38,305 nt of DNA from Candidatus Thalassarchaeum sp. (GTDB lineage Archaea; Thermoplasmatota; Poseidoniia; Poseidoniales; Thalassarchaeaceae). The notes under the pieces were generated by a model that ran no database searches, was not told where the DNA came from, and saw only the letters and a list, made by a program, of their open reading frames with translations. The stretch lies in assembly GCA_030748335.1 (NCBI GenBank), contig JASMMD010000001.1:31003-69307 (forward strand). Reading direction: 5' to 3'. The position numbers were made by a program, and so were the translations under genes. Positions 1-38,305 of the stretch are shown in pieces. Every line of letters starts with the position of its first letter. Within the stretch, counting starts at the first letter, position 1.

Positions 1-1
1 G

Positions 2-3000
2 GAAACTTGGAGCAAAGAGGGGACTTTTGAGGCGACTATCGAGGCGCGCCGAGGCGGCGCCAGCCCATTCACGTTCCTCGAAGGTCCGCCAACGGCTAAC
101 GGACGACCTGGGATCCACCACGTCATCTCGAGGCTGTTCAAGGACATGGTATGCCGCTGGAAGACCATGGAGGGACACGTCGTAGAGCGCAAAGGAGGTT
201 GGGACACCCATGGGCTCCCGGTCGAGATAGAGGTTCAGAAGAAACTCGACCTGATGTCGAACGAGGCGATTGAGGAGTACGGCATGGAGGCCTTCAACGA
301 GAGATGCAAGGAGAGCGTTTGGACCTACGAGGAGGCTTGGCGCGAGATGACCGAGAGAATGGGGTTCTGGGTGAACATGGATGACCCGTACGTGACCCTG
401 CACGATGAATACATTGAGTCGGCATGGTGGTCGCTCAAGCAGATGTTCGAGAAGGGGCTGCTGTTCCGCGGCCACAAGGTCCTACCCTACTGCCCACAGA
501 CCGGGACCAGCTACTCCACTCACGAAGTCTCGCTGGGTTACAAAGAGGTCTCCGAGCCAGCGGTTTACATCAAGTTCCGACTTGTGGACGATGATGCCTC
601 CGTGCTCGCCTGGACGACCACGCCGTGGACTCTGCCGGGCAACGTCGGTCTTGCCGTCGGTCCTGATGTCACCTACTGTCGAATCCGAATCACCGAGCCG
701 CCCTCCGGAACTTGGGAGGGGCGAGGTGGGGCCGAGGTGGGCGAGGAGATAATTCTGGCCAAGGACCTGCTAACCGACGTCCTGCGGCATCAGATCGAGG
801 TCGTGGACGAGTTTCCCGGCTCGGCCTTGCTGGGCAGGGCCTACTATCCCCTGTTCCCAGACGCCGTGGACAGGGGTGACTCGAAAAGCGCCTGGACAAT
901 CGTCGAAGCGGACTTCGTCACCACCACAGACGGCACCGGGGTCGTCCACACCGCGGTGATGTACGGCGAGGAGGACTACAACCTCGGCATGCAGGTCGGC
1001 TTCCCAGCACAGCATACTGTGGGGATGGATGGTAGTTTCGTGGCCGGAACCCACTCCCTGCTGGACGGGCGCTACGTCAAAGACTGCGACTCGGACATCA
1101 TCGACCATCTCTCGGATGAGGGGCTGCTGTACCGCGAGCACACCTACACCCACGACTACCCTCACTGCTGGCGCACGGACCACCCCTTGCTGTACTACGC
1201 CATGGACAGCTGGTTCGTCCGGATGACTGCGGTCCGCGACGAGATACTGCGGTACAACTCCGAGGTCGAGTGGGCACCGGAGTGGACCGGTACCAAGCGC
1301 ATGGGAGAGTGGTTGTCGAACATCAAGGACTGGGCAATCAGTCGCGAGCGTTACTGGGGTACTCCCATACCGGTCTGGATATGCTCCGACTGCGGTCACG
1401 AGCACTGCGTCGGCAGTATCGACGAGATGACTTCGATGAAGACCGATGCGTCGCCCAACCCTTCGGAGCTTCACCGGCCCTATGTCGACGACGTTAGGCT
1501 GCACTGCCCGTCGGATGGCTGCTCGGGCGAGATGGTACGCGAGCCCTACGTTATGGACTGCTGGTTCGACTCCGGGTGCGCCTCGTTCGCCCAGTGGCAC
1601 TACCCGTTCGAGAACGAGTCCGATTTCGCTGGCTCGTTCCCCGTGGACTACATCTGCGAGGCCGTGGACCAGACTCGCGGTTGGTTCTACTCCTTGCTCG
1701 CGGTCTCCACCGCGGTGTTCGACAGCACCTGCTACCGCCGCTGCCTCTCTCTAGGCCACATCCTCGACAAGGACGGCAAGAAGATGAGCAAGTCGAAGGG
1801 TAACGTGGTCGACCCCTGGGACCACTTCAACAAGGAGGGTTCGGACTCTATCCGTTGGTACATGACAACGCAGAGCGCGCCATGGTCGCCAACAAACTTC
1901 GACCCCAACGGAGTTCGGGAATCCTATGCCAAGATGTTTCTCACGCTATGGAACGTCTACCGTTTCCACGCTGACTACGCGGCCATGGACGGTTTCGATG
2001 CAAATGCCGAGGAGGGCTATGTCGCTGTGTCCGAGCGCAGCCCGCTCGATCGTTGGATTCTGTCCAAGGCCACCGCAATGGCCGACTCCTACCACCGGCA
2101 CTTTGAGGACTGGGACTTTCACAAGGCCGGACGCGAGCTAGAAGAGTTCGTAGTCAACGATCTATCTAACTGGTATGTTCGCCGCTCGCGGCGCAGGCTC
2201 TGGGAGGAATCGGACAGTACCGACAAGAGGGGGTGTCAGCACACTCTGCACGAGGTCCTGATTCTGGTTTGCCAGCTTATGGCCCCAGTATCACCGTTCG
2301 TGCCCGATGTGATTCACCGCGCGCTTTCCGGCTCCTCGGTCCACCTCGCGGACTGGCCGGTCGGCTCCAGCCTCGTGGAACGATCCCTCCCGCCACGCGA
2401 CTACGGACTGGAGCAACAGATGGCGCTGGTCAGGAATCTAGCTGAGGCAGGTCGTAGGATTCGAGTCGACGAGGGGCGACGGCAGAGGCTACCGTGCCGC
2501 AACGGCTGGATCATCGGCGGACCCGAGCTCGGAGATTTCTACGACATTCTGGCTGAGGAACTGAATGTCGAGAATCTGATGACAGAGGATGATCTAGACC
2601 GTTTCCAGAGGATCGTGCTAGAGCCCAACAGGAAAGCCCTAGGGGCGAAGTGCAGGTCCGACCTTCCAGCGGTGCTAGCGAAGCTGGACACCACGGATGC
2701 GGACTCCCTGTTGCTCGAGATTGAGGCTGGAATCGCCGCCCTAGCCGGCTACCAAATCACGATGGATGACATCGAAGTTCGTCGTACCGAGAGGGACGGA
2801 TACTCTGCGGCCACGCTGGCAGACGAGGACTTCGGTGACGTCTCACTGGTACTCGACATGTCGGTAGACGGCGAGCTGCTGTCGCGCGGGCTCGCGCGTG
2901 ACGTGATTAGGAGGATTCAGTCGAAGCGCAAGGAACTGGACCTCGCGGTCGAAGACAGTATCTCGCTGTCGGTCTGGATCGAAGGCGCGGAGTTGGCCGA

Positions 3001-3130
3001 CGAGGACTGGGGTCATGTGCAGAGTGAGACGAGGGCGGGCAGCGCCGCCCTGAACGAGGGTGCGGTGCCGAGCGAGGCAGACTCGTTCGAGGTCGATGGT
3101 ATCGCAGTAGCATTCAGGGTTGACGAGTAA
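2..3130 (+). CDS. ileS: Isoleucyl-tRNA synthetase, 5'-truncated by the window edge
   Basis: Class I aminoacyl-tRNA synthetase that charges tRNA-Ile in the cytoplasm. The reading frame is open from base 2, so the start lies outside the window; by comparison with the family about 20 residues are missing. 1042 residues are visible. The N-terminal ATP site reads PPTANGRPGIHH (visible residues 29-40), a swapped form of the usual HxGH signature. The CP1 editing domain carries WTTTPWTLP (204-212). The catalytic core has WGTPIPVW, DCWFDSG and the KMSKS loop at 594-598 (bases 1781-1795). The C-terminal anticodon-binding region follows and ends at TAA. The length and the PPTANG form resemble the type-2 (archaeal/eukaryotic-like) IleRS group. 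It ends exactly where the convergent lipoprotein gene ends. Confidence 0.97.
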   Translation, partial: ETWSKEGTFEATIEARRGGASPFTFLEGPPTANGRPGIHHVISRLFKDMVCRWKTMEGHVVERKGGWDTHGLPVEIEVQKKLDLMSNEAIEEYGMEAFNERCKESVWTYEEAWREMTERMGFWVNMDDPYVTLHDEYIESAWWSLKQMFEKGLLFRGHKVLPYCPQTGTSYSTHEVSLGYKEVSEPAVYIKFRLVDDDASVLAWTTTPWTLPGNVGLAVGPDVTYCRIRITEPPSGTWEGRGGAEVGEEIILAKDLLTDVLRHQIEVVDEFPGSALLGRAYYPLFPDAVDRGDSKSAWTIVEADFVTTTDGTGVVHTAVMYGEEDYNLGMQVGFPAQHTVGMDGSFVAGTHSLLDGRYVKDCDSDIIDHLSDEGLLYREHTYTHDYPHCWRTDHPLLYYAMDSWFVRMTAVRDEILRYNSEVEWAPEWTGTKRMGEWLSNIKDWAISRERYWGTPIPVWICSDCGHEHCVGSIDEMTSMKTDASPNPSELHRPYVDDVRLHCPSDGCSGEMVREPYVMDCWFDSGCASFAQWHYPFENESDFAGSFPVDYICEAVDQTRGWFYSLLAVSTAVFDSTCYRRCLSLGHILDKDGKKMSKSKGNVVDPWDHFNKEGSDSIRWYMTTQSAPWSPTNFDPNGVRESYAKMFLTLWNVYRFHADYAAMDGFDANAEEGYVAVSERSPLDRWILSKATAMADSYHRHFEDWDFHKAGRELEEFVVNDLSNWYVRRSRRRLWEESDSTDKRGCQHTLHEVLILVCQLMAPVSPFVPDVIHRALSGSSVHLADWPVGSSLVERSLPPRDYGLEQQMALVRNLAEAGRRIRVDEGRRQRLPCRNGWIIGGPELGDFYDILAEELNVENLMTEDDLDRFQRIVLEPNRKALGAKCRSDLPAVLAKLDTTDADSLLLEIEAGIAALAGYQITMDDIEVRRTERDGYSAATLADEDFGDVSLVLDMSVDGELLSRGLARDVIRRIQSKRKELDLAVEDSISLSVWIEGAELADEDWGHVQSETRAGSAALNEGAVPSEADSFEVDGIAVAFRVDE
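110..121 (+). other. Altered HIGH signature (GIHH) of IleRS
   Basis: These four codons (ggg atc cac cac) encode Gly-Ile-His-His where class I synthetases normally have His-x-Gly-His. The order of the first and third residues is swapped; the surrounding PPTANGxP context is intact, so the alignment is unambiguous. A GxHH form is known from some type-2 bacterial IleRS enzymes, where it has been linked to very high mupirocin resistance. Confidence 0.85.
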
Positions 3131-4564
3131 TCAAGCGACTGCCGGTCCGTACCTGACTGGAAGCAGCATCTCGACTCCGAACAGCGGGTCGGGATCGGTG
3201 GAATCGTGGTATGCGATGAAGGCGCCGCCGTCGGGTAGAATTCCCATGCTGGCGAAGTCGAACCTGATGTCGTTGCCAGCCCCGGAAGTCGAGTCTAGGT
3301 CGCCCTGCCCCAAGTAGGTCTTCATGTCGGGGATGAGGCTCTCGGAGTACTCTCTGACGTGCCATGCAACGTCCACGTCAGGCCCCTCGGCACTCTGATA
3401 TCGCACGTTGAGCACGAACAGGTCGTGCTCGCCGTTGGCGTGGAACTCCCATTCCTCCAACTCGGTCGCGACGCCTGAGAGATTGTAGGTCTGGTTTTCC
3501 CAAGTCAGCCCGCCGTCCCATGACAGCATGTGCTGCAGCACGGTACCTCCCGCTGTGACGCAGTGCAGCGCAGTGGAAGAGTCGAATGAGCAGTACTGTG
3601 AAGGTAAACTGCTGCCGTTGGAGTTGGTCGCGGCCCACCAACTCAGCGACGTGTCCAAGTAGGCGTCGACGTCATTGTCGAAGTAGTCTGGGAAGTATAG
3701 TCCGCCCGAGGGTACTGGGAAGGCTCGCATCTCTTTGTGCGGCTTGGTGTAGTCCCACTCCACGCCGAGCGCGAGGAAGTCGAGATCCACTTCCATGACA
3801 TCGAGGTTCGCATCACGGTCTGGGAAGTCAAAGTTCTGGTAGTTCAGCCCGTCAGTGCTAATCTGGCCCCCACGGTTGGCCACCTGGTGCCAGAAGTTGC
3901 TGATGACAATGCTCGCCCATGGTCCACTCCCGTAGATGCTGCTGATCGGGCCCGTCACCTCTACCTGCCACGACCGGTCGTAGAACGCCTCCGGAGGACG
4001 ATTGTAGCACCAGCTCCAATCCTGGTCCTCGGCGTCGTAGAAGAAAGCGTAGAACTGATCTGCCCCGCTGGTGCTCGGGTATGGGAACCAGCCCATGGCG
4101 ATGAGGTCGCCGTTGGTCGCCTGCACTATGCTACCCTCGCCCAATCCCTCTTGGCCGGGGACTGTGGGCTTAGGAAGCAGGCATCCGAACTGGGAGAGTA
4201 TGGTCGGCTGCCACTCCTGCCAGGTCCGACCCCTATCCTCGCTCCAAGTTGGGTACTCGCCTCCGAAGTTGAGGATCCATCCTTCCTTGGTAGCTGCGAG
4301 ATAGTGCTCACAGCAGTTGCCACCATGCTCATTGCCGTAGACAGTCCACGAGGCGTTGCCCCAAGTGGCGTTCAAGAACGGATCGCCTACCGTGAAGTCA
4401 CGCGGGTCCTCGTAGGAAGATGGGAGGTCGATGTAGTGGTAGCCTGAATCCCAAGGAACGGCTCCTTCTCCTTCCGACTCGCCACCTCCGAAGCAGCCAG
4501 CTAGGGACATGCTGGCCACCATCATCACGGCGAGTACCGTCCTTGACCTGCTGCGCCCGACCAT
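3131..4564 (-). CDS. Predicted secreted lipoprotein with BNR/Asp-box (sialidase-like propeller) repeats
   Basis: 477 residues from the ATG at 4564. An upstream in-frame ATG at 4699 would overlap the divergent gene and precede the signal peptide, so the shorter form is preferred. The N-terminus is basic, then hydrophobic, ending in the lipobox LAGC (Cys24) followed by a Gly/Glu-rich linker: an exported protein anchored by lipid on the outer face of the membrane. Two Asp-box motifs are visible, SEDRGRTW (about 108-115) and SWDGGLTW (about 348-355), typical of beta-propeller glycosidases and BNR proteins. The sialidase catalytic Arg triad could not be verified, so an enzymatic role is not claimed; sugar or surface-polymer binding is equally possible. 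Divergent from the amidohydrolase gene, with a strong inverted repeat between them. Confidence 0.8.
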   Translation of the reverse strand: MVGRSRSRTVLAVMMVASMSLAGCFGGGESEGEGAVPWDSGYHYIDLPSSYEDPRDFTVGDPFLNATWGNASWTVYGNEHGGNCCEHYLAATKEGWILNFGGEYPTWSEDRGRTWQEWQPTILSQFGCLLPKPTVPGQEGLGEGSIVQATNGDLIAMGWFPYPSTSGADQFYAFFYDAEDQDWSWCYNRPPEAFYDRSWQVEVTGPISSIYGSGPWASIVISNFWHQVANRGGQISTDGLNYQNFDFPDRDANLDVMEVDLDFLALGVEWDYTKPHKEMRAFPVPSGGLYFPDYFDNDVDAYLDTSLSWWAATNSNGSSLPSQYCSFDSSTALHCVTAGGTVLQHMLSWDGGLTWENQTYNLSGVATELEEWEFHANGEHDLFVLNVRYQSAEGPDVDVAWHVREYSESLIPDMKTYLGQGDLDSTSGAGNDIRFDFASMGILPDGGAFIAYHDSTDPDPLFGVEMLLPVRYGPAVA

Positions 4565-4608
4565 GGCACACCCGCTATATGACCGTATTTCGCACTTCGC
4601 ACGCGATG

Positions 4609-4627
4609 CGCCCTGCAACGCAGGGCG
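4609..4627. repeat. Perfect 8-3-8 inverted repeat in divergent intergenic region
   Basis: Arms CGCCCTGC and GCAGGGCG are exact reverse complements around a 3-nt centre AAC. The centre lies 47 nt before the ATG at 4665 and about 54 nt before the ATG at 4564 on the other strand. It fits an operator just upstream of the basal promoter of the plus-strand gene, or a short hairpin. See the finding on repeated 3-nt-centre palindromes. Confidence 0.6.
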
Positions 4628-4664
4628 GTGAGGTTCAAAGCCTGAAGCGGGGCGTTGGCAGGCC

Positions 4665-7364
4665 ATGCGCGCATCGGCCATCACCTCAATCCTGCTCATG
4701 CTGATGATGGGTCTGGGCCCCGCAATGGTCGCATCTGCGCAGACTGCACCGACAGATGCGATTTACATCAACGAAATCCTAGTCTCTCCCAATAACGAGC
4801 AGTACGACGGCACAGACTGGAACGGTGACGGTTCGATGGGGACCTACAACGACCAGTTCCTAGAACTGCACAATCCAACTTCCGATGCAATAGACATCGG
4901 TGGGTGGTGGCTCGATGATATCTCCGACGGTGGTTCGCCGGCATGCAGCATCGGCTGGGGCACCGTCCTTGAGGCGGGTGCATACATCGCCTTCTACAGA
5001 TCCTGGACGGGAATAGAGTTCGACTTCTGGGATGGGGATACAATTCGCCTGCTCGATGGCTCTGGGACTGAGATGGACTCGGTCAGTTATGGGCCCGAGG
5101 ATTCTGATTGGGATGTACCCTACGGGTACGACTCAAGTGGTAACTGGGCCAAGCTGTCCGACGGGAGCCCGACCCCGGGGGGCGCCAACGACCTAGCATG
5201 GGGGGGCGCCAACCACCTGCAGGGCAACTGCTACCCTCCGCAGGACCATGTTCACAATGGAGAGTACATCCTCGAAGGACGTGTGGTTACGATGGTCTCC
5301 GAGAGCGATATCATCGAAGATGGGAGAATACTGGTACGCGACGGCATAATCGAAGCAGTTTGGAGTGCCGAGGAAGGTGCGCCAGCAACTGCAGCAGGCG
5401 TCATTTCGATTCAAACCAGTGGCACCATTTACCCCGGATTCATTGACCCTCACAACCATGCAAAATACAACCTAATTCCACTCTGGGACCACGGTACAAA
5501 CGGATGGGATAACAGATACCAATGGCAATCCTATTCTGGCTATGGTGATGCAAAGGACATTGGGTGCTCGCTATATGACTCGTCCGCGATGCGATTCGCC
5601 GAACTTCGTGCGGTCGCCGGGGGCAACACCGCGCTGCAGGGTAGCAGCACATCCTCTACGGACACCTTCGAGACAATGCTCGCGCGCAACATTGAACTCT
5701 ACAACTTCGGGAAGGACTACATCCACACCAAGGTCACCGAACTGGAGTCTGATTACTCGGGTCAGCACATCAAAGACGGTAACTCCTCGGGAGAACTCGA
5801 TGCTTGGTTCCTACACCTCGCCGAGGGCATCGATGAGTCGAGTCGCGCCGAGTTCGACATCCTCGTAGAGAACGATCTCCTAGTGGGGGAGGTGGTCATC
5901 ATTCACGGAACGGCACTCACTCAGAACGAGCTCTCTGCCCTAGGCGATGTAGGGGGTAGTCTGGCTTGGTCTCCTACCTCGAACCTGCTGCTGTACGGTG
6001 ACACTACCGACATCGCTACGGCCAAGGCCGAGGGAGTGAACATCATGATTGGCCCCGACTGGGCGCCATCTGGTTCCAAGAGCTCAATGCACGAGTTGAA
6101 GACGGCTGACTGGTGGGACGAGAACATCCTCGGTGATGTGTTCACCGATTACGAATTGGTCCAGACCATTACCACCAACATCGTTGATGCAATTGGTTGG
6201 TCCGAGTATACGGGCCGCATCCAGGAGGGCCTGGCCGCAGACCTAGTCGTGCTCGACACCTTCCGATCTGATCCATACCGCAACGTCGTCGACGCAATCG
6301 ATCCTGACGTTCGCCTAGTCGTCGTGGGCGGGCTGGCGGTCTACGGCGATGTCGACATCATGCAGGCGATGGACGACGAAGTGGAGATTATCCAAGGAGT
6401 GGGCTTCACCAAAGCCACCGATATCACCTACGACGGCGTTCCGGAAGCGCAGCAGACCTACGCCGAAATGCTCACTGCGCTTCAAGAATGCAACCAAGGC
6501 GCTGGAGTACCAATCGAATACCTGTTCACGCTCGGCGACGAGCGCTACTTCGACGTCCTGAACAATTCCCTGACCTTCCAGAGTGGTCGAACCATCGACC
6601 TATGGGGTGATTACTACGATATCGAGCTGAACGAGGACGGGCATCGTGTCGATGGGACCGTCGCAGGAGCCGGTCCGATAGACACCACCCCTCCCAGCAA
6701 CGGCGGCTCCGAAGATACCGAGTCCGCTTGCAGCGACGGTGTCGACAACGATGGCGACCCGTACGTCGACTGCGATGACTACGACTGCAGCGAGACCACG
6801 GTGTGTGGAGGAGGGGGAAATCAGACCGAGGTCCCGGAGCCCGAGCTACCCGTACTGTGGCCAACCTACGGGCCACGGGGAGGAGTCATTCCTCACCTTA
6901 CGACAATTGAGGAGGGGATACACCTCGAGGAGTGCGGGTCAAGCGAGGCAGTCCTCTCAGAGGCCAATGTCCCAACCATCCCTGCCAGCAAGATCCTGCT
7001 GTGCGGCGCCATCATGGTGGTGATGCAGGCTACCGACGAATGCATAGAGACTGGAGGCTCGTTCTGCAACCTCGAGGTTGCTGATGCGGTGGCAGTTCCC
7101 GCTCACCTGTGCACGGATGCGGGCAGCTACCCCGACGAAGTGACCTGTCGGGCTGCATGGTCATTCATCGATACCGAGGAGGAAGAGGAGGAGCCAGAAC
7201 CTGAGCCGGAGCCTGAGAGTGAAGGTTGGATGGATGGACCACTGTACTGGGTCGCAATCTTAGTTGCCCTGATAGTTATCGTAGGCTCGTTGGGCGTGGT
7301 CAACTCAAACCTACGTGCACGCGCAGACAGAGAGCCATCCGTGCTGGTCTCTGAAGAGGAGTGA
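4665..7364 (+). CDS. Exported, membrane-anchored lamin-tail/amidohydrolase/MopE-like multidomain protein
   Basis: 899 residues. A signal peptide (about 1-25, ending near VASAQ) leads into a lamin-tail-like beta-sandwich (about 30-170; INEILVSP, FLELHNPT, GGWWL, GDTIRLLD). An amidohydrolase fold follows (about 198-590) with the metal-site residues of the superfamily: FIDPHNH (His263, His265), HLAEG (His384), IHGTAL (His414) and GPDWAPSG (Asp465), then a typical GLAADLVVLD end segment. A Cys/Asp-rich CSDGVDNDGDP...DC motif near 689-714 resembles the MopE-like putative metal-binding repeat of bacterial surface proteins. A Glu/Pro-rich stalk leads to one membrane helix (about 858-879) and a short basic cytoplasmic tail. 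All expected metal ligands are present, so an active extracellular hydrolase is likely; the substrate (cyclic amide, dipeptide, nucleobase-like) cannot be read from sequence. Confidence 0.85.
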   Translation: MRASAITSILLMLMMGLGPAMVASAQTAPTDAIYINEILVSPNNEQYDGTDWNGDGSMGTYNDQFLELHNPTSDAIDIGGWWLDDISDGGSPACSIGWGTVLEAGAYIAFYRSWTGIEFDFWDGDTIRLLDGSGTEMDSVSYGPEDSDWDVPYGYDSSGNWAKLSDGSPTPGGANDLAWGGANHLQGNCYPPQDHVHNGEYILEGRVVTMVSESDIIEDGRILVRDGIIEAVWSAEEGAPATAAGVISIQTSGTIYPGFIDPHNHAKYNLIPLWDHGTNGWDNRYQWQSYSGYGDAKDIGCSLYDSSAMRFAELRAVAGGNTALQGSSTSSTDTFETMLARNIELYNFGKDYIHTKVTELESDYSGQHIKDGNSSGELDAWFLHLAEGIDESSRAEFDILVENDLLVGEVVIIHGTALTQNELSALGDVGGSLAWSPTSNLLLYGDTTDIATAKAEGVNIMIGPDWAPSGSKSSMHELKTADWWDENILGDVFTDYELVQTITTNIVDAIGWSEYTGRIQEGLAADLVVLDTFRSDPYRNVVDAIDPDVRLVVVGGLAVYGDVDIMQAMDDEVEIIQGVGFTKATDITYDGVPEAQQTYAEMLTALQECNQGAGVPIEYLFTLGDERYFDVLNNSLTFQSGRTIDLWGDYYDIELNEDGHRVDGTVAGAGPIDTTPPSNGGSEDTESACSDGVDNDGDPYVDCDDYDCSETTVCGGGGNQTEVPEPELPVLWPTYGPRGGVIPHLTTIEEGIHLEECGSSEAVLSEANVPTIPASKILLCGAIMVVMQATDECIETGGSFCNLEVADAVAVPAHLCTDAGSYPDEVTCRAAWSFIDTEEEEEEPEPEPEPESEGWMDGPLYWVAILVALIVIVGSLGVVNSNLRARADREPSVLVSEEE

Positions 7365-8786
7365 TTAGGTCAATCGCCAGGTCGGACCATCTGGCCCGTC
7401 CTCGACCACGACTCCCATAGATGCGAGTTCGTCACGAATCTCATCCGCACGAATCCAGTCCTTGGAATCTCTCGCGCTCTCACGCTCGGCCAGAAGTGCC
7501 TCGACCCTGTCTGCCACCTCTGCCTTGGCGGAATCAGCCCGGGCCACCCCCGCCAAGACGTCCTCGGAGGGAGGAAGTAGACCGAGGACGTCCCCGGCGT
7601 GCCTCTCCAACCAAGCCGCCACATCCGATCCGGTAGCCGACGAAACGACTGCTTGGACCTCTATCATAGCGGCTCTGGTGTTGAAGTCGTCGTCCATCGC
7701 AGTAGCGAAGTGCTCGGTGGCTCGAGAGAGATCCGCGCCCGAATCGGAATCTGAGCTGAGCGAATTTTCGTATGCCGTCACGAGCCTGTTGAAGTGAGTG
7801 GTGGCGTCCTCTAGGAACTCCGGAGTCAGGTCGATGGGGTTGCGGTATGGCACGCTCAGCAGTGCATAGCGAAGCGCGAGGGGAGCGTGGTGCTCGAAGG
7901 CATCCCGTATGTTCCAGAAGTTCCCTAGGCTCTTGCTCATCTTCTCGCCATCCACATTGACGAAGCCGTTGTGCATCCAGAACCCGACCACCGGCTCGCT
8001 CCCAGTGCAGCACTCGGACTGGAAGATCTCGGCCTCGTGATGGGGGAACCTCAGATCGTGACCGCCGCCATGGATGTCGAACTGCTCGCCGAAGTGATTG
8101 AGGGACATCGCCGAGCACTCGATGTGCCATCCCGGCCTACCCTCGCCCCACGGGCTCTCCCACGAGGGTTCGCCCGGCTTGGCCAACTTCCAGAGCGCGA
8201 AGTCACGATGGTCCCGTTTGCCCGAGCCTGTGTCTGCTACTCGCCCGCCAGCACCGGCCCTGACCATCCCCAGAGTCTGACCGGTCAACTGCCCGAACTT
8301 CTCCGGGGCTGTGTCGATCTCAAAGTAGACCCCGTCATCGCCGGCGTAGGCGTGGCCCTTGCCCTCTAAGGTAGAAATCATGTCAATTATTTCGGGAATC
8401 GCCTCGGTGACTCTAGGATAGTGATCTGCCCTCAGGATATTCATCGCGTCCATCACCTCCAGGTAATCGTCGATATTCCTGTTGGCTACCACCGAGTAAT
8501 CGACTCCTTCGGAGTCGGAGATTTCTAGAATCTTATCATCGATGTCGGTGAAGTTCTGTACGTAGTCGACATCGTAACCGCTAACCTCCAGCCAGCGGTG
8601 CACCACGTCAAAGGCTAGGTAGCAGCGAGCATGTCCCAGATGGCTTGGCGAGTACGGTGTTATGCCGCAAACGTACATGCTGACTTTACCGTCCTCCAAG
8701 GTCGACAGTTCGCGCTTCCCGCGCGAGCGCGTGTCGTACACTCTGAGTGACATTCGGTCCGGGCTGCGCGGCTTATCGGTCATCAA
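7365..8786 (-). CDS. cysS: Cysteinyl-tRNA synthetase
   Basis: 473 residues, close to the usual 460-470. Charges tRNA-Cys with cysteine. YVCGITPYSPSHLGHAR carries the zinc-ligand Cys and the HIGH-type signature (HLGH). Further zinc-site residues occur in GWHIECSAMS and the GGHDLRFPHHE segment, and the KMSKS loop reads EKMSKSLGNF. A DALR-type helical C-terminal domain follows. The first ATG at 8786 overlaps the stop of the upstream amidotransferase gene by 4 nt (ATGA), implying translational coupling. In-frame Met codons 2 and 12 (MTDKPR, MSLRVYD) are alternative starts; the domain proper begins at MSLRVYD. Convergent with the amidohydrolase gene with no spacer. Confidence 0.97.
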   Translation of the reverse strand: MMTDKPRSPDRMSLRVYDTRSRGKRELSTLEDGKVSMYVCGITPYSPSHLGHARCYLAFDVVHRWLEVSGYDVDYVQNFTDIDDKILEISDSEGVDYSVVANRNIDDYLEVMDAMNILRADHYPRVTEAIPEIIDMISTLEGKGHAYAGDDGVYFEIDTAPEKFGQLTGQTLGMVRAGAGGRVADTGSGKRDHRDFALWKLAKPGEPSWESPWGEGRPGWHIECSAMSLNHFGEQFDIHGGGHDLRFPHHEAEIFQSECCTGSEPVVGFWMHNGFVNVDGEKMSKSLGNFWNIRDAFEHHAPLALRYALLSVPYRNPIDLTPEFLEDATTHFNRLVTAYENSLSSDSDSGADLSRATEHFATAMDDDFNTRAAMIEVQAVVSSATGSDVAAWLERHAGDVLGLLPPSEDVLAGVARADSAKAEVADRVEALLAERESARDSKDWIRADEIRDELASMGVVVEDGPDGPTWRLT

Positions 8787-9472
8787 CCCCGCGCCGCTTC
8801 CACTAGCGCTGAGTACAGAACGTCATGCCTCGCCCTCTCGGGGTGCCACTGCACGCCGAGGCAGAAACTTCGGTCTGGGCGCTCAACGGCCTCTATTAGT
8901 CCGTCATGCTCGGCTATCGCCGTTACCTCCAGACCTCCTGCATCGGCAACGCCCTGGTGATGCGTGGAGTTAACGGTAATCGAGGGTCCCATCAGACTCG
9001 CCAGCAGTGATCCGTCGCTGACGGTAACCTCGTGCTCTGTCTCGACACCGTCGAAGCCCCCGTGGCCCTCGTGTCCCGGGGTCGTGTCTAGGTGCTGATG
9101 CAGACGCCCGCCGTGCATCACGCTGAGCAGTTGCATCCCCCTGCAGACCCCGAGGAAGGGCATATCCCTAGACAGCGCCTCACGGATTAGCGCCATTTCG
9201 GTGTTATCCTGATCAGGGTAGAACTCCACGGTCATGGAACCCGGCTCTTCCCCGTAGTTATCGGGACAGAGATCGGGCCCGCCTGAGACGACCAGTCCAT
9301 CTATGCTGTCAAGGATCTTGGTCATATCGCCGGCTGGTGGGATGATGAGAGGAGTGCCTCCGACCCTGTCGATGGATGAGACGTAGGCCGAAGGCAGTAT
9401 GGCTGCATGCCTATGCCAGTTGCCGTAGACCGTGTCACGCATAAAGCAGGTGACTCCGATGACCGGGCGCAT
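8783..9472 (-). CDS. Class I glutamine amidotransferase-like hydrolase (peptidase C26, PuuD-like)
   Basis: 229 residues. The N-terminus (PVIGVTCF), GLVVSGGPDLCPDNYGEEP, the nucleophile elbow GVCRGMQLL (Cys110) and the C-terminal QWHPE (His and Glu of the triad) match the gamma-glutamyl-GABA hydrolase / peptidase C26 group. This family cleaves gamma-glutamyl amide bonds by a Cys-His-Glu mechanism; bacterial PuuD acts in putrescine catabolism. The substrate here is unknown because no polyamine genes lie nearby. It sits inside a minus-strand run between a small membrane protein (8 nt spacer) and cysS (4-nt overlap), so co-expression is likely but the functional link to cysS is unclear. Confidence 0.85.
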   Translation of the reverse strand: MRPVIGVTCFMRDTVYGNWHRHAAILPSAYVSSIDRVGGTPLIIPPAGDMTKILDSIDGLVVSGGPDLCPDNYGEEPGSMTVEFYPDQDNTEMALIREALSRDMPFLGVCRGMQLLSVMHGGRLHQHLDTTPGHEGHGGFDGVETEHEVTVSDGSLLASLMGPSITVNSTHHQGVADAGGLEVTAIAEHDGLIEAVERPDRSFCLGVQWHPERARHDVLYSALVEAARG

Positions 9473-9480
9473 TCAACCAC

Positions 9481-9873
9481 CTATGCTTCCCTGAGCCTTC
9501 TGGCATGTCTGAAAGACATGATTCCGGCAACCATGAAGTTGGCGCCCACCACTAATAGAAGGGCGTGTGAGGCTATCGCCAGGCCAGACATCTCATCCAA
9601 TCCAGTAATCACGCGGGCGCCTCCTAGGACCATCGCGAGGGCGACGACCATCGCCGCGTGCATGTAGTGGTGCAGGTTGGCCTCATTCCTGCCAGCTAGG
9701 ATGCCGAGCACCAAGAGTGGCGCGCCGAGGAAGGCCGGAATCATCGCAGTAATCGAGGGAGGGTCGGCACTCTGCAGGAAGTAGGCTGCGACACCCCACA
9801 ACACCAGCAAGCCGCCATCCACCAGAGCCAACTTTGGCACTGACAATCCTAGGTAGGTGAAGTCGTCGCTCAT
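9481..9873 (-). CDS. Small four-helix membrane protein of unknown function
   Basis: 130 residues with about four hydrophobic segments: LALVDGGLLVLWGVAAYFL, AMIPAFLGAPLLVLGILAG, YMHAAMVVALAMVLGGARVI and IASHALLLVVGANFMVAGIM. It ends in a short basic tail (FRHARRLREA) that is probably cytoplasmic. I do not recognise the family. Its ATG overlaps the stop of the upstream EMO-like Fe-S oxidoreductase gene by 4 nt (9870-9873), so the two are translationally coupled. A role in the same membrane electron-transfer complex or in its assembly is a reasonable guess from position only. Confidence 0.75.
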   Translation of the reverse strand: MSDDFTYLGLSVPKLALVDGGLLVLWGVAAYFLQSADPPSITAMIPAFLGAPLLVLGILAGRNEANLHHYMHAAMVVALAMVLGGARVITGLDEMSGLAIASHALLLVVGANFMVAGIMSFRHARRLREA

Positions 9874-11930
9874 GCGACCACGTCGCTGGACTCGCTTTTT
9901 ACCGTGCTGCTAGGCAGGTCCTTCAACGGCTTGGCGTACACTTCCTGGATCTCCTTATCTCTGGCCACTATCTGTTCCCACAGTAACTCGGCTACGTCCA
10001 TAACTTCCATCTCGGCCCCAACCGCGTCCAGCCCGTCATTGACCATTACGGAACAGAACGGACATCCCACCGCCACGGTGTCGCAACCGGTCTCCGAGAG
10101 TTCCTTCGCGCGAATTACGTTGACTCGCTTGTCGGCGTCCTCCTCCATCCACATCTGGGCCCCTCCAGCACCGCAGCAGAACGAGTCCTGACCGTGCTTC
10201 TCGGTCTCCACATCCACTCCTCCTATGACGTTCCTAGGCTCGTCTATCACACCCCCTATGCGTCCTAAATAGCAGGGGTCGTGGAAGGTCACACTACGGC
10301 CGTTGCCCTCTACCATCGGCAGCTTGCCCTCATCCTGCAGCTTGGCTAGGATCTCGGTGTGATGAAACACCTCGAGTCGGTCGCCGCCGTAATCCCCGTA
10401 CTCCTTGCCCAGCGTGTGGAAGCAATGGGGGCACGATGCGATGATGCGCTTGACCCCCAGCTCCTGAAACGTCATCATGTTGGTCTCCGCCAACATCTGG
10501 AACAGGTACTCATTGCCCGCCCTGCGGGCCGGGTCTCCAGAGCAGCCCTCCTGCATCCCCAGTATGCCGACATCGAGCCCAGCCTCCTTGAGCAGGGCTA
10601 TCGTCGAGCGCGCGACCTTTTGGTTGCGCTCATCGAAACTGGCGGCGCAGCCTACGAAGTAGATGTACTCAGCCGGCTCGCCGACCTTGACATCGAGGTC
10701 GGCGGCCCAGTCGGCGCGCTCGTGGGCGCCAAAGCCGTACGGATTGGATGCGGACTCGATATTGCCCATGGCGGTGTTGAGTACGTCGGGGTACTCCATC
10801 GTCTCCATCATAGCGTTGCGGCGCAGGTCCGTGAGTTTCGGGACATGCTCGATGTACAGAGGGCATATGTCGACGCAGGCGTTGCAAGTGGTGCAGGCCC
10901 AGACCGCCTCCTCGGTTATTCGCTGCATCATCGTCTCCTCCGGCTGCTCACCCGCGAGGAGTAGTGGGGCGTGCTCGTTGGCGTAGTTGCGGACGTCGTG
11001 TATCACCTCCATAGGATTGAGGCCTTTGCCGCTGGCATAGGCGGGGCAGACGTCCTGGCAGCGGGCGCAAGAAGTGCATGACCATCCGTCGATTAGCTGC
11101 CTCCAAGTGTACTGCGTGTAGGTGCTGACTCCGAACGATTCGATGTCGAGGTCCTCCAGTGGCACTGCCTTGCCGTGGTCGCCGACCGCCAGCGGTCGCA
11201 TCTTACCGGGTGGATCGACGTCGTGGAAGAAGACGTTCGGGACCGCCATCACTAGATGCATGTGCTTGGAGAGCGGAATCAGCACGAAGAACACGCAGAT
11301 GGAGAGCATGTGGGCCCAATAGGACGTCACAGTGAAAGAGTCCGAGACTCCGTACTGAGAGACGGCATGTCCTATCGGCTCCCAGAGCCTACTGGGATTC
11401 TCCTTCGACTCGATGACGAACGACGTGGTGGTTATCGTCAGAATCAGCAGCAATATGACATTGCCCTCAATCTGCTCGAGACGTGACTTCCCCTTGAGTT
11501 TCTCAGGAGTGAAGGCCAGACGGCGGACCAGGGCTGCGATGCAACCAATCAAGGCCATGATGTAGCCAAGCTCGACCATCCCATTCCACGGCCCATGCAG
11601 AAGGTCTGGGAGGATCCTGTCTGAGAAGAAGTTGGCAGTGGCCAGGTCCAGCATGTCCGATGCGAGCATCAGGAAGCCCCAGAAAATCAGCACGTGCATC
11701 GTCCCCGCCACGCGGTCTCGCAGCACCCTCTTCTGGCCCAGCCAGCCGATGGTGAACTCGGTGATTCGTGTGGACCAGGAGTCAAAGCGGTCGTCCTTGG
11801 AGCCGAGCATCACGAGCCTAGTCGCCTTCTGGACCTGATAAACGAAGAATCCAATCGACAGGCCGCCCATGATTAGCAGGATGTGCCAGCCATCAAAGGA
11901 ACCGTATGACTGCAGGAGTGGATGCTCCAT
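9870..11930 (-). CDS. Membrane-bound heterodisulfide-reductase-like Fe-S oxidoreductase (EMO/HdrDE-like)
   Basis: 686 residues from the ATG at 11930 (MEHPLLQSYGS), which has AGGTGA a few nt upstream; a longer frame to 12011 lacks support and runs through the palindromes in the divergent promoter region. The N-terminal third has about five or six membrane helices of the nitrate-reductase-gamma/HdrE type, likely binding heme b. Two ferredoxin-like clusters follow (CTSCARCQDVCP, CTTCNACVDICP), then two HdrD-type CCG domains. The first has QEGCSGD in place of CCG plus SCPHC; the second has FCCGAGG plus GCPFC. The architecture matches ETF:menaquinone oxidoreductases that move electrons from acyl-CoA dehydrogenases through ETF to quinone. 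Function is inferred from architecture; other HdrD-like quinone reductases are possible. Confidence 0.82.
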   Translation of the reverse strand: MEHPLLQSYGSFDGWHILLIMGGLSIGFFVYQVQKATRLVMLGSKDDRFDSWSTRITEFTIGWLGQKRVLRDRVAGTMHVLIFWGFLMLASDMLDLATANFFSDRILPDLLHGPWNGMVELGYIMALIGCIAALVRRLAFTPEKLKGKSRLEQIEGNVILLLILTITTTSFVIESKENPSRLWEPIGHAVSQYGVSDSFTVTSYWAHMLSICVFFVLIPLSKHMHLVMAVPNVFFHDVDPPGKMRPLAVGDHGKAVPLEDLDIESFGVSTYTQYTWRQLIDGWSCTSCARCQDVCPAYASGKGLNPMEVIHDVRNYANEHAPLLLAGEQPEETMMQRITEEAVWACTTCNACVDICPLYIEHVPKLTDLRRNAMMETMEYPDVLNTAMGNIESASNPYGFGAHERADWAADLDVKVGEPAEYIYFVGCAASFDERNQKVARSTIALLKEAGLDVGILGMQEGCSGDPARRAGNEYLFQMLAETNMMTFQELGVKRIIASCPHCFHTLGKEYGDYGGDRLEVFHHTEILAKLQDEGKLPMVEGNGRSVTFHDPCYLGRIGGVIDEPRNVIGGVDVETEKHGQDSFCCGAGGAQMWMEEDADKRVNVIRAKELSETGCDTVAVGCPFCSVMVNDGLDAVGAEMEVMDVAELLWEQIVARDKEIQEVYAKPLKDLPSSTVKSESSDVVA

Positions 11931-11939
11931 GGGTTCACC

Positions 11940-11958
11940 TGTCAGGCTACGCCTGACA
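11940..11958. repeat. Perfect 8-3-8 inverted repeat upstream of the EMO-like gene
   Basis: Arms TGTCAGGC and GCCTGACA flank TAC. It lies 10-28 nt upstream of the ATG at 11930, the interval where a TATA box or operator of a leaderless gene would sit, and 82-100 nt before the mevalonate kinase start. Nothing else in the 109-nt gap looks like a clear TATA box. Confidence 0.6.
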
Positions 11959-11959
11959 A

Positions 11960-11974
11960 TCCCTCGGGGAGGGA
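11960..11974. repeat. Second, adjacent 6-3-6 inverted repeat
   Basis: Arms TCCCTC and GAGGGA surround GGG, one base after the 11940-11958 palindrome. Two palindromes in tandem in the same divergent region suggest a structured or regulated promoter; being GC-rich and short, this one alone could be chance. Confidence 0.4.
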
Positions 11975-12039
11975 GTACGTCCTTGAAACAACCGCCTGCC
12001 GAGGCCAACACTCATGGCCCATTGACCCGGCCTAGAGGC

Positions 12040-13011
12040 ATGGCGAGGGCTTTCGCGCCGGGGAAGTGCATCCTGTTCGGGGAGCATGCCGTGGTCTACG
12101 GTCACCCTGCTGTGGCAGTTGCCATCGACAGCGGTGTCGAGGTCACCATCGAGGAGTCTGACAGATGGACTCTTGAGGGGATTCCATTCGACTCGGCTAG
12201 ACATCCGCACATCTCGCACATCCTCGACGAGGTTTTCCAGTATGATGGTCCTTCACTAAGGATGGAGGTCAGCAGCGATCTGTTCTCGGCAGCCGGGCTC
12301 GGCTCCTCTGCAGCCCTATCTAACGCCATGGGTGCGGCACTACACTCCCACACCAAGCCGGACGAGCCCATAGATCGGGTCGAACTGGCTCGCATGGGTC
12401 ACTCGGCGGAGGCCAAAGCGCAACAGGGACGAGCCAGCCCTACTGACACTGCTACCAGCGCTCTGGGTGGCTGCGTTGTGGTCTCTGGAGAACAGGTTGA
12501 GGGGACTCGTCACATCTTCGATGCGAGCCTAGCCACCCCTGAGGGAGACAGGAGTTGGTCGATCAACGTAGTGGATCTTCCTTCGGACATGGAGGAGGCG
12601 TGGTTGGTAATCGGTTTCACGGGAGAGGTTTCTCCCACTGGCAAGATGGTCGCGAGCGTGGCTCGGCTGCTCAAGGATGAGCCGGGGCTGGAGGTAGAGA
12701 TGGATGCGATCGCGACTATCACCCGGGCTGGGCTGACCGCGCTGTCGGTGGGCAATCTCGATGCGGTTGGCATGGCCATGGACGCATGTCACGAGAAGCT
12801 CCGGCTCCTTGGCGTCAGCAGCCCTTCGCTTGAGGCGCTGGTGGAAGTCGCAAGGCCGCACGCACTGGGCGCCAAGTTGACCGGTGCTGGAGGAGGGGGC
12901 TGCATGGTCGCCCTGACCAAGGAGCCACAGAGAGTCGCTGAGGCAATCGAGGTAGCCGGCGGGAGGTCACTGATCTCCGGATTGGGGGCGCCCGGCGTCC
13001 ATTTGTTGTGA
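12040..13011 (+). CDS. mvk: Mevalonate kinase (GHMP family)
   Basis: 323 residues from the ATG at 12040 (MARAFAPGKCILFGEHAVVYG). The open frame extends further upstream but that part runs through the divergent promoter region and has no family match. Phosphorylates mevalonate in isoprenoid (archaeal lipid) synthesis. The substrate loop GKxxLFGEHAVVYG, the ATP-binding GLGSSAALSNAMGAAL and the C-terminal GAGGGGCMVAL motif are all intact, and ARMGHSAEAKAQQGRASPTDTA gives the mevalonate-kinase-specific segment with the catalytic Asp. This is the classical 5-kinase type rather than mevalonate 3-kinase. It is followed by an 87-nt gap with the tbp promoter. Confidence 0.93.
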   Translation: MARAFAPGKCILFGEHAVVYGHPAVAVAIDSGVEVTIEESDRWTLEGIPFDSARHPHISHILDEVFQYDGPSLRMEVSSDLFSAAGLGSSAALSNAMGAALHSHTKPDEPIDRVELARMGHSAEAKAQQGRASPTDTATSALGGCVVVSGEQVEGTRHIFDASLATPEGDRSWSINVVDLPSDMEEAWLVIGFTGEVSPTGKMVASVARLLKDEPGLEVEMDAIATITRAGLTALSVGNLDAVGMAMDACHEKLRLLGVSSPSLEALVEVARPHALGAKLTGAGGGGCMVALTKEPQRVAEAIEVAGGRSLISGLGAPGVHLL

Positions 13012-13045
13012 AAATTCGCGAAAATGGGCCATTGAACTGGATCGA

Positions 13046-13064
13046 GTTGTACTTTAGATACAAC
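13046..13064. promoter_or_regulatory. Inverted repeat abutting the tbp TATA box (possible operator)
   Basis: GTTGTA and TACAAC are exact reverse complements separated by 7 nt (CTTTAGA). The repeat ends 5 nt before the TATA box at 13070, where BRE-contacting TFB or a regulator would sit. Its position suggests control of TBP synthesis, possibly autoregulation; this is inference. Confidence 0.5.
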
Positions 13065-13069
13065 TATCA

Positions 13070-13077
13070 TTTATAAG
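13070..13077 (+). promoter_or_regulatory. TATA box of the tbp-PKD-sepF unit
   Basis: TTTATAAG is a near-consensus archaeal TATA box. Its centre lies 25 nt before the ATG at 13099, which predicts a transcript starting at or within a few bases of the start codon (leaderless). A second AT-rich stretch, CATATAAC at 13081, is too close to the start to be the main box. Confidence 0.75.
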
Positions 13078-13098
13078 CAGCATATAACTGCGCGGCCC

Positions 13099-13812
13099 AT
13101 GCTTAGTGATGAAGAGAGACTGACAGTAGTGAACGTCGTAGCCTCCACCAGAGTGGCGGAGGAGCTCGACCTTCCAGACATAGCCATCCAACTGAACTGC
13201 GAGTACGAGCCCGAGCAATTCCCGGGTGTCGTGTACAGGGTCGTTGACCCGAAGTTGGCCATACTGATGTTCCGCTCCGGTCGCGCCGTCTGCACCGGCG
13301 GCAAGAACCAGAACAACATCGAGGTTGGAATCGAGATGATGACACGCGACCTGCAGGCCGCGGGAATCGAGACCTGGCCTCTCGATAAAGTCGAGATTGA
13401 GGTCCAGAATATGGTCGCCACCTACTCCCTATTCTATCCCGAGGACTACGACGGTAAGGCTCGAATGGACGACAACAACACCCGTGTAATCGACACTTCT
13501 GATGGGATTCGAGCAGCCACCGATGAGGAGGTTGCCGACGAGGACCCGCGCATCCGAGGGATCCGTGAGGGTGAGCCACTGGCTGCACTACCACGCAAGT
13601 TGAATCTGAACAACCTAACCTTCCACCTGCCTTTCGACAAGGTCGAGTACGAGCCCGAGCAGTTTCCTGGCCTGATATACAGGCTCGACTACCCTCGTGT
13701 CGTCTGCCTGATTTTCGGCAGTGGCAAGATGGTCATCACGGGAGCCCGCGCCAAGGACGAGATCCTAGAGGCGGTCCAGTTCATCCAGGATGAGTTGGCG
13801 GACCTCCTGTAG
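13099..13812 (+). CDS. tbp: TATA-binding protein with an insertion in the second repeat
   Basis: General archaeal transcription factor that binds and bends TATA DNA and recruits TFB and RNA polymerase. 237 residues versus about 180-190 for typical archaeal TBP. Both half-repeats are clear: the stirrup segments EYEPEQFPGVVYR (about 35-47) and EYEPEQFPGLIYR (about 183-195), followed by LMFRSGRAVCTG and LIFGSGKMVITG. The second repeat starts at VEIEVQNMVATYSL (98-111) but the matching helix (LNLNNLTFHL) begins only at 168. The equivalent gap in repeat 1 is about 10 residues, so roughly 53 residues (about 112-165) are inserted, rich in Asp and Glu. Reading frame and both saddle halves are intact, so it is probably functional. 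A leaderless promoter lies directly upstream. Confidence 0.95.
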   Translation: MLSDEERLTVVNVVASTRVAEELDLPDIAIQLNCEYEPEQFPGVVYRVVDPKLAILMFRSGRAVCTGGKNQNNIEVGIEMMTRDLQAAGIETWPLDKVEIEVQNMVATYSLFYPEDYDGKARMDDNNTRVIDTSDGIRAATDEEVADEDPRIRGIREGEPLAALPRKLNLNNLTFHLPFDKVEYEPEQFPGLIYRLDYPRVVCLIFGSGKMVITGARAKDEILEAVQFIQDELADLL

Positions 13813-13814
13813 GA

Positions 13815-16800
13815 ATGAAGTCCACAGGGGTGAGATTGATGCGTTCCTCGCCGTTCCGGCGAGGCATGCGCTCACGCGCGAGGCTATCTTTCGGACTCGC
13901 CTTTCTGATGATGATATCGGCTCAGTCCGGCGTTTTCATGGATTTTGAAAGTCCTTCTGAGGAACTCTCTGACTTGCGAATAATGGAGTCTACAGCTAGA
14001 TCGGTGAATCTAGTGGATGTGCCGGCATGGAAAATTAACGATGTTTGGAGTTATGACGGCTACCTGGATGTAGGGGCATTTGTTGCCAGTTCGGGAGTTA
14101 GTTCAAATGTTCAGTATCTTGAAGGGACTCTGACACAGACAGTATCAGACATTGAGTGGTGTGATGTGGATAACGATGGTGAGATAGATTGGGATCTTGA
14201 CCTGATGTGTTACAAAGTTGAGGGGGATGCCTACTATGAAGCTGAAGACGTAAACCTAGACGGTCAAGATGGTGACTTGATTGTACACATGGATACAGAA
14301 GAATGGATTAGTGTTTCAGATTTGTCTGTGTTTCGTGAAGTGGCTACTTTCAATATTGATTTTGAAGTTACAATCTGGTGGTGGACCGTCACTGAGGACA
14401 TAGCGGACTTGACTGTCACAAACGACTACCATCCAACATTGGAGGGCTATGACTTCCCACTCAGCGTGGGCGAGGTTTGGGAAACTGACTACACCGTAGA
14501 GACGGACTATAGCGGCACGAGCGACTACGTCACAATCCCCTCTGACAGCAGCAGCAGCAATACCACAAGTTGGGAGATTGTTAGCCAAGGATACTCGGGG
14601 ACATTTTACAACGGGTGCGCGCAATCTTACAACATAACGAACTATGACGACAATGGGGATGAAATCGGATACAAGTGGTACTGTCCAGCAATCAGGGGAG
14701 ATATTCGAACCTCGTATTCGGTCGCAGGCCTTGGGATCCAAGCCGAGCACGAGTTGAGTACGTACCAAGCGGCGGGCAGGGGGAAGCAAGTCACCGTCGA
14801 AATTGGGTATCCGCTCTCCCCTCTGGACTTCGAGATGTCGGCTTGGATTAATGTCACCAGTCAGAGTCAGCCAGTCTCTGACGAATATGTCAGGTTCCGA
14901 TACGAGATTGGAGCGTATGACGCGTGGGCAAACGGAGGCAATGGTATTGCATTCCAACACAACCTAACTACGGAATCAAATGGTTCTGCTTTCCTTACAT
15001 TCAACACTGGTCACCTTCCTGACGGCACCGCATCTCAGGGGGAATTGGGGAGCCATGGAATCATTGTATGGGCTAGTGGATCAAGTCCTGCAAACACGCT
15101 TTTAGGAACCACCACCGTAACAATTGACCCTGAAGTTCACGCAATCGACCTTGTCTCCCGCGCCGAGGGTGTCACCGTAGAAAGGACCAGGGGCAACAGG
15201 ACAGTCACACTGGACAATAACATAGGCTTCAATGCGATACCTGATGACCAACTGACTTTCAGTGTGCCAGTCCTCAACAGAGGGCTCTTGAATTCCCCTG
15301 CAACCACCTTGCTAGTAGAGGCGCCTGACGGCTCGACATCATCGACAGAGATTCCGAGCCTATCTAGCCTCGAAGAGATGAGGGTGGATGTCGTTTGGGT
15401 CGTTCCCGAGGGTCAGCAATCGGGCGATATCAGCCTGACATTCACCGTCGACCCCAACGAGGAAATAGCCGCAGACGGGAATCGGTCGAACAACGAAGGT
15501 TCGTTCGCACTGTTCATCGGCAGGCTACCCGTCGCATCACTCTCGATTGTCTCGGAATCTCTGACGATGTCAGAGGTGAGTTTCAACGGCCTGTCATCTT
15601 ATGATTTGGATGGGGGCTCCTTTGGATGCGAGTTCACGGTCGAGAAACTCGACGGCGAGAGTTGGACCTCCTCAGAGGAAGACTGCGTCCAAGAGTACAC
15701 CTGGGATGACGACGGGGTCTTCCTAGTATCACTGACCATCACCGACGACGAGAGCGATCAGGACCATGCCGAAGCATACATCACTATACTCAACAGACCA
15801 CCAGAGGTCGAAATCGCCGTGGACCAATCGTCTGTTCCGGTCCTATCGCCGGTCACCTTCGACGTCGAGGAAAGCGGAGACTTGGACACTCTGAACGAAG
15901 AGGCGCCCGTGGAGATCCAGTGGCACCTTCCATGCGACGAGGGGCAGGTGGGAGTGAGATGCACTGTCACTCCCGAGTCCGAGGGCCCGTTCACTATGGG
16001 GGTGACTGTGATGGATGACGATGGTGTCACCACCGAGGACACGTTGACCATCGAGGTCACCAACATCGCCCCCACCAATCCGCGGGCGGAGGTCTGGTTG
16101 GGGCAGAATCGGCTCGTCCCGCAGATGCTCGGGGAGAACGCTAGGTACACCGTCAACGAGGGCGACGTATTGATTCTTAGAGGATGGGCGGATGATTCCG
16201 CGAACGACCTCAGCGGGTTGCAGCACCACTGGTCCCCAGACGCGGAGCTCCAACCTGAGCTGATAGTCAGCAGCACCGGCCACCAGAGTGAAATCGGTCA
16301 CACGTACGACCTCTCCGGCCAGCATCTCGCGACCCTGCAGGTCGTCGATGACGATGGGGCCAGCACTGAGACGCTGATTATACAGTTCCTAGTCAACAAC
16401 ATAGCACCATCGATATCGCCCGTGGCACCGCTCCTCCCCGTTATCGAGGACGAGTTGGTGCAGCTCTCGATAGAGGTGAGTGACACCCTAGGTGATCTGC
16501 CCAACCTGATCACGTGCTACGACCTCGATCCCTACGCCAACTCCGACTCAGAGGGCAACGCCACCGATGACTGCGACCTTGAATCACAGCACCTCGCCCA
16601 CTCATGGTCGGACGCGACCACCGCGCCGGACTACATCGTCTTCCACGTCACGGACGATGATGGCGAGAGCGCGAGCATAGCCATCTCGATAGATGTCAGG
16701 AACGTCGATCCCGATCCTAGGGCCTCTACCAGCGACTACAACCCGACCGTGGGGGACGTCATCGTGCTGTCTGCCAATGGGACAACGGATTCTCAGTTCG

Positions 16801-17441
16801 ACATGGAAAACATGCTCTACGTCTGGGATTTAGACATAGGCAAGGACAGCAACGGTGATGGTGATCCCACCAACGATATCGACAGGACAGGTCCTTGGAT
16901 AGAGGTCAGCTTCTCCAGCGAAGGCACACGAACAGTCAAGATGACGGCCTTAGATGAGGGAGAGGGGGCTTCGATGACACTGGTCATCGAGGTCAAGAAG
17001 GAGCCATTCAGCTTCGGCGGGATGATGGCTGACTACGGCTTATACGTCGTTCTACTCGGACTGATAGTGATTCTCGTCACCGTTCTGGTTCAGAGGATGC
17101 GTCCGCCCGAAGTTATCGTCGAGGCTTCAGTGGTGGAGAATGTAAGTCGACGCAGGGGTAGGAAAATCTCGATGGACGATGCGTTCGACGATCCTGAATA
17201 CGACCCTTTCGACTCCGACAAGAAGAAGCGGGGGCCTAAGAGGCGAGCTGATGGACCGGATGCAGAGCGCGCCTCACCGGAGCCAGAGAGGATGGATGGT
17301 GAACTCGCGGGCGTATTCGAGGAGCTGACTGGGGAGGCGCCACATGAGGAAGCCGTGACGGAGGAATCTACGGGGACCGTCGCAGCGTCCGTAGATGAGG
17401 CTCTGGACAACGAGGACATCGAAGCCCTCTTTGATGATTAG
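13815..17441 (+). CDS. Very large PKD-like surface protein with C-terminal membrane anchor
   Basis: 1208 residues from the ATG at 13815, 2 nt after tbp. The ATG at 13839 (MRSSPFRRGMRSR) is the better start, because AGGGGTGAG ends 4 nt before it. A signal segment (LSFGLAFLMMISAQSGVF) is followed by an N-terminal part with W-x-I-x-D-x-W-x-Y (PAWKINDVWSY) and FPLSVGEVW. A CARDB-like segment lies near 480-575 and several PKD-like beta domains near 575-1060 (repeated YxWDDDG, VTDDDG and NxxPxxxxA patterns). One membrane helix (about 1073-1094) and a charged cytoplasmic tail of about 110 residues end in EDIEALFDD. Probably a surface adhesin or receptor scaffold; no enzyme signature is visible. Base composition changes inside the gene (see findings). 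Confidence 0.85.
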   Translation: MKSTGVRLMRSSPFRRGMRSRARLSFGLAFLMMISAQSGVFMDFESPSEELSDLRIMESTARSVNLVDVPAWKINDVWSYDGYLDVGAFVASSGVSSNVQYLEGTLTQTVSDIEWCDVDNDGEIDWDLDLMCYKVEGDAYYEAEDVNLDGQDGDLIVHMDTEEWISVSDLSVFREVATFNIDFEVTIWWWTVTEDIADLTVTNDYHPTLEGYDFPLSVGEVWETDYTVETDYSGTSDYVTIPSDSSSSNTTSWEIVSQGYSGTFYNGCAQSYNITNYDDNGDEIGYKWYCPAIRGDIRTSYSVAGLGIQAEHELSTYQAAGRGKQVTVEIGYPLSPLDFEMSAWINVTSQSQPVSDEYVRFRYEIGAYDAWANGGNGIAFQHNLTTESNGSAFLTFNTGHLPDGTASQGELGSHGIIVWASGSSPANTLLGTTTVTIDPEVHAIDLVSRAEGVTVERTRGNRTVTLDNNIGFNAIPDDQLTFSVPVLNRGLLNSPATTLLVEAPDGSTSSTEIPSLSSLEEMRVDVVWVVPEGQQSGDISLTFTVDPNEEIAADGNRSNNEGSFALFIGRLPVASLSIVSESLTMSEVSFNGLSSYDLDGGSFGCEFTVEKLDGESWTSSEEDCVQEYTWDDDGVFLVSLTITDDESDQDHAEAYITILNRPPEVEIAVDQSSVPVLSPVTFDVEESGDLDTLNEEAPVEIQWHLPCDEGQVGVRCTVTPESEGPFTMGVTVMDDDGVTTEDTLTIEVTNIAPTNPRAEVWLGQNRLVPQMLGENARYTVNEGDVLILRGWADDSANDLSGLQHHWSPDAELQPELIVSSTGHQSEIGHTYDLSGQHLATLQVVDDDGASTETLIIQFLVNNIAPSISPVAPLLPVIEDELVQLSIEVSDTLGDLPNLITCYDLDPYANSDSEGNATDDCDLESQHLAHSWSDATTAPDYIVFHVTDDDGESASIAISIDVRNVDPDPRASTSDYNPTVGDVIVLSANGTTDSQFDMENMLYVWDLDIGKDSNGDGDPTNDIDRTGPWIEVSFSSEGTRTVKMTALDEGEGASMTLVIEVKKEPFSFGGMMADYGLYVVLLGLIVILVTVLVQRMRPPEVIVEASVVENVSRRRGRKISMDDAFDDPEYDPFDSDKKKRGPKRRADGPDAERASPEPERMDGELAGVFEELTGEAPHEEAVTEESTGTVAASVDEALDNEDIEALFDD

Positions 17442-17455
17442 ACTCGCCGCAGGCC

Positions 17456-17932
17456 GTGGTCAACCTCTACAGGCTCCTAGGGCTGCCCGACCCGTCCAAG
17501 GTGAACCAGCGTGCCTCGAAGCCCAAGAAGGTGTCAGTAGACCCCGGTCCGCAGGCCGATGACAAATTCCACGACCTTGGCGAGGACGTCTGGTCAGAGA
17601 GGACTAACAGAATCACCCCCCGGCCAAGTCGGAGGGTTGTCTACTTGAGGCCAGATGACCTGCATCGGCTGCCCCTGCAAGGGATGGAGCAGGACCTGAT
17701 GGAAGGCGACATGGTACTGGTCGACCTCGGATCGCTCACCCACATGCCGAGTCAGCAAGACGTCTGCAAGAGGAGGGTGCAGGAGATGGGCGAAAGGATT
17801 GGTTACCCTGTGTTCTCGCTGAATGAGTCGGACACTCTTCTGATGGTCGCGGGAGCCATGACAAGAGTGGATACGGTTAGGCACAAGCTCGGCATGGCAA
17901 TCTGGGGTCAACTGCCCGAATCCGAGGTCTGA
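17456..17932 (+). CDS. sepF: SepF-like cell division protein
   Basis: 158 residues with a GTG start at 17456, chosen because MVNLYRLLGLPD gives the short amphipathic membrane-targeting helix expected of SepF. A polar linker follows, then the SepF core (about 62-150): RRVVYLRPDDLHRLPLQGMEQDLMEGDMVLVDLGSL, then VCKRRVQEMGERIGYPVFSLNESDTLLMV, matching the beta-alpha fold that dimerises and binds FtsZ. In archaea SepF tethers the FtsZ ring to the membrane. It starts 14 nt after the PKD-like membrane protein and is likely co-transcribed with tbp and that protein. Its 3' end overlaps the convergent small gene by 25 nt. Assignment is by fold pattern, so moderately sure. Confidence 0.8.
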   Translation: MVNLYRLLGLPDPSKVNQRASKPKKVSVDPGPQADDKFHDLGEDVWSERTNRITPRPSRRVVYLRPDDLHRLPLQGMEQDLMEGDMVLVDLGSLTHMPSQQDVCKRRVQEMGERIGYPVFSLNESDTLLMVAGAMTRVDTVRHKLGMAIWGQLPESEV

Positions 17933-18135
17933 GACTCGTCCTCGAGCCAGGTGTCTAGGTCACCCGATGCCACCTCCTTTGCAGCATACTCGGTGAAATC
18001 CCGGTAGGCCTGCCACTTAGCTAGAGTCTCCTCGTCCTCGCCGCGCTTCCTCTTACGCTCGATCGATGCGTCACAGTAGGTGATGCAGCGACGCAGGAAC
18101 ATCTCCACCAGCCTGCGGCGCTCTTCAACGTCCAT
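17908..18135 (-). CDS. Small acidic/basic helical protein of unknown function
   Basis: 75 residues, predicted mostly helical: a basic-charged helix (EERRRLVEMFLRRCITYCDASIERKRKRGE) followed by a second helix (EETLAKWQAYRDFTEYAAKEVASGDLDTWL) and a Ser/acidic tail. No membrane segment and no family recognised. Its ATG overlaps the stop of the peroxiredoxin gene by one base (TGATG), so it is probably translated with it. The tail end overlaps sepF on the other strand. Confidence 0.7.
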   Translation of the reverse strand: MDVEERRRLVEMFLRRCITYCDASIERKRKRGEDEETLAKWQAYRDFTEYAAKEVASGDLDTWLEDESQTSDSGS

Positions 18136-18608
18136 CAGTTCACCCCTAGGTCCGAGAGTAGTTCATCGACGTGTCCCTTCGGGCTTACCTTGTATCGGAC
18201 CCATCTCAGATTCCCGTCCGAATCGATGACGAAGGTCGAGCGCAGTGTCCCCATGTACGTCTTGCCATACATGTTCTTCTCCCTCCACGTGCTGTATGCC
18301 TCGTGCAAAGACGAGTCCTCATCGACTACTAGGTCAAACGGCAGGGAGTTCTTGTGGATGAACTTCTGATGGCTCTCGGCTGAGTCCGTCGAGACTCCTA
18401 TCACTCTCCACCCTGAGTCCCTGAATCGGCCGAAGCTGTCTCGGAAGTCACAAGCCTGTACCGTGCATCCCGATGTGTTGTCACGCGGGTAGAAATAGAG
18501 TATCACTCCATCTCCTTTGGACAAGATTTCTGACAGTCTGATTGTGCTGCCATCCGTTATCTCGGCTTCGAAGTCGGGGGCCTTTTCGCCAACTGCCAGC
18601 TCACTCAT
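18135..18608 (-). CDS. bcp: Peroxiredoxin, Bcp/PrxQ type
   Basis: 157 residues, normal length for PrxQ. Thiol peroxidase reducing hydrogen peroxide and organic hydroperoxides in the cytoplasm, recycled by thioredoxin or glutaredoxin; trxB at 37260 and the glutaredoxin at 26238 are candidate partners. YFYPRDNTSGCTVQACDFRD holds the peroxidatic Cys48 and, five residues on, the resolving Cys53 of the atypical 2-Cys PrxQ form. The N-terminal VGEKAPDFEAE and C-terminal STFVIDSDGNLRWV segments are typical. It is followed by the 75-residue gene with a one-base overlap and preceded by nth with a 25-nt gap. Confidence 0.95.
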   Translation of the reverse strand: MSELAVGEKAPDFEAEITDGSTIRLSEILSKGDGVILYFYPRDNTSGCTVQACDFRDSFGRFRDSGWRVIGVSTDSAESHQKFIHKNSLPFDLVVDEDSSLHEAYSTWREKNMYGKTYMGTLRSTFVIDSDGNLRWVRYKVSPKGHVDELLSDLGVN

Positions 18609-18633
18609 GCCAGTGCGTAGCAGGGCCCGCTCA

Positions 18634-19254
18634 TCAAGACTCGGCTGCCCATGAGCAAATTGGGCATTGACTCATATCATGACGCAGGGCTGGGCAGTGC
18701 TCCCTGCCGAAGTAGATAATCTGCAGGTGCCTGCGTATCCAAGTGTCCTCAGGAAAGGCACTCTTGAGGTCTCGTTCGGTCTTGGTGACTCTGCTTCCAT
18801 CGGAGAGACCCCAACGGGCTGCCAGTCTGTGGATGTGCGTGTCGACTGGGAATGCAGGAATTCCGAATGCCTGCGCCATCACGACTCCAGCGGTCTTGTG
18901 ACCGACTCCAGCCAGCGACTCGAGGAAGTCCCAATCCGGCCTCACACCTCCCCCGTCCTCGATGATTTGCTCTGCCATCCTCCTGAGGTTTCTCGCCTTG
19001 GTCGGTGCAAGGCCTATCTCGCGGATGATGGAGTGTATACGGTCGACATTCAGCGCGGCCATGCGCTCAGGGGTGTCGGCGGCATCAAAAAGCACCGGGG
19101 TCACCTCGTTGACCTTCTTGTCAGTGGTCTGTGCCGACAGCATGACAGCGACCAGCAGGGTGTATGGGTCCCTGTGTTCGAGGGGAATCGGTTGCTCAGG
19201 GTATATCTCATCCAAGATGCGTCCGATTTCGCGCGCCTTCTGAGCCCGACGCAT
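18634..19254 (-). CDS. nth: Endonuclease III (DNA glycosylase/AP lyase) with incomplete Fe-S ligand set
   Basis: 206 residues, similar to E. coli Nth. Removes oxidised pyrimidines and nicks at abasic sites. The helix-hairpin-helix LAGVGHKTAGVV carries Lys120 and FPVDTHIHR carries Asp138, at the same numbers as the E. coli catalytic pair. The C-terminus is odd. E. coli has Cys187-x6-Cys194-x2-Cys197-x5-Cys203 for the [4Fe-4S] cluster. Here Cys187 and Cys197 remain, position 194 is Met, position 203 is Ala, and an additional Cys occurs at 200, so only three Cys exist (C-x9-C-x2-C) and the protein ends at 206. The small membrane-protein gene starts 1 nt upstream. Confidence 0.93.
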   Translation of the reverse strand: MRRAQKAREIGRILDEIYPEQPIPLEHRDPYTLLVAVMLSAQTTDKKVNEVTPVLFDAADTPERMAALNVDRIHSIIREIGLAPTKARNLRRMAEQIIEDGGGVRPDWDFLESLAGVGHKTAGVVMAQAFGIPAFPVDTHIHRLAARWGLSDGSRVTKTERDLKSAFPEDTWIRRHLQIIYFGREHCPALRHDMSQCPICSWAAES

Positions 19255-19255
19255 G

Positions 19256-19459
19256 CTAGTCCTCCCGATCCTCCCTCAACCCGAGTATGAAGGCGCCGAG
19301 GATGCACAATCCGGGAACTCCGTAGCAGGGGCCGTACATCCAAGCCTCCCACTCAGTGGACTCGGAGGACCCGCCGAGCAGCAAATAGGCGAACAGAGCC
19401 AATAGAACTGCTGGAAAGACTGCGATGGCGGCGAAGACCGTGGCTCGCATCAGCCTCAT
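19256..19459 (-). CDS. Small two-helix membrane protein of unknown function
   Basis: 67 residues from the ATG at 19459; a longer frame to 19624 would lie inside the polX coding region and is dismissed. Two hydrophobic segments (ATVFAAIAVFPAVLLALFAYLLL and CYGVPGLCILGAFILGL) flank a short polar loop with EWEAWMYGP, and the C-terminus is charged (REDRED). No family recognised. It ends one base before nth. An AT-rich stretch (AACTTATCATA) lies about 25-35 nt upstream and could be its TATA region. Confidence 0.6.
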   Translation of the reverse strand: MRLMRATVFAAIAVFPAVLLALFAYLLLGGSSESTEWEAWMYGPCYGVPGLCILGAFILGLREDRED

Positions 19460-19493
19460 GTCACGCCCTCGTGTCGCTGTATGATAAGTTTCG

Positions 19494-21527
19494 TCAAAGT
19501 CCGAGTAGGCTCTCCATCTCTGCCCCGCTGCGAGTGTTAAGGACGTCCGCGGGACTGAGCCAGCCCTTGCGTGCCACCTGTACGCCGAACCAGAAGTCAC
19601 GCAGGCCCTCGGTGTCGTGGGCATCCGGATTGATACACACCGGGACTCCCAACTCCTTGGCGTACTTGCACAGGCGCCAATCGAGATCGAGCCTGTATGG
19701 TGATGCGTTGATTTCGACTGCCTTCAGCTCGCCCTCTGCGTTCAGTTCGCCCATCCTGCGCAGCACCGCATGCATGTCGACGGGAAATCCCTCTCTGCCC
19801 TGCAGTATACGTCCCGTGGGGTGTCCGAGGACTGTCAAGGTGGGGTCCTCAACCGCAGTGATTAGGGCCTCGGTGTTGGCAATCTCGTCGCGCGCCCTCC
19901 AGCTTCCCAGAGCATGCACGCTACCGACCACATGAGAGAGTGAGTTTCTCACCTCTTCGGGGTAATCGAGGCTGCCGTCGACCAGTATGTCGCACTCGCT
20001 TCCGTGCAGCAGGCGGAAGTCTGTCCCCGCGTCTCGCCACCCCTCGTTAAGGGCCCTAATCGACTCCGCTTGGCCGGCCACGTCTGACGCAGACACGCCA
20101 ATCTGTCTGCCTCCAATATTCAGGATCTCAGAGTGGTCAGCTATCCCGAGGAACTCCCAGCCCAGATTCATCGCTGCAGCGGCCATTTCCTCGAGTGTCG
20201 CGGTACCGTCCGAGGCGACTGTGTGATTGTGTAGTGTCCCCTTGATGTCAGACGGCTCGATGAGGATAGGGAGGCCTGAGCCGGAATCCGACGCGGCCTC
20301 AATCTCACCCATGTCCTCGCGCATCTCAGGCGGTATCCAAGACATTCCGAGATGCCTGTAGATGTCGGCCTCATCGGAGCATTCCAAAGTGTGCTTGGCG
20401 GCCTCCAAGCCTATGGCGCCGCCAGCAGCCCCCTCTGGGATAAGGCCGAACTCGTTGAGTCTGAGGTCGCGATCTATGGCGGCTTGGCGCATCCTGATGT
20501 TATGCTCCTTGGAGCCGGTGAAGTAGGCAAGAGTGAACGGGAAAGTCTCAGGAGAGACTATCCTCACCTGCGCGTCTATAGTGGCGTCGCTGCTGCGCTC
20601 CTTCAGCGTCTCAGCCAACTGCACGTCGATACTGCTACTGCCGGGCGAACCCCCTAACATGTCGGCCTCAAGTATCAGGCTCACCTTCGACTCGCCGTGT
20701 CCCTTCACCTCTGCGATACCTGGGAAGGCGAGTATGGCCTCGATAATCGAATCGTGGTCGTCGGGCTGCGCCCCGACCACTATGTCTAGGTCGCCAATGG
20801 TCTCCCTGCGCCTGCGGGCGCTTCCAGCGAGCTCGGCCCGGACTACTCCCTCTATCTCAGAAACCCTGTCTTCGAGAGCTTGGCCGTAGAGCAGGCCGAC
20901 GTCCATCCTGCTGCGCCCCTGATATCGGCGCAGCAGATCGATCCCTTCGAGGTACTTCTGCTGGCTCTTCTGCCCGAACCCGGACAGCGGCGCGATGTGT
21001 CCCATCTCGCACGCCGCTTTCAGCGACTCTATCGAGTCGACGCCGAGCTCCTCGTGTAGAGTCCTCGCTCGCTTCGGCCCTAGCCCGGGAATACCTACTA
21101 TTTCCATCAGTCCTGGTGGGACGCGTTCGTAGAGCGAGGGGAGCTCTCCCCAGGTGCCCTCCAGCACGGCCTCGCTGATGAGGCCGCCCAGGCCCTTGCC
21201 GATTCCCTTGACATCGGTTATGCGTTCCTCGCTCACCACCGTGAGCAGGTCCTCCTCAAGCGAGGCGAGTGCCCGGCTCGCGTTCTGGTAAGCAATCACT
21301 CGGAATTGATTGGCCCCGTCTAGTTCAAGCAAGACCCCGACTTGCTCGAGAACTTTGACTATCTGCGACTTGGTGATGAAGGGGGGGCCTTCCGACCTCG
21401 CCTTCGGCAGACTCCATCCTGTCGACTTGACCACGTTGTCAACCAGTGGCCATTCGACTTGATTCTGTCCCTGCGGCTCAAGGACCATCCCCAACATACT
21501 CAAGCGGGCCCGCGCACGACTAGGCAT
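19494..21527 (-). CDS. polX: Family X DNA polymerase with PHP domain (PolX)
   Basis: Up to 677 residues. DNA repair polymerase whose PHP domain gives 3'-5' exonuclease and often AP-endonuclease activity in bacterial and archaeal PolX. Order: 8-kDa domain (ITKSQIVKVLEQVGVLLELDGANQFRVIAYQNASRAL), helix-hairpin-helix segments (DVKGIGKGLGGLI; IPGLGPKRARTL), nucleotidyltransferase palm with GSARRRRETIGDLDIVV and SIDVQL (three Asp), the TGSKEHNIRMRQ fingers/thumb motif, then PHP with LHNHTVASDG, IADHSE, GSECDI, VVGSVHA, GHPTGR and NPDAHD metal ligands. The first ATG (21527) shares its CATG with the divergent start at 21526, leaving no promoter room. ATGs at 21497 or 21488 are therefore better starts; the domain begins only near residue 50. 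Confidence 0.93.
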   Translation of the reverse strand: MPSRARARLSMLGMVLEPQGQNQVEWPLVDNVVKSTGWSLPKARSEGPPFITKSQIVKVLEQVGVLLELDGANQFRVIAYQNASRALASLEEDLLTVVSEERITDVKGIGKGLGGLISEAVLEGTWGELPSLYERVPPGLMEIVGIPGLGPKRARTLHEELGVDSIESLKAACEMGHIAPLSGFGQKSQQKYLEGIDLLRRYQGRSRMDVGLLYGQALEDRVSEIEGVVRAELAGSARRRRETIGDLDIVVGAQPDDHDSIIEAILAFPGIAEVKGHGESKVSLILEADMLGGSPGSSSIDVQLAETLKERSSDATIDAQVRIVSPETFPFTLAYFTGSKEHNIRMRQAAIDRDLRLNEFGLIPEGAAGGAIGLEAAKHTLECSDEADIYRHLGMSWIPPEMREDMGEIEAASDSGSGLPILIEPSDIKGTLHNHTVASDGTATLEEMAAAAMNLGWEFLGIADHSEILNIGGRQIGVSASDVAGQAESIRALNEGWRDAGTDFRLLHGSECDILVDGSLDYPEEVRNSLSHVVGSVHALGSWRARDEIANTEALITAVEDPTLTVLGHPTGRILQGREGFPVDMHAVLRRMGELNAEGELKAVEINASPYRLDLDWRLCKYAKELGVPVCINPDAHDTEGLRDFWFGVQVARKGWLSPADVLNTRSGAEMESLLGL

Positions 21528-21858
21528 GGACCTCGTCGGGTTGGCTGAGACGACATCAGTGGGGCTATGCAGCGTGGCTGTCCTGCTCTGGATGTCGATA
21601 GGGACCTTCTCGAGGACCGAAGCGAGAGAGGTGCTCGCCCAGCGGGTGATTGCCGCACTTTGCCTCGTATCTGCGGCACTGCTGTTTTCCCTACACTACA
21701 TGGGAGGTGAACTCTGGGGCTCGAGGAACGTAGCGAGGCCGATGGCCGTAGTCGCCGTGATAGTGGCTCTGGCCGGAGCAATGAACATCAAGGGAAAGGA
21801 CGTCCAAGGTGAGGCCAACCCGCATAAGATAGCGAAGATGCGTGCTGATGAGGAGTAG
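21526..21858 (+). CDS. Small three-helix membrane protein of unknown function
   Basis: 110 residues with three hydrophobic segments (VGLCSVAVLLWMSIGTF, VIAALCLVSAALLFSLHYMGG, MAVVAVIVALAGAMNI) and a polar, probably cytoplasmic C-terminal tail (KGKDVQGEANPHKIAKMRADEE). No family recognised. Its ATG forms a CATG palindrome with the most upstream polX ATG. Convergent with the Nfu-like gene with no spacer. Confidence 0.65.
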   Translation: MDLVGLAETTSVGLCSVAVLLWMSIGTFSRTEAREVLAQRVIAALCLVSAALLFSLHYMGGELWGSRNVARPMAVVAVIVALAGAMNIKGKDVQGEANPHKIAKMRADEE

Positions 21859-22134
21859 TCACTCGCCGGCGAGCTTGTCATCGATGAAGGCGCGCATGTA
21901 AGCCGGCAGTTCCCCATTGGCGAAGATGACATCCTTGACGTCTTCGAGCTTCATCAGCGAGTAGTATATCTGCATCGCAGTCATGGGGGTCGCGCTGCAC
22001 CCTGTACAACCTCCCTCGAGAGAGATCATGATTACGCCATCAGTGGTGTCCATGACATTGACGATTCCGTCGTGGGCATCTAGAACCGCTTGTACCGGAC
22101 CGACCGAATCGAGGATTGTCTGCTTGTCTACCAT
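21859..22134 (-). CDS. NifU-like (Nfu) Fe-S cluster carrier protein
   Basis: 91 residues from the ATG at 22134, which has GGGGA 5 nt upstream; a GTG at 22191 and an ATG at 22158 are in frame but less well supported. A single Nfu domain: ILDSVGPVQAVLDAHDGIVNVMDTTDGVIMISLEGGCTGC, with the CxxC motif (Cys43, Cys46) that binds a bridging [4Fe-4S] cluster in the dimer, then a helical end with EDVKDVIFANGELP. It delivers Fe-S clusters to apoproteins; the EMO-like protein in this window would be one client (inference). The promoter must lie in the 60-nt gap shared with the divergent amidotransferase. Confidence 0.85.
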   Translation of the reverse strand: MVDKQTILDSVGPVQAVLDAHDGIVNVMDTTDGVIMISLEGGCTGCSATPMTAMQIYYSLMKLEDVKDVIFANGELPAYMRAFIDDKLAGE

Positions 22135-22194
22135 GTCTTCCCCGGTATGCCAGTCCATGGGGTGGGCTTTCAACCAATTGCCCCTCGGCACCGC

Positions 22195-23088
22195 ATGGGC
22201 GAGGACACGCGGGTATTGCTAGTTGACCTGCTGGTCGAGCGTGCCGCGTTCGGGCACGGGGGCAATCAGGAAGTCATCAGGCCATTCGCGGCACGAGGTG
22301 ATGTAGAGTTGCTTCTGGTCACACCGCAAATGCAGTCATTCGAGGCCGGGGCGAAGTCAGAGGGCGGCGAGGTGGCGCTATGCGAAGAGGATGTTTCGGA
22401 CTGGGACGACGAGTTTCCGTTCTGGCAATCTACGAATGTGGAGCTCGGTGGAAGAGATGTCCTATTTCGGAGAATCGTCATGCCGATGCACGAGGACGAT
22501 GCTAGGATGGACAGGTGGTTGGAAGCACTGGGCGTTGATGCGGTAGTCTGCAGCGGCTCTAGGCGCAACGTCAGCATGTGGGAGGATTGGATGGGGCCAA
22601 CTGCCTCATTGATGCGGGCATCCGCTCTCTCCGGCCGACCGACCCTAGGAATCTGTTTCGGCCACCAATTGCTTTGCCACGCATTGGGTGCGACAATCGA
22701 ACGCGCTGATTCGCTCTCTAGTGGAATCTGGGATCTGGATCTGACAGCAGAAGGTGCTGACGACGAGTTGCTGACTTCACATGTGCCGGATGGGCCTTGT
22801 GTGGCCGGACTTTTCACCCATCAAGACCATGTGATGACAGTTCCAGATTCCTGCTCCCTTTTGAGTGCGACAATTCACAACCGAGTGACTGCGGTACGAG
22901 TGCATGCTGATGATGGCAGTGCTTTACCGGCCTGGGGTTTGCAGTTCCATCCTGAAGCGGCACGGGCGAGAATCGAGCGCGCATACGAATGGGGTCACAT
23001 CACCGAGGAGGAGTACTCCTCGTTCAAGGGCGAACATGACGGCGCTGGTATCCTCGAGTCCTTCGCATCCATCGCCTTAGGGGGTTGA
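22195..23088 (+). CDS. Class I glutamine amidotransferase (GMP-synthase glutaminase-like)
   Basis: 297 residues from the ATG at 22195 (MGEDTRVLLVDLL), where family similarity begins. Triad: GICFGHQLLCHALGA with Cys154 as nucleophile, and GLQFHPEA with His252 and Glu254. TLGICFGHQ and FTHQDHV resemble the stand-alone GMP-synthase-like amidotransferases (GuaA glutaminase-like, COG0518). The N-terminal 110 residues contain a longer than usual lead segment with acidic clusters (EEDVSDWDDEFPFW). No synthase partner is adjacent, so the amide acceptor is unknown. Five bases after the stop comes a strong palindrome, then the hppA promoter. Confidence 0.85.
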   Translation: MGEDTRVLLVDLLVERAAFGHGGNQEVIRPFAARGDVELLLVTPQMQSFEAGAKSEGGEVALCEEDVSDWDDEFPFWQSTNVELGGRDVLFRRIVMPMHEDDARMDRWLEALGVDAVVCSGSRRNVSMWEDWMGPTASLMRASALSGRPTLGICFGHQLLCHALGATIERADSLSSGIWDLDLTAEGADDELLTSHVPDGPCVAGLFTHQDHVMTVPDSCSLLSATIHNRVTAVRVHADDGSALPAWGLQFHPEAARARIERAYEWGHITEEEYSSFKGEHDGAGILESFASIALGG

Positions 23089-23092
23089 TTCG

Positions 23093-23111
23093 TCCGCCCC
23101 TCCGGGGCGGA
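23093..23111. repeat. Perfect 8-3-8 GC-rich inverted repeat between amidotransferase and hppA
   Basis: Arms TCCGCCCC and GGGGCGGA flank TCC, starting 5 nt after the amidotransferase stop and ending 15 nt before the hppA TATA box. It would form a stable RNA hairpin at the 3' end of the upstream transcript, or a protein site above the hppA promoter. No U tract follows, so a classical intrinsic terminator is not supported. Confidence 0.6.
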
Positions 23112-23126
23112 GGCGCAGGATTTGGA

Positions 23127-23133
23127 TTATAAG
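23127..23133 (+). promoter_or_regulatory. TATA box and ribosome-binding site of hppA
   Basis: TTATAAG is centred 30 nt before GTG 23160 and 39 nt before ATG 23169. AGGTGA at 23158-23163 lies 5 nt before ATG 23169. This predicts a short-leader transcript with a Shine-Dalgarno site and decides in favour of the ATG start. Confidence 0.65.
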
Positions 23134-23168
23134 CGGGTCTTGGGTCGGCGGGGCGACAGGTGAACAGT

Positions 23169-25232
23169 ATGATTGAGATAGAGAACATCCAAGAAATCGG
23201 AGCAGGGACAGCAATAGTAGGACTACTGATTGCTTTCATGCTGTACAATAAGATCAACAAAATAGAGATTGGCAATCCAATTGTCGCAGATATTACCCAG
23301 CAGATTCAGAATGGCGCCATGGCCTTCCTGAATGCAGAATATAGGTATCTTGCCATATTCATCGCAGTGGTTGCTGCGTTGTTGTATGTCAATCCGGATA
23401 CCGGATGGGAGACAGCAGTGGCATTCCTTGCGGGTGCAGCGGCAAGTGTCGCCGCTGGTTTCAGTGGCATGCGCGCGGCCACCAGCGCCAATGGACGCAC
23501 GGCTATGGCCGCAGCTGAGGGTGGACAGCCCGCAGCGCTTGCTGTTTCTTACAATGGCGGAGCCGTGATGGGTCTGTCTGTAGGAGGACTCGGACTTCTG
23601 GGCATCTCAGCAATGGCCATGTGGCTAGGCACCGGTGAAGCTGTACAGAACGTCGCTGGCTTCGGAATGGGTGCTTCGTCAATAGCGCTCTTCGCGCGTG
23701 TGGGCGGTGGAATCTACACCAAGGCCGCCGATGTCGGAGCTGACCTCGTCGGAAAGGTCGAGGCCGGAATTCCAGAGGACGATCCTCGGAACCCCGGCGT
23801 CATCGCTGACAATGTTGGAGATAACGTTGGAGATGTGGCAGGAATGGGGGCGGATATCTTCGAGTCATTCGTAGGCTCAATCATCGCTGCCATGGTCATA
23901 GCCCAAGCCTCTTCTGACATGGGCGAGCACTATGTCATACTACCACTCTTCCTCGCTTTTGTGGGATACGCGGCCAGCATCATAGGTGTCTTCAGCATGG
24001 AACTGATGAAGGGAGGAGATGCCGCTGCAGCCCTTAGGAACACCACTTTCATCGGCGCGATTCTATTCTGGATAGGTGGCTGGTTCGGTATCGGCTATCT
24101 TGGACTGGATACAGGCACGGACCCAATGATTGCAGTAATCATCGGTAGCATAGTTGGGATTGCAATCGGACTTGTTACCGAGTACTACACTGGTATTGAG
24201 GATGTATTCGGAATATCCCCTAGGGCGATTCCTCACATTGGAGAGATGTCCAAGACTGGTCCTGCTACCAACGCCATCGCTGGTCTTTCAGTAGGGATGC
24301 AGTCAACATTCCTTCCCATCGTCCTCATCGCAGGCGGTATCTTCGGCGCTAACCACTACATGGGTGGCGGCGATTTAGGCTTGTACGGTATCGCAATGGC
24401 CGCTATGGGCATGCTGGCCACGGTCGGTGTCACGATGACTGTAGATGCATATGGCCCGGTGGCGGACAACGCTGGTGGGATCTCAGAGATGAGCGAGCTT
24501 GGCTCAGATGTTCGTGAGATTACAGACGGTCTCGACAGTATCGGCAACACAACCGCTGCAATAGGCAAGGGATTCGCCATCGGCTCTGCAGCTCTAACCG
24601 CTCTAGCTTTGTTTGCCGCGTTCAAGACCTCTAGCGGAATCAATGCGGCTGACCTCAGCCTTACCGAGCCTATGGTTGTCATAGGGCTGCTAATCGGTGG
24701 TGCATTGCCATTCGTCATCGCCTCGATGACGATGACCAGCGTCGGCAAGGCGGCCGGCGACATGGTGACCGAGATTCGTCGCCAATTCCGAGAGATAGAT
24801 GGCCTACTAGAGGGCAGAGAGGGTGTCAAACCAGACAGTGCCCGTTGTGTAGAGATTTCGACTCAGGCCGCTCTCCGTGAGATGGTGGCCCCGGGATTGA
24901 CTGCAATCGCTGCTCCGGTAATTATCGGAACTGTACTCGGCGCGGCAGCCCTAGGAGGGCTTCTGGCTGGAGCACTGGTGACTGGTGTGCTGATGGCGCT
25001 ATTCATGGCCAACGCCGGTGGCGCTTGGGACAACGCGAAGAAGGCCATCGAGCAAGGTCACATCGAAGGTGCGACGAAAGGCGATTCTTCTCACGACGCG
25101 GCAATCATCGGTGACACTATCGGTGATCCATTCAAGGACACCAGCGGACCTTCCCTGAACATCCTCATCAAACTGATGTCGATTGTGGCAGTCGTTATCG
25201 CTCCCGGTCTAACTTTGACTGGAATGCTCTGA
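23169..25232 (+). CDS. hppA: Membrane-bound ion-pumping pyrophosphatase, K+-dependent type
   Basis: 687 residues from ATG 23169. Integral membrane enzyme with about 16 helices that couples hydrolysis of pyrophosphate to ion pumping. Signatures: [60 protein letters not shown] and [17 protein letters not shown]. The [19 protein letters not shown] segment has Ala after GNTT, as in K+-dependent enzymes (Lys there in K+-independent ones). The conserved Glu in [11 protein letters not shown] is in the place seen in Na+-pumping and some H+-pumping bacterial and archaeal enzymes, not the shifted plant-type place, so Na+ or Na+/H+ transport is possible. It would recycle pyrophosphate from biosynthesis, including aminoacylation. 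Preceded by a palindrome and TATA box; followed by a hairpin. Confidence 0.97.
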
Positions 25233-25243
25233 GACGGAGATTC

Positions 25244-25270
25244 CTGACTGCGTCAGTCTCATGACTGACG
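25244..25270. repeat. Two mutually exclusive hairpins after hppA
   Basis: The 3' hairpin (25251-25270) has arms CGTCAGTC and GACTGACG around TCAT. The 5' alternative (25244-25256) pairs CTGAC with GTCAG around TGC; the GTCAG strand is shared. They lie 11-38 nt after the hppA stop and end 17 nt before the preferred lipoprotein start (25288); an alternative ATG at 25261 lies inside the longer hairpin. Confidence 0.5.
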
Positions 25271-25287
25271 GCGAGCACGGCCCTCCC

Positions 25288-26241
25288 ATGCGCACGGCGC
25301 TGTGTCTGGCCATCTCGACGCTCATGCTGGCCACCGCGCTGGCCGGATGCTCGGGGATAAGCGGCATCGTCGGCGGCTCGGATTCGGTCGAGGTGCCGAA
25401 CTGGGAGGTTGGTGACTGGTGGCTTTACACGTTCTCCACGCCGGACTACAACGACGACACAGCTAGACTGGTGGTCGCATCGGTCAGCGAGGAGGGGGGT
25501 ACTGCGAACATGCTCGCGATATCCAGCCTGACCGAGGCGCGAAGGCACGCCGTACTCAATCACAACCCATTCCTCGGACGGATGACGCACGAGAATCTGG
25601 CGACTTTCGAGAACGGCGTGGCCCAGACCGTGATGGACTTCCCACTCAAGGAGGGGGGCACTTGGGGATTCACGCTGTTCTCGGTCGAATGGAGTGCGGA
25701 CGTTCGTGGCATCTCCGGCAACTACGTCACCATGGGGGCTTCCTCCGGTGACGGTTCCAAGCTGGATTACGTGTACGACTCCGGTGCCGGGTTCCTATCC
25801 TCGTTCATCTGGACCGACGCTACCGGCGTCGAGCAGATGCGTATGATGCTGGCCAACAGCGGCGATGGGCATACTGGAGACGTCTACTTCGTGCGCGGTG
25901 GCGACCTTTACTCAGACATCTGGGAGGACACTGGTCCGGACATCGAGATCCGTGACACCTTCTTCGTCAGCGACCATCCCAGTGACGGCGAGTGGGACGA
26001 GATGATCTACTTCCTCGATGCCGAGTGCGGCTCCGGATCATCGAGCATCACGCTGACTCTGCGCGACCACGGCTCGATTTCGGCCCTAGAGAGGGTCTGG
26101 GGCCCTGGCGCCAGTGAGAGTGGGACCTTGGGGACAATTCCCTATCCCTCAGAGGAGTACACCTTGACGGCCAGCTTCACGGGTGACACATACCTGCGTC
26201 TGATGATTGCGGGTGGTATCACCAGTTCATGGACCCTCTAG
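25288..26241 (+). CDS. Predicted secreted lipoprotein sharing a W-x-[IV]-x-D-x-W-x-Y domain
   Basis: 317 residues from ATG 25288 (MRTALCLAISTLMLATALAGC); the ATG at 25261 sits in a hairpin and precedes the signal peptide, so it is less likely. LAGC is a lipobox, so the mature protein is lipid-anchored outside the cell. The mature part starts with VPNWEVGDWWLYTF and later MDFPLKEGGTWGF, like the N-terminal part of the PKD-like protein at 13815 (VPAWKINDVWSYDG, DFPLSVGEVW). Beta-rich, no catalytic motif recognised. Function unknown. Its stop overlaps the convergent glutaredoxin stop by 4 nt. Confidence 0.8.
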   Translation: MRTALCLAISTLMLATALAGCSGISGIVGGSDSVEVPNWEVGDWWLYTFSTPDYNDDTARLVVASVSEEGGTANMLAISSLTEARRHAVLNHNPFLGRMTHENLATFENGVAQTVMDFPLKEGGTWGFTLFSVEWSADVRGISGNYVTMGASSGDGSKLDYVYDSGAGFLSSFIWTDATGVEQMRMMLANSGDGHTGDVYFVRGGDLYSDIWEDTGPDIEIRDTFFVSDHPSDGEWDEMIYFLDAECGSGSSSITLTLRDHGSISALERVWGPGASESGTLGTIPYPSEEYTLTASFTGDTYLRLMIAGGITSSWTL

Positions 26242-26513
26242 AGATAATCCATCAGGTGGTCCGAGCCACCGACGAACACCGGCTCTTCACCCCTCAAATC
26301 GAACACCACGGGGACTGTCCTGTGCCTAGTCTCGGTGACTACCTGCTCCCTGAGTCCCTCGTGGTGATCGAGGTTGACCTCGGTGTAGGTCAGTCCGCGC
26401 GCTTCTAGCGTGCGCTCAGCGCGCGTGCAGTAGGGGCAGATGGTCTGGCTGAAGAACAGGAAGTCCGTCTCCGCGGACTCCAGATGTTCACGCACCCGAG
26501 ACAACCGGCTCAT
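26238..26513 (-). CDS. Glutaredoxin-like thiol-disulfide protein
   Basis: 91 residues from ATG 26513 (GAGGAGG directly before it; TTG 26504 or GTG 26495 are possible alternatives). FLFFSQTICPYCTRAERTLEARGLTYTEVNLD carries the active-site CPYC (Cys26, Cys29). HRTVPVVFDLRGEEPVFVGGSDHLMDYL carries the cis-Pro TVP and the GG glutathione- or thiol-binding loop. Reduces protein disulfides in the cytoplasm; in archaea lacking glutathione the electron donor is more likely thioredoxin reductase. The start overlaps the end of the upstream fusion gene by 26 nt on the same strand, so translation is probably coupled. Confidence 0.88.
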   Translation of the reverse strand: MSRLSRVREHLESAETDFLFFSQTICPYCTRAERTLEARGLTYTEVNLDHHEGLREQVVTETRHRTVPVVFDLRGEEPVFVGGSDHLMDYL

Positions 26514-29500
26514 CCTCCTCGTACCATGCCTCGGGCCTCTCTCCCAAATCTCCATCGAACTCGTCCTCTCCGTCACCAAAGCGGCCTTCGAGGACCCTGT
26601 CGACCTCATCTGGGTCGATGAACCAGAGCAGTATCACGGTGAACAGGGTCAACGCGGCGCCGATGTACAGACAGGTGATGTAGTCGAATCTCTGAGTCAT
26701 TGTTCCTGTAAACAGGTAAGCCATCACAGCTGAAAGGTTGAACATCGACATGTAGGCTGTGAACTGAGATCCACCGGCCTTGGAGAATGTTAGCCTCATC
26801 GCTACTGCGATGACACAGATCCAAGCTACTCCGTTGATGACGGCTCGAACGCAGAGATAGGCAACCATCAGATTCGTGTTGGTCCAGTAGTCGCTCATCA
26901 GAGCGAGAGTTGCGTTTGATAATGCAAGAAGCGAGAAACCAATCATTGAGACTTCTCTGACTCCAAACCTGTCTCCAAGCATTCCTCCAACAATCTGCCC
27001 GAACATCATGCAGGCGATGACTACGCCCCCGACAATCGCGTTGTACTTGGTCTGGGACCAACCTGCCTCGTTGATGAATATGTCAACCACAATCGGGTCG
27101 GTGAACAAATACAACTCCGAGAGCAAACAGAGGAATATCAGGATGAACGAAGAGCGAGTGGAGAATCCCTTCACGATATTGTAGGCAGTCTTGGTGGCGA
27201 GGGCGGAAGCTGGCATAGGGTTCCGAATCTCAGGGATTGATGCTCCCAGCCACTCTGCCAGCATGATTAGGGCGGAGATAAGTATCCCCCACTTCCCAAT
27301 CGACTTCATCGGTGAGGCGATGTCTCCGAACGTCAATGCCCAATCTACCGTGTATGTGCTGGTCAGCTGGTGCAGGATGCCGAACAGACCCCACAGCAGC
27401 AGGAAGCCGATGCTAATCCACAGGACCAGTGCTGCCGGAGACATTCGACTCTCGTAGAGGTTGGTAGCGACCCAGCGGGCTTGCGTGAACTCTTCCGGGT
27501 GGTCTGCCTCCCAAGGCAGTGCTGCTTCGGCCTCTATCGCATCCTCTGTCTCTGCGTACCGGGCCTCATCCTGCCCTTCCTTATTGCTCCATGGAAACAG
27601 GCTGTTGCCCGGCCTCTCACGCAGGAAGAGCGGTACCATCATGATCAGCATAAGAAGAGGGAGCTGGACCATGATCGCTGATTTGATTCCGAATGGGACG
27701 ACCAGCATCCCGAGGATTGCTCCCCCGAAAATAATCCCGCCCCTCTTGGAGGCGAACATCAGACCGTTCACAGTGGCCACCTCGTCCGGCTTGAGGACAT
27801 CTACTGCGAGGGCGTCGACGCTGACGTCCTGCAGCGATGCGAACAGATTGTGGATGAATAGGAGTATGGTCACGAATTGGATCGAAGCTACTAGGTCAGG
27901 TACGAACAGCAGGGCCGCTAGAGATATGATCATGCCCGTCTCTGCGAACAGGACCCAAGGTCGTCGCACCCCGTATTGGGGGAATGTCACCATATCAATG
28001 ACCGGCCCCCAGATGAACTTGAAAGTCCAAGGTAGGTAGACTGTCGCGAACAGCAGAGCAATCTGCTCTACTGCGATTCCATTGGTTACTAGGAAAGCGA
28101 CGAAGGCGACGTTGGCGAAGCCGGAGGGTAGGCCCTGGGCGACATATAGGATACACAGGGAAATGGTTCGAGACGCCTTGTTCTCGGTCATCGCCTCGCC
28201 GTTACGGAGGCCACGGATGAATGAAGCAAATGCGCGGAAGAATGCGATTATCCCGTCGAACATACGGTTGAACAACCCTTGGTCCGGAGCGTGTGGGAAA
28301 TGACTGGTGTCGGAATCACTAGAAGTTGAATCTGATTTTCGCATGGCGGCCAAGAACTTTCTGTCCCACCTCTCAGTAGTCATGATGAAGGCCAGTAGGG
28401 CCATCACCAATGCGAAGGGGACGAAGAAGACCCAGGAGCCGATGGACGTCAGCCCTTCAGCAACTCCTGATGCCGACTGGCCATCGATGAGAACGACTCT
28501 GCGAGCATCGATTGGAGAGATACTGTCATCTGAGACTTTCAGTCTTGCATAGACTGTCGAGTTACCGGATTCTAGATGAGGGTCGAGCTTGACTCTCCAG
28601 GTCGCCCAGTCACCATTCTTTGAAAGGTCAGCAGCGCCCTTCCAATCTCCTCCTCCTACCTTTACTTCGACTACACCCATGCCCGGAGCGCCGCCAGATG
28701 AGGTTCCGGCGATGTAGCTCTCATTGCCGATTTCCTGCAGGGTGACAATGTCCATCGAGACGTTGAGTGAGCGGTCGATGCTTCCCGCTGCCTCAACGAA
28801 CGCTACTGGATCGGCCTGCCCGTATCCGAACTCGTTGTCGGGACGAGACTCTAGCAAGCTGCAATCATTGAATCCCGGATCGTCAAGTAGGGCAATCTCT
28901 CGCTCTATGGAATGGGCTCCGATAATGTCCTTGAACTCAGTGGGAGTCATGTCGGGATTGGCCTGAATCATCAGCGCGGCAATACCGGCCATCAATGGAG
29001 TGGCCATGCTAGTACCCGACTTGCTGGTGTAGCCATCCTGAGTGGCGGCGTCCGGTGCCATTATGCTAGATCCGATGGCAGCAACATCAGGCTTTACTCG
29101 CATATCGGATGTGTATCCTCGGCTACTGTAAATGGCTAGCCCTAGGTCCTTATCGAGACTTGCCACGGTCACAGGAAGTTTGGCATCACCTGGACTGTCT
29201 ATGGTGTTGCATCCAGCGAAGGTAGCCCCTCCGAACTCATTGCCTGCAGAGAGTGTGGTGATGATTCCTGCCTCGACCACCATATCCATCTGACGGCTCC
29301 AAGCGGAGTTGCCGTCGTTGTCGACGTGAATCTCGAACTGTTGCTCGCCTAGTGAGGAGGTCACGATGTCGATTCCGTGCTTATCCTTGTTGTCAATCGC
29401 CCACTGGGCCCCCTGCATGACATCCTCGATGTCGCCATCGCAACACGCTAGGATGTTGATCAGCCAAGCACCGGGGGCTGCTCCGACATATCTCAAACCG

Positions 29501-30405
29501 GTGGCAGGGTCGGTCTGTCCGCCGCCACTCCCAGCGGCGATTCCTGCCACGTGACTTCCGTGGGTGCCGGAATCGTAAGACTCGGCAGGATCTTGCTCCT
29601 CGTCGGTGAAGACTGCATCGAAGAAGGCGATAATCTTCGGGTCGCAATCCGCAGGGACTGGTGGTGGATTAGGGTCAGTAGGATCCGGTTCTGGTGGGTC
29701 ATCGAGGCAGGTGAATGGATCGTCGTCCATGTCGTTGAGGCCCTCGTGGTCGCCACGGACCCCAGTGTCAAGAATCGCTATGACCGAGCCCGTGCCGTCC
29801 AGACCCAAATCCTGCCAGACTGCATCGACTCCCATAGTCGGCACCGCCTCATGCATGTTCGGCTCGGCTAGCCCTAGGTCCTCGACCATCACCACTCCCG
29901 GCAGAGAGCGTATCCCGTTCGGGTCGAGTATTGAGTCAAACGGGGCGGTAGCGGAGACGGTGTCAAGATAGGTGAAGCGGAAGGTGACCTCGACTCCCAA
30001 TTCCCCTAGGACCGAGACGTCGGCATCAGTTGGGTGATGGTCGTAGTCGACGAAAATCCTAGCACTGCCAGGAGGAGCTCTTCTCCACCAGTCCTGCTGA
30101 AGCTCAGCGGGCTGCTCGAGCAGCCATTCAAGCCTGTCATCCAGCTCATTTCCGTCCTTGTCGCGGCTCCAGTAGAGCCACCAGTTCGGATGTACCTCAT
30201 GCTCCACAGAGGCTATCCAGTTACCGTCGGCATCGAATCCTCCTGGCTCGTTCTCGGCGATTATGGTGGAGGAAGCGAGAGGGACTAGGAACAGCAGTGC
30301 AATCGCCGCTGCGAGTACGCCAGAGCGTCCTACCATGGGTAGGACGAAAGTGGGGTGATGTTTGAGACTTAGGTAGCCATAATCGTCATTTGACCTGTAC
30401 TCCAT
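26488..30405 (-). CDS. Subtilisin-family protease fused in frame to an AmpG/PAT-like MFS transporter
   Basis: 1305 residues from ATG 30405, or 1282 from ATG 30336 (MVGRSGVLAAAIALLFLVPLASS), the better start because it begins the signal segment. An extracellular S8 subtilase follows: AILDTGVRGDHEG (Asp213, numbering from 30405), GTHGSHVAGIAAG (His282), LSAGNEFG (oxyanion Asn) and SGTSMATPLMAGIAAL (Ser466); then a beta-rich domain to about 640. One membrane helix (about 654-676), a basic stretch (TTERWDRKFLAAMRK) and a cytosolic linker lead to a complete MFS unit (about 739-1275) with AmpG/acetyl-CoA-transporter features: LYVAQGLPSGF, LPWTFKFIWGPVID and LQDVSVDALAVDVL. Topology is consistent: protease outside, linker inside, MFS N-terminus inside. 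The triad is complete. Substrate unknown. A stand-alone start for the MFS half at 28191 has no strong ribosome-binding site. Confidence 0.9.
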   Translation of the reverse strand: MEYRSNDDYGYLSLKHHPTFVLPMVGRSGVLAAAIALLFLVPLASSTIIAENEPGGFDADGNWIASVEHEVHPNWWLYWSRDKDGNELDDRLEWLLEQPAELQQDWWRRAPPGSARIFVDYDHHPTDADVSVLGELGVEVTFRFTYLDTVSATAPFDSILDPNGIRSLPGVVMVEDLGLAEPNMHEAVPTMGVDAVWQDLGLDGTGSVIAILDTGVRGDHEGLNDMDDDPFTCLDDPPEPDPTDPNPPPVPADCDPKIIAFFDAVFTDEEQDPAESYDSGTHGSHVAGIAAGSGGGQTDPATGLRYVGAAPGAWLINILACCDGDIEDVMQGAQWAIDNKDKHGIDIVTSSLGEQQFEIHVDNDGNSAWSRQMDMVVEAGIITTLSAGNEFGGATFAGCNTIDSPGDAKLPVTVASLDKDLGLAIYSSRGYTSDMRVKPDVAAIGSSIMAPDAATQDGYTSKSGTSMATPLMAGIAALMIQANPDMTPTEFKDIIGAHSIEREIALLDDPGFNDCSLLESRPDNEFGYGQADPVAFVEAAGSIDRSLNVSMDIVTLQEIGNESYIAGTSSGGAPGMGVVEVKVGGGDWKGAADLSKNGDWATWRVKLDPHLESGNSTVYARLKVSDDSISPIDARRVVLIDGQSASGVAEGLTSIGSWVFFVPFALVMALLAFIMTTERWDRKFLAAMRKSDSTSSDSDTSHFPHAPDQGLFNRMFDGIIAFFRAFASFIRGLRNGEAMTENKASRTISLCILYVAQGLPSGFANVAFVAFLVTNGIAVEQIALLFATVYLPWTFKFIWGPVIDMVTFPQYGVRRPWVLFAETGMIISLAALLFVPDLVASIQFVTILLFIHNLFASLQDVSVDALAVDVLKPDEVATVNGLMFASKRGGIIFGGAILGMLVVPFGIKSAIMVQLPLLMLIMMVPLFLRERPGNSLFPWSNKEGQDEARYAETEDAIEAEAALPWEADHPEEFTQARWVATNLYESRMSPAALVLWISIGFLLLWGLFGILHQLTSTYTVDWALTFGDIASPMKSIGKWGILISALIMLAEWLGASIPEIRNPMPASALATKTAYNIVKGFSTRSSFILIFLCLLSELYLFTDPIVVDIFINEAGWSQTKYNAIVGGVVIACMMFGQIVGGMLGDRFGVREVSMIGFSLLALSNATLALMSDYWTNTNLMVAYLCVRAVINGVAWICVIAVAMRLTFSKAGGSQFTAYMSMFNLSAVMAYLFTGTMTQRFDYITCLYIGAALTLFTVILLWFIDPDEVDRVLEGRFGDGEDEFDGDLGERPEAWYEEDEPVVSGA
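30326..30346. promoter_or_regulatory. 9-3-9 palindrome centred on the start codon of the protease-transporter fusion
   Basis: On the plus strand CGTCCTACC and GGTAGGACG surround ATG; on the coding (minus) strand the centre is next to the start ATG at 30336. In mRNA it would hide the start codon in a 9-bp stem; in DNA it could be an operator. It may instead mean that translation starts at 30405. Confidence 0.55.
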
Positions 30406-31255
30406 GGTTCTCGTAGTCCCATTCGACTATCTCCCACCCGGCCTCCTCTATCGCAGAAATCGCTGCACTGACACCCATCGGAGAGCATAGCAGGCCGACG
30501 GAGCCACCGCCACCCGCTCCCAGAGCCTTCCAAGCGACCACCGAACCCGCCTCTTGGAGCGGCGAAATCACATCTCTGAACGGATCGTGAATCGAGGAAT
30601 CGAGAAGGTCCACGCCCTCGCAGACGTCCTTCAGCGCCTCCACGACCAGCTCTCGTCGGTCCCTCTGCAGGCCGTCCGCCATTTTCCTCGCCGCGCCCCT
30701 GATGAGGTGCAATCCGGCAATCACCGACTCGTCGCCTTGGTCATAGCGCTCCCAGACCCCGGAGTGTATGTCTCCTGACTTGTGCTCTATACCGGAGTAG
30801 GCGATAACAAAGTGCTTGCGAAGCCAGTTCCTAGCCGACTTCATCGGCTCGAAGGGGATCTCCTCAACCTCGTCACCGAGGAACAGTAGGTGGTTGAAGC
30901 CACCACGTGCGGCTGCCCACTGGTCCTGCCTGCCCCCACGGTTCTCGAGCAATGCCTCGAACTGGAACGCCAGTTCCGCGATGTCCTCAGGGCTCTTGCC
31001 GCCCCCGGTGATGGTGGCGATTAGTCCGACGTTCATCGCCCCACTGGTACCGAGTCCTGAGCCGGTGGGCATGTCGCTCGTGTACTCGACCCGGATACGG
31101 CCGTCGTCGTCCTTCTCCATCACGCTGCGGATGTACCGGTTTATCGCGAAATTGACAACCTCCCCACCGAAGTCCCCGGCGTACGGTTGCACGTCCGTCC
31201 AGCCGCCTGCGAGGTCGACTCTAACTGGGACAGCCACTTCGATTCGCTCCGCCAT
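30386..31255 (-). CDS. GHMP-family sugar kinase, HddA/fucokinase-like (COG2605-type)
   Basis: 289 residues. The N-terminus VAVPVRVDLAGGWTDVQPYAGDFGGEVVNFAI matches kinases acting on heptose-7-phosphate, L-fucose or related sugars (RxDLAGGWTD), not mevalonate kinase. The ATP loop is PTGSGLGTSGAMNVGLIA and the C-terminal GHMP motif is ALGAGGGGSVGLLC. GGRQDQWAAARGGFNHL has the catalytic Asp region. Phosphorylates a sugar or sugar phosphate; the exact substrate cannot be read. The stop overlaps the longest form of the downstream protease-transporter gene by 20 nt or lies 49 nt before its preferred start, so the pair is probably one operon with the glutaredoxin. Divergent from the riboflavin operon. 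Confidence 0.88.
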   Translation of the reverse strand: MAERIEVAVPVRVDLAGGWTDVQPYAGDFGGEVVNFAINRYIRSVMEKDDDGRIRVEYTSDMPTGSGLGTSGAMNVGLIATITGGGKSPEDIAELAFQFEALLENRGGRQDQWAAARGGFNHLLFLGDEVEEIPFEPMKSARNWLRKHFVIAYSGIEHKSGDIHSGVWERYDQGDESVIAGLHLIRGAARKMADGLQRDRRELVVEALKDVCEGVDLLDSSIHDPFRDVISPLQEAGSVVAWKALGAGGGGSVGLLCSPMGVSAAISAIEEAGWEIVEWDYENHGVQVK

Positions 31256-31288
31256 GGCCCTAGGCGGATATCCGGCCCATGAGAAGGA

Positions 31289-31305
31289 TTCGGTCTACGA
31301 CCGAA
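31289..31305. promoter_or_regulatory. 7-3-7 inverted repeat at the rib operon promoter (possible operator)
   Basis: TTCGGTC and GACCGAA flank TAC. The repeat overlaps by two bases the AT-rich GAAAATAAC (31303-31311), a probable TATA box centred about 31 nt before the ribB ATG, and is also 34-50 nt before the divergent sugar kinase start. The position suits a repressor or activator for either gene. No FMN riboswitch-like leader fits in the 82-nt gap. Confidence 0.55.
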
Positions 31306-31311
31306 AATAAC
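31303..31311 (+). promoter_or_regulatory. Probable TATA box of the riboflavin operon
   Basis: GAAAATAAC is the only AT-rich stretch in the 82-nt divergent gap and is centred about 31 nt before ATG 31338, predicting a leaderless or very short leader transcript. Confidence 0.5.
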
Positions 31312-31337
31312 GGGTAGGTAAGGCCCCTCCGCCAGTC

Positions 31338-32051
31338 ATGGTCTCGGGCGTCGAGCGTGCCGTCGCTGCATTCGCAGCGGGCAATCCTGTGATGGTCTTC
31401 GACTCCGACTTCAGAGAGCGGGAGACCGACCTGCTGTGGCCTGCCGATTCAGCCACTCCCGAGGTTATGCGGACCCTACGCAACGACTGCGGTGGGCTGC
31501 TCTTCCTAGCCATCGGAAACGAGGTCGGCGAACTATTCGGACTGCCGTGGCTACAGGATATACACACCCACCCAGCGCTCGTCGAGCAGAATCCGGTGCT
31601 CGGGCAACTCATCACCGACGACCTGCAGTACGACACCCGCTCCGCGTTCACCGTCTCGCTGAACCACAGAGATACCTACACCGGCATCACCGACAGGGAT
31701 CGCGCCCTGACCACCCGGAGGTTTGGAGAGTTGACGGGGGAGCTGTTGGCCAGCGGCGCTGACGGTAAGGCAGCGCGTGCCGCGCTCGGCGAAGAGTTCC
31801 GCACACCCGGACACATCCCTGTGTGCAGGGAGTCCCCGCAGGGACTCAAATCGCGTCAGGGTCACACCGAGCTTGCCGTCTCTATAGCCAGGCTCTCGGG
31901 ACACTCGCCTTGCACCATAGGTGCAGAGATGTTGCAGCCTGATGGAGACGGGGCGCTTTCAGTCGATGACGCGATGGAATACGCCAGAAAGCATGGAATT
32001 CCGATGATAACGGGCGATGAGATACTTGAGGCACTGGAGATAGGCGAATGA
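31338..32051 (+). CDS. ribB: 3,4-dihydroxy-2-butanone 4-phosphate synthase
   Basis: 237 residues, archaeal length. Converts ribulose 5-phosphate to dihydroxybutanone phosphate plus formate, giving the four-carbon unit for lumazine. VMVFDSDFRERETDLLWPA has the acidic metal-site segment, SAFTVSLNHRDTYTGITDRDRALT the substrate loop, and EEFRTPGHIPVCRESPQGLKSRQGHTELAVSIARLSG the conserved C-terminal metal and phosphate site. First gene of the rib operon; ribL follows after 42 nt. Confidence 0.96.
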   Translation: MVSGVERAVAAFAAGNPVMVFDSDFRERETDLLWPADSATPEVMRTLRNDCGGLLFLAIGNEVGELFGLPWLQDIHTHPALVEQNPVLGQLITDDLQYDTRSAFTVSLNHRDTYTGITDRDRALTTRRFGELTGELLASGADGKAARAALGEEFRTPGHIPVCRESPQGLKSRQGHTELAVSIARLSGHSPCTIGAEMLQPDGDGALSVDDAMEYARKHGIPMITGDEILEALEIGE

Positions 32052-32093
32052 GCGAAGCATTGAGGCAGGTCCGCGCATCGGGGGATTGAGAGC

Positions 32094-32552
32094 ATGGTCC
32101 GAGTTATGGCTGTCGGAGTATTCGACCTACTGCATGCAGGGCACCTGCATTATGTTGAGCAGGCTAAGTCACTAGGGGACGAGCTGGTGGTAGTTGTCGC
32201 TCACGATGACACGGTCCGCAATCAGAAGCATGAGCCAATCACTACTCATGAGCTGCGGCGGCGGATGGTGGCCGGACTGAAGCCTGTCGACGAGGCGATT
32301 GTCGGCAACCCGCCATCGACTCCAATCTTCGACATCCTCGATGTCGTGAAGCCTGATGTTGTGGCCCTAGGCTACGACCAGAAGCACTCTATCGACTCAA
32401 TCCGCGCAGGGATGCAGGAACACGGTCACGGCAACATCGAGGTAATCAGGGTCGAGGGGCTCTCGGATGATTTGGACGGGACGAGGAAAATCATCTCTAG
32501 GATTCTCGACCTATGGCCCGGCTCCCAAGGCGGCCCGTACGAGGAGGACTAG
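32094..32552 (+). CDS. ribL: Archaeal FAD synthetase (nucleotidyltransferase RibL)
   Basis: 152 residues. AMP transfer from ATP to FMN. GVFDLLHAGHLHYVEQAKSLGDELVVVVA carries the HxGH nucleotide motif of the cytidylyltransferase fold (here HAGH). Further conserved parts are RRRMVAGLKPVDEAIVG, DVVKPDVVALGYDQKHS and the C-terminal GTRKIISRIL, which matches the ISSTK-like nucleotide motif region. Placement between riboflavin genes supports FAD synthetase over glycerol-3-phosphate cytidylyltransferase. One base separates it from ribE. No bacterial-type RibF is present in this window. Confidence 0.93.
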   Translation: MVRVMAVGVFDLLHAGHLHYVEQAKSLGDELVVVVAHDDTVRNQKHEPITTHELRRRMVAGLKPVDEAIVGNPPSTPIFDILDVVKPDVVALGYDQKHSIDSIRAGMQEHGHGNIEVIRVEGLSDDLDGTRKIISRILDLWPGSQGGPYEED

Positions 32553-32553
32553 G

Positions 32554-33159
32554 ATGTACACCGGAATAGTCGCCGGGACCTGTAGGGTGCTGGCAGTCGA
32601 AGAAGGTGAGGAGGTTTGCAGTTTCGTCGTCGATTTGAGTGGCCACGACGACGGGCTCAAGATTGGAGCCAGCGTCGCTCTCGACGGCGTCTGCATGACG
32701 GTGGTGGCCATAGATGGCTCTCAGATCCGATTCGATGCGATTCCAGAGACCCTTGAACGAACTACACTGAGCGGCCTGGAGAAGGGCGGTTGGGTGAACG
32801 TCGAGCGCTCGCTGAGGGTGGGGGACGAGCTCGGTGGACACATACTGTCTGGCCACGTGATGACGACCGCGGGAATCCTCGCCAAGACCGAACGCGGAGA
32901 GGGAATCGACCTAATGGTCGAGAATCCTGTGGCGGTTCGTCCCTACATTCTAGAGAAGGGCTTCATCGCCGTCGACGGCATGTCGCTGACCATCGGCGAG
33001 GTATCCGACAGGGGCTTCGCCCTGCACATCATCCCCGAAACTCTCAGGGTCACGACCATCGGTGACAAGGGGGTCGGGGAGAAGGTGAACATAGAGGCCG
33101 ATTCCCGTACACAAGCCGTCGTAGAGGCGGTGATGAGGGGCATGGGGGACGGCACGTGA
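32554..33159 (+). CDS. ribE: Riboflavin synthase, bacterial-type (two lumazine-binding domains)
   Basis: 201 residues from ATG 32554 (MYTGIVAGTCRVLAVEE), one base after ribL. Dismutates two 6,7-dimethyl-8-ribityllumazine molecules to riboflavin. Two lumazine-binding barrels are visible: MYTGIV...GASVALDGVCMTV...PETLERTTL...VNVERSLR and GGHILSGHVMTTAGI...GFIAVDGMSLTIGEV...PETLRVTTI...VNIEAD. The TGIV N-terminus and repeated DGxxxT(V/I) blocks match bacterial and fungal riboflavin synthase. Many methanogens instead use an unrelated archaeal riboflavin synthase, so this is probably an acquired gene. The end overlaps ribH by 4 nt (GTGA). Confidence 0.95.
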   Translation: MYTGIVAGTCRVLAVEEGEEVCSFVVDLSGHDDGLKIGASVALDGVCMTVVAIDGSQIRFDAIPETLERTTLSGLEKGGWVNVERSLRVGDELGGHILSGHVMTTAGILAKTERGEGIDLMVENPVAVRPYILEKGFIAVDGMSLTIGEVSDRGFALHIIPETLRVTTIGDKGVGEKVNIEADSRTQAVVEAVMRGMGDGT

Positions 33160-33551
33160 ATCTCGGGATAGTCTGCGGCGCCTTCCACCGCAAGCACGTC
33201 GAGAGGATGCTGGAGTACGCTCACGATGAGGCCGAGGCGAAGAACTGGGATGTCGTGGAGGTCACTTGGGTCCCCGGCTCCATGGAAGCGCCGCTGGCGC
33301 TCGAAAGGATGCTGCAGAAAGAGGATGTTCACGGCGCTGTGGTGCTAGGTATCATCGAGAGAGGGGAAACCGAACATGGACTGGTCATGGGGCAGTCCGT
33401 GACCAAGGCGGTGATTGACCTGCAGATCTCACACAACAAGCCAATCGGACTCGGCATAATCGGCCCGGGGGCCGACCCTGAGCACATCGAACCTCGCTTG
33501 GAACCGCACGCCCGTGCAGCTGTCGGGGCGGTCGCGGCGATGGTCGATTGA
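33156..33551 (+). CDS. ribH: 6,7-dimethyl-8-ribityllumazine synthase
   Basis: 131 residues with a GTG start inside the ribE stop (GTGA overlap). Condenses 5-amino-6-ribitylaminouracil with dihydroxybutanone phosphate. LGIVCGAFHRKHVERMLEYA (N-terminal substrate site), VPGSMEAPLALERML and VVLGIIERGETEHGLVMGQSVTKAVIDLQ (RGETxH with the catalytic His) are intact. Short, as archaeal RibH usually is. Last gene of the ribB-ribL-ribE-ribH operon; it abuts the convergent methyltransferase gene with no spacer. Confidence 0.95.
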   Translation: MNLGIVCGAFHRKHVERMLEYAHDEAEAKNWDVVEVTWVPGSMEAPLALERMLQKEDVHGAVVLGIIERGETEHGLVMGQSVTKAVIDLQISHNKPIGLGIIGPGADPEHIEPRLEPHARAAVGAVAAMVD

Positions 33552-34412
33552 TTACAGCCGCGTCGCCTTTAGAGTAAATGACAGCGGCATCGGAACATTG
33601 CCATCTCTGAGTCGCCAATAGTTGGGCCTAGAATGCTCGAAGAACTCGGGCCATGGCGCATAGAAGAGTTCGTCTCGCTCGTTCAGAAGGTCCATTCGAA
33701 AGCCACCCTCGATTAACGCGTTGATGATGGTGTCATAACGGTACTCCCAACAGTGAGTGATTCTCTCTCCGGGCCAATCCGGATCTGCATAACTGCCCTC
33801 ACCGATCTCGGAGATAGGGCCTTCCTCGAACAGGTCGTACTTCGGGACCAGTCGAGGTCCTTCTGGGCCCTCCTCGGAGTCCATGATGTTCACCGTAGGG
33901 GTGCTCTCCTCGAGATACAGGGTTCCCCCGGGCCTGAGCAGGGCTGCGCACACCCGTGCCCACTCCTTGAGATCGGGCAGCCAGCACAGCGCCCCTCGGC
34001 CAGTGTAGATGATGTCGAATCTCTCTCCTTCGAGGGCATCGACGGCATCTGAGACACTACTGACCACGAACCTCGCATCGTCGAATCCCAGGATTCCAGC
34101 GAATCTGCGAGCCTCCTCGATCGCATTCGGGGAGAAGTCGAGTCCGGTCACCCTCGCACCCTCGCGCGCCCAAGACAGTGAGTCGGTGCCTATATGGCAC
34201 TGCAGGTGTAGCAAAGACTTGCCCTCGACGGGACCGATTTCCTCAATCTCCCACGGCCCGAGTTTTGACTCCCCGGCCAGCCACTGCTCGATGCGATAGA
34301 ACCCGGCACCGCTCCCTTGCGCGTGCATGTGTGCCATTGCGTCCCAAGACTCGAGGTTCTCGCGGACGGCTTGTTCGTCGTCCTCCGGAGGTGGTACGGG
34401 CCTCCATGCCAT
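33552..34412 (-). CDS. SAM-dependent methyltransferase of unknown target
   Basis: 286 residues. Class I Rossmann methyltransferase. Motif I reads LLHLQCHIGTDSLSWAREGARVTGLDFS, followed by an acidic strand 2 and ARFVVSSVSDAV, then FDIIYTGRGALCWLPDLKEWARVCAALLRPGGTLYLEE. The C-terminal part (RITHCWEYRYDTIINALIEGGFRMDLLNERDELFY) forms the substrate lid, resembling small-molecule methyltransferases (UbiE/Methyltransf_11 type). Upstream, a short inverted repeat (AACGAT...ATCGTT, 34431-34456) lies between it and ppsA. Substrate cannot be inferred. Confidence 0.85.
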   Translation of the reverse strand: MAWRPVPPPEDDEQAVRENLESWDAMAHMHAQGSGAGFYRIEQWLAGESKLGPWEIEEIGPVEGKSLLHLQCHIGTDSLSWAREGARVTGLDFSPNAIEEARRFAGILGFDDARFVVSSVSDAVDALEGERFDIIYTGRGALCWLPDLKEWARVCAALLRPGGTLYLEESTPTVNIMDSEEGPEGPRLVPKYDLFEEGPISEIGEGSYADPDWPGERITHCWEYRYDTIINALIEGGFRMDLLNERDELFYAPWPEFFEHSRPNYWRLRDGNVPMPLSFTLKATRL

Positions 34413-34430
34413 GCGTCCGGGCTGTGCACT

Positions 34431-34456
34431 AACGATGAAATCCTATCGGAATCGTT
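34431..34456. repeat. Weak inverted repeat upstream of the methyltransferase gene
   Basis: AACGAT (34431-34436) pairs with ATCGTT (34451-34456) across 14 nt, about 19-44 nt upstream of the start codon. Possible operator or the hairpin end of the ppsA transcript, which stops at 34459; could also be chance. Confidence 0.3.
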
Positions 34457-34458
34457 CC

Positions 34459-37116
34459 CTAGTCCTCAATCTCGATTCCTTGTGCCACCATCATCTCGGC
34501 CTCAAGGATAGTCTGACGCACCGCCATGGCGGTGTCCGGGGTCACTGAGATGGACGTAATCCCGCAATCCACTAGGAACGGAGGGAACTCGCTGGGATGG
34601 TCGCTGGGAGCCTGGCCGCAGATGCCTATCTCTAGGCCCCTCGAGGTGAATGCGTCGATGGCCGTGCGAATCATCGACTTGACTGCTGGCGCACGGGCAT
34701 CGACATGGTGCTGGTATCCCTCAAGGTCGTCCCGAGAGACCGCGTAAACGGTCTGAACTAGGTCGTTTGTCCCTATGGAGCCGCCCGAGAGTTGCATCCT
34801 GTCGATGAATGCGTCCGCGTCGATGACGTTAGAGGGCAACTCAACCATCACGAACAGCGGAACGCTGTTGCTGGGCCCTATCGCGTGTTCCTCGAGCAGG
34901 TCCTTGACAGCCTCGCCCTCCTCGGGAGATCTGCAGAACGGGACCATGAGTTGTAGGTTACTCAGTCCAAAGTCGTGGAACACCGAAGCCATGGCCTCGC
35001 ACTCCATCTCGAAGGCTGGCTTGAAAATTGGGTCGAGGTATCGTGAGGCCCCTCGCCATGCGATCATCGGGTTCTCCTCCTGTGGCTCGAAGAGCCCGCC
35101 GCCCAGAAGATCCCTGTACTCGTTGGACTTGAAGTCGGAGAGGCGGACGAGAACAGGCCGTGGGTAAAACGCCGCACAAATAAGACCGACGCCTTCCCTC
35201 AGTTTGTCGATGAAGAGCCCCCTAGGGTGTTCGTAGTTCCAGCATCTCCTCTCGATGGCCTCGATCGTCTCGCGCAGGTTCTCCTCGGGCTCATCGGAGA
35301 GGTTCCTCGCGAATGGTTCGATCTCAGGAGAGACTTCGCCGGTATCTAGGTACTTCTTGAGAGAGCGATGGTGGATGAATGCGAGAGGGTGGATGCCGAT
35401 TTCCCCGGACAGGACGAACTCGATGCGAGCAAGTCCGACGCCCTCGACGGGGAGTTGCGAGTCGACCAGCGACTTGGTCGGGAAGCCGACGTTGAGTTTG
35501 AGTTTGGTCTTCAGAGGGGTCGAGGTGTCGACCTTGTGCTCGACTATCTCGAACGGGTGCTCGCCGTCGAAGATGTACCCGGTGTCGCCTTCTGCGCAGG
35601 AGCCGGTGACGATTCTCTGGTTGTCGAGCTTGAGCGCATCGGCGCAGCCCACGATGGCAGGGATGCCGAACTCCCTCGCTATGATTGCCGCATGGCTAGT
35701 CCGACCTCCCTTTCGCGTAACTATCAGGGAGGCTTGCTTCATCATCGGCTCCCAGTCGGGAGTTGTCATTTCAGTTACCAGCACGTCCCCTTTCTCGAAG
35801 ACCAGTTCGTCCCAGGGTATCTCCTCCTGCCTCTCTCCGCCAGCCAGCCTCTTCTGCAGGGTGCGTCTACGTTCGAGTACCTCACTGTACGAGTCATAGG
35901 TCCTGATTGGCCCATATCCTATCCTCTTACCGACGGCTTGGCCGGTGGCAATCACCGAGTCCCGCTTGAGTCGGTCAACCAGAGAGCGGTCCATCTCGTA
36001 GCGAATCAGTCCATGCGAGGTCTTGCCGTGCACCGTCTCCGGTCTGGCCTGGACGATGTACAGGCCGCCGCCCTCCCCGTCCTTGGCCCACTCTATGTCC
36101 ATGGGCATCCCGTAGTGGTGCTCAATGCGCAAGGCCATGTTCGCTAGGCGCTTGCACTCCTCTGAACTCAGGGCCCAGTCTCGCCGTTCCGAGAACGGGA
36201 CCTCGGCGACGGTGGTGGCCCTCACCCCGTCACTCGCGTATACCATCCTCTGATCCTTGCTGCCCAAGTGCCTGTGCACAATTGCGAACTTGTCCTTCAG
36301 GAGGCCCTCCTTCCAGACCGTGTAGGTATCCGGAGATACCGTGCCCTGGACGATTAGCTCACCCAAGCCATAGGATGCAGCGATGTGTACAACCCCATCG
36401 TGACCGGAGTCCGGGTCGATAGTGAACATCACACCAGATGAGGCCTGGTCCGAACGGACCATCTTCATCACGACGACACACAGCGGACTCGCCAAGGGAT
36501 CCATTCCTCTGTCGAGTTGGTAGCAGATGGCGCGCTCGGTGAACTGGCTGGCCACGCACTTGCGCCAGTGCAGGACCACACTGTTCTCGCCGTGGATGTT
36601 GAGGAACGACTCGTACTGGCCTGCGAAGGAGGCGTCCTCTGAGTCCTCCGTGGTGGCAGACGAGCGGACGGCGACATCGGTGCCCTTGCCGTACTGCTCG
36701 CAGAGCTGTCGGTATGCGAGGCGGATTGAGTCCGATATGGTCTCGGGGACAGGAGTCTCAAGAACCAATGCGCGAGCAAGTTCGGCTCGTCCGTGCATGG
36801 CCAGAGAGTCGTTCTGGTTGGCGCCCTCGATGCACGCCCTCAGAGCGTCTGAGAGGGATGATTGAGCAATCGCGAGGGCCCTCACGTCACCGAGGCCCTC
36901 GACTTCGGGGACTTGTTCCCAAGTCCCCCGTGCTACCTCGGCCCCCACGAATTCCCGGTAGCCATCCGAAGTCGTGCAGAACCCGTTAGGGACGTCGACG
37001 CCGCTCTCACGCAGGTTGCGGTACATTTCGCCTAGGGATGCCCCCTTGCCGCCCACTGCCAGCGCGTCGCCACGCCCTACCTCATCGAACCAGAGTACGT
37101 GATTTTCTTGCCCCAT
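34459..37116 (-). CDS. ppsA: Phosphoenolpyruvate synthase
   Basis: 885 residues from ATG 37116 (MGQENHVLWFDEVGRGD) with GGGGA just upstream; a longer frame to 37164 runs through the tandem repeat and is not preferred. Converts pyruvate, ATP and water to PEP, AMP and phosphate for gluconeogenesis; in archaea it may also run in reverse. The N-terminal ATP-binding domain (GGKGASLGEM, VAVRSSATTEDSEDASFAGQYESFLN) is followed by the swivelling phosphohistidine domain VTRKGGRTSHAAIIAREFGIPAIVG (His475) and the PEP/pyruvate barrel with the general acid in GICGQAPSDHP (Cys833) and SIGTNDLVQ. About 100 residues longer than the E. coli enzyme (792). Single gene. Confidence 0.96.
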   Translation of the reverse strand: MGQENHVLWFDEVGRGDALAVGGKGASLGEMYRNLRESGVDVPNGFCTTSDGYREFVGAEVARGTWEQVPEVEGLGDVRALAIAQSSLSDALRACIEGANQNDSLAMHGRAELARALVLETPVPETISDSIRLAYRQLCEQYGKGTDVAVRSSATTEDSEDASFAGQYESFLNIHGENSVVLHWRKCVASQFTERAICYQLDRGMDPLASPLCVVVMKMVRSDQASSGVMFTIDPDSGHDGVVHIAASYGLGELIVQGTVSPDTYTVWKEGLLKDKFAIVHRHLGSKDQRMVYASDGVRATTVAEVPFSERRDWALSSEECKRLANMALRIEHHYGMPMDIEWAKDGEGGGLYIVQARPETVHGKTSHGLIRYEMDRSLVDRLKRDSVIATGQAVGKRIGYGPIRTYDSYSEVLERRRTLQKRLAGGERQEEIPWDELVFEKGDVLVTEMTTPDWEPMMKQASLIVTRKGGRTSHAAIIAREFGIPAIVGCADALKLDNQRIVTGSCAEGDTGYIFDGEHPFEIVEHKVDTSTPLKTKLKLNVGFPTKSLVDSQLPVEGVGLARIEFVLSGEIGIHPLAFIHHRSLKKYLDTGEVSPEIEPFARNLSDEPEENLRETIEAIERRCWNYEHPRGLFIDKLREGVGLICAAFYPRPVLVRLSDFKSNEYRDLLGGGLFEPQEENPMIAWRGASRYLDPIFKPAFEMECEAMASVFHDFGLSNLQLMVPFCRSPEEGEAVKDLLEEHAIGPSNSVPLFVMVELPSNVIDADAFIDRMQLSGGSIGTNDLVQTVYAVSRDDLEGYQHHVDARAPAVKSMIRTAIDAFTSRGLEIGICGQAPSDHPSEFPPFLVDCGITSISVTPDTAMAVRQTILEAEMMVAQGIEIED

Positions 37117-37130
37117 GAATCCCCAGTTCC

Positions 37131-37150
37131 CCAATGGCCCCCAATGGCCG
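37131..37150. repeat. 10-bp tandem direct repeat in the ppsA leader
   Basis: CCAATGGCCC is followed directly by CCAATGGCCG, 15-34 nt upstream of the ppsA start. The 143-nt gap to trxB otherwise contains an AT-rich stretch (CCCAATAATAGT, about 37170-37181) that could be the ppsA TATA region, implying a leader of about 30 nt that includes the repeat. Confidence 0.4.
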
Positions 37151-37259
37151 GTCAACAGTAACACCCGGCGCCCAATAATAGTTGAGTTCGTTACAGAGCA
37201 TTGAATTTAGACGAAGGGGGCGGAGCAGGGTTGAAGGACGTCCCAGCATTGGGTGACCT

Positions 37260-38189
37260 GTGAGTGGCGAAGTTCGCAATGTCATCATCATTGGTTCCGG
37301 CCCAGCTGGATACACCGCCGGACTCTACGCCGCGCGCGCGCTGCTCGAGCCGCTGATGTTCGCGGGTTACATGTCAGGCGGTCAACTGATGCTGACCTCG
37401 GACGTCGAGAACTTTCCTGGATACCCCACAGGAATAGACGGGCCGGAGATGATGGTCCACATGCGCGAGCAGGCCGAGCGTTTTGGGCTCGAGGTCCAAG
37501 ACAAGAACGTGGAGAGGGTCGACTTCTCCGAGCGTCCCTTCGGTGTTTGGGTCGAGGGAGATGAATACCGCGCCGAGGCCGTAATCATCTGCACCGGCGC
37601 AGAGGCAATCTGGCTCGGTGCAGAGGGCGAGGAGGAACAGAAGGGTAGGGGCATCTCAACCTGCGCGACATGCGACGGCGCCTTCTTCCGCGACGATGAG
37701 GTCATCGTGGTCGGAGGAGGAGACTCAGCGATGGAGGAGGCGACCTTTCTCACCAGGTTCGCCAGCAATGTCACCATCATCCACCGGCGCGAAGGATTCA
37801 GGGCCTCGAAGGTGATGTACGAGAGGGCGGCGGGCCATCCGAAGATCGATATCATGACACATAGGCGTGTCAAGAGGTGGCTCTCCGATGAAAACGGACT
37901 CAGCGGGGCGATTCTAGAGGATACGCGCGACGGGAGCGAGGACAAGATTTCCTGTACGGGGGCATTCATCGCGATAGGTCATAAGCCCATGACGGGTTTT
38001 CTGGATGGCGAGGTCGAGATGGACGACTCGGGCTATATCTTGCACTCTGAGCACACCATGACGAGCGTCCCGGGCGTGTTCGCTGCGGGAGATGTCGTGG
38101 ACAAGCGCTACAGGCAGGCCATAACCGCCGCCGCCATGGGGTGCCAAGCGGCCATGGATGCGGAGAAGTGGCTGGAAGACCAGCATTGA
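37260..38189 (+). CDS. trxB: Thioredoxin-disulfide reductase
   Basis: 309 residues, GTG start at 37260 with GGTGA 3 nt before it. Low-molecular-weight FAD enzyme that passes electrons from NAD(P)H to thioredoxin. The FAD motif is VIIIGSGPAGYTAGLYAARA. STCATCDGAFF carries the redox pair (Cys135, Cys138). VVGGGDSAMEEATFL...HRREGFRAS is the pyridine-nucleotide site; the HRR pattern is typical of NADPH users. GVFAAGDVVDKRYRQAITAAAMGCQAA is the C-terminal FAD-binding GD motif. It would support PrxQ and the glutaredoxin in this window. Divergent from ppsA. Confidence 0.96.
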   Translation: MSGEVRNVIIIGSGPAGYTAGLYAARALLEPLMFAGYMSGGQLMLTSDVENFPGYPTGIDGPEMMVHMREQAERFGLEVQDKNVERVDFSERPFGVWVEGDEYRAEAVIICTGAEAIWLGAEGEEEQKGRGISTCATCDGAFFRDDEVIVVGGGDSAMEEATFLTRFASNVTIIHRREGFRASKVMYERAAGHPKIDIMTHRRVKRWLSDENGLSGAILEDTRDGSEDKISCTGAFIAIGHKPMTGFLDGEVEMDDSGYILHSEHTMTSVPGVFAAGDVVDKRYRQAITAAAMGCQAAMDAEKWLEDQH

Positions 38190-38198
38190 GGTGCTGAA

Positions 38199-38305
38199 TT
38201 GGACACCGCCGGTGAGACTGGTTGGCTGAACAACAGGATAGCCGACATATTCTACCTCCTCCACGTCTCAATCACCTTCTTCTGCGCCTTCGCTTGGCTG
38301 GGGCC
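38199..38305 (+). CDS. Start of a membrane protein, truncated by window end
   Basis: A TTG start at 38199, with GAGGTG 5 nt before it, opens a frame that stays open to the end of the window. The 35 visible residues start with a polar head (DTAGETGWLNNRIAD) and enter a hydrophobic helix (IFYLLHVSITFFCAFAWLG). The helix pattern resembles small DUF2784-like membrane proteins, but too little is present to decide. Probably co-transcribed with trxB. Confidence 0.5.
   Translation, partial: MDTAGETGWLNNRIADIFYLLHVSITFFCAFAWLG

Follow-up and report, generated by a model that had tools for sequence, protein, structure and literature searches.

The gene described here lies in a 38,305-nucleotide stretch of Candidatus Thalassarchaeum DNA (the window) and specifies a protein of 899 amino acids, which is best explained as a subtype III hydrolase that is exported and tethered and that probably deaminates small nitrogen heterocycles; the probability of this reading is put at about 55%. 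From the N to the C terminus, the protein comprises a predicted export signal, a lamin tail domain (LTD), an amidohydrolase core, an acidic disulfide repeat, a Cys domain, and a predicted membrane helix (Table 1). The component domains are of known kinds, and the enzyme family is uncharacterised. The open reading frame, in which an earlier note on this DNA had seen a surface enzyme, is a genuine gene, conserved in the order Poseidoniales (Marine Group II). The host genome is 1.16 Mb in size and 81% complete; its closest relatives with names belong to Marine Group II, among them Candidatus Thalassarchaeum betae at 91% identity.

Table 1. Coordinates of the gene, its parts, and its neighbours (window positions; residues are those of the 899-residue protein).
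Feature	Position	Strand	Basis
Whole gene, 899 aa	4665..7364	+	ORF list, Pfam, NCBIfam, homologue searches
Predicted export signal, residues 1-26	4665..4742	+	Hydropathy; hydrophobic segment 5-23, RR pair absent
Lamin tail domain PF00932, residues 27-143	4743..5093	+	Pfam, 53.8 bits against a cut-off of 34.3
Amidohydrolase catalytic core, approximately residues 196-560	5250..6344	+	Profile matches; borders chosen by us
H263-N-H265, predicted metal ligands	5451..5459	+	Aligned with AtzA His66, His68
H384-L-A-E387	5814..5825	+	Aligned with AtzA metal ligand His243 and Glu246
H414	5904..5906	+	Aligned with AtzA His276
D465	6057..6059	+	Aligned with AtzA Asp327
Core C-terminal extension, residues 561-662	6345..6650	+	No Pfam match over cut-off
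Acidic double-disulfide repeat NF033662, residues 683-714	6711..6806	+	NCBIfam; lineage-specific insertion
Cys domain, residues 729-836	6849..7172	+	Six invariant Cys; without Pfam match
Predicted C-terminal membrane helix, residues 861-879	7245..7301	+	Hydropathy; E/P-rich stretch before, NSNLRAR after
BNR-like neighbour, divergent	3131..4564	-	Start 4564 chosen by us; ORF extends to 4699
cysS, convergent neighbour	7365..8786	-	Pfam, neighbourhood comparison

The catalytic core had been named an amidohydrolase in the earlier note, and Pfam agrees: Amidohydro_1 (PF01979) scores 55.8 bits against a cut-off of 25, with its best stretch at residues 409–556. The core searched alone again returns the amidohydrolase family, and PF01979 is matched at E ≤ 0.001 by all 36 rows of A3, a hand-picked alignment of archaeal and proteobacterial sequences. 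Among solved chains, the top profile match is AtzA (4v1x, E 4e-19), and a MTA/SAH deaminase is also among the nearest. When residues are counted in the profile alignment with a 20-residue offset, H263, H265, H384, E387, H414, and D465 correspond one-to-one to AtzA His66, His68, His243, Glu246, His276, and Asp327. In AtzA, as described for the enzyme, four histidines and the aspartate ligate the metal of a mononuclear subtype III site, with Glu246 acting as the base in the proposed mechanism (PMC4356373). The pattern of this subtype (HxH, a histidine with a glutamate at +3, a histidine, and an aspartate at equivalent places) is present in the sequence, and the site is assigned from it as a putative mononuclear, deaminase-type subtype III site. 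The full set of metal ligands proposed earlier is thus recovered by alignment to a solved chain, which is the sole basis for placing the ligands in one site within a TIM barrel. AlphaFold models were too poor to use, with a mean pLDDT of 41.6 for the whole protein (31 alignment rows) and 43.1 for the core (35 rows), probably because the alignments were shallow.

All six active-site residues are invariant in the 36 rows of A3; in A2, an alignment of 31 close relatives, a single row, from a metagenome-assembled sequence, has P in place of H at 265. Also invariant in A3 are Y268, N269, W274, R284, W287, R341, N342, E344, S436, P437, S439, N440, Y444, W466, P468, S469, G470, E477, and K479. AtzA and the ATZ/TRZ-like subtype III amidohydrolases share the metal and proton-shuttle residues one-to-one, but AtzA is distant and matches the core only, and the family of the window protein has a conserved set of its own near the ligands (Y268, N269, W274, R284, and W287; W466, P468, S469, and G470). 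Beyond the core, the C-terminal extension contains an LDP...DD..F stretch, a similar form of which is seen by eye in bacterial members.

Function models point tentatively towards deamination. Among the 25 of 31 NCBIfam matches listed, none of the 24 amidohydrolase-type models exceeds its cut-off, so no reaction is assigned; the best curated models among the matches listed, all below their cut-offs, are deaminases. The first of these by E-value, guanine deaminase (TIGR02967, E 3e-19), scores 69.3 bits against an equivalog cut-off of 375.4. From these nearest relatives in sequence we infer a deaminase step. Guanine deaminases carry a glutamine three residues after the second histidine, a place occupied here by the A3-invariant Y268. 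Haloarchaeal LTD proteins have been treated alongside extracellular DNA (PMC5118699) and, taken with the resemblance to guanine deaminase, this leads to a first guess that the substrate may be a nucleobase-like compound.

It is possible, though on balance unlikely, that the protein is a subtype III enzyme of the cell surface that is not a deaminase and instead opens a cyclic amide in the manner of imidazolonepropionase or displaces another leaving group. Imidazolonepropionase performs its ring opening with the same ligand set; its model matches weakly (E 6e-10) and its chains are among the solved-chain profile matches, although both deaminase models and deaminase chains outscore them. AtzA, itself a dechlorinase (PMC4356373), shows that the scaffold is capable of dehalogenation.

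It is improbable that the protein is a binuclear amidohydrolase acting as a peptidase or dipeptidase at the surface. Prolidases of the amidohydrolase fold exist, and the Xaa-Pro dipeptidase model does match (E 3e-6, best stretch residues 211–266), albeit with 26.3 bits against a cut-off of 500. Binuclear members of the amidohydrolases typically possess a bridging lysine; in A3, the stretch from the HxH to H384 contains no invariant or nearly invariant lysine, and thus a bridging lysine is not conserved. Marine Group II archaea have been portrayed as degraders of protein that are equipped with extracellular peptidases (PMC6336850, PMC6864105), which would suit such an enzyme, but the HxH, HxxE, H, and D set aligns with a mononuclear site. 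With a putative mononuclear, deaminase-type site, dipeptides, which the earlier note had put forward for activity screens, are not the best first substrates.

Export and anchoring were judged by hydropathy alone. The N-terminal hydrophobic segment reaches a KD value of 1.97 at residues 5–23 and the C-terminal segment 2.63 at residues 861–879, with a weaker third peak of 1.82 at residues 769–787, inside the Cys domain. Segments were counted at a KD threshold of 1.6, with the exclusion of duplicates, sequences containing X, and those with no stop codon, no HxH stretch, or an HxH before residue 96. Of the 58 distinct archaeal homologues that have a stop codon, 55 show both segments and all 58 show the C-terminal one; among the three exceptions, two (L023 and L051) are truncated by the contig start, and the third (L108) has an N-terminal score of 1.37. 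At the same threshold, neither terminal segment occurs in any of 10 bacterial relatives, one of which (L133) had shown one internal hydrophobic peak in an earlier hydropathy scan. The archaeal protein is therefore predicted to be exported and anchored in the membrane by its C terminus, and the surface-tethered hydrolase envisaged at the outset gains support from these counts and from the LTD found in 25 of 25 Poseidoniales rows of A3.

The signal region lacks a twin-arginine pair, which fits export of an unfolded chain through Sec and hence metal loading outside the cell; metal or substrate may be acquired there. In the mechanism proposed for the tethered deaminase, the chain would leave the cell via Sec and then fold outside, binding one Zn or Fe(II) held by His263, His265, His384, Asp465, and possibly His414, and the C-terminal helix would tether the hydrolase to the outer face of the cell membrane. 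The metal-bound water, with Glu387 and His414 as putative proton shuttles, would attack a carbon atom in a small nitrogen heterocycle or a compound related to one; ammonia would most likely be released, and the cell would import the reaction product. As modules for surface, spacing, or stability functions, the model has the LTD, the Cys domain, and the acidic repeat.

Several Poseidoniaceae homologues (L112, L114, L116-L118, and L122) carry FVP..P-rich tails after the membrane helix, and another LTD protein (L126) likewise ends in such a tail. When FVPxxPPxxPP was sought as a shared sorting tag in three genomes, the sole match was this gene itself in G059, in a weak test: in the other two genomes, even the tails of the homologues themselves escape the strict pattern.

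The LTD is the only one matched in the (incomplete) host genome. It is found in 25 of the 36 A3 rows and in none of the 11 A3 rows from outside Poseidoniales; thus, all 25 Poseidoniales rows carry it. Two successive LTD-like stretches precede the core in homologues at L122:857-3910, G048:C20, and G043:C103. The acidic repeat NF033662 (acid_disulf_rpt, cut-off 41) scores 42.7 bits in a six-frame search and 36.2 in hmmscan of the whole protein; it is present in this protein in 12 of the 13 genomes of the genus, over the cut-off in 11, and a simple pattern detects it in one further locus (L057). This repeat is what the Cys/Asp-rich stretch resembles, and the MopE-like label given to it earlier is wrong, the MopE motif PF11617 having been rejected with no match in the window protein up to E 10. 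In the same genome, PF11617 finds four stretches, two of them over the cut-off, in a 1285-aa frame (G000:C3:12434-13387). The domain order read from the sequence holds for the predicted signal, LTD, amidohydrolase, Cys/Asp repeat, and predicted C-terminal helix; it fails in the MopE identity and had passed over the Cys domain. The latter, in which cysteines 757, 780, 793, 801, 816, and 828 are invariant in A2, was without a match in the Pfam search, and across 30 genomes searched it occurred solely in frames of this gene, in 14 genomes.

An LTD next to a membrane-associated hydrolase is a known theme (PMC6085458). The nuclease ExeM likewise combines a signal, an LTD, and a hydrolase, and haloarchaeal LTD proteins are likewise membrane-associated; the LTD hydrolases covered in these accounts are, however, nucleases, metallo-beta-lactamases, and phosphoesterases, whereas the window protein is an amidohydrolase (PMC6085458, PMC5118699). 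The generalisation that amidohydrolases are usually cytoplasmic, from which the earlier note started, needs a caveat, as secreted members exist: the metalloBSH of Bilophila is described as a secreted amidohydrolase-superfamily enzyme with a C-terminal domain (PMC13081902). It differs in having a bile-salt substrate, and the likeness drawn here is one of description.

Some match to the protein was found in 51 of 60 related genomes (own included), and a match including D465 in 47 of the 60, comprising all 13 genomes of the genus, 14 of the other 24 in the family, and 20 of the 23 in the order's second family. At E ≤ 1e-40, the core is matched in 78 of 148 family genomes, and 9 of the 11 genera of the family have it; such counts go beyond chance. 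With 70 family genomes unmatched, the gene is not universal. Because many of the genomes are incomplete, little weight attaches to any one absence; among the 14 family genomes that are at least 90% complete, however, only 7 have the core, so some absences are real. A search of 389 genomes of the phylum gave three good matches outside the order, with 38%–43% identity (G097, G267, and G270), and the best remaining match outside the order covered a short stretch at E 4e-11. Of these three proteins, L110 (from G270) shows the two hydrophobic segments; L109 (G267), truncated by the end of its contig, shows the N-terminal segment; and L108 (G097) combines a strong C-terminal helix with the weaker N-terminal segment noted above. 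CARDB occurs in L109 and L110, and the LTD in none of the three.

A version without the core is found in G021, where a 393-aa gene (L138:2253-3434, G021:C30) lies between cysS and the BNR-like gene in the orthologous locus. Its product has a hydrophobic N terminus, an LTD-like part, a Cys domain, and a hydrophobic C terminus, and it aligns with window residues 7–189 and 728–884 only, the part at 190–727 being missing. The gene is on a 208-kb contig, although its short form may stem from an assembly error. The surface modules seem to be a unit able to exist without the enzyme, and thus their role at the surface may not depend on catalysis. A surface adhesin or receptor in which the catalytic domain survives as a relic or serves for binding is highly improbable: although the G021 product joins the LTD to the Cys domain directly, the catalytic residues are invariant throughout A3, and among the 148 family genomes G021 alone gave one match that spans both surface modules and lacks the core.

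Bacterial relatives of the enzyme are encoded on proteobacterial plasmids, with 29%–31% identity (33%–38% in the core for the 11 strong plasmid rows, H1–H11, of which 10 were fetched and 8 placed in A3). They come only from plasmid records because the single contig scan used archaeal protein stretches. The plasmid hosts are Rhizobium, Sinorhizobium, Methylorubrum, Enterobacter mori, Massilia, Variovorax, Cupriavidus, and Azospirillum. These proteins, named 'amidohydrolase family protein', share the subfamily, the full-length core, and the same invariant residues with the window protein, but are 517–551 aa long in 9 of the 10 fetched, possess no LTD in any of the 8 scanned, and are without the terminal hydrophobic segments. 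The Azospirillum protein (L130) has 965 aa, with an extra N-terminal part of approximately 450 aa. In an unrooted maximum-likelihood tree, in which L130 and L108 form long branches, a branch with 100/100 support splits the archaeal from the bacterial set. The two sets are predicted to be exported archaeal and unexported bacterial forms of one catalytic family. A comparison of the bacterial neighbours gave no substrate hint. Once transposases, overlapping frames, and three similar rhizobial loci (L129, L135, and L136) are set aside, the only shared neighbours are one of 437–448 aa, common to L128 and L132, and a distant GMC oxidoreductase, common to L128 and L130. In Variovorax (L132), the next gene is weakly like uracil-DNA glycosylase (E 0.008, under the cut-off).

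Among the planktonic archaea of surface waters, Marine Group II is described as the most abundant (PMC6461757), and its use of organic matter outside the cell is presented in genome papers in terms of peptidases, transporters, and fatty-acid degradation. The word 'amidohydrolase' does not occur in the main text of the Marine Group II genome papers searched. Literature searches combining amidohydrolase with lamin tail domain returned only a paper on tau, those combining Poseidoniales with lamin tail nothing, and those combining amidohydrolase with Marine Group II only decarboxylase work. An enzyme of another kind that is conserved, predicted to be exported, and equipped with a defined active site would give organic nitrogen a testable path at the cell surface. 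Very tentatively, Marine Group II of the surface ocean may hold a new, order-wide family of deaminases tethered outside the cell that free ammonium from dissolved nitrogen heterocycles before uptake, that share an origin with an unexported bacterial enzyme, and whose surface modules can outlive the enzyme.

The neighbourhood of the gene is well kept. Across 46 loci, defined as matches to archaeal protein stretches in the genome-contig scan, the BNR-like gene and cysS are both present in 38 and one of the two in the other 8; cysS is beside the gene in 43, and approximately 1.6 kb separate it from the gene in L040, L051, L064, and L070. In the second family, cysS is in the examined stretch for 13 of 19 genomes. 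These kept neighbours favour vertical inheritance and argue against a recent mobile origin. Viral contigs contained no relative with two pattern stretches, and phage records contained no relative. The BNR-like protein, 46%–97% identical (longest piece) across the loci that carry it, has a lipobox-like LAGC and Asp-box-like stretches, both seen by eye, and matches Pfam BNR_2 weakly and below the cut-off (E 0.029); this predicted lipoprotein is a possible functional partner. In one assembly, two copies of the ileS-to-cysS region (L071 and L075; G006) carry broken frames of this gene, and the duplication may reflect strain mixture or sequencing error.
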